DNA from: Thermodesulfovibrio sp.
GTDB taxonomy: Bacteria > Nitrospirota > Thermodesulfovibrionia > Thermodesulfovibrionales > UBA6898
Direction: 5' to 3'
Length of the DNA: 64,000 bases
NCBI GenBank assembly: GCA_013824615.1
Contig: PNOC01000016.1
Coordinates: 1-64,000, forward strand
The notes under the pieces are model-generated. The model worked only from the letters and a program-made list of their open reading frames with translations. It had not been told where the DNA came from and made no database searches. Both the position numbers and the translations under genes were made by a program. Below are positions 1 to 64,000 of this stretch, piece by piece (position 1 is the first letter of the stretch; each line of letters opens with the position of its first letter).

Positions 1-230
1 CGAACATTATCAATATCATGAGCCCTGAGGCGATCATCCTTACCGGCGGCCTGATCGGGGCCTGGAATATTTATGTCCAGGAGGCGATCAAGGAGGCGTC
101 CCGCAGGGCATTTAAGGACCTGGGGGACTCGGTCAAGATCATCCCGTCGTCCCTGGGAGACGAGGCGGGAATTGTCGGTGCCGCATGCCTTGTTTTCATG
201 AGCCTGCACAGGACGCATTCCCTCCGATAG
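1..230 (+). CDS. ROK-family sugar kinase or regulator, C-terminal fragment
   Basis: This is the last ~75 codons of a gene that begins before the window; the reading frame is open from base 3. The visible tail has the C-terminal ROK pattern: an 'ILTGG' strand, an aromatic-rich helix, an 'IIPSSLGDEAGIVGAA' stretch and a final helix. In glucokinase-like ROK proteins this region closes the ATP/sugar cleft. The stop lies 3 bp before lepA, so the two are probably co-transcribed. The N-terminal domain is absent, so it cannot be said whether this is a sugar kinase or a DNA-binding ROK repressor. Substrate unknown. Confidence 0.75.
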   Translation, partial: NIINIMSPEAIILTGGLIGAWNIYVQEAIKEASRRAFKDLGDSVKIIPSSLGDEAGIVGAACLVFMSLHRTHSLR

Positions 231-233
231 CCG

Positions 234-2017
<1,784 letters not shown>

Positions 2018-2021
<4 letters not shown>

Positions 2022-2650
2022 GAAGAAAGAAAAATCCATCGGGCATCAGGGAGACGATTGAAGCGGTCCTTATCGCATTTCTGATCGCGCTCGTCATCCG
2101 CACCTTTGTTATCCAGGCCTTTAAAATACCTTCCGGCTCAATGCTCTCAACACTCCAGATAGGAGACCATATCCTGGTAAACAAGATATTTATGGGCACG
2201 CCCATAGATATTCCTTTTACGAATATTAACCTTTTCAGAATGCCCGGGTTCAAAAAGCCACAGCACGGAGATATTGTCGTGTTTAAATATCCAGAGGACC
2301 CCAAGAGGGACTTCATCAAGCGTGTTGTCGCGGTAGGAGGAGATACCGTTGAAGTCCGGGACAAGATAGTGTATGTCAATGGAAAGGAACTGGTGGAACC
2401 CTATATTCAGCATGTTGATCCGGAGATCAGGCCCCGGGGCATCGATCCCCGGGACAATTTCGGGCCGGCTGCTGTGCCGAAGGGCTCGGTTTTTGTTATG
2501 GGTGACAACAGGGACCAGAGCTATGACAGCCGTTTCTGGGGTTTTGTGGACATGAGCCAGATCAAGGGTAACGCCGTGGTCATCTACTGGTCTTGGGATG
2601 GCACAAAATCATGGCCGCGTTTTGGCAGAATAGGGAGTCTGGTGAAATGA
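2018..2650 (+). CDS. lepB: Signal peptidase I
   Basis: This inner-membrane serine protease removes signal peptides from Sec/Tat-exported proteins. The 210-residue product has a basic N-terminus and one clear membrane segment (about residues 15-34). The S26 catalytic Ser lies in 'PSGSM' (S41) and the catalytic Lys in 'FIKRVVA' (K101). Box E, '[11 protein letters not shown]', is near 166-176. The ATG overlaps the lepA stop. The pilins, lipoprotein and cytochrome elsewhere in the window show an active export system, although prepilins are processed by PilD and lipoproteins by Lsp rather than LepB. Confidence 0.97.
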
Positions 2651-3012
2651 GGCAGAAGATTAAACTGGGGAACCAGGGATTCATCAAGGGGTTTTTTATG
2701 CTGGCGTTGCTGGTGGGCATTGCCTACACAGCCATCATGTTTGGTGCTCCCTATTTCCGTTACAATACCCTCCGGTCGCATACCAAGGACATCCTCGCGG
2801 TGGAAACCCCCAACCCCGACCGGATTCCTGCGATAAAGGCAAAAATTCTCGAAGAGGCTGTCACCCTGAAAGTTCCGCTTTCTGCCGGAAACCTGGATAT
2901 GACGATCAATACCAGTAAGGTGATGATCGTGAAGGCCCGCTGGTCAGAGGTAGTCAATTTAATGGACTACTACTCTAAGAAAGTTGATTTTGAGATGGAC
3001 GTGGAGTATTGA
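2647..3012 (+). CDS. Small single-pass membrane protein, DUF4845-like
   Basis: 121 residues starting at the ATG that overlaps the lepB stop (ATGA). An in-frame ATG 54 bases upstream exists but would lie inside lepB without an obvious ribosome site. A short basic stretch is followed by one hydrophobic helix (about 15-33) and an outward-facing soluble domain rich in beta strands. Size, topology and position directly after lepB match the small DUF4845-type proteins often found there in proteobacteria; family assignment is tentative and no function is known. The stop directly abuts the TTG start of ribE. Confidence 0.7.
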   Translation: MRQKIKLGNQGFIKGFFMLALLVGIAYTAIMFGAPYFRYNTLRSHTKDILAVETPNPDRIPAIKAKILEEAVTLKVPLSAGNLDMTINTSKVMIVKARWSEVVNLMDYYSKKVDFEMDVEY

Positions 3013-3648
3013 TTGTTTACCGGACTTGTTCTAGGCCTCGGTAATATTTCTTCCATTGCAAGGAACAATGGCGGGGCCCGGCTGAGTCTCGATGCCGGCA
3101 GTCTGCCTGTTGACGCTGCTATCGGCGACAGCATTTCGGTGAACGGCACCTGCCTGACGGTGGTTGAGATCAGGGGGAGTGTGTTGTCGTTTGACCTGTC
3201 TGATGAGACACTCCGTTCTTCGAATCTCGGGCTGCTGCGGGTGCGGGACCGGGTAAATCTTGAGCCTTCGCTCCGGCCGAATACAAAAATGGGCGGGCAT
3301 TTTGTGACCGGCCATATTGATGGAACAGGTAGAATAGCGTCTAAAACCCTTACCGGTGATGTTTATACTATCGTGATCGGTGTTGACCAGAAAATTACCG
3401 GGTACCTGGTCGAAAAAGGGTCGGTTGCAATCGACGGCATCAGCCTGACCGTGGTCAATGTTGCGCGGGAGTCGTTTTCTATCGTGATTATACCGCATAC
3501 CGCCTCAATGACCACGATCGGCCTGAAGACTGCCGGTGATACGGTCAATGTGGAAGTTGATATATTGGGCAAGTATGTTGCAAAATTTCTGGGCAGGAGT
3601 AAGGACACGGACCTCATGCAGACACTGGCAAGAGAAGGTTTCGCTTAG
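3013..3648 (+). CDS. ribE: Riboflavin synthase alpha chain
   Basis: Dismutates two 6,7-dimethyl-8-ribityllumazines to riboflavin. The 211-residue product has the two-barrel architecture: the N-terminal 'MFTGLV' signature, 'NGTCLTV' in barrel 1, 'GHIDGTG' near residue 100 and the matching 'DGISLTV' in barrel 2. It starts with TTG directly after the previous stop; the conserved MFTGLV N-terminus fixes this start. It is followed within 45 bp by ribBA, then ribH. No FMN riboswitch is visible in front of ribE or ribBA, so the riboflavin genes are probably expressed constitutively with lepAB. Confidence 0.96.
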
Positions 3649-3690
3649 CTGCAGAGGCTGATTAATCGGCACGTAAGGAGTAATACAGGG

Positions 3691-4905
3691 ATGCAGAAAC
3701 ATATATTCAACACGATCGATGAAGCGCTGGAAGATATCACCCGGGGCAGAATGGTCATCCTGGTGGATGATGAAGACCGCGAAAATGAAGGGGACCTCTG
3801 CATGGCGGCGGAGAAGATCACTCCTGCTGCGATCAATTTTATGGCAAAGCACGGCCGTGGACTCATATGCCTCTCTCTGACTCCTCAGCGGGTTGAGGAG
3901 CTTGCCTTGCCGATGATGACCGAGGATAATACCTCGTCCTTCGGGACTGCCTTCACGGTCTCGATAGAGGCAAAAAAAGGCGTGACTACCGGCATTTCAG
4001 CGGCCGACAGGGCAACGACGATTCTGACGGCGATCAACCCCGCATCGAAGCCTGAAGATATTGCCCGGCCCGGACATATCTTTCCGCTCAGGGCTAAGCC
4101 TGGTGGTGTGCTTCAACGTGCCGGTCAGACCGAAGGTTCGGTCGATCTTGCCAGGATGGCGGGGTTTAAGCCCGCGGGCGTCATCTGTGAGATCATGAAT
4201 GATGACGGCACGATGTCGCGGGTCCCTGAACTGATGACCTTTGCAAAGCAGCACAACCTGAAGATCGTGACCGTCAAGGATCTGATTAAATACCGGACAC
4301 GGACCGAGCATTTTGTCCACCGCGTTTCGACCACAAAGCTCCCGACCGAATACGGCGGGGAATTTACCGCGATCGCGTATTCGAATGAGCTTGACAGCAA
4401 TATCCATATTGCCCTGGTCAAGGGGGATATCAAGCCCTCTGATGAGGTCCTGGTCCGGGTACATTCAGAATGCCTTACCGGAGACGTATTCGGCTCCCGG
4501 CGGTGCGACTGCGGTGACCAGCTCCACAAGGCAATGAAGATTATCAGCGAGAATGGCAAGGGTATTATCCTTTACATGCGGCAGGAGGGCAGGGGCATCG
4601 GGCTGGTTAACAAGCTGAGAGCCTATGAACTGCAGGACAGCGGGTTTGATACGGTCGAAGCGAACCTCAAGCTGGGGTTCAAGGCTGACCTGCGCGACTA
4701 TGGGATTGGCGCTCAAATTCTCGTGGACCTCGGGGTCAGGAAGATGCGGTTGATGACCAATAATCCTAAAAAAATCGTGGGGCTTGAAGGATACGGACTC
4801 AAGGTCATCGAGCGCGTTCCGATGGAGAGCAAACCGCATGAAAAGAATATCAAATACCTCAAGACAAAAAAGAACAAACTCGGTCATATCTTGAATAATG
4901 TTTAG
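3691..4905 (+). CDS. ribBA: Bifunctional DHBP synthase / GTP cyclohydrolase II
   Basis: Catalyses both entry reactions of riboflavin synthesis: ribulose-5-phosphate to 3,4-dihydroxy-2-butanone-4-phosphate, and GTP to the pyrimidine precursor. The 404-residue product joins a RibB domain (about 1-200, with the acidic '[11 protein letters not shown]' loop near 26-36) to a RibA domain (about 210-395). RibA carries the zinc site '[12 protein letters not shown]' and the '[11 protein letters not shown]' active-site stretch. The fusion order RibB-RibA is standard. An ATG after 'AAGGAG' sets the start. It lies between ribE and ribH in one operon. Confidence 0.97.
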
Positions 4906-4920
4906 ACGATGGAGGCAGGC

Positions 4921-5382
4921 ATGAAAGTAATTCAGGGAGAGTTGCAGGCAAAGGGATTAACATTCGGGATCGTTGTCAGCAGGTTTAATGATTTTATTAC
5001 GGGTAAGCTCCTTGACGGTGCGGTTGATGCGCTGCTCCGGCATGGCGCAAAAGAGGACGATATCGACGTGGTGAAGGTACCGGGTGCGTTCGAGATACCG
5101 CTGGCCGCCAAGAAGCTTGCTGCCAAAGGCAGGTATCAGGCGATCATCTGTCTGGGGACAGTCATTCGGGGTGCGACTCCTCATTTTGATTATGTTGCGG
5201 CAGAGGTCTCAAAGGGTGTGGCCTCGGCTTCTCTTGATACCGGGATCCCTATAGCCTTTGGTGTGTTGACTACTGATACGATAGAGCAGGCTGTGGAGAG
5301 GGCAGGCACCAAGAGCGGCAACAAGGGTTTTGATTCGGCGATGACCGCAATCGAGATGGCCCAGCTCATGAAGAAACTGTAG
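4921..5382 (+). CDS. ribH: 6,7-dimethyl-8-ribityllumazine synthase
   Basis: Condenses the RibA-derived pyrimidine and the RibB-derived butanone phosphate to lumazine, the RibE substrate; the family forms 60-mers or pentamers. About 153 residues, with the N-terminal 'IVVSRFN' strand, 'VPGAFEIP' near residue 54, '[13 protein letters not shown]' near 79 and 'FGVLTTDT' near 111. An upstream ATG at 4909 would add four residues, but GGAGG lies between it and the ATG at 4921, so the later start is preferred. Last gene of the rib run; nusB follows after 77 bp, a frequent ribH-nusB order. Confidence 0.96.
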
Positions 5383-5459
5383 ACAGTGAACAGGCCCTGG
5401 ATTCCGGCAGATATGATAGAAACACCTGTCGGACATGGACAACCCGCGGGAAGCCGAGT

Positions 5460-5867
5460 ATGAACCGGCGCAAGGCCCGGGAATATGTGCTGCAGAAACT
5501 TTTTCAGTCAGAATTTGACGGTGACCATACCATCCCTTTACCAGAGGGCCATCAGGCCGCAGTGCTGTCAAATCCCGAACTGAAGAGATTTGCCGACGAG
5601 CTTGCTAACGGCACGCTTGAGCATATTGCGGAGATTGACCTTATCATACAGAAGGCGGCAGACAACTGGGAAATGGGCAGGATGGCGGTGGTCGATCGCA
5701 ACATTCTACGCTGTGCGACCTTTGAGATGGCCTTTCGGCCGGATATACCTCCGGCAGTAACTATTAATGAGGCCCTTGAGATTGCCAAAAAATATTCATC
5801 GCTCGATGCGGTTCCGTTTATCAATGGCCTCCTCGATAAGATAGCGCATACGGTGAAGAAGATGTAG
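5460..5867 (+). CDS. nusB: Transcription antitermination protein NusB
   Basis: A 135-residue all-helical RNA-binding protein that, with NusE (S10), binds boxA and keeps rRNA transcription from terminating. The N-terminal 'RRKAREYVLQKLFQSEF' helix, a central 'VVDRNILRCATFEM' helix and the C-terminal 'NEALEIAKKYS...FINGLLDKIA' block are the family hallmarks. It follows ribH at a 77-bp distance with no terminator between them. Standard length. Confidence 0.96.
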   Translation: MNRRKAREYVLQKLFQSEFDGDHTIPLPEGHQAAVLSNPELKRFADELANGTLEHIAEIDLIIQKAADNWEMGRMAVVDRNILRCATFEMAFRPDIPPAVTINEALEIAKKYSSLDAVPFINGLLDKIAHTVKKM

Positions 5868-5921
5868 CAGAGTTATAATCTGCGGCAGTTTGATGTTATT
5901 ACATAAAAGCACGAGGAAATC

Positions 5922-7217
5922 ATGATAGCACGTTATACCAGAAAAGAGATGGGCAGGCTCTGGGAGCCTGAAAACCGGTTCAGTAAATGGCTGGAGGTCG
6001 AAATTGCGGCATGCGAGGCCTGGTCTGAACTTGGCAAGATCCCCCGGAAATCGCTTGAGATCATCAAAAAGAACGCGGGGTTCGATGTCAGCCGGATTGA
6101 TGAAATAGAGGAGGTCGTGAAGCATGACGTCATCGCCTTCCTGACCTCGGTTGCGGAGAAGGTCGGCCCTGAATCGCGTTACGTCCATAAAGGACTCACC
6201 TCCTCTGATATCGTAGATACGGCCCTGTCGCTTCTGATGAAAGAGGCGTCTGACATTATTATCAGGGACCTCAAAAATCTCATGTCGGTGCTGATGAGCC
6301 AGGCGTTTGCGTATAAAGATACGGTCTGCATCGGCAGGAGCCATGGGGTGCATGCCGAGCCGATGACCTTCGGGATGAAATTTGCCCTTTGGTACGAAGA
6401 GGCCAGGCGAAACCTCAGCCGCATGGAGCGTGCAAAGAAAACGATCAGTATCGGAAAATTTTCAGGAGCTGTCGGTACGTTTTCGAATATCCCGGTTGAA
6501 ATCGAGGAGAAGGTCTGCAAAAAACTGGGCCTGAAGCCGGAACCGGTGGCAACGCAGGTTGTCCAGCGGGACCGGCATGCTGAATATCTTTCGACGCTTG
6601 CTATTGTTGCAGCGTCGGTCGAGAAGATCGTGGTCGAACTCCGTCATCTCCAAAGGACAGAGGTGCTGGAGGCCGAGGAGCCTTTTGCCAAGGGACAGAA
6701 GGGGTCGTCTGCAATGCCGCACAAGCGCAATCCTGTCGGTGCCGAGAACCTTTCCGGCCTGGCCAGGGTAGTCCGTGCCAATGCGATGGCAGCCCTGGAA
6801 GATGTCGCGCTCTGGCATGAGCGTGATATTTCGCACTCATCGGTCGAGCGGGTGATCATCCCCGACAGCACAATCCTTGTTGATTATATGCTGAACCGGC
6901 TGACCGGCATACTGGCTGACCTGCAGGTCTACCCTGAGCGGATGAAGGAGAATATGGGCAGAAGCTACGGCCTGCATAATTCCCAGAACGTTCTTATCAG
7001 GCTGACGGAAAAAGGGATGACCAGGGAAGATGCTTACAGCCTTGTCCAGAAGAACGCGATGATGAGCTGGAAGACGCGGAAGGAATTCAAAACGCTTTTG
7101 CTGAAGGATAAGGTTATTCGAAAATACCTTACCGTCAAAGAGCTTGAAGATGTCTTTGATCTGAAGCATTACCTGCGCAACATCGACTATATTTATAAAA
7201 GAGTATTCGGAAAGTAA
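5922..7217 (+). CDS. purB: Adenylosuccinate lyase
   Basis: Catalyses two beta-eliminations in purine synthesis: SAICAR to AICAR and adenylosuccinate to AMP. The 431-residue helical product has the fumarase/aspartase signature 'GSSAMPHKRNP' near residue 262. 'GRSHGVHAEP' near 138 holds the catalytic His, and 'TSSDIVDTA' is near 89. The shorter Bacillus-type form is seen, which matches the length. It stands 12 bp upstream of purL, so the two purine genes form a unit. 'GAGGAAATC' before the ATG serves as ribosome site. Confidence 0.97.
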   Translation: MIARYTRKEMGRLWEPENRFSKWLEVEIAACEAWSELGKIPRKSLEIIKKNAGFDVSRIDEIEEVVKHDVIAFLTSVAEKVGPESRYVHKGLTSSDIVDTALSLLMKEASDIIIRDLKNLMSVLMSQAFAYKDTVCIGRSHGVHAEPMTFGMKFALWYEEARRNLSRMERAKKTISIGKFSGAVGTFSNIPVEIEEKVCKKLGLKPEPVATQVVQRDRHAEYLSTLAIVAASVEKIVVELRHLQRTEVLEAEEPFAKGQKGSSAMPHKRNPVGAENLSGLARVVRANAMAALEDVALWHERDISHSSVERVIIPDSTILVDYMLNRLTGILADLQVYPERMKENMGRSYGLHNSQNVLIRLTEKGMTREDAYSLVQKNAMMSWKTRKEFKTLLLKDKVIRKYLTVKELEDVFDLKHYLRNIDYIYKRVFGK

Positions 7218-7229
7218 TACACGGGATAC

Positions 7230-10200
7230 GTGTCTTTAACCTACAGATATAAGACCCCTGCGGCAAGCGGTCTCAGAACACGTGAACTGCTGTCCTCTGC
7301 ACAGAAACATGTCTCCGGGAGCATCACCGGCCTGCAGACCGAGTACTGCTATTATATTGACAGTACTGAACCCCTTTCTGCTCCTGAACTCGATCTGCTT
7401 CGCTGGCTTTTGAGTGAGACCTTCGAGCCTGAACAGTTTTCTGATCAGAGCTTCCTGTCTGGTGAAGAAGTTCCTCAGGGAATACTGGCCACTCTTGAGG
7501 TTGGCCCGCGCATGAACTTTACAACCGCCTGGTCCACGAACGCAGTTTCTGTCTGCCATGCCTGCGGCTTGACAAAGATCATCAGGATTGAAAGGTCGCG
7601 CAGATACCGGTTAGCGGAAAACAGCAAGGGGCAGGCTGCAAGGGTCAAGCTGCAAGCTGCAGAAGAAGCGGGAACTGGCAGATTTCTTGAGTTCATCCAT
7701 GACCGGATGACCGAGTGTCTTTATCCAGAGAGGCTCAAGAGCTTTGATCCCGGCATTACCCCTGAGCCGGTGAGAATAATCCCTCTTATCGAGGACGGCA
7801 AGGCTGCCCTTGCGATGATAAATACAGAGATGGGGCTGGGGCTTGACGATTGGGACATTGATTATTACTACCACCTTTTTGTCAGGGATATCGGCAGAAA
7901 TCCGACCAATGTCGAGTGCTTCGACCTCAGCCAGTCGAACAGTGAACATTCCCGGCACTGGTTTTTCAGGGGGAAACTGATTATTGACGGCATTGAAGCG
8001 CCTGACAATCTCATGAAAATAGTCAAGCAGACTCTTGATCATAATCCCAACAACAGCGTGATAGCCTTCAAGGACAATTCGAGCGCCATAAAGGGCTATC
8101 AGATTACGACTATCATGCCGGAGCAGGCGGGCAGCTGTTCGCGGTTTGTAAAGACCAGTGCGCACTATCACCTCATCTTTACTGCCGAGACGCATAATTT
8201 CCCGAGCGGGGTCGCTCCGTTCCCGGGTGCAGAGACAGGCACCGGGGGAAGAATACGTGACGTCCAGGGGACCGGCCGCGGTGCACTTGTGGTGGCCGGG
8301 ACTGCTGCCTACTGCGTCGGGAATCTCCATATCCCCGGCTATAGCCAACCCTGGGAGGACAACTCCTTTACCTATCCGTCGAACCTTGCCCCCCCGCTTG
8401 CGATCGAGCTTGAGGCAAGCAACGGGGCTTCTGATTACGGCAATAAATTCGGCGAACCGGTGATCCAGGGCTTTACCCGGTCATTCGGCCTCAGACTTCC
8501 TGATGGGGAGCGGCGTGAATGGTTGAAGCCGATAATGTTTACTGCCGGAGTCGGACAGATTGACGCCCGCCACACGGAGAAGAAGTCCCCGGAAAAAGGC
8601 ATGCTGGTCACAAAAATCGGCGGCCCTGCATACCGTATCGGGATGGGCGGCGGCGCTGCATCGAGCATGATCCAGGGCCAGAATGTCGCAGCGCTTGATT
8701 TTAACGCAGTACAGCGTGGTGATGCCGAGATGGAACAGAAGATGAACCGGGTGATCAGGGCATGTGTGGAGCTTGGCGAGGCAAACCCTATAGTCAGTAT
8801 CCACGACCAGGGTGCCGGCGGTAACTGCAATGTGGTGAAGGAGATAATCTATCCGGCCGGTGCGAAGATAGAGGTGAGAAGGATCCAGCTTGGGGACAAC
8901 ACCCTTTCAGTGCTTGAGATCTGGGGTGCGGAGTATCAGGAGCAGAATGCCCTGCTGGTTCACCCTGATCAGGCAGAGGACTTCCTGCAACTCTGCAGGC
9001 GGGAGAAGGTTCCCTGTGCCTTTATCGGAGAGATTTCGGGAGACGGCTATATTGTGCTGCATGACGAGACTGACGGCAGCACCCCGGTCAATCTTGACCT
9101 TGAAAAGATCCTGGGGGATATGCCGAACAAGACCTTTGTCCTGAACCGGGTCAGTCGCAATCTGAGGCCGCTTGAACTGCCGGAAGGACTGACGGTCAGG
9201 GATGCCCTGGACAGGGTCCTGAGACTTTTATCGGTCGGCTCCAAGAGATTTCTTGCCAATAAAGTGGACAGGTCGGTCACCGGCCTTATTGCCCGTCAGC
9301 AGTGCTGCGGCCGCCTTCAGTTGACGGTCTCGGACGTGGCGGTCATTGCGCAGAGCCATTTCGGCCTGACCGGGGCTGCCATCTCAATAGGCGAACAGCC
9401 GCTCAAGGGCTTGATAAATCCGTCGGCCATGGCCCGTATGAGCGTTGCCGAGGCACTGACGAATATGGTCTGGGCAAAGATAAGCAGGCTGGAAGATATC
9501 AAGTGTTCGGGCAACTGGATGTGGGCGCCGAAGCTTCCGGGTGAGGGGGCCGACCTCTACGATGCAGCAGTTGCCATGCGCGACCTCATGATGCAGCTCG
9601 GCATCGCTATCGACGGCGGCAAGGACAGCCTGTCGATGGCAGCAAGGGTTACGGATGCTGCAGGCAAGACCGAGGTGGTAAAATCCCCCGGAACGCTGGT
9701 TATCTCTGCCTATGCAACCTGCCCTGATATCACAAAGGTTGTGACACCTGACATAAAAAGACCCGGAGAAAGCAGGCTGCTTTTCCTGGATCTTGCCGGG
9801 GGAACGAACAGGACCGGCGGGTCAGCCCTGGCACAGTGCTACAAGCAGGTCGGCAACGTGTCTCCTGATGTCGTTGATGCAATGCTCCTGAAGCGGACTT
9901 TCGAGATGGTCCAGCAGTTCATTGAGGAAGGGCTGGTTCTCTCGGGCCATGACCGCAGTGACGGCGGGTTGATAACGACCCTGCTGGAGATGGCCTTCTC
10001 AGGGAATTGCGGCATTGAAGTAGATCTAACCCCACCGGCGCCTCCCCTTGACAAGGGGAGGATGGGAGGGGTTGAAATACCCATGCTCTTTTCCGAAGAA
10101 CTTGGGCTGGTGGTCGAATATCTTACTGAGAATGAAGAGCGTATTATTCAGGCCCTCAAGAAAAATGCAATCCCTTACCAGGTAATCGGCAGGACAAAAG

Positions 10201-11228
10201 CAGATAAGACCGTGAATATTACCGTGGATGGTGTATCGGTGCTGGCTGAAGATATGCGGGTGCTGCGTGGCATCTGGGAAGAGACGAGTTTTCAGTTGGA
10301 GCGGCTCCAGCGAGTCCCTGAGCTTGCCGGCGAGGAGCAGAAAAATGTGTATGACCTCCAGGGGTTTCCCTTCCGCCTATCCTTTGCTCCTGAACCAACG
10401 GCTCCGGCAGTCCTCACCCGGGAGAATAAACCGAAGGTTGCTATTATCCGTGAGGAGGGGAGCAACGGAGACCGGGAGATGACCGCAGCCTTTTTTGCCG
10501 CAGGGTTTGAACCATGGGATGTCACGATGACCGATCTGCTCGACCGTAAGGCAGACCTCGGAAGTTTCAGGGGGATCGTTTTTGTCGGCGGGTTCAGCTA
10601 TGCCGATGTGCTCGATTCTGCGAAAGGCTGGGCAGGGGTAATCCGCTTTAATCAGCATATCTGGCAGCAGTTTCAGGAGTTCTACGAGAGGCCTGATACC
10701 TTCAGTCTGGGTGTCTGCAACGGCTGCCAGTTGATGGCGCTTCTGGGATGGGTGCCCTGGCGCGGCATCCCTGACAATCTGCAGCCACGATTTATCCATA
10801 ACAGCTCCGGCCGCTTCGAATCCAGGTTCCTTTCTCTGAGAATAGAGAAGAGTCCGGCGATCATGTTCCGCGAGATGGAGGATTCAGTCCTTGGTGTCTG
10901 GGTCGCCCACGGCGAGGGCCTGGCCTATTTCCCCGACTCCGCCATACAGAAAAAGGTGCTGGAAGACGGCCTTGCCCCGGCCAGGTATGTTGATGATGCG
11001 GGAATCCCGACCATGGCTTACCCGTTTAACCCGAACGGTTCTCCGGAGGGAATTGCAGCCCTCTGTTCTCCGGATGGCAGGCATCTTGCCATGATGCCCC
11101 ACCCTGAACGGACTTTTCTGAAGTGGCAATGGGGGTGGATGCCGGAAGAATGGCAGAGGGACCTGCAGGCATCACCATGGATCAGGATGTTTCAGAACGC
11201 CAGAGATTGGTGTTGCGGGAAGTCTTAG
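7230..11228 (+). CDS. purL: Phosphoribosylformylglycinamidine synthase, single-chain form
   Basis: Converts FGAR, glutamine and ATP to FGAM. The 1332-residue chain combines an N-terminal PurS-like region, two AIRS-type ATP-grasp-like halves and a C-terminal glutaminase. The glutaminase has 'LGVCNGCQLM' (nucleophile Cys), 'VAHGEGLA' and 'MMPHPERT' (His/Glu of the triad). 'HNFPSGVAPFPGAETGTGG' marks the first synthetase half. The start is GTG at 7230, 12 bp after purB. Two in-frame inserts that look like dispersed repeats interrupt it (about 7625-7671 and 10026-10075; listed separately), both at likely surface loops. The single-chain form is best known in enterobacteria and eukaryotes, while many bacteria have separate PurS/Q/L. 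Confidence 0.96.
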   Translation: MSLTYRYKTPAASGLRTRELLSSAQKHVSGSITGLQTEYCYYIDSTEPLSAPELDLLRWLLSETFEPEQFSDQSFLSGEEVPQGILATLEVGPRMNFTTAWSTNAVSVCHACGLTKIIRIERSRRYRLAENSKGQAARVKLQAAEEAGTGRFLEFIHDRMTECLYPERLKSFDPGITPEPVRIIPLIEDGKAALAMINTEMGLGLDDWDIDYYYHLFVRDIGRNPTNVECFDLSQSNSEHSRHWFFRGKLIIDGIEAPDNLMKIVKQTLDHNPNNSVIAFKDNSSAIKGYQITTIMPEQAGSCSRFVKTSAHYHLIFTAETHNFPSGVAPFPGAETGTGGRIRDVQGTGRGALVVAGTAAYCVGNLHIPGYSQPWEDNSFTYPSNLAPPLAIELEASNGASDYGNKFGEPVIQGFTRSFGLRLPDGERREWLKPIMFTAGVGQIDARHTEKKSPEKGMLVTKIGGPAYRIGMGGGAASSMIQGQNVAALDFNAVQRGDAEMEQKMNRVIRACVELGEANPIVSIHDQGAGGNCNVVKEIIYPAGAKIEVRRIQLGDNTLSVLEIWGAEYQEQNALLVHPDQAEDFLQLCRREKVPCAFIGEISGDGYIVLHDETDGSTPVNLDLEKILGDMPNKTFVLNRVSRNLRPLELPEGLTVRDALDRVLRLLSVGSKRFLANKVDRSVTGLIARQQCCGRLQLTVSDVAVIAQSHFGLTGAAISIGEQPLKGLINPSAMARMSVAEALTNMVWAKISRLEDIKCSGNWMWAPKLPGEGADLYDAAVAMRDLMMQLGIAIDGGKDSLSMAARVTDAAGKTEVVKSPGTLVISAYATCPDITKVVTPDIKRPGESRLLFLDLAGGTNRTGGSALAQCYKQVGNVSPDVVDAMLLKRTFEMVQQFIEEGLVLSGHDRSDGGLITTLLEMAFSGNCGIEVDLTPPAPPLDKGRMGGVEIPMLFSEELGLVVEYLTENEERIIQALKKNAIPYQVIGRTKADKTVNITVDGVSVLAEDMRVLRGIWEETSFQLERLQRVPELAGEEQKNVYDLQGFPFRLSFAPEPTAPAVLTRENKPKVAIIREEGSNGDREMTAAFFAAGFEPWDVTMTDLLDRKADLGSFRGIVFVGGFSYADVLDSAKGWAGVIRFNQHIWQQFQEFYERPDTFSLGVCNGCQLMALLGWVPWRGIPDNLQPRFIHNSSGRFESRFLSLRIEKSPAIMFREMEDSVLGVWVAHGEGLAYFPDSAIQKKVLEDGLAPARYVDDAGIPTMAYPFNPNGSPEGIAALCSPDGRHLAMMPHPERTFLKWQWGWMPEEWQRDLQASPWIRMFQNARDWCCGKS
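7625..7671 (+). repeat. In-frame GCTGCAAG-type low-complexity repeat within purL
   Basis: The sequence consists of degenerate copies of a 'caagctgcaagctgcag' unit and encodes an alanine/glutamine-rich stretch around residues 133-147 of PurL. The same unit, on the other strand, appears inside the activase gene at 25885-25916. It looks like a mobile or expanding short repeat tolerated in a linker between the PurS-like region and the first synthetase domain. Confidence 0.55.
10026..10075 (+). repeat. Palindromic in-frame repeat element within purL
   Basis: A nested palindrome: outer arms AACCCC (10028-10033) and GGGGTT (10068-10073), inner arms CCTCCCCTT (10041-10049) and AAGGGGAGG (10053-10061) with a 3-base loop. 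In the purL frame it encodes 'TPPAPPLDKGRMGG', a peptide I recognise from memory as the translation of small palindromic repeats scattered through many Nitrospirota, Desulfobacterota and cyanobacterial genomes. It preserves the reading frame and falls between two conserved blocks of PurL. Confidence 0.75.
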
Positions 11229-11297
11229 TTCTCCCGCCTGACGTGTGTTGCTGCAATAAGTATAAGTGTTAGATGTATAAAGATAATTTATAATCTC

Positions 11298-11327
11298 TTG
11301 ACAGACTCGATCACTGCATGTTATTAC
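11298..11327 (+). promoter_or_regulatory. Likely sigma-70-type promoter of the rnf operon
   Basis: TTGACA at 11298-11303 is a perfect -35 box. TATTAC at 11322-11327 is a fair -10 box with an 18-bp spacer. It lies in the 148-bp gap between purL and rnfC, about 50 bp before the rnfC start, which is itself preceded by 'AAGGAGG'. No terminator for purL is visible in the gap. Confidence 0.55.
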
Positions 11328-11376
11328 ATAACGGCCGTTTTAGGCTTCGCATAATCCCAAGGAGGAAATCTTCACA

Positions 11377-12684
11377 ATGGGTCTTGCTACATTTAGGGGC
11401 GGAATACACCCGCCAGACAAAAAAGCTTTGGCAGCAGGCAGTTCCATTACCGATGTAAAGCCTCCCAAAATTATTATTGTTCCTTTAAGCCAGCATGCGG
11501 GCGCGCCCTGCAAACCGCTGGTTTCAATAGGGCAGGAGGTTAAGAAAGGCGAGGCCATCGGAGAGGCTGGCGGCTTTGTCTCTGCTCCGGTCCATGCCTC
11601 TGTCTCGGGCAAGGTCGTTGCGATTGCCGAGTTCCCGAATGCCATGGGCAGGATGGTCAACTCCATCGTCATAGAAAATGACGGCAAAGAGGAATGGACC
11701 ACCTTAAAGGACAGTCCTGACTATATGAACCTGTCGGCAGAAGAGCTGAAGGAGAAGGTGAAGGCTGCCGGCATAGTCGGCCTTGGCGGGGCTGCGTTTC
11801 CGACCTCGGTAAAGCTCTCTCCTCCCAAAGAGAAGCCGATTAACACGGTTGTAATCAATGGGGCTGAATGCGAACCGTATCTCACGGCCGATTACCGGTT
11901 GATGCTTGAGAAGCCCCGTGAGATCGTCGAAGGCCTCAAGATCCTGATGAAGGTCCTGAACGTCAGCAAGGGGTATATCGGGATCGAGAACAACAAGCCG
12001 GACGCGGTAAAAACAATGAAAGACGCTGTTCAGGGGGCACCGGGTATTGAAGTGATAGCCTGCGAGGTCAAATACCCCCAGGGCGCGGAGAAAATGCTGA
12101 TAAAGGCCTGCGTGGACCGGGAGGTGCCGCCGCGCGGACTTCCGATGGATGTAGGAGTTGTTGTCCAGAATGTCGGGACAGCGCTTGCCATTTACGAGGC
12201 CGCACGGTTCGGCAAGCCGCTGATTGAGCGGGTGGTGACCGTAACGGGAGAAGGGATTAGAGAGCCCAAAAACCTCATGGCAAGAGTAGGGGCGAAGATC
12301 GCCGACCTCATTGAGGAAGCAGGCGGCTTCAAAGACGGGGCTGCAAAAGTCATTGCCGGAGGACCGATGATGGGTTTTGCGATCGCTTCTCTTGATATCC
12401 CGGTGACCAAGGGAACTTCCGGTATCCTCGTCATGCCGGAGGCTGAGATAGAGCACTCTGAAGAATTCGGGCCGTGCATACGCTGCGGCCGCTGCATTGG
12501 TGCCTGCGCCATGGGCCTCCAGCCGTTCATGCTGAGCATTCTGGGAGAAATAGGACATTACGAAGAGGCCAAGGAGTATAATCTCTTTGACTGCTTCGAG
12601 TGCGGCTCCTGTGCCTATGTCTGCCCGGCCAAGAGACCGATTGTCCAGCTCGTAAGACTGGCAAAATCAATGGTTAAACCATGA
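11377..12684 (+). CDS. rnfC: Rnf complex subunit RnfC (NADH/FMN-binding, 2 x [4Fe-4S])
   Basis: Peripheral subunit of the ion-pumping ferredoxin:NAD+ oxidoreductase. It is related to the 51-kDa subunit of complex I and carries the NAD site plus two [4Fe-4S] clusters. The 435-residue product has a biotinyl-like N-terminal fold ('HAGAPCKPLVSIGQEVKKGE'), a Rossmann-like 'GLGGAAFPTSVK' nucleotide loop near 133 and 'NGAECEPYLTADYRLM' typical of RnfC. Cluster motifs are 'CIRCGRCIGAC' (near 368) and 'CFECGSCAYVCP' (near 407). It is of the compact type, lacking the long alanine-rich tail seen in some gammaproteobacteria. First gene of the rnfCDGEAB operon. Confidence 0.97.
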   Translation: MGLATFRGGIHPPDKKALAAGSSITDVKPPKIIIVPLSQHAGAPCKPLVSIGQEVKKGEAIGEAGGFVSAPVHASVSGKVVAIAEFPNAMGRMVNSIVIENDGKEEWTTLKDSPDYMNLSAEELKEKVKAAGIVGLGGAAFPTSVKLSPPKEKPINTVVINGAECEPYLTADYRLMLEKPREIVEGLKILMKVLNVSKGYIGIENNKPDAVKTMKDAVQGAPGIEVIACEVKYPQGAEKMLIKACVDREVPPRGLPMDVGVVVQNVGTALAIYEAARFGKPLIERVVTVTGEGIREPKNLMARVGAKIADLIEEAGGFKDGAAKVIAGGPMMGFAIASLDIPVTKGTSGILVMPEAEIEHSEEFGPCIRCGRCIGACAMGLQPFMLSILGEIGHYEEAKEYNLFDCFECGSCAYVCPAKRPIVQLVRLAKSMVKP

Positions 12685-12747
12685 TCCCAATAAGAACCGG
12701 GCAGCATAATTATTTATACCCTGTTTCTCATTTTTTAAGGAGATAAG

Positions 12748-13791
12748 ATGGAGGCAACGAAAAAAGAACAGAATTTTATCGTATCGGTCAGCCCTCATGT
12801 AAAGAGTGATGAGACGACCAGCCGGATCATGTGGACGGTCAGTATTGCCCTGCTCCCTGCGCTGCTCTCGGGACTCTACTTCTTCGGTCCGAAGGCACTC
12901 TTTGTAACGCTACTCTGTATCATAAGTTCAATGATCTTCGAACATCTTTATTTCAGGATTGTTGAGAAGAAATCAGCGGTTGGTGACGGGAGTGCCTTTC
13001 TGACAGGTCTGCTCCTCGGCATGAACATGCCGTCCTCTCTCTGGTCGGTTTCCCCGTTTACGATCCATGTGCCGATTGTCGCATCCTTTGTTGCAATCGT
13101 TATCACGAAACAGCTTTTCGGCGGGCTGGGGTTCAATGTCTTTAACCCTGCCCTCATCGGCAGGGCTTTTGCCCTGATATCCTGGCCAAAGGCAATGACG
13201 ATCTGGAGTGCACCGACAGCGGCCTTCTTTGCGATGGACGCCAAGACAACGGCAACCCCTCTCGGCATATTGAAAGAAGAAGGCGTGACGAAGCTGATTG
13301 AAGTCTTTGGAGACAAAATGAGTCTCTACCAGCAGCTGTTTACCGGTCACCGTGCCGGGTCGATTGGTGAGACCTCGGCGATAGCCCTGCTGATCGGCGG
13401 GCTTTTTCTGCTTGCCAAGCGGTATATCACCTGGCATATCCCGGTCTCTTTTCTGGGATCTGCTGCGCTGATGGCCTGGGTCATGGGCGGCAAGGGGGGG
13501 CTGTTTACCGGAGATCCGATTGTCCATCTCATGAGCGGCGGTATGATGCTCGGCGCCTGGTTCATGGCAACAGATTATGTGACCTCACCTTCGATGAAAA
13601 CCGGCCAGATAATTTTCGGCGTCGGTTGCGGACTTTTGACGATGCTGATACGGTTGAAGGGCGGGTATCCTGAAGGCGTCATGTTTGCCATACTCATCAT
13701 GAACTGCTTTGCCCCGCTGATTGACCGTGGTTTCAGGTCGAAGGTCTTTGGCGCTGTCAAACCGGCCACCGCAAAGGAGGGCTCGAAATGA
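12748..13791 (+). CDS. rnfD: Rnf complex membrane subunit RnfD
   Basis: Integral membrane subunit with covalently bound FMN, homologous to NqrB. The 347-residue chain has about nine hydrophobic helices. The 'DAKTTATPLG' motif around residues 164-173 holds the threonine that receives FMN through a phosphoester bond (ApbE-dependent in known systems). 'AAGGAG' 8 bp before the ATG is the ribosome site. The stop overlaps the rnfG start by 4 bp, which suggests coupled translation of the two flavoproteins. Confidence 0.97.
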   Translation: MEATKKEQNFIVSVSPHVKSDETTSRIMWTVSIALLPALLSGLYFFGPKALFVTLLCIISSMIFEHLYFRIVEKKSAVGDGSAFLTGLLLGMNMPSSLWSVSPFTIHVPIVASFVAIVITKQLFGGLGFNVFNPALIGRAFALISWPKAMTIWSAPTAAFFAMDAKTTATPLGILKEEGVTKLIEVFGDKMSLYQQLFTGHRAGSIGETSAIALLIGGLFLLAKRYITWHIPVSFLGSAALMAWVMGGKGGLFTGDPIVHLMSGGMMLGAWFMATDYVTSPSMKTGQIIFGVGCGLLTMLIRLKGGYPEGVMFAILIMNCFAPLIDRGFRSKVFGAVKPATAKEGSK

Positions 13792-14381
13792 CAGGCAAGG
13801 ACATATTCAAGATAACCTTAAACCTTGTAATCATTTATCTCATCGGCGGTTTCATCCTTGCCTTTGTCTTTGCAACCGCATCGCCGAAGATATTCCGGAA
13901 CAATGAAGAGGCCGAAAAAAAGGCCCTGAAGCAGCTCATGCCGGACGCTGATGTCAACGAAAAAATGGGAGAATGGACCATCCACGATAAACACGCCAAG
14001 TACTTTATCTCGAAAAAAGGCAACGACACAATCGGGTATATCATCCAGTCCTTCGGCAAGGGCTATTCGAGTTATATCAATACCTTCATTGCGGTGGACA
14101 AGGATTTTACGGTCCAGAGGATAAATGTCCTTTCCCACGCCGAGACCCCTGGTTTGGGGGACGAGATCGAGGCTGACGCTTTCAAGGACCAGTTCAAGGG
14201 CAAGACTATCGACCACCTCAAGGTGATCAAGGGAGATACGAAAGACGACATACAGGCCATTTCAGGCGCCACGATCTCGAGCCGTGCGGTCTCTGAGGAC
14301 GCGGTGAAAAACGGGGTCGCATTTCTGATCAAGACTGTCAAAGAAGGGGGCAACGCGGATGTCAAGCCACAACAACACTAA
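13788..14381 (+). CDS. rnfG: Rnf complex subunit RnfG (covalent FMN)
   Basis: Single-pass membrane flavoprotein, homologous to NqrC; the soluble domain lies outside the cytoplasmic membrane. Of 197 residues, 8-30 form the anchor and the FMN-binding domain ends in 'SGATISS' (149-155). In this motif a Thr/Ser after 'SGAT' accepts FMN; here the position is Ser rather than the more usual Thr. 'HAETPGLGDEIE' is also conserved. It overlaps rnfD by 4 bp and rnfE by 23 bp, so the three are tightly coupled. Confidence 0.96.
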   Translation: MTGKDIFKITLNLVIIYLIGGFILAFVFATASPKIFRNNEEAEKKALKQLMPDADVNEKMGEWTIHDKHAKYFISKKGNDTIGYIIQSFGKGYSSYINTFIAVDKDFTVQRINVLSHAETPGLGDEIEADAFKDQFKGKTIDHLKVIKGDTKDDIQAISGATISSRAVSEDAVKNGVAFLIKTVKEGGNADVKPQQH

Positions 14382-14988
14382 TCTCAAGGAATTATTTCTC
14401 AACGGGATTGTCAAGGAGAACACGATTTTCAAGCTCGCCCTGAGCCTCTGCCCTTCAATCGCTGTCACGAACAACCTGAAAAACGGCGTGTTCATGGGGT
14501 TTGCAGTTTTATTTGTGCAGGTTATGGTCAATCTGACTATTTCTCTGATGAGAAATTTTATCCAGCCGAAGGTGAGGCTGCCGATCTTCATGCTCGTCAT
14601 CTCCGGTTGGGTGACGGTGACGCAGTTGATGATGGCCGCCTTTGTGCCTGACGTCTATGGCAAGGTGGGTCTATATATTGCGCTGATTGTTGCCTTTGCC
14701 TCGATTCTCGCCAGGGCGGAGATGTTCGCCAGCAAGAACAGTGTTGTTCCCTCGATTGTGGACGGCCTCGGGATGGGCGTCGGCTTTCTGTTTGCGCTGA
14801 CGGTCATCAGCTTCTTCCGGGAGTTGGTCGGCAAGGGGTCCCTGTGGGGGAATGTGATCGTCGATACCAAGCCGCTTCTGATCATGATACTGCCTGCCGG
14901 AGGGTTTTTTGCGGTCGGGATACTGATGGCCCTTTTCAACTGGATCAATACCCGGTATGCGGCAAAGGGTGCCCATGCATCTCACTAA
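14359..14988 (+). CDS. rnfE: Rnf complex membrane subunit RnfE
   Basis: Membrane subunit of the RnfA/RnfE (NqrD/NqrE) pair, which together hold an intramembrane iron centre. The 209-residue chain has about six helices. 'LFLNGIVKENTIFKLALSLCP' near the N-terminus carries the conserved Cys, and 'VDGLGMGVGFLFAL' is the mid-protein signature. The start overlaps rnfG by 23 bp. A 61-bp gap with its own ribosome site separates it from rnfA. Confidence 0.96.
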   Translation: MSSHNNTNLKELFLNGIVKENTIFKLALSLCPSIAVTNNLKNGVFMGFAVLFVQVMVNLTISLMRNFIQPKVRLPIFMLVISGWVTVTQLMMAAFVPDVYGKVGLYIALIVAFASILARAEMFASKNSVVPSIVDGLGMGVGFLFALTVISFFRELVGKGSLWGNVIVDTKPLLIMILPAGGFFAVGILMALFNWINTRYAAKGAHASH

Positions 14989-15049
14989 GAAGGGTTTAAG
15001 GCGGTCTGAACGGTTGCTAAATGTTGTTGTTAAATAGGGAGGAAAATAC

Positions 15050-15643
15050 ATGAGCAGTGAATTCACGAAACTGTTTGAACTGATAATATCGGCGTCGTTA
15101 ATAAACAACTTTGTTTTTACCCGCTTCCTCGGCCTCTGCATATTCTTTGGCGTCTCAAAAAAGATGGAGACAGCGGTCGGCATGAGCATTACCTTTACCG
15201 CTGTCATGATGGTCAGTGCAGCCATCAGTTGGGTTGTCTTTACCCAGCTTCTGGTGCCGCTCCAGATTACGTTCCTCGAGATTATCGTCTTCATCGGCAT
15301 CATCGCAGGCCTGGTCCAGTTGTCTGATACCATCATGAGAAAAGTCTCACCGGGGCTTTACTATAAACTGGGTATCTATCTTGCCCTGATCTCGACGAAC
15401 TGCATCATCCTTGCTGTTCCGTTGATTAACGCCGGTGAGAAATACACCTTTATTCAGAGCCTTGCCTTCGGGTTAGGCTCGGGTCTCGGGTTTGCTCTGG
15501 CGCTCATCATCATGGCCAGCATACGCGAGAAACTAGAACTGGCAGACGTTCCTGCACCCTTCAGAGGCCTTCCGATGGCCTTTGTGGTAACAGGACTGAT
15601 CGCGCTGGCGTTTACGGGCTTCTCAGGTTTGATCACGCTGTAG
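15050..15643 (+). CDS. rnfA: Rnf complex membrane subunit RnfA
   Basis: Partner of RnfE, with inverted topology, forming the iron-binding core of the ion pump. 197 residues with six predicted helices. The N-terminal 'LINNFVFTRFLGLC' contains the conserved Asn/Cys block and 'STNCIILAVPLI' near 115-126 gives the second Cys. 'GGAGG' precedes the ATG by 7 bases. Confidence 0.96.
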   Translation: MSSEFTKLFELIISASLINNFVFTRFLGLCIFFGVSKKMETAVGMSITFTAVMMVSAAISWVVFTQLLVPLQITFLEIIVFIGIIAGLVQLSDTIMRKVSPGLYYKLGIYLALISTNCIILAVPLINAGEKYTFIQSLAFGLGSGLGFALALIIMASIREKLELADVPAPFRGLPMAFVVTGLIALAFTGFSGLITL

Positions 15644-15709
15644 CACACTGGTGACGTTAACAAGGGCCAGAAATGATGTTCAGGACGACAAAAAGTAAAA
15701 GGAGTAAAA

Positions 15710-16876
15710 ATGATATCCGGAAATAAGAGATTTATAAAGATAGCCATCCCTGTTGCAATCATGCTGCTGGCCTTTGCGTCGCTCGCCGGTGCAGGCGTCG
15801 GAGGCGGGGTTGAGGGCAAGGAGTCTGTTGATATTGTCCCTCTGATCAAGTGGACCCTGATCTTTCTTGCGGGTCTGGGCACGGTCTTCGGACTGGGGAT
15901 TGCCATGGCCGCCAAGAGGTTTGCGGTAGAGATAGACCCCAGAGTTGAGAAGGTGAAGGATGTTCTGGCTCATGCACACTGCGGGGCCTGCGGTTATGCC
16001 GGCTGTGAGCAGTATGCCGAGGCGGTGGTGAAGAACCCCGATGTCTCGCCGAACCTCTGTATTCCCGCCGGGGCCAAAGGGGCAGAAGCTGTTGCCCTGA
16101 TTACCGGCAAAAAGGCAGAGATTATGGAGCCCCAGTTTGCACGGATTATGTGCCAGGGCGGATGGTCAAAGTCGGTGAAGCGGTTTGCCTATGAAGGGGT
16201 CCAGGACTGCAGGGCCGCAATATTGGCCGGTGGCGGCGATAAGGCCTGCCGGTACGGCTGCCTTGGTTACGGCACCTGTTCCCGTGTCTGCCCGTTTGGA
16301 GCCATTACTATGACCGATAACCACCTGCCGTTCGTCGACATTACGAAATGCACGGGGTGCCGGAAGTGCGAGCAGGCCTGCCCGACAAAAGCGATCGAGG
16401 TGCTGCCTGCCACAAAACAGGTGCTGGTGACCTGCCATTCAAGAGACAAGGGCGGCGATACACGGAAAAACTGCGAAATCGGCTGCATAGCCTGCGGTAT
16501 CTGCGTCAAGGTCTGCCCGTTTGATGCGCCGTCTCTCCAGAATAACCTTTCGAAGATCGATATCAATAAATGCAAGGTCTGCGGACTCTGCGCAACAAAG
16601 TGCCCGACAAAGGCGATAACCGATTTCATCCCGCAGCGGCCCAAGGCCCTGATTATGGACAACTGCATTGGCTGCCAGATCTGCGTCAAGGTCTGCCCGG
16701 TTGACGCTCCTGCCGGCGAGCAGAAGAAAAAACATGAGATCCACGTAGCCCGCTGCATCGGTTGCGGCATTTGTACGGCTAAATGTCCTGTCCAGGCTAT
16801 TGACGGAACATTCAATGCGCAGGAGATTTTTGCGGCTGCGGCTGCGAAGAAGGCGAAGAAAACGGAAGCAGCATAA
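15710..16876 (+). CDS. rnfB: Rnf complex ferredoxin subunit RnfB, extended polyferredoxin form
   Basis: Accepts electrons from ferredoxin and passes them into the complex. The 388-residue protein is about twice the length of enterobacterial RnfB. It has two hydrophobic segments near the N-terminus and then the '4Fe-4S' domain with 'CGACGYAGCEQYA' (about 89-101) and a distal Cys. Six further CxxCxxCxxxCP-type motifs follow, at about 175-195, 218-228, 258-275, 289-299, 322-332 and 345-355. That gives seven cubane-type sites in all. The final ~30 residues are Ala/Lys-rich. Last gene of the operon; a strong terminator follows 20 bp downstream. Confidence 0.96.
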   Translation: MISGNKRFIKIAIPVAIMLLAFASLAGAGVGGGVEGKESVDIVPLIKWTLIFLAGLGTVFGLGIAMAAKRFAVEIDPRVEKVKDVLAHAHCGACGYAGCEQYAEAVVKNPDVSPNLCIPAGAKGAEAVALITGKKAEIMEPQFARIMCQGGWSKSVKRFAYEGVQDCRAAILAGGGDKACRYGCLGYGTCSRVCPFGAITMTDNHLPFVDITKCTGCRKCEQACPTKAIEVLPATKQVLVTCHSRDKGGDTRKNCEIGCIACGICVKVCPFDAPSLQNNLSKIDINKCKVCGLCATKCPTKAITDFIPQRPKALIMDNCIGCQICVKVCPVDAPAGEQKKKHEIHVARCIGCGICTAKCPVQAIDGTFNAQEIFAAAAAKKAKKTEAA

Positions 16877-16895
16877 AATATCCATCAGCACTGAC

Positions 16896-16933
16896 AATAA
16901 AAAAGGGGCCTTCATGAAGGCCCCTTTTTTATT
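16896..16933. terminator. Bidirectional intrinsic terminator between rnfB and metG
   Basis: A perfect palindrome: six A's, GGGGCC, an 8-base TTCATGAA centre, GGCCCC and six T's, flanked by AAT/ATT. Because both flanks are A/T runs, it works for the rnf operon on the + strand and for metG on the - strand, which converge here. Confidence 0.95.
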
Positions 16934-16954
16934 GTTTCAGTTTCCGGTAAAAAC

Positions 16955-18973
16955 CTATTTTATTCTTGCCCCCTGCTCGACATCTTTTTCCGGCGTAATG
17001 ATTATCGGCACGCCGTCAGCGCCGGTGGCGGCAAGGAGCATCCCCTGGGACTCGACGCCCATAAGCTTTGCCGGCTGGAGGTTGGCGACGACAACGATCT
17101 TCCTGTTTACCAGATCTTCCGGCGTATAGGCCTTGCCTATCCCGGCCACGATTTGTCTTAACTCGCCGGTATCGACCTGCATTTTTATCAGCTTGTCCGA
17201 TTTTTTTACCCGTTCGGCGCTGATGACCAGGCCGACTTTGAGCTCCACCTTTATAACGTCCTGTATCGAAATCAGGTTCGTCTGTTCTGCCGGTGCTGTC
17301 GTATTTACAGCCGGAGAGGCAGTTTCTGCTGCCTCCCCGGCTGGCGGTGTCTCTTTAACCATCTTTTTTATCCTCTCCGTAGTTTTCTCTATCCTGGGAA
17401 AGAGCTGTTCACCCTTAGCCACCTTCACTGCGTAGGCAGGCCGCCATTCCCAGCTGAATATCTTCTGGCTTTCCATTGCAGCATGATTATTTTCATGGAC
17501 TTCCCTGGTCAGAGAGTTTAACCCCAGCTGTTTCCACATCTTCTCTGCGGTTTCCGGCATAAACGGACAGACCTGCAGGGCTGTTACGCGCAACGCGCTC
17601 CAGATGTTCTGCAGAATGCAATGGACCGCTTCCGGATCATTTTTTGCAAGCTTCCAGGGTTCCGTCTGCGCAATGTAGTTGTTTGCTGCCCTGACAATAT
17701 CCCAAAGTCTCTCAAGAATTATATTGAAGCGTAGAGATTCCCAGTAGGGGTCCCCGAGTAGTTCAGAAATTACCGTTCTGGATACTTCTGTCAGTTCCGT
17801 GGTTGCCCGCATGACCGCCGCAGGAGCCTCTCCCTGGAAGTCTATGACCCCGGCGTTGTATTTCTCGGCCATTGTCAAAAACCTGCTGAGCAGATTCCCC
17901 AGGTCGTTCGCCAGGTCCGTGTTGATCCGGTGCACCAGGGCCTCTTCGGAAAAATCTCCGTCCAGGCCGAACGGGACTTCCCTGAAAAGAAAATATCTGA
18001 AGGCGTCTGCGCCGTATGTCGCGGCCAGTGTTTGCGGGTCGACCACATTTCCGACTGATTTCGACATTTTTTTGCCCTCGACAGTCCACCACCCGTGGGC
18101 GAAGATCGTGCCGGGCAGCGGCATGTCCAGCGCCATAAGCATGGTCGACCAGTAGACAGCATGTGTCGTCAGGATGTCTTTGCCCACGATATGGAGAGAG
18201 GCTGGCCACCAGAAATCGCCGTGGCCTGCCTGTTCTGCATGCGGGGTGAGATAGCGCGTGGCCGAGAAGTAATTGACCAGGGCATCAAACCAGACATAGG
18301 TTACAAAATTATCATCAAAGGGAAGCGGGATGCCCCATGCCAGTCTCTGTTTCGGACGTGATATGCAGAGGTCGCCGAGGTCATTATTATTCAGAAAGCC
18401 GAGGACCTCGTTTCTGCGTGTCTCCGGCATAATATACGAGCGGTTCTCTGTAATCAGCGAAATCAGCCTTTTCTGGTATTTAGACATCAGGAAGAAATAA
18501 TTCTCCTCCTGAATCTGGTCGACCTGCCTGCCGCAGTCCGGGCATTTTCCCTCGACCAGGTCTTTTTCAGTCCAGAACCTTTCGTCAGGAGTGCAGTACC
18601 ATCCGGCATACTGTCTTTTCTCAATCTCGCCGCGGTCCCAGAGCAACTGCAGGAGCCCCTGCACTGTTTTTATATGTTCCGGATCCGTAGTCCTGATGAA
18701 GCCATGCCCGGAGATTTCCAGCTTCTGCCAGAGCTGCCTGAAGTTTTCTACCATAAGGTCTGCGTGATCTTTAGGGGAGCGGCCTTTTCCTTTTGCCGCC
18801 TTTTCAACCTTCTGGCCGTGTTCGTCGGTGCCGGTCAGCAGAAAGACTTCGTTTCCGATCAGCCGGTTTCTCCGACTGAGTATGTCGGCCGCCACCGTTG
18901 TATAAGCATGTCCGATATGAGGGATATCGTTGACGTAATAAATCGGAGTCGTAACGTAGTATCGCTTATCCAT
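16955..18973 (-). CDS. metG: Methionyl-tRNA synthetase
   Basis: Charges initiator and elongator tRNA-Met. The 672-residue protein has 'YYVNDIPHIGHAYT' (HIGH, about 10-23), a zinc-knuckle region with 'CPDCGRQ' near 143, and 'KKMSKSVGN' near 302. After the anticodon-binding helices comes a Thr/Pro/Ala linker and a C-terminal EMAP-II-like tRNA-binding domain (about 570-672). In the first half of the zinc site the second Cys is replaced ('YCTPDE'), a variant I recall from related bacteria. It is the last gene of the - strand run tmk-holB-ricT-metG, 18 bp after ricT. Confidence 0.97.
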   Translation of the reverse strand: MDKRYYVTTPIYYVNDIPHIGHAYTTVAADILSRRNRLIGNEVFLLTGTDEHGQKVEKAAKGKGRSPKDHADLMVENFRQLWQKLEISGHGFIRTTDPEHIKTVQGLLQLLWDRGEIEKRQYAGWYCTPDERFWTEKDLVEGKCPDCGRQVDQIQEENYFFLMSKYQKRLISLITENRSYIMPETRRNEVLGFLNNNDLGDLCISRPKQRLAWGIPLPFDDNFVTYVWFDALVNYFSATRYLTPHAEQAGHGDFWWPASLHIVGKDILTTHAVYWSTMLMALDMPLPGTIFAHGWWTVEGKKMSKSVGNVVDPQTLAATYGADAFRYFLFREVPFGLDGDFSEEALVHRINTDLANDLGNLLSRFLTMAEKYNAGVIDFQGEAPAAVMRATTELTEVSRTVISELLGDPYWESLRFNIILERLWDIVRAANNYIAQTEPWKLAKNDPEAVHCILQNIWSALRVTALQVCPFMPETAEKMWKQLGLNSLTREVHENNHAAMESQKIFSWEWRPAYAVKVAKGEQLFPRIEKTTERIKKMVKETPPAGEAAETASPAVNTTAPAEQTNLISIQDVIKVELKVGLVISAERVKKSDKLIKMQVDTGELRQIVAGIGKAYTPEDLVNRKIVVVANLQPAKLMGVESQGMLLAATGADGVPIIITPEKDVEQGARIK

Positions 18974-18991
18974 AATTCAGTTTCCTCAGTC

Positions 18992-19864
18992 TCATTCAGG
19001 GTTCTGGGGTTTCTTCTTGAAGCGTCGCCTTCTTTTTTTGCGTTTCTTGTTTTCGCCTTCTTTTCTTTCTTCGCCCTGAGGAGTTGCCTGCCGGGCCTGT
19101 TCTGCCGGCAGCACTTCTACGGGACCAGTGGGTGGGGGTACTGCTGCGACAGGCTCCGGGATGAATGCCTCCGGTTCAGTTTTTTCCTGCAGGGCACGTT
19201 CCGCTTTGGCATAGGACGCATGGGTTCCCTGCTGATCCGCGTGGTATTCGTAGCCCAGGCAGCACATCAGCCGCCCGCAGACCCCGGACAGTTTGCCGGT
19301 GTTTAGAGTCAGGTCCTGCTGTTTTGCCATCTTGATCGAGATGGGTTCAAATGAAGTAAGGAAAAGACGGCAACAGAGTTCCTTGCCGCATATACCGAGA
19401 CCGCCCACCAGCTTTGCCTTGTCCCGGACGCCGATCTGTCGCATCTCGATCCTGGTCTTGAAGCGCGCCGCGAGGTCCTTGACCAGTTCTCTGAAGTCGA
19501 TCCTCCCGTCAGCCGTAAAGTAAAAAACGATCCGCTTCCGGTCAAGAGTCACTTCAGAACAGACGAGTTTCATCGGGATTCCCCGCGCAGCAATCCTCTC
19601 GACGCAGAAACTCCTCGCTTCACGCTCGAACTTCTCATTCTCCTGCTTAATCTTCAGGTCTTCACTGCCGGCTACCCGCAATACCTTTTTCAGGTCCTTC
19701 TGTGAGGTCTCTCTATGGCTGGAGGCTGTGGCCACCGTGCCGATGCTCAGGCCGAATTCAGACTCAACGATAACCCGGTCCCCCTGCCTGATCTCAACTC
19801 CGGCTGCATCAAAATCATATATTCTCCCGCAGCTCTTAAACCTAATTCCTACAACGTCCGGCAT
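18992..19864 (-). CDS. ricT: PSP1-domain protein RicT/YaaT-like
   Basis: In Bacillus, RicT (YaaT) forms an Fe-S complex with RicA/RicF that affects RNase Y, competence and sporulation. In other bacteria the role is unclear. The 290-residue protein has the PSP1 core with conserved cysteines 'GICGKELCCRLF' (about 155-166) and 'GVCGRLMCCLGYEY' (about 191-204). The C-terminal ~70 residues are different: a Pro/Glu/Ala segment followed by an extremely basic 'KKRKKRRRRFKKK' tail, which could bind RNA or the ribosome. It lies directly after holB (1-bp gap), a conserved neighbourhood. Confidence 0.9.
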   Translation of the reverse strand: MPDVVGIRFKSCGRIYDFDAAGVEIRQGDRVIVESEFGLSIGTVATASSHRETSQKDLKKVLRVAGSEDLKIKQENEKFEREARSFCVERIAARGIPMKLVCSEVTLDRKRIVFYFTADGRIDFRELVKDLAARFKTRIEMRQIGVRDKAKLVGGLGICGKELCCRLFLTSFEPISIKMAKQQDLTLNTGKLSGVCGRLMCCLGYEYHADQQGTHASYAKAERALQEKTEPEAFIPEPVAAVPPPTGPVEVLPAEQARQATPQGEERKEGENKKRKKRRRRFKKKPQNPE

Positions 19865-19865
19865 A

Positions 19866-20813
19866 TCAGTTTGTGAATTCCTTCCTTAGCAAAGCTGCTG
19901 TGTAGTTCCAGGTAATGGACTTGTTCAGGTTATAAAGCAGCTGACTCTTCAGCAGACTCAGTTCCTGATACAGGTATAGTATAACTTTCAGCTCGATCGA
20001 TTTGCTCAGATCAGAGAGATAATCATGAAGATCGAGGTTAATGATCCGGGACTGCCCGCCAATCTTGAGCGCGGCCAGATCCCGCAGTATGATCACTGCC
20101 TGGTCGAACCATCGTTCCATATCATCCCGTGACGTCCAGCCGTCTTTTCCGGCCTGCAGCATATTTCTGAAGTGGTCGAGAAACCAATCCCGCTCCTCCC
20201 GCAGATCATTGGTATGCGCGGCCCCTGGCCTTCCCATAGACAAGGTCACCGCCAGGTCAAGGTCCTGCCCCTGGTAGCGTCCGCTCAGGACTTCCCGGCA
20301 GGCATCAGGGGATAAAGGGTAAAAATTGACCCGGGAGCAACGGGACCGGATAGTAGCAGGCAGCGCTCCTGGTTTTGCGGTAACGAGGATGACGACACTG
20401 TCGGCAGGAGGTTCTTCAAGGGTCTTGAGGAAGGCGTTGGCGGCAGAGATGTTCATCGTCTCGGCCTCGTCGATGATAATGACCTTCCTGCGTCCCTCAA
20501 ACGGTTTAAAGGAAAGCGCCTCTTCAATCATCCTGATTTCTTCAATTTTAATAATCCGGTCCTCAGGAGTTATGAGAAGAAAATCCGGATGCACCCCTGC
20601 CTCGATTTTCGTGCAGGAGGGGCAGGCATCGCAGGCATCCCCGCTGTCCTCATCAACACAGTTGAGTGCCTTTGCAAAATTTATGGCAGAGGTCCTTTTC
20701 CCGATGCCTGACTCACCGCAGAACATATACGAGGAGGCGACGCGCTGCCGCCGGAGCATGCCCTGCAGCATGGTGACTGCTTTGGACTGGCCTATAATAT
20801 TTATTAGAGACAT
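19866..20813 (-). CDS. holB: DNA polymerase III delta' subunit
   Basis: Clamp-loader AAA+ subunit. With the start at 20813 the product has 315 residues and begins 'MSLINIIGQ', the usual delta'/tau start. The open frame extends 54 codons further upstream, but that part would overlap tmk and is not conserved-looking. P-loop-like 'GESGIGKR' at 33-40, a zinc module with C52, C61, C64 and C67, and 'IIIDEAETM' (Walker B) follow. Sensor 1 is in 'LVTAKPGALPATIRSRC'. It sits between tmk and ricT, the standard order. Confidence 0.93.
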   Translation of the reverse strand: MSLINIIGQSKAVTMLQGMLRRQRVASSYMFCGESGIGKRTSAINFAKALNCVDEDSGDACDACPSCTKIEAGVHPDFLLITPEDRIIKIEEIRMIEEALSFKPFEGRRKVIIIDEAETMNISAANAFLKTLEEPPADSVVILVTAKPGALPATIRSRCSRVNFYPLSPDACREVLSGRYQGQDLDLAVTLSMGRPGAAHTNDLREERDWFLDHFRNMLQAGKDGWTSRDDMERWFDQAVIILRDLAALKIGGQSRIINLDLHDYLSDLSKSIELKVILYLYQELSLLKSQLLYNLNKSITWNYTAALLRKEFTN

Positions 20814-20859
20814 AGGGATATTTATAGTATGAATCGAGTGGTTTGTTCCAGTGCTATTA

Positions 20860-21492
20860 TTATATATGATATGTCTTGAGGAAGTCCGTAACGATGCCCG
20901 CAGTTTTCTGCTGTACCTCTGCAATACCGCCTGAACAATCGATGAGTTTAATCCGGCCGGGCTCCCCCGATGCAAGGGCTATAAATCCCTTGCGCACTTT
21001 TTCATGAAAAGAGATTTTTTCGAGTTCCAGCCGGTCAGCTTTTCCAGCAGCACGATTTCTCCTCAGCCCTGTTTCGACTTCGATATCCAGGAGAATCGTC
21101 AGATCAGGCCTCAGTCCGTTCGTCGCTATCCTGTCCAGTGCTGCAATCAGCTCCAGGTCAAGATCCCTGCCATAGCCTTGATAGGCTATGGTCGAGTCAC
21201 TGAAACGGTCAGTAATGACTACGTCTCCCCGCTGCAGTGCAGGCAGAATAACCTCTCCAATATGCTGGACCCTGGCTGCGTTATACAGAAGAAGTTCGGT
21301 GACCGGTTTCATCGCCCGGCTGTCAAGCGACAGGAGTATTTCCCTGATTTTCAGGCTGATATGGGTTCCGCCGGGCTCGGCAGTCTCGGTGACAGACAGC
21401 CCTTTCTGCCGGAGATGCTCAGCAAGAAGGCGGCACTGGGTACTCTTGCCTGTTCCTTCGATGCCTTCAAAGGAGATAAAGGCCCCCCTCAT
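20860..21492 (-). CDS. tmk: Thymidylate kinase
   Basis: Phosphorylates dTMP to dTDP. The 210-residue product has the P-loop 'FEGIEGTGKST' (8-18), the 'TAEPGGT' DR-like loop near 36 and 'VVITDRFSDSTIAYQGYGRDL' near 90 with the catalytic Arg/Asp. A LID region around 145-155 follows. The start overlaps the upstream UROD/MetE-like gene by 4 bp. The 46 bp before holB contains an A/T-rich stretch and a weak ribosome site. Confidence 0.96.
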   Translation of the reverse strand: MRGAFISFEGIEGTGKSTQCRLLAEHLRQKGLSVTETAEPGGTHISLKIREILLSLDSRAMKPVTELLLYNAARVQHIGEVILPALQRGDVVITDRFSDSTIAYQGYGRDLDLELIAALDRIATNGLRPDLTILLDIEVETGLRRNRAAGKADRLELEKISFHEKVRKGFIALASGEPGRIKLIDCSGGIAEVQQKTAGIVTDFLKTYHI

Positions 21493-22493
21493 CCGAGCTC
21501 TTCTTTCAGTCGCATCAGCAGCTGAAAAATCTTCAGGGCATCTTCAACTGAACGGGACCCTGTGCCGCAGGAGGGGGTGAGGAGAATTCTCTCCTTCAGA
21601 AGATTTTCAGGTATATGCCTTGAAAGTTTGGAAAGTCCGCTGTGAAAGCGGGCCCTGAGGGTTTCCATAGTGGTCTCTCTGATGGCGTCCGAGGTCGGCA
21701 CAATGCCCCATGCGAGCCAGCCTCCGGCTTCAAGGTGCCGCCTCAGGTCATCGTGGTAGAGCGCCAGCGTGTCAGTATAATCGTATGCGTCGAAATTAAT
21801 AATATCGGCTCCGCTTTGAAGCACGAGCTGCCAGTCCGCGTTGCCGCAGCAGTGGATCCCTGCCAGTGCGCCCTCAGCTTTTATCGTGACGGTCATCTCC
21901 CTGAGGAGCCTCAGGGTCTCTTCGCTGCTGACGCCGAGGTAGCTTGAACTGCCGAGAGCCGAGAGAATCGGCTCATCGATGAAGATGATTGCGCCGTCTG
22001 CAAAGGTCTTTAGCAGGTCGATCTGCCACCGGGTCTTGGCCTTCAGGAGCATCAGTGCTATTTCACGGAATTCCTCATCAAAATAGATGAGCCTGCCGGC
22101 ATTATCCTTCAGTCCGAGGGTAAAGGTCAACGGGCCGGTGATATGCCCCTTCAGCAGTGAAAATCGGCGGTTTCTGATGATCTCGACAAACCGGTGCAGC
22201 CCCTTTGCGTAATCTTCAGACACCGCAATGCGGCTGTCTTCTGTCCAGCTCTCATAAAAGCGTTCCAGTTCGTCGGAAGGACTGCGGTCGATCCAGAAGG
22301 TCTTGCGCTCTATGTCCATCCTGAAACAGGGCATGCCTTCGGAATACTGCGGGATCATGAACTCCTTAAAAGAAAGCGACGGCAGCTGCGGCCAGAACGG
22401 GATGTCGAATGTCTTCAGGACCAGCCTGCAGGCTTCCTCGGCGCTGCGGTGCGGAAGGCTGCCGATACCTGTTGTCGAGAATGGTTTAATCAT
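21489..22493 (-). CDS. UROD/MetE-superfamily zinc protein, methionine-synthase-like
   Basis: 334 residues with the TIM-barrel pattern shared by uroporphyrinogen decarboxylase and the C-terminal half of cobalamin-independent methionine synthase. The likely zinc ligands are H214/C216 in 'GIHCCGNADW', E174 in 'FIDEPIL' and C309 in 'LTPSCGTGS'. This His/Cys/Glu/Cys layout is that of MetE rather than UROD. 'TTGIGSLPH' at the N-terminus is also MetE-like. Such short 'core' proteins transfer methyl groups from methyl-corrinoids or unknown donors; the substrate here is unknown. First gene of the - strand operon, overlapping tmk by 4 bp. Confidence 0.75.
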   Translation of the reverse strand: MIKPFSTTGIGSLPHRSAEEACRLVLKTFDIPFWPQLPSLSFKEFMIPQYSEGMPCFRMDIERKTFWIDRSPSDELERFYESWTEDSRIAVSEDYAKGLHRFVEIIRNRRFSLLKGHITGPLTFTLGLKDNAGRLIYFDEEFREIALMLLKAKTRWQIDLLKTFADGAIIFIDEPILSALGSSSYLGVSSEETLRLLREMTVTIKAEGALAGIHCCGNADWQLVLQSGADIINFDAYDYTDTLALYHDDLRRHLEAGGWLAWGIVPTSDAIRETTMETLRARFHSGLSKLSRHIPENLLKERILLTPSCGTGSRSVEDALKIFQLLMRLKEELG

Positions 22494-22583
22494 CTAAAAT
22501 GATACCCTATTTAGGACAAGTCTTTCAAAGAAATCATGACGGATTCGCATAAAGTCCGTATACTGCGTTGCGCTTCAAAACTT

Positions 22584-22660
22584 CCTTCGATAAACTCAGG
22601 ACAAGCTCTTCACCTGTCATGGTGAGCCTGTCAACCATGCGCGCCTTGCCTCCGGAGCTT
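22584..22660. repeat. Degenerate dispersed intergenic repeat
   Basis: The gap between the divergent UROD/MetE-like and DUF1460-like genes contains 'CCTTCGATAAACTCAGG' (22584-22600) and a 22-bp palindrome-like stretch with arms CATGGT (22618-22623) and ACCATG (22634-22639) around 'gagcctgtca'. From memory, 'TTCGACAAGCTCAGG' and 'CATGGTGAGCCTGTCGAACCATG' are widely scattered repeats in Nitrospirota and Desulfobacterota genomes; this copy looks mutated. No gene is visible in the gap. Confidence 0.5.
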
Positions 22661-22716
22661 TCTAAAAATGCATGGGTATCGAAATTTGGTGTGACAGCAG
22701 GTTAAAATAAATCATA

Positions 22717-23487
22717 ATGATAAGGATAGTTGGTTTATATCTGCTTTTTGTCTGTTTGATATTGGTGCGCCCTGCTCCTGCAGGTGCCTTTATGCCCGAT
22801 GAAGACATAGCCCGGTATCAGCTTGTTACCAGGGAGTGGCCCGTTGGTGACCGGATAGCCTTCTGGGCCGGGCAGTTTATCGGCACTTCCTATGACCCTG
22901 ACCCTCTGGGCTGCTATGTCCGGGGAAAGGTGATCGTGGCTGATGATAAGGTTGACTGCATGTATCTGACGTTCCGGGCAGTAGAACTGGCACTTGCAAA
23001 AAGCCCGGAGGAGGCAAGGAATTTAGCCCTTGAAAAGAGATTTATCAGCAAAGGGGTTCTGCAGGAGGGCACGGTCCGGAATTATGATGACCGGTTTAAG
23101 TACGGGGAAGACATGCTCGAAAGCAGCAAGTGGGGGAGAGAAATTACCTCTGAACTCGGCAGGCTGGAGCAGGTGACGGGGACGCGCGGACGCGACACAG
23201 TATCGTACCTGCCTGCCAGAGAAACGGCGAAAAACGCCGCAGGGCTTCAGAACGGGGACATTATTTTTTTTGTGAGAAACCCTGCAAAAAGGATTTCAGA
23301 TGAAATCGTTGGTCATATCGGTATCATCAAGAAGGAAGCAAATAAGGCATACCTGATTCATGCGAGCGGACTGAAGAATAAAGGCGGAAAGGTAAAGAAA
23401 ACCCTCCTGGCGGATTATCTTAAGATAATGCCGTTCATCGGCATACGCGTAAACAGGTTTGATCCTGATACCGCGGTGCCGCAATAA
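22717..23487 (+). CDS. Secreted NlpC/P60-superfamily protein (DUF1460-like)
   Basis: 256 residues with a signal peptide (about 1-24, cut after 'PAGA'). The mature part fits the papain-like NlpC/P60 fold as found in DUF1460 amidase-like proteins. A candidate nucleophile C81 lies in 'KVDCMYLT' after a 'GTSYDPDPLG' loop; His200 is in 'GHIGII' and His215 in 'LIHAS'. These enzymes usually cleave peptidoglycan stem peptides or related amides in the periplasm; the substrate is not established here. It stands alone, convergent with the small COX24-like gene, and starts 9 bp after an A/T-rich 'gttaaaataa'. Confidence 0.75.
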   Translation: MIRIVGLYLLFVCLILVRPAPAGAFMPDEDIARYQLVTREWPVGDRIAFWAGQFIGTSYDPDPLGCYVRGKVIVADDKVDCMYLTFRAVELALAKSPEEARNLALEKRFISKGVLQEGTVRNYDDRFKYGEDMLESSKWGREITSELGRLEQVTGTRGRDTVSYLPARETAKNAAGLQNGDIIFFVRNPAKRISDEIVGHIGIIKKEANKAYLIHASGLKNKGGKVKKTLLADYLKIMPFIGIRVNRFDPDTAVPQ

Positions 23488-23513
23488 CCACCTGATATTC
23501 CGAGGCAATGCAC

Positions 23514-23612
23514 TTATTTGTTCCTTCTTCTCTGATGCTTCGTTTTCTTGAGCAGCTTTGAGTGTTTATGTTTGCTCATTTTCTTTTTACGCCATTTTTT
23601 TACATTACCCAC
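23514..23612 (-). CDS. 32-residue AURKAIP1/COX24-like (bS22-type) ribosomal protein
   Basis: A GTG-started reading frame of 33 codons encodes a protein that is almost half Lys/Arg. It begins 'MGNVKKWRKKKMSKHKH' and ends 'KKTKHQRRRNK'. This matches the bacterial AURKAIP1/COX24-domain pattern (G-x-V-x-K-x-R-[KR]-M-x-K-x-K-[HR]-x-K-L-L-[KR]-x-T-[KR]-x-Q-R-R-x), whose mycobacterial member bS22 sits near the ribosomal decoding site. A perfect AAGGAGGTGA (complement of 23617-23626) lies 7 bases before the GTG. It is downstream of the activase on the same strand. It is so short that gene callers may miss it. Confidence 0.85.
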   Translation of the reverse strand: MGNVKKWRKKKMSKHKHSKLLKKTKHQRRRNK

Positions 23613-23676
23613 AGACTCACCTCCTTGTAACCCGATAATTGCGAAGTTTAAGTATAGACGATAAGGGAAAAAACTT

Positions 23677-26600
23677 TCAAACTCTCTTTTGCTGTCTTCG
23701 GAAAGAATGCGCCTGGTCCATGAATGCCTCAATCTGGATCCTGGTGGTGGGAGACTCGGTCCCATCAAAGGGAATACTGAGGCAGGGGACGCCAAAGTCA
23801 GTATGCAGGCCCCGCAGCAGGGCGCTGACGATAGTGCCGGGCATACAGCCAAACGGCATCGCGCTGACAATGCCTGAGGCCCCGCGGTGTATCAGGTCGA
23901 TGCTTTTCCCGATGCTCAGGACCGCCTCGCCTTCGAAGGACTCGTGGAGATAGGGTGCCGCCAGCCTGATGAGGCGTGCGGTGTCCGGTTCGTGGAGCGT
24001 CTTGAGAAAGCCTTCAAATTGTTGCGACAGTTTATGTTCAATTCTCTTTTGTATATACCGCTTCAGTGAAAGCCCCAGCGCGGCTGTCCAGTTTCCGGCT
24101 TTTTTTACTCTCTCCCGTCCGACATGATTTATATAATAGAGCCATTCTTCTACGGGTGCAAGATAGACCTCGCCGCCGAGCCCCTCAATCTGCCTGGCCA
24201 GATCTTCATTCGAGAATCTGCTGGAGCGGACAAATATTTCTCCGACAATGCCGATAAGCGGTTTTTCCTCCCCTATCCTGGGTATGTCCTCAAAATTTCT
24301 GCGAATTTCTGCAAGTGTTTTGACTACGGAACCGTTGCTCCCTTCGAGCGCTCTGCATATCCGTCCGAGGGAATCCTGATATAGTTGCCCGGCCGTCCCG
24401 CCTTCTCTTTCATAGGGCCGGGTCTCATGGAGGCACTTGGTCAGAAGTTCTATCGCAAGGATGCCTTCCCAGCACTTGAGGGTAAAATCTTTGCCGACCA
24501 TCCCCAGGTGCTTGTAGAAGTCTTCGTTCTGGGTCGGAGAAAAAACCGGTGTATTTTCAAGTCCCAGGTCACGCATGACCAGCCGGTGAAAGACGTTATA
24601 CTGGCCGAACCTGCAGGGACCGGTCCCTGAGGGCATAAAGAAGGCAGACCTGTCGGGGTTGAAGCCTGCTGTCATGATTTTTCCTGCCATGTCCCCTGTG
24701 GTGACCGCGCAGGGATAGCACTCTTTACCTGAAACATATTTTTTGCCCAGGTCGACCGACTCCTGCGATGGCTCCGGAAGGACCTCCGCATCAACGCTGC
24801 AATGCCTGAATGCCGCAGCAAGGGCAAAAGCATGATCAGACATCCTCGGTATATAAACCGTACGCTTTTCTATGGTGTTGCTTCTTGCTCCGGGTCCTGT
24901 TGCCCTCTGGTCCCCCCTTCCTGGCCCATGGCGCTTGTCCCTTTCAGTTCTGTTCCCGATGCTGTCCAGAAATGCCTCGCATCTCGTAACCGCCCCGGCG
25001 TCAGCGCTGTGCGCATCGATTTCAAGGTGAAGACAGGGCTTGTTTCCGGCCAGCTCCTCTTCAAAAAACCTGATAATAAACGAGTCAGGCCCGCATGAAA
25101 AGTTTCCGATATAGATAGGGTAGAGCAGAGGGTTCTGTGAGACGATACGGGCTGCGCTCAGAATCCTCTGTCCTGCCCGCCAGTACATGTTAGGCCACTC
25201 CCTGCTTATGTCCTGATCACCAAGCGGCAGGAAATCCATCGGCAGTGAGATAATGCCGAGGTCAGCGAGCTTCTTTGGAATATTCAGGTTCATGCCGCTG
25301 TCAAACGCATTATACGCGCGTCCCACAATTACAATGGCTTTCTCCTGCAGGCCGGAGAGGACCCTGTTCCCTTCACGGCTGATGGCCTTGTCAAATTTCT
25401 TTTGGGACTTTTCTGCCTCAGTCATGGCCTTTTCCAGGTCTGTCTGTTTAATGCCATACGGTCTGAATATTTTTTTCAGCTCTTTCTTCAGAACCCCTTT
25501 CCCCTGGTGTAAGGATATAACAGGGCTCAGGAGATTTACTTCCCGGAGGGCAACGCCTGCGGTATATGGGACTGTCTGCGTATATGGACATGCAAATCCT
25601 TTTCCGAGCGTATGGTCCGGCATGTTCAGGTCGACAAAGCTCGGCAGCAGGATTGTATCGATGTTTTTTTCCGTGAGATATCTGATGTGGCCAAAGGCCG
25701 CTTTCACCGGGAAGCAAGTCTCTGCAAGCACATTTTCAAGCCCGAGATCGATAATCTTCCGGTCCGTCGGGGGAGATACCTCCACCGAAAATCCGAGTTC
25801 CCAGAGCAGAGTTGTCCAAAACGGCAGGTAGTCATGAAAATAAAATATATACGGAATCCCGATTGTAGTTCTATGCGTATTGTTGCCTGCAGCCTGCAGC
25901 TTACAGCTTGCAGCCCTTTTGTTATGTTCCTCCCAGAGCTTCTCTTCCCTGAACGCAAACAGGTCCGGGAGTTTATGCTTTGGCCGGGCCTTCCTTACAT
26001 CATACTTTTCACATCTGCCGCCATAGTGGAGATACCCATCTTCTCCTTCGATCTTCACCCTGTTAATCTCGCAGACATTGGGGCATCCCCGGCATTCAAA
26101 AGAGGAGATTTCATAACTGCTCTCTGCCAGGCCAAACCCTTTGAATTTAGATTTTGGCGCCAGATCCGCATCGTGCACATTTTTGGGTCGGCGTAGAATA
26201 TCCTCTTGCCCCCTGCCCCTAGCCCCTAGCCCCTGTTTCTCCATGTATTGCTTAGCCAGCAGGGCCATGCCGATTGCGCCGGTTACGTCATGATGCGGCG
26301 GGACAATAATCTTCTTGCCAAGGTATTTCTCAAAAGCTGCTACAACTGACTTATTGAAGGCCACACCGCCTTGAAAAAAGATCTTTTCCCCCACCGGTCG
26401 ATGGCAGACCACACGGTTGATGTAGTTCTGTACGATTGAGTACGCAAGTCCGGCGAGGAGATCTTCTTTGGCAGCGCCCCGCTGGAGGTTTGCCATCAGG
26501 GAGTTTTCCATGAAGACCGTGCAGCGTTCGCCCAGTCTGCAGGGGGTTGCAGCGCTAAAGGCAGCCTGTTGAAATTCCTCTTTGACCGAGATATTCAGTT

Positions 26601-27993
26601 TTTCAGCCTGTTCTTCCAGGAAAGATCCTGTGCCGGCAGCGCAGGCCTTGTTCATCTCAAAATCGATTATCACGCCGTCTCTCAGGCTGATATATTTTGA
26701 ATCCTGTCCGCCTATCTCGAATATGGTGTCCACCTCTTTATCGATGAAGGCAGCTGCCGAAGCCTGAGCCGTGATCTCGTTCTTCACAATATCAGCCCCG
26801 ATATAGTCAGCAATCATATATCTGCCGGACCCGGTTGTTCCCACCCCGCAGATGGTGACCCTGTCTCCGAGCTCCCTGCCGATCTCGGCAAGACCCTGCT
26901 TTACCGCTTCAATCGGCCTGCCGGCTGTCATGAGGTACCGTTTGGCAAGCAGTCTGCTTTCAGTGTCGATCACAGCCAGATTCGTGCTGATGGACCCGAT
27001 GTCAACGCCGAGAAAAGCGATTACAGGGTCAAGGGTCAAGGGGCCAGCTGCAAGGAAAGGCAGTTTACTTTCTGCCCCTTGCCCCTGATTCCCTAAGTGC
27101 CTTTCTGCAAATCCATCCCCGCCGCTTATCAGGGGGGCATACCCCTTTTCATCAGGCTGACAGGAAATGGTGAATTCATTGAGTTGCTGCAGCAGGCCGG
27201 CATTGAACGGATAAACTTTTCCGGATTCCATATCCTTTAATGCGGCTCCGATTGCTCCCATGACCGCATGCTCTTCAGGGACAAAGAGCTCAGCAAGACC
27301 CATCACCTCTCTGAATGCCTTTGCCATGCCCGCGTTGGCGGCAACCCCCCCCAGGAAGGCCACCGGCTGGATAATCTCTCTGCCGCGTGCTATTGAACCC
27401 CTGAAGTTTCTCGCAACGGCAAAGCAGAGACCTGCAACAATATCTTCAACCGGGGTTGCAATCTGCTGAAGATGAATCATATCGGACTTGGCAAAGACGC
27501 TGCACCGGCCGGCTATGCTCGGGGGATTTTTTGATTTTATGCTCAGGTCGCTGAATTCTTCGATTGTCAGTTGAAGTCGTTCAGCCTGCTGGTCGAGGAA
27601 TGATCCTGTCCCCGCAGCGCAGACTGAATTCATGGCAAAGTCGCTGGCTGAACTGGATTTATCGCTCAGGCTGATAAGCTTGGAATCCTCTCCCCCCAGT
27701 TCGATAACCGTCCTTATATGTGGATGGAGACTTCTGGTTGCAAAGGCATGCGCTACGACTTCATTAACCGGATCTATGCCGAGGATTTCAGCGATAAGTC
27801 TGCCTGCAGATCCGGTGACAGAGAGAGACAATTGATGGGCGTTCTGGTCCGGCAGTGAACGCAGTAACTCTATCGCAGTGCTGAGCGGCTGCCCTCTATG
27901 CCTTCTGTAGATACGCTGAAGTATTCCGCCCTGTTCATTGAGGAGAACAAGTTTTACACTGACTGAACCTGCATCAATACCTATAAATCTCAT
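23677..27993 (-). CDS. Giant 2-hydroxyacyl-CoA dehydratase activase-like protein
   Basis: About 1438 residues starting 'MRFIGIDAGSVSVK'; the frame continues 13 codons upstream but the conserved start is here. Two BcrA/BadF/HgdC-type ASKHA ATPase modules occupy roughly 1-260 and 325-590. Each has a 'GIDxGS' phosphate loop and a 'CAAGTGSF' motif whose Cys would bridge a [4Fe-4S] cluster between subunits. A DUF2229-like region begins with 'CRGCPNVCEINR' (~638), and a C-terminal HgdB-like part contains 'GKECYPCAVTTGDM'. HgdC activators drive ATP-dependent low-potential electron transfer to dehydratases. No separate dehydratase subunit is present here, and the substrate of these long fused forms is unknown. 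Four or so low-complexity inserts interrupt linkers. Confidence 0.85.
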   Translation of the reverse strand: MRFIGIDAGSVSVKLVLLNEQGGILQRIYRRHRGQPLSTAIELLRSLPDQNAHQLSLSVTGSAGRLIAEILGIDPVNEVVAHAFATRSLHPHIRTVIELGGEDSKLISLSDKSSSASDFAMNSVCAAGTGSFLDQQAERLQLTIEEFSDLSIKSKNPPSIAGRCSVFAKSDMIHLQQIATPVEDIVAGLCFAVARNFRGSIARGREIIQPVAFLGGVAANAGMAKAFREVMGLAELFVPEEHAVMGAIGAALKDMESGKVYPFNAGLLQQLNEFTISCQPDEKGYAPLISGGDGFAERHLGNQGQGAESKLPFLAAGPLTLDPVIAFLGVDIGSISTNLAVIDTESRLLAKRYLMTAGRPIEAVKQGLAEIGRELGDRVTICGVGTTGSGRYMIADYIGADIVKNEITAQASAAAFIDKEVDTIFEIGGQDSKYISLRDGVIIDFEMNKACAAGTGSFLEEQAEKLNISVKEEFQQAAFSAATPCRLGERCTVFMENSLMANLQRGAAKEDLLAGLAYSIVQNYINRVVCHRPVGEKIFFQGGVAFNKSVVAAFEKYLGKKIIVPPHHDVTGAIGMALLAKQYMEKQGLGARGRGQEDILRRPKNVHDADLAPKSKFKGFGLAESSYEISSFECRGCPNVCEINRVKIEGEDGYLHYGGRCEKYDVRKARPKHKLPDLFAFREEKLWEEHNKRAASCKLQAAGNNTHRTTIGIPYIFYFHDYLPFWTTLLWELGFSVEVSPPTDRKIIDLGLENVLAETCFPVKAAFGHIRYLTEKNIDTILLPSFVDLNMPDHTLGKGFACPYTQTVPYTAGVALREVNLLSPVISLHQGKGVLKKELKKIFRPYGIKQTDLEKAMTEAEKSQKKFDKAISREGNRVLSGLQEKAIVIVGRAYNAFDSGMNLNIPKKLADLGIISLPMDFLPLGDQDISREWPNMYWRAGQRILSAARIVSQNPLLYPIYIGNFSCGPDSFIIRFFEEELAGNKPCLHLEIDAHSADAGAVTRCEAFLDSIGNRTERDKRHGPGRGDQRATGPGARSNTIEKRTVYIPRMSDHAFALAAAFRHCSVDAEVLPEPSQESVDLGKKYVSGKECYPCAVTTGDMAGKIMTAGFNPDRSAFFMPSGTGPCRFGQYNVFHRLVMRDLGLENTPVFSPTQNEDFYKHLGMVGKDFTLKCWEGILAIELLTKCLHETRPYEREGGTAGQLYQDSLGRICRALEGSNGSVVKTLAEIRRNFEDIPRIGEEKPLIGIVGEIFVRSSRFSNEDLARQIEGLGGEVYLAPVEEWLYYINHVGRERVKKAGNWTAALGLSLKRYIQKRIEHKLSQQFEGFLKTLHEPDTARLIRLAAPYLHESFEGEAVLSIGKSIDLIHRGASGIVSAMPFGCMPGTIVSALLRGLHTDFGVPCLSIPFDGTESPTTRIQIEAFMDQAHSFRRQQKRV
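25885..25916 (-). repeat. In-frame GCTGCAAG-type repeat in the activase gene
   Basis: On the coding strand this reads as degenerate copies of 'gctgcaagctgtaagctgcaggctgcag', encoding an Ala/Ser/Cys/Lys/Gln stretch ('RAASCKLQAAG') in the DUF2229-like region. The unit is shared with the insert in purL at 7625-7671, on the opposite strand relative to the window. Confidence 0.55.
26208..26234 (-). repeat. In-frame AGGGGCT tandem repeat in the activase gene
   Basis: On the + strand it reads gccccct-gcccct-agcccct-agcccct, a short tandem repeat. In the gene it encodes 'GLGARGRGQE' in the linker between the second ATPase module and the cysteine motif that opens the next domain. It keeps the frame. 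Confidence 0.55.
27024..27098 (-). repeat. Palindromic in-frame repeat in the activase gene
   Basis: AAGGGTCAAGGGG (about 27031-27043) is nearly complementary to CCCCTTGCCCCT (27075-27086). Between them CAAGG(aaa)GGCAG pairs with CTGCC-CCTTG, giving one long imperfect hairpin. In frame it encodes 'KLPFLAAGPLTLDP' and neighbours, immediately before the second ATPase module starts at 'FLGVDIGS'. Confidence 0.55.
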
Positions 27994-28063
27994 GGGTTTA
28001 GATAGGGTGTCAAATCGTGTTAAGTATAGCATAGTTGCCTATTGCCTGGAGGGGCTTCTCTGC

Positions 28064-28121
28064 TTGACAACATTCTGTCGTGATTGACAAAAAATGTCAA
28101 GAAAAGATAAGAGTATTGACA
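28064..28121 (+). promoter_or_regulatory. Cluster of TGACA/TGTCA boxes, possible PilR-type enhancer
   Basis: TTGACA occurs at 28064-28069, 28084-28089 and 28116-28121, with TGTCG at 28076-28080 and TGTCAA at 28095-28100. The middle pair forms the inverted repeat TTGACA-N5-TGTCAA. The cluster lies 70-130 bp upstream of the sigma-54 promoter, the usual position for an enhancer-binding activator. Known PilR sites contain TGTC, so PilR is a reasonable guess; no pilR gene is in the window. Confidence 0.5.
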
Positions 28122-28191
28122 TCGCCGGCATAATGTTATTTAATATCATTGAATTATATATGGGATTGCATGGTTAAAATCTTTTAATATT

Positions 28192-28207
28192 TGGCATGAG
28201 TTCTGCT
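28192..28207 (+). promoter_or_regulatory. Sigma-54 (-24/-12) promoter of the pilin gene
   Basis: TGGCATG-N5-TGCT: the invariant GG (28193-28194) and GC (28205-28206) are exactly 10 bases apart, as required for RpoN holoenzyme. It gives a 5' leader of about 140 bases before the pilin ATG. Sigma-54 control is the rule for pilA genes in proteobacteria. Confidence 0.75.
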
Positions 28208-28304
28208 TTATCTGTATATTACACTGGCTTAAAGAATATTTCAGGGAGGTGGTATCAGTAGCAATATTAAGAAAAGAACAGGTATCATGGTAGACAGCGA
28301 TAGC

Positions 28305-28319
28305 GGCAGGATTCCTGCC
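28305..28319 (+). other. Short perfect hairpin in the pilin mRNA leader
   Basis: GGCAGGA-T-TCCTGCC is a 7-bp inverted repeat with a one-base centre, 38 bases before the pilin start, inside the untranslated leader downstream of the sigma-54 promoter. With so small a loop it may act as a DNA operator rather than an RNA stem. The rest of 27994-28357 holds no convincing gene. Confidence 0.4.
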
Positions 28320-28357
28320 AGCAGAATTCTTAGAAAACAATGAAGAAGGAGGAACAA

Positions 28358-28903
28358 ATGTTTAAGACAATTCAGAGCATGAAGGTCAGGGACGAAAGAG
28401 GCTTCACCCTGATAGAGCTCCTGATCGTTGTCGCGATTATCGGTATTCTTGCAGCTATTGCAATTCCCGGTTATCTCGGCATGCAGGAGAGGTCAAGGAA
28501 GGGCGCAGTTACCAGAGGTGCTTCATCAGCAGAGCCGGATGTTCAGGCATGGCTGAATGCTGCTCAGCAGGGGCTTTCAAATGGCGCAGGAGTTCAGGGT
28601 GCGCTTATCACAGTTGATACAAACGGCGACGGTATCGTCTCAATCGACGGTTCTGATGTCAACAACTCGACACTGGGCATGAGACTTGCGGCAGCAACAA
28701 TATGTGCTAACTATGTAGCTGTAAAGCAAGCATTGCAGGGCGAAACATCTCCCTGGGCTAAGACACCCGGCTCCCTCTGGATAGCAGGACAGGCCCAATC
28801 TGGCAGAATTTCCTGCAGCCAATTCGGATCCACCAGAATTGATATCTCTGCTATGGATGCAGGGGCTCAGGTAGTCCATCAGAAATCAGTATATTCAGAC
28901 TAA
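28358..28903 (+). CDS. pilA: Type IV pilin, major-pilin candidate
   Basis: 181 residues. A 15-residue leader ends in Gly before 'FTLIELLIVVAIIGILAAIAIP', the class III/PilD substrate motif with mature Phe1 and Glu5. The preferred ATG at 28358 follows 'AAGGAGG' by 5 bases; an ATG 18 bases upstream would swallow this site. The globular part contains 'DTNGDGIVSIDGSD' (about 89-102), a dockerin/EF-hand-like calcium loop, and Cys residues near 123 and 161 that could form the D-region disulphide. A sigma-54 promoter precedes it and a terminator follows, so it can be transcribed alone at a high level. The symbol is by similarity; it could be a minor pilin or pseudopilin. Confidence 0.85.
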   Translation: MFKTIQSMKVRDERGFTLIELLIVVAIIGILAAIAIPGYLGMQERSRKGAVTRGASSAEPDVQAWLNAAQQGLSNGAGVQGALITVDTNGDGIVSIDGSDVNNSTLGMRLAAATICANYVAVKQALQGETSPWAKTPGSLWIAGQAQSGRISCSQFGSTRIDISAMDAGAQVVHQKSVYSD

Positions 28904-28919
28904 ATGAGCATCCTTATCA

Positions 28920-28957
28920 TTGGCGTTAGGGAGACATTCCTAACGCCAATTTTTTTT
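28920..28957 (+). terminator. Intrinsic terminator after the pilin gene
   Basis: TTGGCGTTAGG (28920-28930), loop gagacatt, CCTAACGCCAA (28939-28949), then eight T's. An 11-bp perfect stem. It ends 2 bp before the ATG of the next gene, so downstream genes depend on read-through or an unseen promoter. Confidence 0.93.
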
Positions 28958-28959
28958 AA

Positions 28960-30768
28960 ATGCGTCCAAAGATAAGACTCGTTCTGCTGTTTCTTTCCTT
29001 TGCGATCCTGCTTGGAACTTTCCTGATTATTTACACCTCAAGCAAAGTATGGGATTATGATTTCTGGTGGCATCTGGCCACAGGAAGATATATCGTCGAG
29101 ACCGGATCTTTGCCTGACAGCGACCCATTTACCCTGGTGAATAACCTCAAAGAGAATCAGCATGTAAAAAATCCGCTTGGGATGCAGTTCAACCTTAAGC
29201 AGTACTGGCTGGCACAGGTGCTGTTTTACAAAGTTTATAACTCCTTTGGTGATGCCGGCATGATGATCTTGCGGGGGATTATGCTCCTGTCAATGGTAGT
29301 GGTTGTGCTTGCTTCTTTGATCAGGCAGAAGGTCGGCTACTTTATAATTTTTCCCTTGCTCTTTTGCGTTCATATGAATAATTTTTATTATTTCGGAGAG
29401 CGGCCTGTCCTGTTTACCCTGTTGTTTTCAGTCGTGGCCTTTTATCTTCTTGAGGGATATAAGCTTCGCCCGGGCAGGGTGATCTTTGCTCTGATTCCGC
29501 TGATGCTCCTGTGGGCAAATATGCATGGCGGGTTTATTCTTGGTATTATCCTCATCGGAACGTATCTTGTTGGCGAGACCATCAACTATTTTCTGAAAAA
29601 GGGTGCCCTGGAAAAGCGGGAACTCATAATCCTGCATATTGCAGGGGGGATCGCCATTGCGGTTTCTGCCCTCAATCCGAATGGGTTTACGGGGTTTCTT
29701 GCAATATCGCATCAATATACGTCGATGTTCCAGGCAGGTGTGCAGGAATACTTTTCTCCTTTTGTTCTTTATAAGAACAAAACCAGCTCGGTAAACTGGT
29801 CGTATATAGCCATGCTGGTTGTCTTTCCCATAGTTTTCCTGCTTAGAAATAGAAAAATGGACATCACCCACCTACTCCTCCTCGGCGGACTTGCATACAT
29901 GAGCATTACGGCACTTCGCTATGTAGTTTTCTATGTCACTATCAGCGCTATGGTCCTTGGAGTGGAATTGCAGCTTGTTGTTGATGAATACTCAAGAAAG
30001 TATGACTCCTTACGCTCAAGGCTTGAGTCTGTTTTTATCGTGTTAATCTGCTTGTCTTCATTGCTCTATTCTGTGGCGTATCTTAAGCCGGGGAGCGTGG
30101 TATTCGGCAAGGCAGTCAGATTTTCTGTGCCTGAGGATGCTGCGGATTTCATAGAGAAGCATAATATCAAAGGAAATATATTCAACGATATGGCATACGG
30201 CGGGTATCTGAGCTGGAGATTTTATCCTGACCGGATGATTTTTTATGACAGTCGTGCCCTTAACTATACGGTTATGACGGAATATCAATGGATTGTGACG
30301 TCGGTGGAATCCGTTCAGAATCCTAAGCTCCCTGAAGGGAAGGAGCCACTCTGGAGCAGGCTGCTTGATCACTATAAGATAGACCTCATGCTTCTCAACA
30401 CCCGGGACGCCTTTGGCTCGCTCCATCCGATAATCTTCAGCCTGATAAAAAGCGACGAATGGGTCCCTGTATTTTACGATGGTATTTCTGTGCTTTTTGT
30501 CAGGGATAAAGAGAATAATCAGGAGCTTATAGATAAATATCGAATCGATGAGGAAAACATCTATAACATGCTTATTGCTACTTTTTCCGATATTGCGATG
30601 AACAACACGTCGAACCCCTATTTTATGGTATCGCTCGGGGATATATTTTATAATATGCAGAGTTATGCTGATGCGCTCCAGGCCTATGAATATGCGGATA
30701 AAAGACTGCCAGGCCACGCTGGAGTTGCGGAAAAAATTAGCGCCGCGAAAAGGAACCTTGCTGATTAA
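28960..30768 (+). CDS. GT-C-like multi-pass membrane protein with TPR-like tail
   Basis: 602 residues with about ten hydrophobic helices (residues ~7-400) and a soluble C-terminal part. The first outer loop carries 'DYDFWWHLATGRY', the Asp/His-rich loop typical of GT-C glycosyltransferases that use polyprenyl-phosphate sugars. The last ~60 residues resemble one TPR hairpin ('GDIFYNMQSYADALQAYEYADK'). It is sandwiched between two pilin genes, suggesting pilin glycosylation or another pilus-related task; this is inference. Its ATG is 2 bp after the T-run of the pilin terminator and has no Shine-Dalgarno, so translation must start without one or depend on read-through mRNA. Confidence 0.6.
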   Translation: MRPKIRLVLLFLSFAILLGTFLIIYTSSKVWDYDFWWHLATGRYIVETGSLPDSDPFTLVNNLKENQHVKNPLGMQFNLKQYWLAQVLFYKVYNSFGDAGMMILRGIMLLSMVVVVLASLIRQKVGYFIIFPLLFCVHMNNFYYFGERPVLFTLLFSVVAFYLLEGYKLRPGRVIFALIPLMLLWANMHGGFILGIILIGTYLVGETINYFLKKGALEKRELIILHIAGGIAIAVSALNPNGFTGFLAISHQYTSMFQAGVQEYFSPFVLYKNKTSSVNWSYIAMLVVFPIVFLLRNRKMDITHLLLLGGLAYMSITALRYVVFYVTISAMVLGVELQLVVDEYSRKYDSLRSRLESVFIVLICLSSLLYSVAYLKPGSVVFGKAVRFSVPEDAADFIEKHNIKGNIFNDMAYGGYLSWRFYPDRMIFYDSRALNYTVMTEYQWIVTSVESVQNPKLPEGKEPLWSRLLDHYKIDLMLLNTRDAFGSLHPIIFSLIKSDEWVPVFYDGISVLFVRDKENNQELIDKYRIDEENIYNMLIATFSDIAMNNTSNPYFMVSLGDIFYNMQSYADALQAYEYADKRLPGHAGVAEKISAAKRNLAD

Positions 30769-30818
30769 AAAATGAAACGAGTGAGAATGACGACGCATAA
30801 TAAATTGAGGAGGCAGAA

Positions 30819-31328
30819 ATGAACCAGAAAGGCTTTAGTCTTATTGAGCTTTTGATCACGGTTGCAATAATCGGTATACTTGCGGCGATATCCATTCCGG
30901 CATACACCGGGCAGCAGAAAAGGGCCAGCAGGATGGAGGCCTATACCAACCTTGATAACATCAGGCTTATACAGGAGCAGATACGGGCGGATACGGGAAA
31001 CTACAGTGTCGCCGCCGGGGCAGTGGCCATGGCCACGCCGGCAAATCGTGACGCTAACTATGCCTTGATACGCGCCGCGATTCCTCGTTGGCAGCCCGGA
31101 CCGTCAGCGAACATGCAGTACAGTTATGTGATCTTGAATCCCGTAGCTCCGGCAGCTCCTCAGTGTCTTGTGGCAAATCCTGCAGTTCCGTTAGTGGGCG
31201 CAAATATAACCAATGCTGCCGGTGCCTGCCCTAATCCATGTTTTGTTGCGATGGCAATTGGAGTTACTACCTCAAGAGTTAACGGAGATGTTTTTGCGGT
31301 TGATTGTAACAACAATAAAAATTACTGA
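30819..31328 (+). CDS. Second type IV pilin-like protein
   Basis: 169 residues with a five-residue leader 'MNQKG' before 'FSLIELLITVAIIGILAAISIP', so mature Phe1/Glu5 as in PilE-type pilins. The globular part is Pro/Ala/Asn-rich and has four Cys (around 128-166), enough for two disulphides. 'GGAGG' precedes the ATG. It overlaps the following GT2 gene by one base (TGATG). Differences in leader length and size from the first pilin indicate a separate function, for example minor pilin or alternative major pilin. Confidence 0.85.
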   Translation: MNQKGFSLIELLITVAIIGILAAISIPAYTGQQKRASRMEAYTNLDNIRLIQEQIRADTGNYSVAAGAVAMATPANRDANYALIRAAIPRWQPGPSANMQYSYVILNPVAPAAPQCLVANPAVPLVGANITNAAGACPNPCFVAMAIGVTTSRVNGDVFAVDCNNNKNY

Positions 31329-32254
31329 TGACCTCTGTTCCTGATTTTTCTGTCATTATACCTGTCTTTAATGAAGAGGAAAATCTTGATCAGCTTTATT
31401 TGCGGCTTTCTGCTGTCCTGGTGAAGCTTGGGACGTATGAAATTATTCTCGTCGACGATGGAAGTCGGGACAGCAGCTGGGAGATGATCAGGGAACTTCA
31501 CGGGAAGGATCCCAGGGTAAAAGGGGTCAGTTTTTCGAGAAACTTTGGTCACCACATTGCTATAACAGCAGGCCTCGATCATGCAAAAGGCCAGAAGATA
31601 ATCCTTATGGACGGTGACCTCCAGGACCGGCCTGAGGAGATTCCCCGACTCTACCAGAAGATGCAGGAGGGTTTCGACCTTGTCTATGGAATCAGGCGAG
31701 TCAAGAAGGATTCGCCGATGAAGCGGCTGAACTCCTTTCTGTTCTGGTGGTTTTTGAACCGGTTTTCGGGTATCACTATCCCGCGTAATCAGACACTGCT
31801 CAGGATATTCGACAGGAAAATTCTGGATGTGCTGAACAACATGCGGGAACGGGCGCGGTTCATCCATGGCATGATAGCCTGGACCGGCTTTCGCACAGCC
31901 CTGCTTGAGGTCGAACATGCCCCGCGTGAGCGGGGTGTCAGCAAATACAATATGGTGAAACTGTTCCGACTTGCGTTTAATGCCATCACGTCTTTTTCCG
32001 TTGTTCCTCTTAGACTCGCGACCTATCTCGGTATCCTGAGTTCAGGGGTCGGGTTCTGTTATGCCCTCTACTTCCTTTATAAAAAGATATTTCTCGGCAT
32101 CCCGGTCCTCGGGTATGCCTCTATTATTGTTGCCGTACTCTTTGTCGGCGGGGTCCAGCTTTTGATCCTCGGCATCATCGGCGAATATCTGGGCCGGGTT
32201 TATCAGGAAGTCCAGGCCAGACCGATATATATCCTGAGGGACCAGCTGCTTTGA
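31328..32254 (+). CDS. GtrB/DPM1-like polyprenyl-phosphate glycosyltransferase (GT2)
   Basis: 308 residues. The GT-A domain has 'SVIIPVFNEEENL' and 'EIILVDDGSRDSSWE' (DDGS), 'LMDGDLQDRPEEIP' (DxD) near 97 and an 'RERGVSKYN' acceptor loop near 199. Two C-terminal membrane helices (about 228-285) follow. Proteins of this build (GtrB, ArnC, DPM) move a sugar from a nucleotide to polyprenyl phosphate; the lipid-linked sugar is then used by a GT-C enzyme in the periplasm. The GT-C-like protein two genes upstream is a plausible partner. Starts by overlap with the pilin stop. Confidence 0.88.
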   Translation: MTSVPDFSVIIPVFNEEENLDQLYLRLSAVLVKLGTYEIILVDDGSRDSSWEMIRELHGKDPRVKGVSFSRNFGHHIAITAGLDHAKGQKIILMDGDLQDRPEEIPRLYQKMQEGFDLVYGIRRVKKDSPMKRLNSFLFWWFLNRFSGITIPRNQTLLRIFDRKILDVLNNMRERARFIHGMIAWTGFRTALLEVEHAPRERGVSKYNMVKLFRLAFNAITSFSVVPLRLATYLGILSSGVGFCYALYFLYKKIFLGIPVLGYASIIVAVLFVGGVQLLILGIIGEYLGRVYQEVQARPIYILRDQLL

Positions 32255-32940
32255 TATCAGAACTTGTATGGGATACCGCGCTTTTCAAGAGAAAGATCGG
32301 CAGACTCACAAAGGTCCCTGCTGAAAGCCGGTTGAAAGGCCTTATCAGGCAGGCGGAAAAAGAGGGCTATGCATATCTCACCTGCCGCATTCCTGGCGGG
32401 AATATGTCTGCACTGCAACTTCTCGAGGCCCATGGTTTCTATACCGTTGATGTTGGTGTCGTATGGAAAAGAGAGAGCGTCGCCTATCCTGATCAGCCCT
32501 TCCCGATTAAGGAGGCATCACCAAGAGATTTTCGAAAACTGACTGCCATGAGTGCAGGTCTCTTTAAGAGCAGCCGGTTTTATAATGACCCCTTTTTTTC
32601 TGCTGAAGATGCAGACAGGCTCTATAGTGCCTGGATACGAAATGCTCTCCGTGATGGAGGCTGCAGGACCTATCTTATTAAAGACAGTGGCTTCCTTGTC
32701 TGCCGGCAGAAAAAAGGCAGCGGAGATATTGCCCTTATTGGTGTTGTTCCCGGGAAGCAGGGCCGGGGTATAGGCCGCAGTCTTGTGCTGCATGCACTGA
32801 CTCAACTCAGGGACGGCGGACAGGATACCCTGACCGTCAGGACACAGATAAAGAATATCAGTGCGATGAATTTTTATCTGGGGCTTGGGTTTAAGATACA
32901 ATATACGGATACGACCATGGCACGGGTGATTACCGCGTAA
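32251..32940 (+). CDS. GNAT acetyltransferase, WecD-like
   Basis: 229 residues. The N-terminal 'ELVWDTALFKRKIGRL' resembles WecD/FdtC-type sugar N-acetyltransferases, which acetylate 4-amino-dTDP-sugars. The C-terminal GNAT core has the acetyl-CoA loop 'VPGKQGRGIGRSLVLHAL' (about 169-186) and 'NISAMNFYLGLGF'. It begins at TTG, overlapping the GT2 stop (TTGA). The context of aminotransferase genes supports an amino sugar as substrate; the exact one is unknown. Confidence 0.75.
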   Translation: MISELVWDTALFKRKIGRLTKVPAESRLKGLIRQAEKEGYAYLTCRIPGGNMSALQLLEAHGFYTVDVGVVWKRESVAYPDQPFPIKEASPRDFRKLTAMSAGLFKSSRFYNDPFFSAEDADRLYSAWIRNALRDGGCRTYLIKDSGFLVCRQKKGSGDIALIGVVPGKQGRGIGRSLVLHALTQLRDGGQDTLTVRTQIKNISAMNFYLGLGFKIQYTDTTMARVITA

Positions 32941-32965
32941 TGAATAATTTGATATGCGAGGGGCA

Positions 32966-33982
32966 ATGAAGGACATAAGAGTCGGGGTTATCGGCTGCGG
33001 ATACTGGGGGCCGAACCTCATCAGAAACTTTAACGAAAATCAGCACACATCACTGACCCATGTTTGCGATCTCGACCGGCATCGGGTGGACCGAATAAAG
33101 CTGAGATATCCTCACGTCTCAACAACCGCAGACTACCGGCAACTTTTGAAAGACAGCTCTGTTGACGCCATTGCAATCGCAACCCCGGTCTCAACGCATT
33201 ATCATCTTGTCAAAGAGGCTCTGGAGGCAGGGAAACACGTGTTAGTTGAGAAGCCGTTTACCTCGACAGCAAGGGAGGCTGAGCGGCTCGTCAATCTCGC
33301 GGTGAAGAAGGGGGTGGTACTCCTTGTGGACCACACCTTTGTCTATACCGGCGCGGTGCGGGATATCAGGCGGAGAATTGATGCATCTGAACTTGGGGAG
33401 CTCTACTACTTTGATTCCGTCAGGGTCAACCTCGGGCTCTTCCAGCGGGATGTTAATGTTGTCTGGGATCTGGCACCTCACGATCTGTCGATCATGGACT
33501 ATCTTGTGGGCGAAGAGCCGGTCAGTGTTGCTGCCACGGGCACGGCGCATACCCCCGGCGGGTTCGAAGACGTTGCCTACCTGACACTCAAGTTCAAGGG
33601 GAGTCTTATTGCCCATTTTCATGTGAACTGGATGTCTCCGGTGAAGATACGCAAGATAATAATCGGCGGCAGCAAAAAAATGGTGGTCTTTGACGATCTG
33701 GATCCGGGTGAAAAGGTGAAGATCTATGACAAGGGGATATCCCTTACGAAGCCGACCAGGAATTCCATATACCAGAGCCTGGTCCAGTACCGGATTGGCG
33801 ACATGTACGCCCCTGCCATTGATATGAAAGAGGCTCTGAATATTGAAGTCGAACATTTTGCTGACTGCATCAATAACGGAACGCCTCCCCTGACCGGTGG
33901 TGAGGCGGGGCTGCGGGTTGTCCGCATACTGGAGGCCGCGGACAGGTCGCTGAAAAAAGGCGGTTCGAAGGTGCGCATATGA
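32966..33982 (+). CDS. Gfo/Idh/MocA-family sugar dehydrogenase, WlbA/WbpB-like
   Basis: About 338 residues starting 'MKDIRVGVIGCGYWGPN'; an alternative ATG four codons earlier (32954) has no ribosome site, while GAGGGG precedes the chosen one. A Rossmann motif GxGxxG lies near residues 9-16 and 'VEKPFTSTAREAERL' near 92 holds the Lys-Pro pair. The C-terminal alpha/beta sheet domain includes 'WDLAPHDLSIMDYL', with catalytic Asp/His. WbpB/WlbA oxidise the 3-hydroxyl of UDP-GlcNAcA before transamination; the next two genes (acyltransferase, aminotransferase) complete such a trio. Substrate assignment is inference. Confidence 0.82.
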   Translation: MKDIRVGVIGCGYWGPNLIRNFNENQHTSLTHVCDLDRHRVDRIKLRYPHVSTTADYRQLLKDSSVDAIAIATPVSTHYHLVKEALEAGKHVLVEKPFTSTAREAERLVNLAVKKGVVLLVDHTFVYTGAVRDIRRRIDASELGELYYFDSVRVNLGLFQRDVNVVWDLAPHDLSIMDYLVGEEPVSVAATGTAHTPGGFEDVAYLTLKFKGSLIAHFHVNWMSPVKIRKIIIGGSKKMVVFDDLDPGEKVKIYDKGISLTKPTRNSIYQSLVQYRIGDMYAPAIDMKEALNIEVEHFADCINNGTPPLTGGEAGLRVVRILEAADRSLKKGGSKVRI

Positions 33983-34632
33983 ACAATATCCTCGCTGCGA
34001 ATGTTGAAATTGGCGAAGGTACGATTATTGATATTCCCTCGATTATAGGGAAGTGCCCCCGCGGGGCAGCGGAAGGTGATTTGCTGCTGAAGATCGGCAG
34101 GGGAGGCCATATAAGGCCGTTCACAACCATTTACGCTGGGAGTGTCATGGGAGATAATTTCCAGACCGGCCAGGGGGTTTCGATCAGGGAAGATAATGTC
34201 ATTGGGAACAGTGTGAGTGTCGGGACCAACTCTGTCCTTGAATTCGGGAACCGGATAGGAGATTTCAGCCGTGTTCACAGCAGCTGTTTCATGGAGATGG
34301 TGACGATCGGCAGACATGTCTTTGTCGGCCCCAACGTTGTCTTTACCGATGACCCCCATCCCATGGGATGCCCGAGGTATAAGGAGTGCAAGGGAGGTGC
34401 GGTCGTTGAGGACTATGTCAGAATTGGGGCAAATTCAACCATACTTCCCGGGGTGAGGATCGGCAGGAACAGTCTTGTCGGTGCCGGTTCTGTGGTGACC
34501 AGGGATGTTCCGCCCGGAAGCGTTGTCGCGGGCAATCCTGCAAAGGTGATCAAACAGATTGACGACCTCATCTGCCTCAAGGGATTTTATGAGAAGCCCT
34601 ATGTCTGGCACCCCTATGAGGAGATGGAATAA
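33979..34632 (+). CDS. Left-handed beta-helix sugar N-acyltransferase (first copy)
   Basis: 217 residues built of hexapeptide repeats ([LIV]-G-x-x), with 'TDDPHPMGCPRYKEC' as the active-site loop that interrupts the helix. A standard end follows: 'GANSTILPGVRIGRNSLVGAGSVVTRDVPPGSVVAGNPAKV'-type coils. Trimeric WbpD/PglD-like enzymes acetylate amino sugars from acetyl-CoA. It overlaps the dehydrogenase (ATGA) and the aminotransferase (1 base). The N-terminal ~60 residues show poor repeat regularity and share a layout with the second copy at 38953. Confidence 0.82.
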   Translation: MNNILAANVEIGEGTIIDIPSIIGKCPRGAAEGDLLLKIGRGGHIRPFTTIYAGSVMGDNFQTGQGVSIREDNVIGNSVSVGTNSVLEFGNRIGDFSRVHSSCFMEMVTIGRHVFVGPNVVFTDDPHPMGCPRYKECKGGAVVEDYVRIGANSTILPGVRIGRNSLVGAGSVVTRDVPPGSVVAGNPAKVIKQIDDLICLKGFYEKPYVWHPYEEME

Positions 34633-35750
34633 TGCGCAATATACCTTTTGTTGATTTGAAGGCCGGTTTTGCACCGATCAAGGCCGAGGTTATGCGTGCT
34701 ATAGAAGAGACTCTCACCGGCATGAACCTCAATATCGGTCCGAACTGCCAGGCGTTCGAGCAGGAATTCGCCGCCTACTGCGGTGCGGAGTACGCAGTAG
34801 GTGTGGGATCGGGGACTGAGGCGCTTCAGTTTGCGCTGCTGGCTGCAGGGGTGAAACCCGGGGATGAAGTCATAACGTCCCCCCATACTTTTTTTGCCAC
34901 AGCCGAGGCGATTGCCTGCATCGGTGCAGTTCCGGTCTTTGTCGACATAGATCCCGGGACCTATACAATCGATCCTGATCTTATAGAAGCGAAAGTAACT
35001 TCAAAGACAGCGGCTGTTATCCCGGTCCATATGTATGGTCAGTGCGCAGACATGTTCCGGATCAATGAAATCGCTCAGAAGCACGGGCTTGCGGTTATAG
35101 AGGATGCCTGCCAGGCGCATGGGGCACTCTACCAGGGAAAGAAGAGCGGGGCACTTGGTAGTGCGGGGTGTTTCAGCTTTTATTTTACGAAGAACCTTGG
35201 TGCGTACGGAGAAGGCGGGATCGTCACGACAAATGACAGTGCTATTGCAGAAAAAGTCAGGCTTTACCGGAACCATGGTCATACCTCAAAGTATGAGCAT
35301 GCCGTGATCGGGTATAACGGAAGGCTCGATGAAATACAGGCTGCGATATTGAGGATCAGGCTGCGGCTGCTTGACGAATATAACAGCCGTCGTCGGGCGC
35401 ATGCGGCCGGGTATCAGAGAATGCTTAATGGCCTTCCTCTTGTCCTGCCGGAGGAGGCCGAGACGCGTCAGCATGTCTTTCACCTCTATGTTATACGGAG
35501 TGCAGAGCGTGACAGACTTATGGCATATCTGACAGAAAAAGGCATCGGGACCGGAATTCATTACCGCAATCCGGTGCATCTCCAGCCTGCCATGTCATAC
35601 CTCGGATATACAGAAGGCTCTGTTCCTGTTGCCGAAAAGGCCTGCGCTGAAATTCTGTCTCTGCCGATGTACCCGGAGCTTTCTCTGGATGATACAACCT
35701 ATATCGCAGAGGCGGTCAGAGCATTCTACCGCATCCAGGGAAAGGCCTGA
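34632..35750 (+). CDS. DegT/DnrJ/EryC1/StrS sugar aminotransferase (first copy)
   Basis: 372 residues; a PLP-dependent enzyme that installs an amino group on a keto-sugar nucleotide. The Schiff-base Lys is K187 in 'FYFTKNLGAYGEGG'. 'GSGTEALQFAL' (PLP phosphate loop) is near 59 and 'EDACQAHGALY' holds the Asp for the pyridine N. It likely acts on the 3-keto product of the upstream dehydrogenase. Start overlaps the acyltransferase stop by one base. Standard family length. Confidence 0.9.
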   Translation: MRNIPFVDLKAGFAPIKAEVMRAIEETLTGMNLNIGPNCQAFEQEFAAYCGAEYAVGVGSGTEALQFALLAAGVKPGDEVITSPHTFFATAEAIACIGAVPVFVDIDPGTYTIDPDLIEAKVTSKTAAVIPVHMYGQCADMFRINEIAQKHGLAVIEDACQAHGALYQGKKSGALGSAGCFSFYFTKNLGAYGEGGIVTTNDSAIAEKVRLYRNHGHTSKYEHAVIGYNGRLDEIQAAILRIRLRLLDEYNSRRRAHAAGYQRMLNGLPLVLPEEAETRQHVFHLYVIRSAERDRLMAYLTEKGIGTGIHYRNPVHLQPAMSYLGYTEGSVPVAEKACAEILSLPMYPELSLDDTTYIAEAVRAFYRIQGKA

Positions 35751-35782
35751 ACCGTGATGACGCTTCCCGGGAGACATCGGCG

Positions 35783-36775
35783 ATGAAGGTGCTTGTCACC
35801 GGCGGAGCCGGGTTTATCGGCAGCAATCTTGTGGACGAACTTGCAAAAAAAGCCCATGTTATTGTCCTCGACAATTTTTCTTCGGGCAAAAAAATAAACG
35901 TCGCGCATCACGAGGGCAAATCGAACGTTACTATTGTTGAGGGCGATATCAGGGACAAGGGGCTTCTCCGGCAGATCACGAAGGATGTTGATGTGGTCTA
36001 TCATCTGGCGGTGCAGTGTCTCCGTGTCTCTATCAATGATCCGGAGATCAATCATGAGGTCAATGCCACCGGCACGCTCAACCTCTGCATGGCGGCTCAC
36101 GAGAGTCGCGTCCGGAGATTCGTGTATGTCTCCTCGTCCGAGGTATACGGAACTGCTTTAATGGCGCCCATGACCGAGAGCCATCCCAAGGAGCCGACTA
36201 CCGTCTATGGAGCGAGCAAGCTTGCCGGGGAGCAGTATACCCTTGCCTATCACCGTACGTATGGGATGAATGCCATGGTCGTGATACCGTTTAATACGTA
36301 TGGTCCCCGGGAGCATTATGAAGGGGCCCACGGCGAGGTTATTCCCAAATTCGTATTGAGGGCACTGAATGATGAACCTCCCATTATTTTCGGTGATGGT
36401 TCACAGACCAGGGATTTTACCTATGTTTCCGATACGGTCAGGGGGATTATCCATGCCTCTGCCTGCGACGAGATGATCGGCCAGACTGTCAATATTGCCC
36501 GCGGGGAGGAAGTGAGTATCAGGGCTCTTGCTGAAAAAATATACCAGAGGCTCGGGAAGCAGCATATCCTTCCGCAGATCGAAAAAAGCAGGCCCGGAGA
36601 TGTACAGAGGCATTTTGCCGGAGTCGGGAAGGCCTCGGAGCTTTTTGGTTTTAGGGCCGCAGTGGGCATCGATGAAGGCCTGGATATATTCATTGAATGG
36701 TTTACTTCTCAGGGATATGATCTCGGCAGACTCATGAAGGAAGACGTTGTCTTCAACTGGGAGACCGGCAAGTGA
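35783..36775 (+). CDS. NAD-dependent SDR sugar epimerase/dehydratase
   Basis: 330 residues, extended SDR. 'VTGGAGFIGSNL' (5-16) binds NAD; Y142 and K146 in 'YGASK' with the 'SSSEVYG' block form the active site. 'RDFTYVSDTVRGI' near 213 is the nucleotide-sugar signature. The Ser-Ser-Glu triad region resembles LegB/RmlB-like 4,6-dehydratases as much as GalE-type epimerases, so either reaction is possible. The following DegT gene overlaps by 4 bp (GTGA), which favours a 4,6-dehydratase that supplies a 4-keto substrate. Confidence 0.82.
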   Translation: MKVLVTGGAGFIGSNLVDELAKKAHVIVLDNFSSGKKINVAHHEGKSNVTIVEGDIRDKGLLRQITKDVDVVYHLAVQCLRVSINDPEINHEVNATGTLNLCMAAHESRVRRFVYVSSSEVYGTALMAPMTESHPKEPTTVYGASKLAGEQYTLAYHRTYGMNAMVVIPFNTYGPREHYEGAHGEVIPKFVLRALNDEPPIIFGDGSQTRDFTYVSDTVRGIIHASACDEMIGQTVNIARGEEVSIRALAEKIYQRLGKQHILPQIEKSRPGDVQRHFAGVGKASELFGFRAAVGIDEGLDIFIEWFTSQGYDLGRLMKEDVVFNWETGK

Positions 36776-37902
36776 ATATTCCGATTGCAAAACCGTTCCT
36801 CGGTCCGGAAGAAGAAGAGGCGGCTGTCCGGGCGATACGCTCCGGATGGGTTTCCCAGGGGCCGCTGGTAAAGGAATTTGAAGAGCGTTTCGCCGAGTAC
36901 GTCGGGGCGAAATATGCCATCGCAACGACGTCATGCACGACTGCGCTGCATTCTGCGCTGGTGGTGTCCGGCATCGGACCGGGAGATGAGGTAGTGGTGC
37001 CGTCTCTTTCGTTTATTGCAACCGCCAACGCAGTTGTCCATGCAGGGGCAGTCCCGGTTTTTGCGGACATTGATCCGGAGACCTGCAATGTTACTGCGGA
37101 AACAATCCAGAAGGCGATTACCCGAAAGACCAGAGCGGTGATGCCTGTCCACCAGATGGGTCTTCCTGTTGACCTCGATCCTATTGCCGACCTTTGCCGG
37201 GAGCGGGGACTGAAACTGATCGAGGATGCTGCCTGTGCCATTGGATCGGAATATAAGGGGAAGAGAATAGGAGGGCACGGTAATATCGCCTGCTTCAGTT
37301 TCCACCCGAGGAAGATCATCACGACCGGGGAAGGCGGTATGATTACCACAGACGATTCTGAACAAGCTGCCCGGCTCAGAAGGTTTCGTCACCACGGCAT
37401 GTCTGTTTCTGATATCGAGCGGCACACCGCAGACAGGATTATCATCGAAACATACCCCGAAATAGGATATAACTATCGGATGACTGATATCCAGGCGGCA
37501 ATCGGAATCATTCAGCTTGGGAAAATGCCTGTCATACTCTTAAGACGCAGGGAACTTGCCAGGGCCTATGACAAGGGACTTGCCGATCATCCTTGCCTTA
37601 GGGTGCCCAGGGTTCCGGAGTATGCGTTCCATAACTATCAGTCCTACTGGTTGGAGATTCTTTGCTCCTCTTCTATCTCACGGGATGAACTCATGCAGGC
37701 ACTTCTCGACAGAGGCATCGCGACGCGACGGGGAATAATGGCCATTCACCTGGAAAAGTGTTATGAGGCCATCCGGGTTTCGCTGCCGGATACCGAGCGG
37801 CTGACAAGATCTGCTGTTTTGCTGCCTATTTTCCCGGATATGAAACTGGAACAGGTTGAATACGTACTGCAATGCATCAAAGGGAGTCTTCTTGCGGTTT
37901 GA
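36772..37902 (+). CDS. DegT/DnrJ/EryC1/StrS sugar aminotransferase (second copy)
   Basis: 376 residues with GTG start overlapping the SDR stop. The PLP Lys is K181 in 'FSFHPRKIITTGEGG', the variant seen in 4-aminotransferases of the PglE/PseC/perosamine-synthase type. 'TTSCTTALHSAL' is the phosphate loop and 'EDAACAIGSEY' the pyridine-N motif. Together with the preceding SDR it should make a 4-amino-4,6-dideoxy sugar nucleotide. This is inferred from pairing. Confidence 0.88.
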   Translation: MNIPIAKPFLGPEEEEAAVRAIRSGWVSQGPLVKEFEERFAEYVGAKYAIATTSCTTALHSALVVSGIGPGDEVVVPSLSFIATANAVVHAGAVPVFADIDPETCNVTAETIQKAITRKTRAVMPVHQMGLPVDLDPIADLCRERGLKLIEDAACAIGSEYKGKRIGGHGNIACFSFHPRKIITTGEGGMITTDDSEQAARLRRFRHHGMSVSDIERHTADRIIIETYPEIGYNYRMTDIQAAIGIIQLGKMPVILLRRRELARAYDKGLADHPCLRVPRVPEYAFHNYQSYWLEILCSSSISRDELMQALLDRGIATRRGIMAIHLEKCYEAIRVSLPDTERLTRSAVLLPIFPDMKLEQVEYVLQCIKGSLLAV

Positions 37903-38941
37903 TGCATTGTATCTGAGGAATGTCGTTGATAGTATCGAGCAGCGTATCAAGGCAACGAGGCTTGATCTGTCAGGTCTCACCGTGTTTACCGAAGCGGCAA
38001 CGGGTGCGTATTGCGTTACTCCGGTAATTGCAGCTATGGCTGGAGCGAAAGAGGTTGCTGCGTTCACGAGGGATTCCCGCTTCGGCAAGATTGATGATGT
38101 TGTTCGTGATACCAATTGTCTTATACGCTCGACCGGCAGGGCACTGCCGGTCAGTATTCTCCGAGAAATGACAGGAGATGAATATTCCAGATATGATATC
38201 GTGACTAATAGCGGCCATCTCCGCCCTATTACAAGAGAACATATTATGATGATGAGGCCCGGTGCAGTCATTCCCCTGATGTACGAAAGCTGGGAGTTGC
38301 GGAGGACTGATGTGGACCTGGCGGCATGCAGGGAGCGGGGGATTCGGTATGCGGGGACAAATGAACACCATAGAATGCTGCAGGTGTTTGACTTTCTCGG
38401 ACCGCTGGTGATAAAAGCCCTTCATCAGTGCTTTGTTCCTGTGCTTGGCAGTCGCGTTGCGGTGATATCGAATAATGCTTTTGCCGAGCCGGTGACGCAG
38501 TGTCTGGTGCAGAATCGGGCGGAGGTTTTTTGTGTCGGTCCCGAAAACTGCTTCGCCGGTACGGGAGTCTCCCGGTTGTACGGCGAACTGCCCGGGGCGG
38601 AGCTCGACCAGAGGATTGATGCCTGCGTGATAGCCACGACACCATCGATAGCCGGTGGAGAGCAGTATACCCGAGATGTTGTTACGGAGTTTGTCATGAA
38701 GACTCGACCTGCCACCTGCATTCACGTATGGGGAGATATTGATCATCAGGCGTTGCGGCAAGCGGAAGTCCTTATGGTGCCAGCTGAGCCTGTTTCTGAT
38801 GGTCACCAGGGGCTTGTGATGAGCGGCGCAGGCATTGAGCCTGTTATCAGATTGATTGTGGGCGGGTTTAAGGTCGCCGAGGTGCTTGCAAGGAATGCTG
38901 ACGGAGAGTTCGATCTGGGGTTTTGCCAGATAGATATATGA
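37892..38941 (+). CDS. Unidentified protein of the sugar cluster, possibly Rossmann-like
   Basis: About 349 residues; a TTG at 37892 preceded by 'AAGGGAG' is chosen, overlapping the aminotransferase by 11 bases. I do not recognise the family. An N-terminal part has 'TEAATGAYCVTPVIAAMAGAKEVAAF'-type alternation. A central 'GSRVAVISNNAFAEPVTQCL' resembles a dinucleotide-binding strand-loop-helix, with acidic 'GPENCF' after the second strand. The C-terminus has 'IHVWGDIDHQAL' and a Gly-rich 'MSGAGIEPVIRLIVGGFKVAEVL'. The layout recalls two-domain dehydrogenases of the 2-hydroxyacid/AdoHcy-hydrolase type but lacks a clear GxGxxG. Its place between a 4-aminotransferase and an N-acyltransferase suggests a step in amino-sugar or acyl-group synthesis. 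Confidence 0.7.
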   Translation: MRFDALYLRNVVDSIEQRIKATRLDLSGLTVFTEAATGAYCVTPVIAAMAGAKEVAAFTRDSRFGKIDDVVRDTNCLIRSTGRALPVSILREMTGDEYSRYDIVTNSGHLRPITREHIMMMRPGAVIPLMYESWELRRTDVDLAACRERGIRYAGTNEHHRMLQVFDFLGPLVIKALHQCFVPVLGSRVAVISNNAFAEPVTQCLVQNRAEVFCVGPENCFAGTGVSRLYGELPGAELDQRIDACVIATTPSIAGGEQYTRDVVTEFVMKTRPATCIHVWGDIDHQALRQAEVLMVPAEPVSDGHQGLVMSGAGIEPVIRLIVGGFKVAEVLARNADGEFDLGFCQIDI

Positions 38942-38952
38942 TAAAATAAACG

Positions 38953-39648
38953 ATGACAAACCAGAGCCCACTGGAGCCCCGGATAATCGGGAAAAGCAGT
39001 GTTGGTACCGATACCCTGCTTGCTTGGGATGTGGTAATTGGCCATCCGTCCAAGGCAACACTTCTTGTCCACCGCGATTTTTTTGTCAGCGCAGGGGCTA
39101 CCGTCGGTGACCGCTGTATACTGCGGTCAGGTACCGTTGTGTATGAGGATGTAACGCTCGGTAATAATGTACAAACCGGACATCATGTCGTGATACGGGA
39201 AGAAGCCTCAGTAGGCGATGACTGCGTGTTTGGGAATGGTACCGAGATCCAGATCGGGGCGAAATTTGGACGGAACGTGAGGTTGCAGGCCTGTGTTATG
39301 GTGTCTGAGGGAGCCAGCTTTGGCAATGATATCTTTGTTGGACAGGGAGTTGTTTTTACCGCCGGACGCGTAATGACTGGCGCGTTACAGGCTGCCGGAA
39401 GACTGTCTGGAGAGCAGGCTGCACTTCTCGAGGGGCGATGCTGGGAGGGGGCTTCTGTTATTGTGGAGGATGATGTTCGGATTGGTGCAAACTCCGTGAT
39501 CCTGGCGGGTGTGCGACTGGGGAAAGGATCCGTTATCGCTGCCGGCGCCGTGGTTTCAAACGATGTCCCCCCGGGGATGCTTGCAGCGGGAAACCCTGCC
39601 CGCATACTCAAACGTGTCGTGCCGCTTGATGGTAATGTCCACGGCTGA
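38953..39648 (+). CDS. Left-handed beta-helix sugar N-acyltransferase (second copy)
   Basis: 231 residues with many hexapeptide turns and the end pattern 'GANSVILAGVRLGKGSVIAAGAVVSNDVPPGM'. In place of the usual His-containing active loop there is an insertion around 130-160 ('TAGRVMTGALQAAGRL...') unlike the first copy. The donor may therefore be something other than acetyl-CoA, for example an acyl-ACP given the ACP gene nearby. It starts 11 bp after the unidentified gene. Confidence 0.8.
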   Translation: MTNQSPLEPRIIGKSSVGTDTLLAWDVVIGHPSKATLLVHRDFFVSAGATVGDRCILRSGTVVYEDVTLGNNVQTGHHVVIREEASVGDDCVFGNGTEIQIGAKFGRNVRLQACVMVSEGASFGNDIFVGQGVVFTAGRVMTGALQAAGRLSGEQAALLEGRCWEGASVIVEDDVRIGANSVILAGVRLGKGSVIAAGAVVSNDVPPGMLAAGNPARILKRVVPLDGNVHG

Positions 39649-39734
39649 AGACTACCTTCCTTGCAATGCAGGGTGTGACTTTAGGATGTGAGTATATTAA
39701 GACCAGCTGTCAATAGAAAATAGAAGGAGAGAGC

Positions 39735-40475
39735 GTGTCGGCGAATGAATCGAAACAGAACCTGGATGTGTTTAAGGATGAATATCTTTGCCCTGGGCCT
39801 GACAGAAGGGTAGATCAGCATATCCTTGATCTGGTATGTGATTTTGTATTGCCAAAGATTTCTGGCTCTCGTGCCCTGGAGTTGGGGGTGGGGGACCAGG
39901 TCTGGACGCCAAAATTGCTGGAGAGGTTTGAAAGTGTGACGAGTGTTGACGGATCAAAAGAACTGCTGACGGCTATGGCCCAAAAAGTAAAAGGCAGGGA
40001 CTGGACGGCCGTAAACTCTTTTTTTGAGGACTATATCCCGGTGCTGCTGTTTGACACAGTGCTGATAACATATGTGCTGGAGCATGTTGATGATCCTCTC
40101 TTAATCCTCCGGCACGCTCGACGGAGGTGGCTGAAGGAAGGCGGTAGACTTGCGGTAGTTGTACCACATGCGCTCAGTCTCCATCGGCGGCTTGCAGTAA
40201 AAATGGGACTAGCCTCGCATCCTGCGGAATTGGGTGATACTGACCGGCGTATGGGGCACAAGCACTGCTTTACCAGTTATGAAATGGAAAAAATGATCAT
40301 CAACGCCGGTTTTCGAATCATTGAGGTCAAAGGCATGTTCACAAAGGTGTTACCAAACAGCATGCTGACAGGGTGCAGTGATGAGCAACTGAAGGGTCTG
40401 TTTGAGCTTGGACTTTCGTTGCCGGTTGAATACTCTGCGGCGATATTTATTCTTGCAGAGACCGCCCCCGTATGA
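39735..40475 (+). CDS. Class I SAM-dependent methyltransferase
   Basis: 246 residues with GTG start after 'AAGGAGAG'. 'ALELGVGDQ' (about 45-53) is motif I, 'VTSVDGSKE' motif II and 'FDTVLITYVLEHVDDP' motif IV. The Methyltransf_11/23 build suggests methylation of a small molecule or sugar. It is coupled to fkbH by a 4-bp overlap, so it may methylate the hydroxyacyl group or the sugar that receives it. Confidence 0.85.
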   Translation: MSANESKQNLDVFKDEYLCPGPDRRVDQHILDLVCDFVLPKISGSRALELGVGDQVWTPKLLERFESVTSVDGSKELLTAMAQKVKGRDWTAVNSFFEDYIPVLLFDTVLITYVLEHVDDPLLILRHARRRWLKEGGRLAVVVPHALSLHRRLAVKMGLASHPAELGDTDRRMGHKHCFTSYEMEKMIINAGFRIIEVKGMFTKVLPNSMLTGCSDEQLKGLFELGLSLPVEYSAAIFILAETAPV

Positions 40476-42403
40476 GTTCGGATAGGCATGACGTGATGAC
40501 GGGTGTCAACCTGCGGCAGGAGATCTCGGATGCCATTACTGCAGGAAACGGGGGTGAAGCTTTTTCACTTATAGTGCGGTTCTGGGACAGGAATCCCGAT
40601 TCTTCTGCGGCACAATTTGTTCTGGCGTCTTTCGAGAAATTGGACCCTCAGCCGGTTCTGTCTTCATGCCGAGTTGCTATATTGCGGTCTTTTACCTTAG
40701 AGCCCTGTCTTCCTCTGTTCAAGGCTGCGGCTGTTGTCAGGGGCATCAATCTTGATATCTATGTATCGGATTTTAATGCATATGCTCAGGATATTCTTGA
40801 TCCCGAGAGCAGGTTCTTCCGATCGAAGCCTGATATTGTAGTGCTGGCTGTTCAGACTCGCGATATTGCTCCCGAACTCTGGAATGACTTTGCCGATTTG
40901 TCAATTGAACAGGTTGAGGCCTCTGTGGAGCGTGTCAAACGGGAAATTCAGAATCTGGTCAGGGTCTTTCGCTCCCGCAGCCTGGCGCACTTGGTCATCC
41001 ATAACCTTGAGATGCCTGCGATGCCGAACAGAGGACTGCTGGATTGCCGGTCAGAGGGTGGACAGCTTGAGGCCTTGGGCAGCATCAACCGATGGATGCT
41101 TCAGTTGGCCCGAGAAATTAGCGGAGTTTATGTTTTTGACTATGATGGACTTGTGTCCCGGTACGGGCGAATGGACTGGCACGACGAGGGAAAGTGGCTG
41201 ACGATGAGAATGCCCGTCGCGGCCGATCATCTTGTTCACCTGGCAGATGAATGGTTGCGTTATATCCATCCGTTAGTCGGGAGGGTTTGCAAAGTTCTCG
41301 TCACGGATCTGGACAACACGCTGTGGGGCGGAGTGATTGGCGAGGAGGGATTTAGCGGGATCAGGATCGGGCAGGATTATCCCGGTGCATCCTACCAGAA
41401 ACTGCAGAGGGTAATGCTTGATCTCCAGCAGAGGGGAATAATTCTTGCTGTCTGCAGCAAAAACAATACCGGTGAGGCCATGGAAGCTATCGAGCGCCAT
41501 CCGGGAATGCTGCTTCGCTCCCGTCACTTTGCCGCAGTCAGGATAAACTGGACGGACAAGGTTCAGAATCTCAGGGAAATTGCGAAAGAACTGAATGTCG
41601 GAACGGAGGCACTGGCCTTTCTTGACGATAATCCGGCTGAATGTCATCGCGTTCGCAGCAGCATGCCGGAAGTCACCGTTATTGAACTTCCTGCTGACCC
41701 GATGAAGTTTGCCCTGACCCTCCGAAGTGTTCCTGTTTTTGAACGGCTTATGCTTTCCGCTGAGGATCAGCAGCGCGGACGGTTTTATGGGGAGCAGCGA
41801 CTGAGGGCTGAACTGGGAGAGACTGCAGCGTCACGGGAGGATTTTTACCGGTCATTGAATATGGAAGTTGAAATCATGGGAAAGGAGCCTGAGATACTGA
41901 CGAGAGTTGCCCAGCTGACCCAGAAGACGAACCAGTTCAATATGACGGGCAAAAAATATACAGAGCAGCAACTGACCCAGATGATTGCCACCTCAGACTG
42001 GCGGATTTATGCCATGCGTGTCAGGGATCGGTTTGGTGATAATGGGATAGTGGGCGTCGGTATTGTGCAGTTCAGGGATCTGGCCTGCGAAATAGACACG
42101 TTTCTTCTGAGCTGCAGGGTCATAGGGCGCACGGTAGAGACGGCATTGCTCTCGCACATTGCCGGAGAAGCATCCAATAGAGGATTCAGAAAGCTCTCAG
42201 GCTGGTTTATGTCGACAGCGAAGAATGCTCCCGCAAAGGATTTCTATGCCTCTCACGGATTCCGGTGCATCCTTGAGGAGGCCGGCAGATCGCACTGGGA
42301 GTTCGACCTGAATGTTGACCAGCGGATTGCGATGCCACTCTGGATAAGACTTATATCCCCCGCCGGACAGATGGAGGAATGCCATGGCAGAACCTGTCCA
42401 TGA
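40472..42403 (+). CDS. FkbH-like HAD-IIIC protein with GNAT-like C-terminus
   Basis: 643 residues. FkbH proteins dephosphorylate 1,3-bisphosphoglycerate and load the glyceryl group on an ACP in polyketide and tetronate pathways; homologues occur in O-antigen clusters. N-terminal ~260 residues form an SGNH-like region. The HAD core follows: D279 and D281 in 'VTDLDNTLWGG', 'AVCSKNN' and 'FLDDNPAE'. From ~460 on is a GNAT-like acyltransferase fold ('VRDRFGDNGIVGV', 'CRVIGRTVETALL'). It overlaps the ACP gene by 20 bp, consistent with FkbH loading that carrier. No FkbG/FkbJ-type glyceryl oxidase is obvious here. Confidence 0.88.
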   Translation: MSSDRHDVMTGVNLRQEISDAITAGNGGEAFSLIVRFWDRNPDSSAAQFVLASFEKLDPQPVLSSCRVAILRSFTLEPCLPLFKAAAVVRGINLDIYVSDFNAYAQDILDPESRFFRSKPDIVVLAVQTRDIAPELWNDFADLSIEQVEASVERVKREIQNLVRVFRSRSLAHLVIHNLEMPAMPNRGLLDCRSEGGQLEALGSINRWMLQLAREISGVYVFDYDGLVSRYGRMDWHDEGKWLTMRMPVAADHLVHLADEWLRYIHPLVGRVCKVLVTDLDNTLWGGVIGEEGFSGIRIGQDYPGASYQKLQRVMLDLQQRGIILAVCSKNNTGEAMEAIERHPGMLLRSRHFAAVRINWTDKVQNLREIAKELNVGTEALAFLDDNPAECHRVRSSMPEVTVIELPADPMKFALTLRSVPVFERLMLSAEDQQRGRFYGEQRLRAELGETAASREDFYRSLNMEVEIMGKEPEILTRVAQLTQKTNQFNMTGKKYTEQQLTQMIATSDWRIYAMRVRDRFGDNGIVGVGIVQFRDLACEIDTFLLSCRVIGRTVETALLSHIAGEASNRGFRKLSGWFMSTAKNAPAKDFYASHGFRCILEEAGRSHWEFDLNVDQRIAMPLWIRLISPAGQMEECHGRTCP

Positions 42404-42623
42404 CCAGATAAGGAATATTGTCGCTGACCTTTTCCTTATGTCTTTGGAAGAGATTACCCCCGAATCTTCTCCTTCGACGATAGAAAACTGGGACTCGATG
42501 CAGCATCTGAACCTCGTCCTTGCGGTTGAACAGACGTTTGGCATCCAGTTATTGCCGGAGGATATCGAGCGCATGACCGACGTTGGCATGATTGAAAGAG
42601 TGGTCGGGGAGAAGCTTCCATGA
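42384..42623 (+). CDS. Stand-alone acyl carrier protein
   Basis: 79 residues, four-helix ACP. S38 in 'NWDSMQHL' is the 4'-phosphopantetheine site. The acidic composition and 'ALP'-like end fit the family. It overlaps fkbH by 20 bp and no fatty-acid or polyketide synthase gene is near, so it most likely carries the glyceryl or other hydroxyacyl unit produced by the FkbH protein. Confidence 0.92.
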   Translation: MAEPVHDQIRNIVADLFLMSLEEITPESSPSTIENWDSMQHLNLVLAVEQTFGIQLLPEDIERMTDVGMIERVVGEKLP

Positions 42624-42645
42624 CGAGACAGGGACAAAAGGTGAC

Positions 42646-43575
42646 ATGCCGCTCATTTCTATCCTGATACCCGTATATAACGAGGAGGACAATCTCCCTC
42701 TTTTTTACGAGAGGCTGCGTGACTTTGCCGGGACATCGGAAGATTCATATGAGTTCATATTTGTTGATGACGGTTCCGAGGATCGATCGTTTCAGATTCT
42801 AAAGGATCTGGCGACAAGAGATTCCCGGATACGGGTTGTGCGACTGTCCAGAAATTTCGGCAGTCACGCCGCTTGTCTCGCCGGCCTGATATCATCAAGT
42901 GGTGAAGCATGTGTGTCGATGCCTGCTGACCTTCAGGACCCCCTTGAATTGATCCAGAGGATGACAGCAGAATGGAAAAATGGGTATGAAATTGTCTTCG
43001 GTGTCAAGGAAACGGGAAAACGTGGCCCCAGACTTTTTCAAAGAATCTACTATGGCATGGTCAGAAAACTGGCGTTGCGGAATATGCCGCGAACCGGCGT
43101 AGACCTTTTTTTCCTTGACAGAAGAGTGGTGGATGTCATTATTTCAATCCGCGAGAAAAATACTTCCATCCTTGGTCTTATCCTCTGGAGCGGGTTCAGT
43201 CAGGCAACGGTTGCGTATAAAAAGGAGCCGCGACTTAGGGGAGTTTCAAAGTGGACAACGGCAAAAAAAATGAAGCTATTTATCGACACTTTTGTGTCAT
43301 TCTCCTATTTCCCGGTACGCTCGATTTCCGTTGTTGGCATGATTGTTTCTCTTTTGGGGTTTTTGTATGCGATATATATTATTGTTAACAGACTGCTCTT
43401 TGCTTTTCCCATAGAAGGATGGGCATCGTTGATGGTCATTCTTCTGGTTGTCTCTGGCATCCAGATGATGATGCTGGGCATACTTGGAGAGTATCTCTGG
43501 AGAAATTTTGATGAATCTAGGAAAAGGCCATCGTTTATTATAAAAGAGACGGTCGGGATGAAGGAGACAGAATAA
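42646..43575 (+). CDS. GtrB/DPM1-like polyprenyl-phosphate glycosyltransferase (GT2, second copy)
   Basis: 309 residues starting 'MPLISILIPVYNEEDN'; the frame extends 18 codons upstream into the ACP gene but 'AAAGGTG' precedes the chosen ATG. 'FVDDGSEDRSF', 'PADLQDPLELI' and 'RLRGVSKWT' match the other GtrB-like protein, followed by two C-terminal helices. In the DxD-like position the sequence is 'MPADLQD', lacking the first Asp seen in copy one ('MDGDLQD'), as in some ArnC/PgtB-like members. It overlaps the radical SAM gene by one base. Confidence 0.87.
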   Translation: MPLISILIPVYNEEDNLPLFYERLRDFAGTSEDSYEFIFVDDGSEDRSFQILKDLATRDSRIRVVRLSRNFGSHAACLAGLISSSGEACVSMPADLQDPLELIQRMTAEWKNGYEIVFGVKETGKRGPRLFQRIYYGMVRKLALRNMPRTGVDLFFLDRRVVDVIISIREKNTSILGLILWSGFSQATVAYKKEPRLRGVSKWTTAKKMKLFIDTFVSFSYFPVRSISVVGMIVSLLGFLYAIYIIVNRLLFAFPIEGWASLMVILLVVSGIQMMMLGILGEYLWRNFDESRKRPSFIIKETVGMKETE

Positions 43576-45113
43576 TGGAAGAGCATTTGAGTCCTGATAC
43601 GAATGTGCTGCTGATCAATCCCCGGGTTGGAGAATCATCACAGAACAAGCGAATAAATGCATTGATAAATATCACATTTCCCACCAGTCTCGGGGTGTTG
43701 GCGGGGTACCTGATGGGCTCCGGTATTCATGAGGTGAATATCATCGACGAGCAGATTGATCCCCTTGATGGCGATTCGTTGTCCGCATCGATAACCACTA
43801 TGCGTAAGCCCAGGATCATCGGTCTCAGCGTTTTGACGTTGAACTGCGGTCGTGCTTACGAATTGGCGGGGATGATTAAAGCTGTTGACCCCGAGGTGTT
43901 AATTGTGTTCGGCGGGATACATCCGACAGTTATGCCGGAGGAAGTCCTCGGGAATAATAACGTGGATGTAGTTGTCAGGGGGGAAGGGGAAGAGACTTTC
44001 AAGGAACTTGTTCACCTCGTTATCGCGGGCAAAGACTTCAGCACTATCCCCGGTATTTCCTGCAGGACGGATGCGGCGATACAGCATAATGCTGACAGAC
44101 CCTTGCTGGAGGACCTCGATGTTATTCCTCCATTTCCCTATTATCTTTTCGAAAGGAATTTACCGAAGTATCCGAATTTTTCTGGCGTTTTCGGATCCAG
44201 AGGATGCCCCTACAGCTGTACCTTCTGCTCCTCTCGGAGTATCTCGGGCCGTAAGTACCGCTATCACTCAATCCAGAGGGTTATTTCTGAATGTACAACA
44301 TTGATCCGTAAATACAAACAGAAATCTGTTTTTCTGATGGATGACAATATTTCGGTAAACAAGCGGCACTTTATGGGTTTGTGTGACGCTATCATCCAGG
44401 CGGGTCTGCATAAAGAAGCGTACTTCTTCGGTTCCATGAGGGGGGATAATGCTACCGATGAAATACTTGATTATGCGCTGAGGGCCAATTTTAGAATTAT
44501 CGGGTATGGTCTGGAGACCTGCAGTGAGAAGCTTATGAAAGTTATAAACAAAGGTGAAACTGTAGAGGAAGTAATTTCTGCGATAAAACGAACGGCGGAA
44601 AAAGGGATGCACGCCTATACAACCATTATTTTTGGTTTACCCACGGAAACCAGAGAAGATCGGTGGGCTGCTATCAGGAAAGTTCGCTCTCTGCCTTTGT
44701 CATCAGTTCGCTTTAATACACTTGTCCCTTATCCCGGAACACCTGCATACAATATGCTTGCCTCCGAAGGGAAGCTGCTTATTAAGAAAAATTGGGAGAA
44801 TTTTGGTGTGCAGTATATGTGGGAAAGTGATGATATCCCCTACGTGCCGGATAGTAATGATCGGCTTGAACTTATTTTTGATACTATGTTTGCCAATTTA
44901 TCTTATTACCTGAGTGTGAAAGGCTTAAAACTTTTGTTGACGCAGTCGCTTGCAGGTGGGGCGGTAATTAAACTGTCTGATAAATGGTATCTCTCTGTCC
45001 GCGAGACTCTGAAAATGGCCAGTGCTTTTTTGTATCTTGGATACCGGTTCGTCAACGTTACAGTGAGGATGCTCTGCAATACGATAAAAAAAAGATTGTG
45101 GGGGAAAACTTAG
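43575..45113 (+). CDS. B12-binding-domain radical SAM protein
   Basis: 512 residues. N-terminal cobalamin-binding-like Rossmann domain (about 8-150; 'VFGGIHPTVMPEE' near 116, no DxHxxG motif). The radical SAM TIM barrel has C211, C215 and C218 in 'GCPYSCTFCSS' and 'GLPTETREDRW' near 355. A helical C-terminus follows. Members of this class B-like group methylate unreactive carbons or rearrange small molecules; many in glycan clusters are uncharacterised. A C-methylated sugar or acyl group is one possibility. Its stop overlaps the stop of the opposite-strand GT-C gene. Confidence 0.88.
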   Translation: MEEHLSPDTNVLLINPRVGESSQNKRINALINITFPTSLGVLAGYLMGSGIHEVNIIDEQIDPLDGDSLSASITTMRKPRIIGLSVLTLNCGRAYELAGMIKAVDPEVLIVFGGIHPTVMPEEVLGNNNVDVVVRGEGEETFKELVHLVIAGKDFSTIPGISCRTDAAIQHNADRPLLEDLDVIPPFPYYLFERNLPKYPNFSGVFGSRGCPYSCTFCSSRSISGRKYRYHSIQRVISECTTLIRKYKQKSVFLMDDNISVNKRHFMGLCDAIIQAGLHKEAYFFGSMRGDNATDEILDYALRANFRIIGYGLETCSEKLMKVINKGETVEEVISAIKRTAEKGMHAYTTIIFGLPTETREDRWAAIRKVRSLPLSSVRFNTLVPYPGTPAYNMLASEGKLLIKKNWENFGVQYMWESDDIPYVPDSNDRLELIFDTMFANLSYYLSVKGLKLLLTQSLAGGAVIKLSDKWYLSVRETLKMASAFLYLGYRFVNVTVRMLCNTIKKRLWGKT

Positions 45114-46723
45114 CTCCTCCGTCGGTCCAGCGTTTTAAAAAGTAGCGCTACCGGTTGATGCTGGTAAGTGATAATTTTATTCAATGTGTATCCCATATTT
45201 TCTGCATATCCCGGTTCTTCTGCCATCCGGCGCCAGATGTCATCTTTGTAATTAAGGTACAATCTGCCGGTCAGCAGTATATAGTTGGGCTTGAGAGTCC
45301 TGCTGATAGTCTTGAAGGTATCCAGATCATAGGGAAGCCAGATAGACCGTCGGTTTGCATACCAAGTTGTTTCCCATGGGATATCTGACAGGATGATGTC
45401 CTGCGGCCCCGTGAGCGAGGATACTTCCACTCCGATGGGGATAAACGTATTCACCGGTTTGGGGTTTTTCCAGTAGGGGATTGATATGTAAACGAAAAAA
45501 AGCAATATGCCGAGCAGGGCGAAAGGCGTATACTGCCCGATATATCGGCGTATATTCATGGCCCCAGCCGCTATCATTGCAGGGAAGAAATACATGTAAT
45601 AGTAGGGCACGGACCCTATAGGGAGAAGCATCGCGATCTGCAACAGTATTCCTGCGATGATGATAGATCTAAGTGATCTTACCCGCAAATCCTCTGCCGT
45701 AAGAAAGAACCCGATTCCGATGATCAGCAGCACCAGGGGATTGTAGAAGGTCATTGCGTTGTCAAGAAGAAGTGCAAAAAAGGTATAGGCTTTTTTTGCT
45801 ATCTCGCCGGGATGAGACAAGACATATGCCTTCGGGTCTACGTTCGACAACTGGGTCCATATCGAGTACGAGGGGAACCCCTCGGTAAAAAGCAGAAGGC
45901 TGTATTGGTAGAGTGAGAAAAAAGGTTTGCCGATAACCATATAATTCCTTATCATGTACGGGATAAGTCCGGCAGCAAATCCTGCGATAAGAAAAAATGC
46001 CTTTCCCAGTTTGTTCAGCCACCTTGTTTTCCCTATCAGAGCAGCGGCTATGAAGCCGAACAGGACGAAAAGACTGTTTGCCCTTACCTGGTAGAGAATC
46101 CCGAGAAACATCCCCAGCAGGAATGTTTTATCCGGATATTTCAGGAAAAAATAGAGCAGAAGAGTAAAGAGCGCTGCGTAAAAGAGATTTGGTTCGGCGG
46201 TAAGGGTGTATTCAAGAAAAGACTTCATCGACGCGGTTAATAGCGCCACCAAGATGCCAATGCGGTAATCGCCGGAGAGCTCCAGTGAAACAAAGAAAAT
46301 GGACACCAATAAGCCAATATAGCAGATGCTATTGAAAAGGACAATCGTGTTGTCGGAGGGGCCAAACAGGTGGAAAAAAAGTGAGAGGAAAAAGGGGTAT
46401 ATAGGCATCCGGGTGACTTCCGGCTGCGGCAGCGTCTGAAAAAACTGGTAAGCAATCGGCCGCAGTACAGAAGTGGAGTACCCGTTACCCTCATAAAAAT
46501 TTCGGGCTATCTGGCAGTATTCATGATAGTCATTCAGTACAAAACCGTTGAAATGCAGGCGATAATTTAACCAGCAGATTCCGGAGGCGATGATGACAAG
46601 GAAGGTAAGTGCCAGTACACGCTGGCGCAATGCGTTTCCGCTTCCTGGTGCCCCAGAGACAGTTCCCGTAAGCATCTTGAGAGTATTTTCCAGCAGTGCT
46701 TTGATATGGCCTCCGACTTTCAA
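45110..46723 (-). CDS. GT39/ArnT-like membrane glycosyltransferase
   Basis: 537 residues with about eleven hydrophobic helices (first ~29-48). The outer loop after helix 1 has 'NDYHEYCQIARNFYEGNGY', placing an Asp as in the catalytic loop of GT-C/PMT enzymes. 'PIYPFFLSLFFHLFG' and 'ANSLFVLFGF' are PMT-like. It would use a polyprenyl-phosphate sugar made by one of the GtrB-like proteins. It is the only - strand gene of the cluster, convergent with the radical SAM gene (4-bp stop overlap) and divergent from the next aminotransferase over a 136-bp spacer that must hold both promoters. Confidence 0.78.
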   Translation of the reverse strand: MKVGGHIKALLENTLKMLTGTVSGAPGSGNALRQRVLALTFLVIIASGICWLNYRLHFNGFVLNDYHEYCQIARNFYEGNGYSTSVLRPIAYQFFQTLPQPEVTRMPIYPFFLSLFFHLFGPSDNTIVLFNSICYIGLLVSIFFVSLELSGDYRIGILVALLTASMKSFLEYTLTAEPNLFYAALFTLLLYFFLKYPDKTFLLGMFLGILYQVRANSLFVLFGFIAAALIGKTRWLNKLGKAFFLIAGFAAGLIPYMIRNYMVIGKPFFSLYQYSLLLFTEGFPSYSIWTQLSNVDPKAYVLSHPGEIAKKAYTFFALLLDNAMTFYNPLVLLIIGIGFFLTAEDLRVRSLRSIIIAGILLQIAMLLPIGSVPYYYMYFFPAMIAAGAMNIRRYIGQYTPFALLGILLFFVYISIPYWKNPKPVNTFIPIGVEVSSLTGPQDIILSDIPWETTWYANRRSIWLPYDLDTFKTISRTLKPNYILLTGRLYLNYKDDIWRRMAEEPGYAENMGYTLNKIITYQHQPVALLFKTLDRRRS

Positions 46724-46859
46724 TCTAAATATATTAATGACTGCCTATTATAAACCATAGGTGGCTGTTTTGCGGCAACAATGTCATCTTGCGCCTGGCT
46801 GAATTATTATGGTGTGCTGTCTGCATATGATAGGTTAAAATAAACACCAATAACGTGCT

Positions 46860-47984
46860 ATGAAGATCGAGTTTTTCAGACATAATATAGGGCAGGACGA
46901 TATCGATCGGGTAAACGAGGTCTTGCGGTCAATTTTTCTGACCACCGGGCAGGTTGTTGGAGAGTTCGAAGAGGGATTTGCAGAATATCTCGGCGCCCGG
47001 CATGCAATCGGGGTCACCAGCTGCACCGCAGCCCTTCACCTGAGCCTTATTGCATTGAATATCGGACCTGGCGATGAGGTCATCACCACGCCAATGAGTT
47101 TCTGCGCCACGGCGAATGCGGTCCTGCATGCCGGGGCCCGGCCTGTTTTTGTGGATGTTGAGGAGGAGACCGGGAACCTGAACGCAGACCTGATTGAGGC
47201 GGCGATTACGGACAGGACAAAGGCCATCCTCCCGGTGCATCTCTATGGACAGATGTGCGATATGAAGAAAATCAGGGCGCTTGCAGACAGGTATCGGTTG
47301 AAGATTATCGAGGACGCGGCGCATTCCATAGAGTCGTCCAGGGACGGAGTAAAGGTCGGCGAACTTGCTGATGCCGCCTGCTTCAGTTTTTACGCAACCA
47401 AGAACATTACCTCCGGCGAGGGGGGGGCCATCAGCACGAACAGTGAGCCAGTGGCCGAGACCCTCCGGATGCTACGTCAGCATGGTATCAATAAAGGGGC
47501 GGCCGACCGCTACACAAAAAGGTACGAGCACTGGGATATGCCGCTGCTTGGCTGGAAGTATAATATGGACAATATCCAGGCTGCGCTCCTTATCGGACAG
47601 CTCCGGCGGATTGAAGATCTCATGCAGCAGAGAGACCAAAACTGGTCATGCTATGAAGATGCGTTGCAGGGTATTGCGGATGTGCGGTTGTTGAAGACCC
47701 TTCCCGGGGTGCGGCATGCCCGGCACCTGCTTACGGCACTTGTTCCCCCTGAAAAAAGGGATGCCCTGCTCTGGGGAATGCAGAACCGCCAGGTCGGCGT
47801 GGCTGTCAACTACCGGCCGATTCACCTGCTGAAATACTACCGGGAAACATACGGTTACTGCGAGGGGGCATATCCGGTTGCAGAAGACATTGGCCTCAGA
47901 ACGATATCGCTGCCCTTTTACCCTTCTCTGGATGAGGCGACCATCCGGAACGTGTCACAGATCTTTAAAGAAGAGTTGCACTAA
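46860..47984 (+). CDS. DegT/DnrJ/EryC1/StrS sugar aminotransferase (third copy)
   Basis: 374 residues. The PLP Lys is K181 in 'FYATKNITSGEGG', 'VTSCTAALHLSL' is the phosphate loop and 'EDAAHSIESS' the pyridine-N motif, most like ArnB/PseC-type 4-aminotransferases. It is followed 23 bp later by an RmlB-like SDR, again giving a dehydratase-aminotransferase pair. No clear Shine-Dalgarno; 'ggttaaaata' lies about 25 bp before the ATG. Confidence 0.88.
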   Translation: MKIEFFRHNIGQDDIDRVNEVLRSIFLTTGQVVGEFEEGFAEYLGARHAIGVTSCTAALHLSLIALNIGPGDEVITTPMSFCATANAVLHAGARPVFVDVEEETGNLNADLIEAAITDRTKAILPVHLYGQMCDMKKIRALADRYRLKIIEDAAHSIESSRDGVKVGELADAACFSFYATKNITSGEGGAISTNSEPVAETLRMLRQHGINKGAADRYTKRYEHWDMPLLGWKYNMDNIQAALLIGQLRRIEDLMQQRDQNWSCYEDALQGIADVRLLKTLPGVRHARHLLTALVPPEKRDALLWGMQNRQVGVAVNYRPIHLLKYYRETYGYCEGAYPVAEDIGLRTISLPFYPSLDEATIRNVSQIFKEELH

Positions 47985-48007
47985 TTAATGTTATCAGGAG
48001 ACCATAC

Positions 48008-49036
48008 ATGAAAACAGTACTCGTCACCGGCGGCGCCGGCTTCATCGGCAGCAATTTTATTCAACATATATTTCACCGGTATCCGGACTATAAAATTGCG
48101 GTCCTCGATGCGCTGACCTATGCGGGCAATATCGAGAATATTCCTGCTGAAATCCGCGATTCCGGCAGGTTTGAATTCTGGTACGGCAACCTCAATAATC
48201 TTGACCTGGTCGATGACCTGGTCGAGCGCTCAGAGATCGTCGTGCATTTTGCAGCTGAAACCCATGTGGCGAGGTCTCTGTATCTCAATAGAGTATTTTT
48301 TGAGACCGATGTTATGGGCACCCAGGCCATCGCGAATGCCATTCTAAAGCATCCTGACTCGGTCGAGCGCTTTGTCCATATCTCGACCTCCGAAGTCTAC
48401 GGGACCGCCCTGAGAGAACCGATGGACGAGGACCATCCACTGAACCCGACAACCCCGTATGCAGCAGCAAAGGCAGGAGCAGACAGGCTTGTATCTTCCT
48501 ATGTCGAGTCGTATGGCATCCCGGGGGTGATTATCCGTCCCTTCAACAACTACGGTCCTCATCAGCATCTCGAGAAGGTTATTCCCCGGTTTATTACCAG
48601 TGCAATACTGAAGGAACCGCTCACGATCCATGGGGACGGTTCTGCTGCAAGAGACTGGCTGTTTGTCGAGGATACCGCCATGGCAATCGACAAGGTCCTG
48701 CATGCTCCGTTGCAGGAGGTGCGGGGAGGCGTATTTAATATCGGGACCGGCATCAGCATAAGCGTTCTTGATATCGCCAGAAAGATCGTAGAGTTATTCG
48801 GGCTGGATGCCTCGTACCTGTCCTATATGGAGGAACGGTTTGGCCAGGTTCAGAACCATATTTCATCGACTGACAAGGCAGAAAAAATACTGGGGTTTAA
48901 AGCTGCGACCGGTTTCGATGACGGGCTGCTCAGGACGATCGAATGGTATAAGAACAACCAGGGGTTCTGGGAAAAGCAGATGTCTATGAGAAAGGTGCCG
49001 GTCAAGAGTAAAACAGGCGAAATTGTCTGGTACTGA
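48008..49036 (+). CDS. RmlB-like SDR nucleotide-sugar 4,6-dehydratase
   Basis: 342 residues. 'VTGGAGFIGSNFIQ' (6-19), a long 'YPDYKIAVLDALTYAGN' stretch characteristic of RmlB, and 'FAAETHVARS'. 'HISTSEVYGT' replaces the RmlB 'STDEVYG' (Ser for Asp), and Y151/K155 complete the site. The Asp-to-Ser change is seen in dehydratases acting on other nucleotide sugars and in decarboxylases, so the nucleotide is uncertain. 'AGGAG' precedes the ATG. Pairs with the upstream aminotransferase. Confidence 0.83.
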   Translation: MKTVLVTGGAGFIGSNFIQHIFHRYPDYKIAVLDALTYAGNIENIPAEIRDSGRFEFWYGNLNNLDLVDDLVERSEIVVHFAAETHVARSLYLNRVFFETDVMGTQAIANAILKHPDSVERFVHISTSEVYGTALREPMDEDHPLNPTTPYAAAKAGADRLVSSYVESYGIPGVIIRPFNNYGPHQHLEKVIPRFITSAILKEPLTIHGDGSAARDWLFVEDTAMAIDKVLHAPLQEVRGGVFNIGTGISISVLDIARKIVELFGLDASYLSYMEERFGQVQNHISSTDKAEKILGFKAATGFDDGLLRTIEWYKNNQGFWEKQMSMRKVPVKSKTGEIVWY

Positions 49037-49096
49037 AAGAACTTCTCCCTGCTGCTGACATTATTTTTTCTGCAACGGTTAAGGTAAAATATACAG

Positions 49097-51901
49097 ATGT
49101 CCAGCAGAGATCTGATTATCGAAGGAGCCCGGCAGCATAATCTCAAGAATATCAACCTGAGACTGCCGCATGACCAGGTTATTGCAGTCACCGGGGTGTC
49201 CGGTTCCGGCAAGTCTTCACTCGCCTTTGATACCATCTTTGCCGAGGGGCAGTGGCGCTTCATCGAATCTCTTTCAACCTACGCCAGGATATTTCTCGAA
49301 AAGCTCGACAGGCCTGATGTTGACGCAATCATGAATATCCGCCCGGCGGTCGCCCTTGAACAGAAGAACCCGGTCCGGGGATCGCGGTCGACTGTCGGCA
49401 CGCTGACCGAGCTTTATGAATTCTTCAGGCTTCTCTACGCAAAGGTCGCGACTCCCTTTTGTCCCGGTTGTGGGGCAGAGATCAGGAAATGGGACCCTTC
49501 CCAGGTAGTCCGTCACCTTCTCGAACACCATGCCGGCGAAAGAGCTGTGGTACTTTTTTCATCAGTGGAATCGCTTGCAGAACTCAGGCAGAAGGGGTAT
49601 GCAAGGGTCTGGGTTGACGGAGAAATACAGGAGATTGCCGACCTGAAAGACAGCAATGCCGTGCAGACCCCCGCTCCAAAGAAAGCAGCGGGCAATAAGA
49701 AAAAGGATAAGAACCCGGTGCCTCCTGCTCTGCCCCAGGCAATTAACGTTGTTCTCGACCGTCTGGTAATCAGAGAGGATCCCCGGTTGTCCGATTCTGT
49801 CGAGATGGCATGGAAAGAGGGCCATGGAAAGATGCAGGTCATTATTTTTCATGGTGCTGAACCTCCGTTCTCGGTACACGGCTTCTCGTCGGAGAATGCC
49901 TGCGAGGCCTGCGGGATTACGCTGCCGGAGCCTTCGGCCATGCTCTTTTCATTCAACCACCCGGTAGGGGCCTGTCCGGAGTGTAAGGGCTTCGGCAATA
50001 CCCTGCGCTACGATGAGGACCTGATCATACCTGACAGGGACCTTTCTCTGGCCAGAGGTGCGGTGGAGCCCTGGACGAAACCTGCCAACAGATGGTGGAA
50101 GAAGCAGCTTGCCACCAGGGCAGCCAAAGCCGGGCTTGACCTGAACAAACCCTATACTGACTTCACTCCAGAGGAAAAGACCCTTCTGTTTAAGGGGGGA
50201 GAAGGATTTTTCGGTATTGATGATTTTTTTGAAGACCTCGAAGCACGAAAATATAAACTCCATGTAAGGGTATTTTTGTCACGCTACCGCCGGGGCGTTA
50301 CGTGTCCTATGTGTCTGGGCAAGCGCCTGACAAAGGAGGCACTTGCTTACAATATCGGCGGCCTTGATATTGCCGCGCTCAGCAGGCTTCCGATTGCTGA
50401 TACAGCACGTTTTTTTTCTGATATCGACCTCTCTTCTTTTCAGAAGGAGATCGTGCGGGAACTTCTTCGCCAGATAACGATGAAGCTTGTTTTTCTCCAG
50501 GAGGTAGGACTTGAATACCTCGCTCTTGACCGCTATGGCAAGACACTTTCAGGAGGAGAATTCCAGAGAATAAATCTGTCGAACCAGCTGGCCTCGCGCC
50601 TGACCGGTACACTCTATGTGCTCGATGAGCCTACAGTCGGGCTGCACGCCCGGGATACTGAACGTGTTTCGAAGATCATGCGTGAACTTGCTGAACTGGG
50701 AAATACCGTGATTGTTGTTGAGCATGACATGGGCATTATCAGATCGGCAGAATGGATTGTCGAACTGGGGCCCGGTGGGGGGCATAAAGGGGGTGAGGTC
50801 GTGTACTCAGGGCCTGCGGATGATTTTGCTTCTCAGGATACCCTGACCGCCCGGTATGTAAGGGGAGAAGAAAAGGTCGGGTTAAGGAAACATAGAAGAA
50901 GACGCTTTACCGAGAACCTTACCCTGCTTGGCGCGCATGGTAATAACCTCAAGCAGGTTGATTTCAGTATTCCACTCAGAAGTCTCAGCGTGGTAAGTGG
51001 TGTTTCAGGTTCAGGCAAGAGCAGCCTGGTCGTCGATACCTTCTACCGGGCGCTTGCAAAAAAATTCAGACTCAACAGTGAGCAGCCGCTACCATATGCG
51101 AGCCTGGACGGTGAACAGAATTTGACCGGCATAAGATTAATCGACCAGTCGCCCATTGGGAAAAGTCCGCGTTCGAACCCGGTCACGTATCTCAAGGTCT
51201 TTGACCATGTCCGCAAGCTTTTTTCCGAGCAGCGGGAGGCCCGGGCTTATGGGTACGGTCCCGGATTTTTTTCTTTTAATGTTCCGGGTGGAAGATGCGA
51301 GACTTGCAAGGGGGAAGGCTACGAACTGCTGGAAATGTTTTTTTTCGAAAACCTTTACGTGACCTGCGAAAAGTGTAATGGAAAACGCTACAGCCCGGAG
51401 GCGCTCAGGATATGCTTCAGGGGGAAAAATATCAGTGAGGTGCTCGAGATGACGGTCGAGGAAGGGCTTGCCCTGTTTTATGATCACCCCCAGATCGTTG
51501 CAAAGCTGTCCCTGATGGCAGAGACGGGGCTTGGGTATCTGAAGCTGGGGCAGCCGGCAACCACGCTTTCAGGCGGTGAGGCCCAGAGGCTGAAAATATG
51601 CGCCGAGATGGGATCGTCTTCAACAGGGAACTGTCTGTATATTTTGGACGAGCCGACCGTGGGGCTTCACTTTGCGGATGTCCAGTCGCTGCTCGATGTC
51701 CTGGACCGTCTGGTTGAGGCCGGTAACACGGTCCTGGTTATCGAACATAATCTCGACGTGATCCGCGCTGCTGACTGGGTCGTCGACCTCGGCCCTGAGG
51801 GCGGAGATAAGGGCGGGAGAATAATTTTTGAGGGCATACCCGGAGATTTGATGTCGGTTGCCGGGTCGCATACGGGAAGATATCTCGCCCGCTCTCATTG
51901 A
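49097..51901 (+). CDS. uvrA: Excinuclease ABC subunit A
   Basis: Damage-recognising ATPase of nucleotide excision repair. 934 residues with two ABC ATPase halves: Walker A 'GVSGSGKSS' at 33-41 and again near 636. ABC signatures are 'LSGGEFQRI' (~490) and 'LSGGEAQRL' (~830). Zinc modules are 'CEACG...CPECKGFG' (~270-300) and 'CETCKGEG...CEKCNGKRY' (~735-765). A Lys/Pro/Ala-rich insertion 'APKKAAGNKKKDKN' around 195-208 lies in the UvrB-binding region and is unusual. It stands 60 bp after the sugar cluster and 35 bp before the peptide transporter. Confidence 0.97.
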   Translation: MSSRDLIIEGARQHNLKNINLRLPHDQVIAVTGVSGSGKSSLAFDTIFAEGQWRFIESLSTYARIFLEKLDRPDVDAIMNIRPAVALEQKNPVRGSRSTVGTLTELYEFFRLLYAKVATPFCPGCGAEIRKWDPSQVVRHLLEHHAGERAVVLFSSVESLAELRQKGYARVWVDGEIQEIADLKDSNAVQTPAPKKAAGNKKKDKNPVPPALPQAINVVLDRLVIREDPRLSDSVEMAWKEGHGKMQVIIFHGAEPPFSVHGFSSENACEACGITLPEPSAMLFSFNHPVGACPECKGFGNTLRYDEDLIIPDRDLSLARGAVEPWTKPANRWWKKQLATRAAKAGLDLNKPYTDFTPEEKTLLFKGGEGFFGIDDFFEDLEARKYKLHVRVFLSRYRRGVTCPMCLGKRLTKEALAYNIGGLDIAALSRLPIADTARFFSDIDLSSFQKEIVRELLRQITMKLVFLQEVGLEYLALDRYGKTLSGGEFQRINLSNQLASRLTGTLYVLDEPTVGLHARDTERVSKIMRELAELGNTVIVVEHDMGIIRSAEWIVELGPGGGHKGGEVVYSGPADDFASQDTLTARYVRGEEKVGLRKHRRRRFTENLTLLGAHGNNLKQVDFSIPLRSLSVVSGVSGSGKSSLVVDTFYRALAKKFRLNSEQPLPYASLDGEQNLTGIRLIDQSPIGKSPRSNPVTYLKVFDHVRKLFSEQREARAYGYGPGFFSFNVPGGRCETCKGEGYELLEMFFFENLYVTCEKCNGKRYSPEALRICFRGKNISEVLEMTVEEGLALFYDHPQIVAKLSLMAETGLGYLKLGQPATTLSGGEAQRLKICAEMGSSSTGNCLYILDEPTVGLHFADVQSLLDVLDRLVEAGNTVLVIEHNLDVIRAADWVVDLGPEGGDKGGRIIFEGIPGDLMSVAGSHTGRYLARSH

Positions 51902-51936
51902 AAAATGATCATGTTTACAGTATTCTTACCTGACTG

Positions 51937-53571
51937 ATGAAAAAAATCCTGTTTTTTGTTTTCCTTATCTGTTTTTTTTCTGCAGCCTGTAAGGGGAAGC
52001 CACCTGCAGGGCCTATTCTTTCCAATGATGGCGCTGACGGACCGGTATATGGTGATACCCTGATCGAGGGGACGATCGGAGAGCCGAGTACCCTTATACC
52101 GATGCTTGCCGGGGACAGCGCTTCCCACAGCGTGGCCGGGATGATCTTTAATGGCCTGGTGAAGTATCATACCGACCTGAGTGTAATAGGAGACCTTGCC
52201 GAGTCCTGGGACATCTCCCGCGACGGGCTTGTGATCAGCTTTCATCTCCGGAAGGGGGTGAAGTGGGCTGATGGCGTTGAGTTCACTGCTGACGATGTCA
52301 TGTTCGGGTTCAATACAATTCGGGATGAAAAAACCCCGACCGCGTACAAGGAAGATTTCCTCCAGGTCAAAAAGGCTGAAACGCCTGATAAATACACCTT
52401 CAGGGTAATCTACGAAAAGCCTTTTGCACCTGCGCTCACCTCATGGACAAATCTGGTGGTCCTTCCGAAGCATCTCCTGGGGGGCAAGGACATTACAAAA
52501 AATGACTTTGCCCGCAACCCGGTGGGGCTCGGTCCCTATAAACTCGACAAGTGGACAGCAGGACAGGACCTTGTCCTTGCCTCCAACCGGGACTATTTTG
52601 AAGGCAGGCCGTATATCGACCGCTATGTCTACCGGATTATCCCTGACGCTGCAACAACCTTTATGGAACTCCAGGCAGGCGGGATTGATATGATGGGCCT
52701 GACGCCGATACAGTACACGAAGCAGACAGAGACCGACTTTTTTAAAAAGAATTTCCAGAAGTTCAGATACCCGGTTTTTTCGTACACGCATATGGCCTTT
52801 AACCTGAAGCATCCCCTGTTTAAAGATAAAAAGGTCCGGCAGGCAATCGCCTATGCACTTGATAAAAGCGAGATCGTGGACGTTGTTCTTTTTGGACTGG
52901 GAAGTCCTGCCACAGGTCCCTATGTGCCGAATACCTGGCCGTACAATCCCGATGTCAAAAAATATGAATTCAATCCTGCAAAGGCTAAAGAGCTTTTAAG
53001 GGAGGCCGGATGGGCTGCCCGTGATGGTGACGGCATTCTGGAGAAAGACGGCAGGCCTTTCAGTTTCACGATACTCACCAACATGGGCAATTCACTCAGG
53101 AAGAATACGGCCACGATCATCCAGTGGCGGCTTGCGAAGATCGGTATCAGTGTCGAGATCAAGGCACTTGAATGGTCCACCTTTGTCAACGAGTTTATAG
53201 ATAAAAGACGGTTTGAGGCAGTGCTGCTCGGCTGGAGTATCGGGCTTGACCCCGACCAGTATGACATCTGGCACTCGTCAAAGACCAAGTCGAAGGAGTT
53301 CAATTTTATCAGTTATAATAATCCCGAGGTGGATGCACTGCTTGAGCAGGGAAGGCGGACTTTTGATATCGGAGAGAGAAAAAAGGCATACTTCAGGATC
53401 CAGGAGATACTCGCGGAAGAAGTCCCCTATATTTTTCTCTACGTACCGGATGCAACCCCGATTGTTCATGCCCGCTTCAAAGGCATAAAGCCCTCGCCCA
53501 TAGGGATAAGCTATAATCAGCCTAAATGGTATGTGCCGGAAAGTATGCGGCGGCATCATATTGATCAATAG
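51937..53571 (+). CDS. Peptide ABC transporter substrate-binding lipoprotein (OppA/DppA family)
   Basis: 544 residues. Lipoprotein signal with lipobox 'FSAAC' (Cys18), so it is anchored in a membrane. The SBP_bac_5 signature 'LAESWDISRDGLVISFHLRKGVKWADG' follows (split blocks near 88-115), with 'YALDKSEIVD' near 306. These bind oligopeptides, dipeptides or nickel complexes; ligand unknown. Followed by the two permease genes at 15 and 1 bp, but no ATPase genes come next. Confidence 0.93.
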   Translation: MKKILFFVFLICFFSAACKGKPPAGPILSNDGADGPVYGDTLIEGTIGEPSTLIPMLAGDSASHSVAGMIFNGLVKYHTDLSVIGDLAESWDISRDGLVISFHLRKGVKWADGVEFTADDVMFGFNTIRDEKTPTAYKEDFLQVKKAETPDKYTFRVIYEKPFAPALTSWTNLVVLPKHLLGGKDITKNDFARNPVGLGPYKLDKWTAGQDLVLASNRDYFEGRPYIDRYVYRIIPDAATTFMELQAGGIDMMGLTPIQYTKQTETDFFKKNFQKFRYPVFSYTHMAFNLKHPLFKDKKVRQAIAYALDKSEIVDVVLFGLGSPATGPYVPNTWPYNPDVKKYEFNPAKAKELLREAGWAARDGDGILEKDGRPFSFTILTNMGNSLRKNTATIIQWRLAKIGISVEIKALEWSTFVNEFIDKRRFEAVLLGWSIGLDPDQYDIWHSSKTKSKEFNFISYNNPEVDALLEQGRRTFDIGERKKAYFRIQEILAEEVPYIFLYVPDATPIVHARFKGIKPSPIGISYNQPKWYVPESMRRHHIDQ

Positions 53572-53586
53572 ATGATGGAGTTATAG

Positions 53587-54588
53587 ATGCTGAAGTATCT
53601 GCTGAAGAGAATACTTGAGATGATACCGACCCTGATCGGCATAACCCTTATCTCTTTCACCATCATCCACCTGGCGCCTGGGAAGCCTACGGATATCCTG
53701 GCCGACTTTAACCCAAAAATGACACCTGAGGCACGGGAGCGTCTCGAGAAATATTATGGCCTGGATAAGCCGGTGATCGTCCAGTACGGGATGTGGCTGA
53801 AGAGGATTGTCAGACTCGATTTCGGGGAGTCATTCTCCTCTGACCGCCGGCCGGTCATGCAGAAGATCTGGGACAAGAAGCAGCCGCTGATCGACCGGAG
53901 GCTGTTTGTGACCTTTATGATCAATGTAATCTCGATGATTGTTATTCTTCTTATATCCATCCCGATCGGCATAACCTCGGCCACGCACCGAAACTCTTTA
54001 TACGACAAGATCATGACCACCACGGTTTTTGTCGGATTTGCCATGCCGTCGTTCTGGCTTGCCCTTCTTCTGATGATGTTTTTCGGCATTTATCTCGGCT
54101 GGCTCCCGATATCCGGACTGAAATCCATGAATTATAAGACTCTGTCCTTTGCCGGTCAGGTGTTCGACCGGGTCAGCCACCTGGTCCTGCCGGTCTTTAT
54201 TGCATCGTTTGGCAGTCTTGCCGGCGACTCGCGTTACATGCGGAGCAGTATGCTGGAGGTGATCCGCCAGGATTATATAACGGTTGCACGGGCAAAGGGT
54301 CTGCCCGAAAGGATCGTGATCTATAGGCATGCCCTGCGGAATGCGCTGCTGCCGCTTATCACGCTGATCGGGCTGTCGATACCCGGCCTTATCGGCGGCA
54401 GTGTCATTCTTGAGAGCATCTTTGGCATCCCTGGCATGGGGCAACTGCTCTTTATGAGTGTCATGACCCGTGACTATCCCATGATCATGTGTATTCTGAC
54501 GATCGGGGCGATACTCACTCTCCTTGGCAATCTGCTGGCGGATATCGGCTATATGCTTGCAGACCCGCGGATAAGGGCGCAGCAATAG
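53587..54588 (+). CDS. Peptide ABC transporter permease (OppB/DppB family)
   Basis: 333 residues, six membrane helices. The N-terminal '[21 protein letters not shown]' and 'LAPGKP' loop are typical of OppB/DppB. The EAA-like cytoplasmic loop is '[28 protein letters not shown]' (split as 'ARAKGLPE' and '[10 protein letters not shown]', about 236-262), the docking site for the ATPase. Confidence 0.95.
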
Positions 54589-54589
54589 T

Positions 54590-55450
54590 ATGAACAGGCA
54601 TTCCCTGACCGCAATTATCTGGAAGCGTTTTTTGAAAAACAGACTGGCTGTTGCCGGCGGCATTGTTGTGGCAGCCCTGGTGCTGCTTGCTGTGTTTGCT
54701 CCGTTTATAGCGCCTTACAGCCCCAATGACATTGACCGGAGGCATATCCTCGAACCGCCCGGCTCCCGGCACCTGCTTGGCACCGATGATCTTGGCAGAG
54801 ATGTTCTGAGCAGGATGATCTGGGGGGCCAGGATTTCCCTGGCTGTGGGTTTTGTTGCCGTGGGGATAGCAACCTGCATCGGCATAGTGTTTGGCGCTTT
54901 TGCCGGCTATTATGGAGGCTGGGCAGATCGGATCATCACACGCTTTATCGACATTATGCTCACCATTCCGACGTTTTTTCTCATTCTCACCGTCATAGCC
55001 TTCATAGGGTCGAGTATCTGGAACATCATGGTTGTGATAGGGCTTACCTCCTGGATGGGAGTCGCGCGCCTGGTCAGGGCTGAATTTCTGACGCTCAAAG
55101 AGCGCGATTATGTGCTGGCTGCCCGGGCGCTGGGGGCAGGGAATATGCGGATAATATTCAGACATATCATGATCAACAGCATGGCCCCTGTGCTGGTTTC
55201 CTCGGTGCTCGGCATCGCCGGAGCGGTTCTCCTGGAATCGTCCCTCAGCTTCCTCGGCATCGGTGTCCAACCGCCGACCCCGACCTGGGGCAATATTCTG
55301 ACCCTTGGCAAGGACAACATAGAGATCGCCTGGTGGCTTTCGGTCTTCCCCGGCCTTGCAATCCTGATCACTGTTCTCGGCTATAACCTTCTGGGCGAGG
55401 GCGTCCGGGATTCAATAGATCCGCGGCTGTGGGATACCGAGAGAAAATAG
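54590..55450 (+). CDS. Peptide ABC transporter permease (OppC/DppC family)
   Basis: 286 residues, with a short cytoplasmic N-terminus, 'HLLGTDDLGRDVLSRMIWGAR' near 59 (OppC signature) and the EAA-like 'YVLAARALGAGN' near 172. It starts 1 bp after the OppB stop. The operon ends here: the next gene is fic with its own promoter, and no oppD/oppF-type ATPase lies in the window. Confidence 0.95.
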   Translation: MNRHSLTAIIWKRFLKNRLAVAGGIVVAALVLLAVFAPFIAPYSPNDIDRRHILEPPGSRHLLGTDDLGRDVLSRMIWGARISLAVGFVAVGIATCIGIVFGAFAGYYGGWADRIITRFIDIMLTIPTFFLILTVIAFIGSSIWNIMVVIGLTSWMGVARLVRAEFLTLKERDYVLAARALGAGNMRIIFRHIMINSMAPVLVSSVLGIAGAVLLESSLSFLGIGVQPPTPTWGNILTLGKDNIEIAWWLSVFPGLAILITVLGYNLLGEGVRDSIDPRLWDTERK

Positions 55451-55568
55451 GCCAACTTTTGGAGTGATAAAGTAAAACGTTCTTCTTGTTAGGGGGGATG
55501 CTTGCTACGGGAGAGCATGCACTGCGACTCGTTGTCTCTGACGCTAATGTAGATTTATATCTGGCATG

Positions 55569-55641
55569 TTAAGTAAACTTAAATATTGACAAAGTTACTT
55601 ATAGCGCTTAAAGTAAACTTAACTCAATTTGAGTTTACTTT
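55569..55641 (+). promoter_or_regulatory. Promoter and AGTAAACTT operator array in front of fic
   Basis: TTAAGTAAACTTAA (55569-55582) is an imperfect palindrome. AAAGTAAACT (55610-55619) and AGTTTACTTT (55632-55641) form a perfect 10-bp inverted repeat with a 12-bp spacer. A -35 box TTGACA (55586-55591) and a -10 candidate TAAAGT (55609-55614, 17-bp spacer) lie between the operator copies, the second copy covering the -10. A repressor bound there would block transcription. The C-terminal winged helix of the Fic protein itself is the obvious candidate. Confidence 0.6.
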
Positions 55642-55665
55642 TGTTTTAGGGAGACTCCGTCGGAT

Positions 55666-56799
55666 ATGGATATAGAGGAGTATAAAGCAGGTCGCTTCGA
55701 AAAAGGGTTTAATTATAGCTACTTTGTGCCGGAATTGATCAACCGGCAATGGGAGTGGAAAGACCCCCAGCTTGGCACGCTACTCGAAAGGGCATCCATT
55801 AGTATGGGGGAACTTAATTCCTTTGCGCGACTTGTTCCGAATATCGATCTGTTTATTCAACTGCACGTCACCAAGGAGGCCGTTATATCAAGCAGAATAG
55901 AGGGTACTCAAACCAATATAGATGAGGCCCTAATGCCTGAAGATGAAATCAGCCCTGAAAGACGGAATGACTGGCTGGAGGTACGCAACTATTCTGAAGC
56001 CATGAAGAATGCAATAAATGAATTGGAGCAACTACCACTTTCATCAAGACTGTTATGCAAGACCCATGAAAGACTGCTCTCCGGGGTAAGAGGTGAGCAT
56101 AAAATGCCGGGCGAATTCCGTCGGAGTCAAAACTGGATCGGAGGGGCAAGTTTGAGTGATGCTATATTTATACCCCCGGCAGAGGCTTATGTAAACGAGT
56201 TGATGGGTGATCTCGAAAAATTTCTACATAACGAAAATATTCATGTGCCGGCGCTGGTGCGCATCGGCATTGCCCACTACCAGTTTGAAACTATACATCC
56301 TTTCTTAGACGGAAACGGCAGAATAGGCAGGCTCCTGATTACTCTTTATCTGGTTAGCCAAAAAATATTACATCAGCCGCTGCTGTATCTCTCCGCTTTC
56401 TTTGAGAGAAATAAAAGTCTGTATTACGACAATTTGACACATGTGCGTGAAAAAGGCGACCTGATGCACTGGCTTAAATACTTCTTAACAGGAGTTGACG
56501 AAACAGCTCGACAGTCCTCCAATACACTCTCGGACATACTGAAACTGAAGGCACAGTTCGAAAATGCGTTGTGCACTGAAGCCGGCAGGCGTACTCATTC
56601 GGCACTCGTATTGCTCTCACATCTGTTTAGGGGGCCAGTGATCAGCGTTAAGCAGGCGAAGGTGATTTGCGATCTCAGCACAAAGGCCGCAAATGATTTA
56701 GTCAGTTTGTTTGTGCAACAGGGTATTCTGAAAGAAATAAGCGGCAAGACCCGCTACCGCCTTTTTATTTTCGCGCCCTATCTGGATTTATTTAAATGA
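55666..56799 (+). CDS. Fic-family AMP-transferase-like protein with winged-helix C-terminus
   Basis: 377 residues. Fic motif 'HPFLDGNGRIGR' with catalytic H211. An N-terminal inhibitory helix 'SSRIEG' (S75...E79-G80) makes it a class II, self-inhibited Fic protein that probably AMPylates itself or a partner. A flap 'GASLSDAIFIPP' is near 162. After ~300 comes a winged-helix-like domain ('SVKQAKVICDLSTKAANDLVSLFVQQG'-type helix-turn-helix, about 325-360). No antitoxin gene is adjacent, as expected for class II. It stands alone between opp and glnE behind its own operator region and has a lower G+C feel than its neighbours. Confidence 0.9.
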   Translation: MDIEEYKAGRFEKGFNYSYFVPELINRQWEWKDPQLGTLLERASISMGELNSFARLVPNIDLFIQLHVTKEAVISSRIEGTQTNIDEALMPEDEISPERRNDWLEVRNYSEAMKNAINELEQLPLSSRLLCKTHERLLSGVRGEHKMPGEFRRSQNWIGGASLSDAIFIPPAEAYVNELMGDLEKFLHNENIHVPALVRIGIAHYQFETIHPFLDGNGRIGRLLITLYLVSQKILHQPLLYLSAFFERNKSLYYDNLTHVREKGDLMHWLKYFLTGVDETARQSSNTLSDILKLKAQFENALCTEAGRRTHSALVLLSHLFRGPVISVKQAKVICDLSTKAANDLVSLFVQQGILKEISGKTRYRLFIFAPYLDLFK

Positions 56800-56864
56800 G
56801 AAAAATATGGGTGGATTTTAACAGGTGTGTGAATGGTTGATGATAAAACACCGCAAAATATACA

Positions 56865-59702
56865 ATGACCATGACTGATAAACTTCTCAAGGATGCAGCT
56901 GCCACAACCCCTGATCCGGCACGGGCACTCAACAATCTCCGGTCATTTATTGAAGAGAACCCTGCACATGGTGACGAACTGCATGGACACCTGCGGGAGA
57001 TTGCGGCGCTTTTCAGCGTCAGTCAGTTTCTTTCGAATTTTTCCATCACAAATCCGGATCTTCTGTTTTGGGCACTGCATACCCTGGATGTTCCTCCTGT
57101 CAGCGAAGAGGTAAGAACCTGTCTCCGGGAGGAGATTGAACAAGTATCTCTGCCGAAGTCCACGACCCTGCAACACGGGCTTGACCCTTTTATGCAGGTC
57201 GTCCGACAGTTCAGGCTGAAACAACTCCTGAAGATAACCCTGCGCGATATTCTGCGGAGAGCGGATCTGACCGATACCTTTATCGAATTGAGTATGCTTG
57301 CGGATGTGGTGACCGGGCAGTCTCTCAAGATTGTGAGGCGGTCACTCGCGGAGCAGTACGGGCTCCCTCAGAACGATGGTTTTTCGGTCATTGCCCTTGG
57401 AAAGCTGGGGGCAGAGGAGCTGAACTTCAGTTCTGATATTGATTTGATGTATGTTTATGGGGATGAGAATGGGGAGACTTCAGGGGTGGTTCCGGCGCAT
57501 GGCATAACAAAGAACAGAATCAGCAACCATGAATTCTATTGCAGAGTCGGTGAGGCGCTGAGCCGTTTCCTGTCGCTGAATACTGAAAGCGGTTTCTGCT
57601 ACCGGGTTGATATGCGACTGAGGCCCGAAGGGCAGCGGGGAGCCCTCGCGCTCTCCCTGAGGGGGTATGAGACCTATTACGAATCCTGGGGCCGGGCATG
57701 GGAGCGGGCGATGCTGATTCGGGCCAGGCCAATAGCTGGTGACCGCGAAACCGGCGAGGGGTTCATGAAACTTATACAGCCTTTTGTCTATCGGAAATAT
57801 CTCGATTTCAGTGCGATTGATGAGATAAAAAGCCTCAAGATCAGAATTGATGCAACCTTTAAAAAAGGGGACATTAAACGGGGCTATGGCGGTATCAGGG
57901 AGATAGAATTTTTTACCCAGGCCCTTCAGCTGATCTACGGCGGCCGGGAGACAAGACTCAGGGAGCGCAACACACTCAAGACGCTCCATACGCTGATGCA
58001 GAAGTCGCTCATAGGGCAGGAGGATTATGCCGCACTGACTGAAAACTATCGCTTCTTCAGAATTGTGGAGCACCGGCTCCAGCAGTTGAATGATATCCAG
58101 ACCCATACGCTTCCTGTAGGCTCTGAGGAGCTTAATATCCTTGCGCTGAAGCTCGGACTGGGCAATGGAAAAATATTTGCAGCAGACCTCGAAAAACGGC
58201 GCAACAGTGTACGGCGGATCTATGATTCGCTCTTTGCAGCAGAGAAAGAGGCCCCTCATGTCGAGAGGACTTTTTTTGATGAGGAGTTTTCGGATGCCGA
58301 ACTGCGGGAATATTTTTCGGAAAAGGGGTTCAAAGATTCCGGCCGGGCCGTGCGGAATCTGAGGGCGATCAAGGACAGCATATTTTCCTTCCAGACGCTC
58401 AGGGGTAGAAGACTGTTGAACGAGATACTACCTCTCTTTGTTGATTCTGCACTGAAAAGCGCTGAACCTGAGGAAGCCTTGAATTACCTGCAGTCTTTTG
58501 CCGGCCTTATCAGCACACAGGAGTCTTATCTCGAGATCTTCATCCGGGACCGGAAGTTGATCGACATGCTTATTTACGTCTTCTCTCATTCAGCATATCT
58601 GACCAAGGTCCTCATCTCGAGACCCCGCTATCTGGAGATGATCGGCTGGCAGGAAGATCTCGGCCGGAGCCTGCGTAAGCTGCAGGAGGAGGTGTGGGCC
58701 GGGATATCCGACGGTCATTCGATCAATGAGACCATCCGCCTTGTAAAGCAGTCTGAAGAGATCAGGTTGGGGCTTCTCTTCATGCAACAGCAGATAAACG
58801 TCTGGAATGTGGTTAAAGGCCTCAGCCGGGTTGCTGAGGCTGTTCTGTCGGTCTGTCTTGGTCAGATTAGTGGTGCCGGAAGCCTTGCCGTAATCGGGCT
58901 GGGGAAACTTGGGGGTCGGGAGATAACCTTCGGGTCTGATATAGATCTTGTTTTCGTAACGCAGGAAGAGGCTACTGCCCAGGAGATTAAAGCCGCTGAA
59001 AAGCTTCTGAGCATGCTGACTTCTTATACAAAAGAAGGTGTGGCATACCGGGTTGACACCCGCCTCAGGCCTGAGGGCTCGAAAGGTCCACTGGTCTCGT
59101 CGGTGTCGGCCTTCAGAAAGTATTATGATGCCTCGGCCCAGTTCTGGGAGCTTCAGGCGCTGCTGCGGGCCAGGCCTCTTGCCGGAGATTCGGGAACCAG
59201 AAGGTTGTTCATGTCCATGGCAAAGGATGCGCTCATGACACGCGGACGTGATGTTGCTGCCTCAGATATACTGCATATGCGCCAGAGGATCCTGCAGGAA
59301 CTGTCCAGGGAGCGGGAGGGATATGACATTAAACTTGGAGCGGGGGGGCTCGAGGAACTCGAATTCACGATCCAGTTCCTGCAGCTGAGAAATTGTTCGG
59401 TCGTGCGCGCGGGGTCTTCGGTGCTTGTCCAGAACACGATGGAGGCTCTCCGCCGGCTTGCGTTGGCGGGAAAGGTAGCCCCGGCGGATGCAGAGTTGTT
59501 TTCTGCTGCATACCTTTTTTTCAGAAGGCTTGAGAGTTTTATGAGGCTGCGGGGCTCTGATATACTTCGGCCCGGGTCATCAGACCTTCTTTCGGCTGCG
59601 ATATTTCTGGGTTATCAGGCTGCAGACATGCTGGAGGCCGAGATGCAGAAGCATTTCCTGAACATCGGGTCCTGCAGTAACAGATATCTCAGGGATGTAT
59701 AG
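56865..59702 (+). CDS. glnE: Glutamine synthetase adenylyltransferase/deadenylase
   Basis: Adenylylates GlnA when nitrogen is rich and removes AMP by phosphorolysis when it is poor, under PII control. 945 residues with two nucleotidyltransferase domains: the adenylyl-removing site 'FSSDIDLMYVY' near 189 and the transferase site 'FGSDIDLVFV' near 690. Each is followed by 'VDMRLRPEGQRG' or 'VDTRLRPEGSKG'. 'GYGGIREIEFFTQ' (~344) and 'GAGGLEELEFTIQ' (~826) close each half. An alternative ATG two codons later is possible. Its end overlaps convergent pyrE by 14 bp. Confidence 0.96.
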   Translation: MTMTDKLLKDAAATTPDPARALNNLRSFIEENPAHGDELHGHLREIAALFSVSQFLSNFSITNPDLLFWALHTLDVPPVSEEVRTCLREEIEQVSLPKSTTLQHGLDPFMQVVRQFRLKQLLKITLRDILRRADLTDTFIELSMLADVVTGQSLKIVRRSLAEQYGLPQNDGFSVIALGKLGAEELNFSSDIDLMYVYGDENGETSGVVPAHGITKNRISNHEFYCRVGEALSRFLSLNTESGFCYRVDMRLRPEGQRGALALSLRGYETYYESWGRAWERAMLIRARPIAGDRETGEGFMKLIQPFVYRKYLDFSAIDEIKSLKIRIDATFKKGDIKRGYGGIREIEFFTQALQLIYGGRETRLRERNTLKTLHTLMQKSLIGQEDYAALTENYRFFRIVEHRLQQLNDIQTHTLPVGSEELNILALKLGLGNGKIFAADLEKRRNSVRRIYDSLFAAEKEAPHVERTFFDEEFSDAELREYFSEKGFKDSGRAVRNLRAIKDSIFSFQTLRGRRLLNEILPLFVDSALKSAEPEEALNYLQSFAGLISTQESYLEIFIRDRKLIDMLIYVFSHSAYLTKVLISRPRYLEMIGWQEDLGRSLRKLQEEVWAGISDGHSINETIRLVKQSEEIRLGLLFMQQQINVWNVVKGLSRVAEAVLSVCLGQISGAGSLAVIGLGKLGGREITFGSDIDLVFVTQEEATAQEIKAAEKLLSMLTSYTKEGVAYRVDTRLRPEGSKGPLVSSVSAFRKYYDASAQFWELQALLRARPLAGDSGTRRLFMSMAKDALMTRGRDVAASDILHMRQRILQELSREREGYDIKLGAGGLEELEFTIQFLQLRNCSVVRAGSSVLVQNTMEALRRLALAGKVAPADAELFSAAYLFFRRLESFMRLRGSDILRPGSSDLLSAAIFLGYQAADMLEAEMQKHFLNIGSCSNRYLRDV

Positions 59703-60252
59703 TGCGGTATATCTCCATCACTTCCTCCCGGGTCACCACTGCCTCAACCGTGAGACCGAGAGCTTCGATATTTTCCCTGCCGCCTTCCTGCCGGTCGATC
59801 ATCGCAATTACTTTTATAATATCGAGATTTGCCTCCCGTGCCCGGGTGACTGCTTCGATTGTTGATTTCCCTGTTGTTATGACGTCGTCCACAATGACGA
59901 CCTTGTCTCCTGCTTTTACATTTCCTTCAATCCACTGCATGGTGCCGTGGGCCTTGGCTGTTTTCCTGATGACAAAGGCCTCTATCGGATTTCCTTTCAG
60001 ATAGGAGGTATAGGCAACAGCGCTTGCTATAGGATCAGCTCCCAGTGTCAGTCCCCCTATCCCGGCCGGAGAAGTGCCCTGAATCATGTCATAAATAAGG
60101 CTGCCAACCAGGTGCATACCTTCAGGGTGCAGGGTGATGGTCTTGCAGTTGAAATAGTAGTTGCTTGTCCTGCCCGAAACGAGCTTGAATACAGGTTCTT
60201 CGCTGTATTTGAAGGCTTTGTCGATAATTAGCTGTATTAAACGATTTTTCAT
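59689..60252 (-). CDS. pyrE: Orotate phosphoribosyltransferase
   Basis: Forms orotidine monophosphate from orotate and PRPP. 187 residues; the PRPP motif 'VVIVDDVITTGKST' is near 118-131, 'GLTLGADPIASA' near 82 and 'RTSNYYFNCK' near 29. Single-gene - strand unit, convergent with glnE (3' ends overlap 14 bp) and divergent from the cytochrome. The 179-bp A/T-rich spacer 60253-60431 holds no gene and no promoter I can name with confidence. Confidence 0.96.
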   Translation of the reverse strand: MKNRLIQLIIDKAFKYSEEPVFKLVSGRTSNYYFNCKTITLHPEGMHLVGSLIYDMIQGTSPAGIGGLTLGADPIASAVAYTSYLKGNPIEAFVIRKTAKAHGTMQWIEGNVKAGDKVVIVDDVITTGKSTIEAVTRAREANLDIIKVIAMIDRQEGGRENIEALGLTVEAVVTREEVMEIYRTIHP

Positions 60253-60431
60253 GGTAATCCCTTCGTAAAAAAGATGAAATCAAGACTACAGAAATTATAA
60301 TCGAATCAACTTGCTGCAGTCATCTTATATATGAAAGAAACTTAACTGGATTAGTGGCTGGTTTGCAGGTAATATAAATATATAAAATACTGTACAAACT
60401 GTTTTTAGTAATTATTCTCAGGAGGAATAAA

Positions 60432-62906
60432 ATGCGATCAATGGCCAGAGTTGCAGTTGTTGTGGCCCTGCTGTTAAGCGGGATAAGTATTGTTCAGGCG
60501 TTCCCGAATTATCTCGACAACTTTAAGGCAACCTATTCGAATGTTGCCGGCACAAAACTCGATTCTTGCACGACTTGTCATAATTCGGATATGACTCGCA
60601 ACGCCTACGGACTTGACTTTGCTGCGAACGGGCATGGTTTTGGAGCGATTGCTGCTAAGGATTCTGATGGTGATACATTCACCAATTCCGCTGAAATTCA
60701 GGCCTTGACCTTTCCAGGCAATCTCGCTGACCATCCGGCAGCAGCTCCGCCGGTACCAACACCAACTCCGGACCCTACCCCAGCTCCAGAGCCGGCACCA
60801 ATCCCGGTTCCTGATCCAGTTTCGGCACCTGTGCCCGCACCAGAGCCGGGGGTTCCGGTTGGAATGCCTGCCGCAACTTCGCAGCTGAGGTTCCCATACC
60901 CTGCGCCTGTTTATCCATTGGTGGCTGACGATCCTTCTGCTGCCCAACCGGTTGGAGTCGGCCCTGTTGCAGCGGGCGGCGAATATATGAGCATTCAGGT
61001 CGGGTTTGGAACGTTTAGCAGTCCAACGGATCTTTACCTTGTATACAGCATCCCTTCTGATCCGGACAAACTTTACTTCATGAATGCCGATTACTCTGTC
61101 GCCGCATATGCTATTGAAGAAGTTGTAGCCCAGATGGAAACAAACCGATTTCCTGTTGGCGTTGAGCCATGGAAAGCCAATATTACCGGTCCGGTTAATG
61201 AAATAATCCTTAACAGTATCCCTAAAGCCGACCTTGAACCCGGTTCTTATGGCTATTATATTCTCGCGTCGCCTGCCGGATTACTGATCAATTTTTATAT
61301 ATGGGGCACGGTCATAGATATTGAGGCCCCTGCCAGCGAAAAAACAGAGAGTGAGGCAGGCGAGGGCTCTGCGGAGGAGCTACTGATTCCTGAGCCGGAC
61401 GGGCAGCTAATAATCCCCTTTGAGCCGGTCATGTACCCGGCCATCAGCCATGAGCCATCAATGGCAAAGCCGGTAAGTGTTGGGCCGGTTGCAGCAGGTG
61501 GCCCTTTCGTGAGTATCCAGGTAGGCCTCGGGAAATTTGTGAGCCCCATGGACCTCTATGTTGCCTATACTCTTCCGGCAGCACCTGACAAGCTTTATTT
61601 CATGAAGTCCGACTACTCAGTTGCTGCATATTCACTGAGTGAGATTATCCAGTCCATGTCCGGCGGAAATTTGCCTGCTTTTGTTGAGCCGTGGAAGAAG
61701 AGCAGCACCGGAGTTATTAATGAGATCATTTTGAACAATGTTTCCATAGCAGACATCAATAATGGGGCTTACGGATATTATCTCCTGGCAGCCCCGACAG
61801 GCTCCGCAGGCCGTTATTATATCTGGGGCTCGGAATTTCATGTTGAAAACGGGGCAGGGACGACAGCTGATGCCATGACGCCTGCTGTTCCGAACTCAGA
61901 CGGCGCTGTCCTGTATAACCAGAATTGTGCTGTATGCCATGGTCATCTTGCATCATCTGCCAAGCATGGCAGAACTGCGGACCAGATACAGGCAGCCATA
62001 AACACTGTAGGACATATGAAAGGTCTCAACAATCTGCTGGGACAGCAGGTTGTTGCAATTGCAGGGGCTCTCGCAACTCCGACACCGCCATCCGCTCCGA
62101 CCACGCTTGACGGTGCGGTACTTTACAGAGACTTTTGCTCAGGCTGTCATAAGGCACAGGCAATCTCGACAAAAGCAGGTGCCACGGCAACGAGGATAAC
62201 CGGGGCTATCGGCAGTGCAACGTATCCTGCCATGAATTCAGCCGGACTGAAGGCATTGAGTGCGGCACAGATCAACTCTATTGCCGGAGTGCTGGCGAAA
62301 GCTACGCCACCACCACCGACCACCCTCGACGGAACAATTCTGTACAGAGATTTCTGTGCAAGCTGCCACAACGCATTGGCAAGTTCGACAAAGGCGGGTG
62401 CCACGGCCGCAAGGATAAGCGGGGCCATCGGCAAGACAACGAATCCGGCTATGAACACGGCTGGACTGAAGGCATTGAGTGCGGCACAAATTAATGCCAT
62501 TGCCGGAGTGCTGGCAAAGGCTACGCCCCCCCCACCGCCGACCACCCTAGACGGAACGGTACTATACAGGGACTTTTGTGCAAGCTGCCACAACGCATTG
62601 GCAAGCTCGACAAAAGCGGGTGCCACGGCAACGAGGATAAGCGGGGCGATCGGCAAGACAACGAATCCGGCTATGAACACGGCTGGACTGAAGGCATTGA
62701 GTGCGGCACAGATTAATGCCATTGCCGGAGTGCTGGCATCAGTCACCCCGCCTCCCACACCTTCTGGCCATCCCTCCAACTGGCGGAGAATACACGGGGG
62801 GCAGGTCGAGAATTCAGGGACTGCTACGTGCACGTCATGTCATGGCGCGGATCTGAGAGGCAGTGCGGGTCCTTCCTGTTATACCTGCCACGGTAAACGC
62901 TGGTAA
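60432..62906 (+). CDS. Secreted modular seven-haem cytochrome c
   Basis: 824 residues with signal peptide (about 1-23). Layout: a monohaem unit with CTTCH at 46-50 and a calcium-like 'DSDGDTFTNSAE' loop; a Pro-rich linker (~100-145); two tandem ~145-residue domains of a kind I do not know (~152-297, ~325-471). Then come four small class I-like haem domains (CxxCH at 499, 569, 642, 716), each followed by a possible axial Met ('PAMN') and an 'ALSAAQIN.IAGVL' helix. A C-terminal cap has haems at 800 and 816. The last three unit domains are recent duplicates. Likely periplasmic or cell-surface electron transfer. 'CAGGAGG' precedes the ATG. Confidence 0.85.
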   Translation: MRSMARVAVVVALLLSGISIVQAFPNYLDNFKATYSNVAGTKLDSCTTCHNSDMTRNAYGLDFAANGHGFGAIAAKDSDGDTFTNSAEIQALTFPGNLADHPAAAPPVPTPTPDPTPAPEPAPIPVPDPVSAPVPAPEPGVPVGMPAATSQLRFPYPAPVYPLVADDPSAAQPVGVGPVAAGGEYMSIQVGFGTFSSPTDLYLVYSIPSDPDKLYFMNADYSVAAYAIEEVVAQMETNRFPVGVEPWKANITGPVNEIILNSIPKADLEPGSYGYYILASPAGLLINFYIWGTVIDIEAPASEKTESEAGEGSAEELLIPEPDGQLIIPFEPVMYPAISHEPSMAKPVSVGPVAAGGPFVSIQVGLGKFVSPMDLYVAYTLPAAPDKLYFMKSDYSVAAYSLSEIIQSMSGGNLPAFVEPWKKSSTGVINEIILNNVSIADINNGAYGYYLLAAPTGSAGRYYIWGSEFHVENGAGTTADAMTPAVPNSDGAVLYNQNCAVCHGHLASSAKHGRTADQIQAAINTVGHMKGLNNLLGQQVVAIAGALATPTPPSAPTTLDGAVLYRDFCSGCHKAQAISTKAGATATRITGAIGSATYPAMNSAGLKALSAAQINSIAGVLAKATPPPPTTLDGTILYRDFCASCHNALASSTKAGATAARISGAIGKTTNPAMNTAGLKALSAAQINAIAGVLAKATPPPPPTTLDGTVLYRDFCASCHNALASSTKAGATATRISGAIGKTTNPAMNTAGLKALSAAQINAIAGVLASVTPPPTPSGHPSNWRRIHGGQVENSGTATCTSCHGADLRGSAGPSCYTCHGKRW
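62100..62740 (+). repeat. Three tandem ~220-bp repeats encoding haem domains
   Basis: Units start at about 62100, 62319 and 62541 with lengths 219, 222 and ~200 bp. Units 2 and 3 differ at only a small number of positions, and unit 1 is more diverged. Each encodes 'TLDG..LYRDFC..CH' to 'IAGVLA', separated by a Pro-rich spacer whose length varies by one codon, which suggests slippage or unequal crossing-over. Confidence 0.9.
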
Positions 62907-62936
62907 TCTGACTCATCCAGCATCACAATAAATGTT

Positions 62937-62976
62937 CCCTCTGTCCTGATTGTTACAGGGCAGGGGGATTTTTTTT
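62937..62976 (+). terminator. Intrinsic terminator after the cytochrome gene
   Basis: CCCTCTGTCCT (62937-62947) pairs with AGGGCAGGGGG (62957-62967) over 11 bp including two G-U pairs, with a 9-base loop, and is followed by A and eight T's. It ends 25 bp before the DUF362 gene, which is therefore a separate unit. Confidence 0.85.
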
Positions 62977-63001
62977 GTTGCCTATCAATTAAACTATCTG
63001 C

Positions 63002-64000
63002 ATGTCCAGAGTTATTTTCACATCTTCCGCAGATTATGATTATAAGGATATCAGGAGGCATGTCGGAGACATGCTTGAGATGTGTGGCGGCAGCTCGATA
63101 AAACGCGGCAGTGTTGTTTTGGTTAAGCCGAATCTTCTTGCCCCCGCTGGCCCGGAAACTGCGATTGTTACTCATCCGCATATTGTGAGGGCGGCAGTGG
63201 AGTATGTGATCGAAAAAGGTGCTCATCCCCAGGTGTCTGATAGTCCTGCGATCGGTTCATTCGAAAAGGTCCTGGAAAAAAGCGGGTTAAGGGACTGCCT
63301 GAGAGGGTATGATGTTGTTTTCAGGGAATTCGGGGAGTCAACGGTTGTCGATGTCGGGGAGCCGTTCAAAAAAATCGAGGTGGCCAGAGATGCGCTGAAG
63401 GCTTCGTTTGTCATAAATCTGCCGAAGCTTAAGAGCCATACCCAGATGCTCCTGACACTCGGGGTCAAGAATATCTACGGCTGCATTGTCGGACTGAGGA
63501 AACCCGAATGGCACTTCAGGACCGGGGTGAACCGCGCCCTCTTTGCAAAACTCCTGGTCCAGACCTGCATGGCGGTGAATCCTTCTGTCACGATTCTCGA
63601 TGGTATCCTTGCGATGGAAGGGCAGGGGCCCGGCAGAGGGGGAATTCCCCGAAGACTGGGGGTGCTTATTGCAAGCAATAATCCGGTATCGCTGGACATG
63701 GCTGTCTGCAGGATGCTTGGGATAGACCCTTTTTCTTTGATGACAAACCGGGCTGCGCTCGATATGGGACTTGCTGACAGCGCGATGGAGATTGAAGGGG
63801 AAATGTCTCTTGTCAGGGATTTTAAGTTCCCGGAGATTATACCCCTTGTCTTCGGCCCGAAAAGCATGCATGGCTTTATGCGGCGACATCTTGTCCAGAG
63901 ACCTGTCTGTACCCATTCCAACTGCCACCGGTGCGGCGAATGCTGGCGCTACTGTCCGGCCAGGGCTATTTCGCTGAAGGGCCGCAAGATCAGTTTTGAC
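63002..64000 (+). CDS. DUF362-domain protein with ferredoxin motif (cut by window end)
   Basis: The first 333 codons are visible and no stop is reached. An N-terminal DUF362 domain (about 1-290) has 'LVKPNLLAP', 'SDSPAIGS', 'NLPKLKSHTQM' and 'GVKNIYGC', the core motifs of this family. At 303-314 comes 'CHRCGECWRYCP', the first half of a dicluster or single [4Fe-4S] ferredoxin. The domain's biochemical role is not settled; members occur near maturases and quinone- or cofactor-related genes. It begins after the cytochrome terminator; the ATG has no strong ribosome site. Confidence 0.88.
   Translation, partial: MSRVIFTSSADYDYKDIRRHVGDMLEMCGGSSIKRGSVVLVKPNLLAPAGPETAIVTHPHIVRAAVEYVIEKGAHPQVSDSPAIGSFEKVLEKSGLRDCLRGYDVVFREFGESTVVDVGEPFKKIEVARDALKASFVINLPKLKSHTQMLLTLGVKNIYGCIVGLRKPEWHFRTGVNRALFAKLLVQTCMAVNPSVTILDGILAMEGQGPGRGGIPRRLGVLIASNNPVSLDMAVCRMLGIDPFSLMTNRAALDMGLADSAMEIEGEMSLVRDFKFPEIIPLVFGPKSMHGFMRRHLVQRPVCTHSNCHRCGECWRYCPARAISLKGRKISFD

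Follow-up and report, generated by a model that had tools for sequence, protein, structure and literature searches.

Within a 64,000-nucleotide stretch of DNA from a subsurface Nitrospirota bacterium (hereafter, the window), one open reading frame encodes a protein with seven CxxCH motifs, and the question that it raises is what kind of cytochrome this is and what it does for the cell. An earlier note on this DNA had described a string of a monohaem/Ca-loop head, a proline-rich hinge, two non-haem domains, four single-haem modules and a dihaem cap. The open frame and the HMMs built for this analysis, with which the module boundaries were set, bear out that anatomy (Table 1), including the chain of four single-haem beads (B1 to B4). 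An RBS-like AGGAGG lies immediately 5' of the frame, and its signal region, as judged by eye, contains no lipobox Cys. The adjoining genes (pyrE, glnE and a DUF362-like gene) give no functional context. Two type IV pilin-like genes are also found in the window, at 28334-28900 (GFTLIELLIVVAIIGILAAIAIP) and 30804-31325 (GFSLIELLITVAIIGILAAISIP).

Table 1. Features of the seven-haem cytochrome gene, in window coordinates
Feature	Residues	Coordinates	Strand	Details and basis
Whole gene, seven-haem cytochrome	824 aa	60432..62906	+	ATG open frame; 7 CxxCH, at residues 46, 499, 569, 642, 716, 800 and 816
Putative Sec-type signal peptide	1-22	60432..60497	+	Sequence MRSMARVAVVVALLLSGISIVQA/F
HEAD	23-104	60498..60743	+	Monohaem CTTCH and 12-residue Ca loop; HMM, predicted structure
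Proline-rich hinge	104-146	60744..60869	+	44% Pro; composition; length varies among relatives
NH1, non-haem beta-sandwich	147-298	60870..61325	+	HMM E 1e-59; AF2 pLDDT 89, Ig/FnIII-like
Acidic linker between NH1 and NH2	299-322			
NH2, second copy of NH domain	323-472	61398..61847	+	HMM E 8e-57
Bead B1	haem motif 499	61890..62081	+	CAVCH, Met529; bead HMM E 3e-31
Bead B2	haem motif 569	62106..62297	+	CSGCH, Met601; bead HMM
Bead B3	haem motif 642	62325..62516	+	CASCH, Met674; bead HMM
Bead B4	haem motif 716	62547..62738	+	CASCH, Met748; bead HMM
CAP, C-terminal dihaem domain	779-824	62766..62903	+	Two more invariant His; 7 homologues

The beads belong to the broad Pfam family Cytochrome_CBB3 (PF13442; CcoP-like class I), with a score of 67 bits over all four. 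When a profile of 32 beads was searched against all PDB chains, however, the two leading matches were 8qj6 (E=1.3e-21) and 8qjg (2.9e-18). Both come from Geobacter PgcA, as crystal structures of its domain I and domain II, respectively; each is a monohaem domain with His/Met ligation that sits on flexible linkers (PMC11520253). CcoP ranked third (E 1.2e-5) and is far remoter (1e-5 vs 1e-21); the window protein is no oxidase subunit. Searched alone, the full-length 824-residue sequence matched only 8qj6 and 8qjg in the PDB. Judged by their sequences, the window beads are PgcA-type modules. Met occupies the ligand column in 123/123 collected beads, a conservation partly due to their selection at domain E ≤ 1e-10, and His and Met lie 26-28 residues apart in the window beads, as against 27 for the corresponding pairs of PgcA domains I and II (His274/Met301 and His365/Met392). 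The likeness to PgcA (GSU1761), published as a "tethered haem" electron carrier in Geobacter sulfurreducens, extends to the bead fold family, one haem per domain, His/Met ligation, Pro-rich tethers, a non-haem N-terminal part, a distinct C-terminal haem domain and a haem number that varies among homologues. Since its beads are related to PgcA, the window protein can probably be regarded as an extended form of the flexible wire already known to take electrons out of the cell. PgcA homologues have been published with 1, 3 or 6 haems (PMC5732950) and with 3-14 haems (PMC11520253), so that both the beads-on-a-string arrangement and its variable haem count were already known.

The two proteins nevertheless differ in several respects. 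Haem motifs recur along the window array at a pitch of 70, 73 and 74 residues, vs about 91-94 in PgcA (calculated from its ligand numbering), and the tethers are some 20 residues shorter. The inter-bead linkers comprise 8-10 residues, are 38-50% Pro and resemble KATPPPPTT, whereas those of PgcA are long (PT)x or (PA)x stretches. PgcA domains I and II are tuned by an acidic residue at His+7, a position occupied by Ala or Thr in the window beads and by D/E in just 7/123 beads; redox potential or pH dependence may consequently differ from those of PgcA. Where PgcA is described as having a lipoprotein N-terminus and a non-haem domain of its own (that description being what we compared), the window protein has HEAD, with its haem and Ca loop, followed by two Ig-like domains, and it ends in a dihaem CAP instead of the monohaem domain III. 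The earlier note knew of no named family with this order; the beads themselves do have a named relative, with published homologues, but the order of modules lies outside PgcA.

HEAD contains a perfect canonical 12-residue Ca loop, DSDGDTFTNSAE. In an HMM of 93 distinct heads, the C, C, H and DxDxD..N..E residues are 99-100% conserved. Its AF2 model has a pLDDT of 93, and searches by sequence profile and by fold found no PDB counterpart. His68 is invariant in the alignment of bead-bearing proteins (A1), but we dropped it as the distal haem ligand since His occupies that column in just 37/93 heads overall, and the distal ligand is uncertain. All 46 of 46 heads match the N-terminal part of NCBIfam NF041762 ("GEGP motif-containing diheme protein"), although the match is partial and far under the cut-off (65 vs 300 bits), and 32/46 match weakly to the eukaryotic Pfam family Temptin_C, again under the cut-off (21.8 vs 27 bits). 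Most of the 80 loci that we retrieved from a collection of 84,980 genomes (L059-L138) carry HEAD, and their hosts include Nitrospirota, Chloroflexi, Methanosarcinales, Desulfobacterota and others.

The two NH domains are homologues (51% identical), and no Pfam or NCBIfam family and no PDB sequence match was found for the domain. Structure searches returned Ig/FnIII-like sandwiches (best Foldseek E 4e-3; best Z 6.0), and as such matches are merely generic, we read no function from the fold. An NH domain is also located at the N-terminus of a 1352-residue haem-free protein with PKD, fn3 and BACON domains, encoded elsewhere in the same genome (L039:13167-17222, contig C66), and this company favours a role for NH as a surface spacer. 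At the other end of the protein, H5, H13 and both CxxCH motifs of CAP are invariant across 7 homologues, which is consistent with two bis-His haems; PgcA domain III (8QK0), the solvent-exposed bis-His domain at the C-terminus of PgcA that acts on Fe(III) oxide as its reductant, was absent from the PDB matches of the CAP profile.

Our preferred reading, to which we assign a probability of roughly 0.6, is that the gene encodes a secreted PgcA-type "haems-on-a-string" electron relay for extracellular electron transfer; this estimate is based upon sequence comparison. The beads, as His/Met-ligated c-haems, would tumble semi-independently, and electrons would pass between neighbours by brief contacts. 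As the linkers of about 10 residues limit the separation of neighbouring haems to less than that in PgcA, such transfer should be more frequent. Electrons would run from the array to CAP, whose two haems are probably bis-His and which may serve, as does PgcA domain III, as the exit end to a mineral, a partner cell or another cytochrome, whilst the Ca-loop HEAD and the Ig-like domains may retain the string on or close to the cell surface or matrix. The same genome also encodes a nonahaem lipoprotein cytochrome adjoining an MtrB/PioB-like barrel (L273:6551-9618, contig C1), a candidate outer-membrane porin-cytochrome conduit that we count in favour of the relay. Counted against it are the tethers shorter than those of PgcA, the lack of an acidic His+7, the lack of a lipobox or anchor, the uninformative gene neighbours and the uncertain distal haem ligand of HEAD.

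The string could alternatively operate in the periplasm, bridging inner-membrane quinol-oxidising cytochromes and an outer-membrane porin-cytochrome conduit. The protein has a Sec signal with neither a lipobox nor an export signal, PgcA variants are able to function in the periplasm (PMC12307469), and the gene after the bead gene in three Methanoperedenaceae contigs encodes a six-haem cytochrome with a membrane segment. We nonetheless consider this location unlikely, given that such features as Ig-like spacers, a Ca loop and a P-rich hinge typify exported surface proteins, and that the NH domain also recurs in large proteins devoid of haem that carry PKD, Fn3 and BACON domains. Somewhat more doubtful is a redox-active adhesin or matrix protein that touches partner cells for direct interspecies electron transfer, in which the head and Ig-like domains would bind and the beads conduct. 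Such a role would suit the occurrence of related bead strings in methanotrophic archaea that carry out extracellular electron transfer, and the biofilm scaffold RbmA of Vibrio is among the solved structures nearest to the NH beta-sandwich (Z 6.0, weak), but a Z of about 6 is in the range of common beta-sandwich arrangements.

The earlier note had likened the protein to a nanowire-style chain, and a rigid nanowire that polymerises like OmcS, OmcE or OmcZ would at least agree with a multihaem, secreted protein; both kinds are presumed to transfer electrons outside the cell through several haems. Those filaments, however, have closely packed bis-His haems with many CxxCH per 50 residues, a pattern that the window protein lacks, and its full-length sequence and the bead profile had no PDB sequence match to filament cytochromes. 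With one haem per 70-74 residues, P-rich linkers and a Met ligand in the array, the protein is closer to the tethered diffusion of PgcA than to OmcS/OmcZ packing, and we rejected the rigid nanowire on haem spacing as highly improbable.

The bead gene has a fixed place in its lineage. It lies beside glnE and pyrE in the congeners G003 and G004 and in the more distant relative G013, exactly as in the window. The order HEAD-NH-NH-beads recurs in both congeners and in G012, which has 5 beads and a CAP. The congener contigs stop within the bead array, with the final bead and CAP at another contig end (L044, L046, L059 and L060 are all contig ends), and bead numbers in the short-read MAGs of this group are therefore likely to be underestimated. 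In G013, two tandem genes carry one NH each, with 1 and at least 3 beads; in G017, a bead is located between both NH domains; and G010 and G016 have split variants. Elsewhere in the family the modules are shuffled. The number of beads varies among relatives, from 1 to 5. Four beads is the count as assembled for the window, and collapse of further identical copies is possible.

How the array acquired its beads can be judged from the 222-bp tandem array at 62097-62738, easily the strongest tandem repeat of the window (score 907; the three others score 50-52). The last modules had been called near-identical at the DNA level, and this is so for the B3/B4 core (92% identity, dS 0.33, dN 0.014), but not for B2 (78-83% identical to B3/B4) or B1 (about 37-39% to the remaining beads). 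The further suggestion that the haem array is still expanding was overstated: synonymous divergence of 0.33 for B3/B4, in which some 25% of synonymous sites differ, and of about 1.0 for B2/B3, is that of old duplicates. The B3/B4 differences are unevenly spread, with a dS of 0.76 in the first half and 0.08 in the second (11 synonymous differences in 23 sites vs 2 in 26; Fisher p=0.003, for a split picked after inspection), a pattern that fits partial homogenisation, by gene conversion or unequal exchange, over an older duplication. B2 to B4 thus appear to be old duplicates under purifying selection (dN/dS between beads is well under 1) with one recently homogenised tract, the second halves of B3 and B4. 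In the bead tree, B1 clusters with each congener's first bead (a 4-row clade, 96/92) and B2 to B4 form a clade of their own (100/100). On this tree, B1 is orthologous across the genus, and B2 to B4 arose in the window lineage after its split from the sampled relatives. Interior beads are likewise lineage-specific in several other arrays (e.g., b6-b9 of L064). For the proposed relay, bead number would set reach and haem load. It would drift as interior beads are duplicated, lost and partly homogenised, with the edge beads staying fixed. That the array is an assembly artefact, as the earlier note had allowed, or that the gene is inactive, is scarcely credible even though two congener contigs end in the same, hard-to-assemble array: the frame is intact, dN/dS is low, orthologues are in place, and the longest exact repeat (62 bp) is resolvable by normal reads, so that assembler-invented copies are unlikely.

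At E cut-offs of 1e-9 to 1e-12, close beads were found in 11/27 genomes of the window's family, 26/396 sampled Nitrospirota genomes, 14/395 genomes from the Desulfobacterota-side phylum of a Deltaproteobacteria-labelled MAG, and 9/34 Methanoperedenaceae genomes. Proteins of that Desulfobacterota-side phylum include PgcA-like lipoproteins with these beads; the architectures recorded comprise PgcA-like lipoproteins (L259, L261) and a 7-bead lipoprotein (L263). Archaeal proteins consist of HEAD plus 11 beads (L258:4717-8970, genome G061), HEAD plus 8 beads (L253:3013-5944, G426) and 4 beads (L254:79-2072, G435). The next gene in all three encodes a short cytochrome that has six haems and an N-terminal membrane segment and is NapC/NrfH-like by eye (Pfam gives just class III/c7), and the pair looks like a conserved two-gene unit. 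Mis-binning was considered as the source of the archaeal copies and is unlikely, given beads in 9 of the 34 Methanoperedenaceae genomes. A scan of viral contigs with beads B3 and B4, which reaches near relatives alone, found no relative.

Relative to the literature examined, three things are new: the module order (head/Ig/Ig/bead/cap), the constancy of its genomic position in a Nitrospirota lineage, and the pairing of the same head with beads in Methanoperedens. A broader proposal, which we hold only tentatively, is that the same head and PgcA-type beads make up a length-tunable electron tether that Nitrospirota share, across domains, with Methanoperedens archaea (11 and 8 beads there). Its bead copy number would be adjusted through tandem birth and loss, and in Nitrospirota the addition of Ig-like spacers and a dihaem cap would make it a relay mounted on the surface, serving minerals or partner cells. 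HEAD emerges as a widespread domain that joins a haem to a calcium loop and has no solved structure. The PgcA-type bead is a module put to wide use, in Nitrospirota, in a Desulfobacterota-side phylum and in archaea that oxidise methane anaerobically; its arrays run to as many as 11 beads, and it is mixed with other domains. The resulting natural series (1, 3, 4, 5, 7, 8 and 11 beads, with linkers of varied length) allows tether length and haem number to be tested directly for their effect on how far and how fast electrons are transferred outside the cell.
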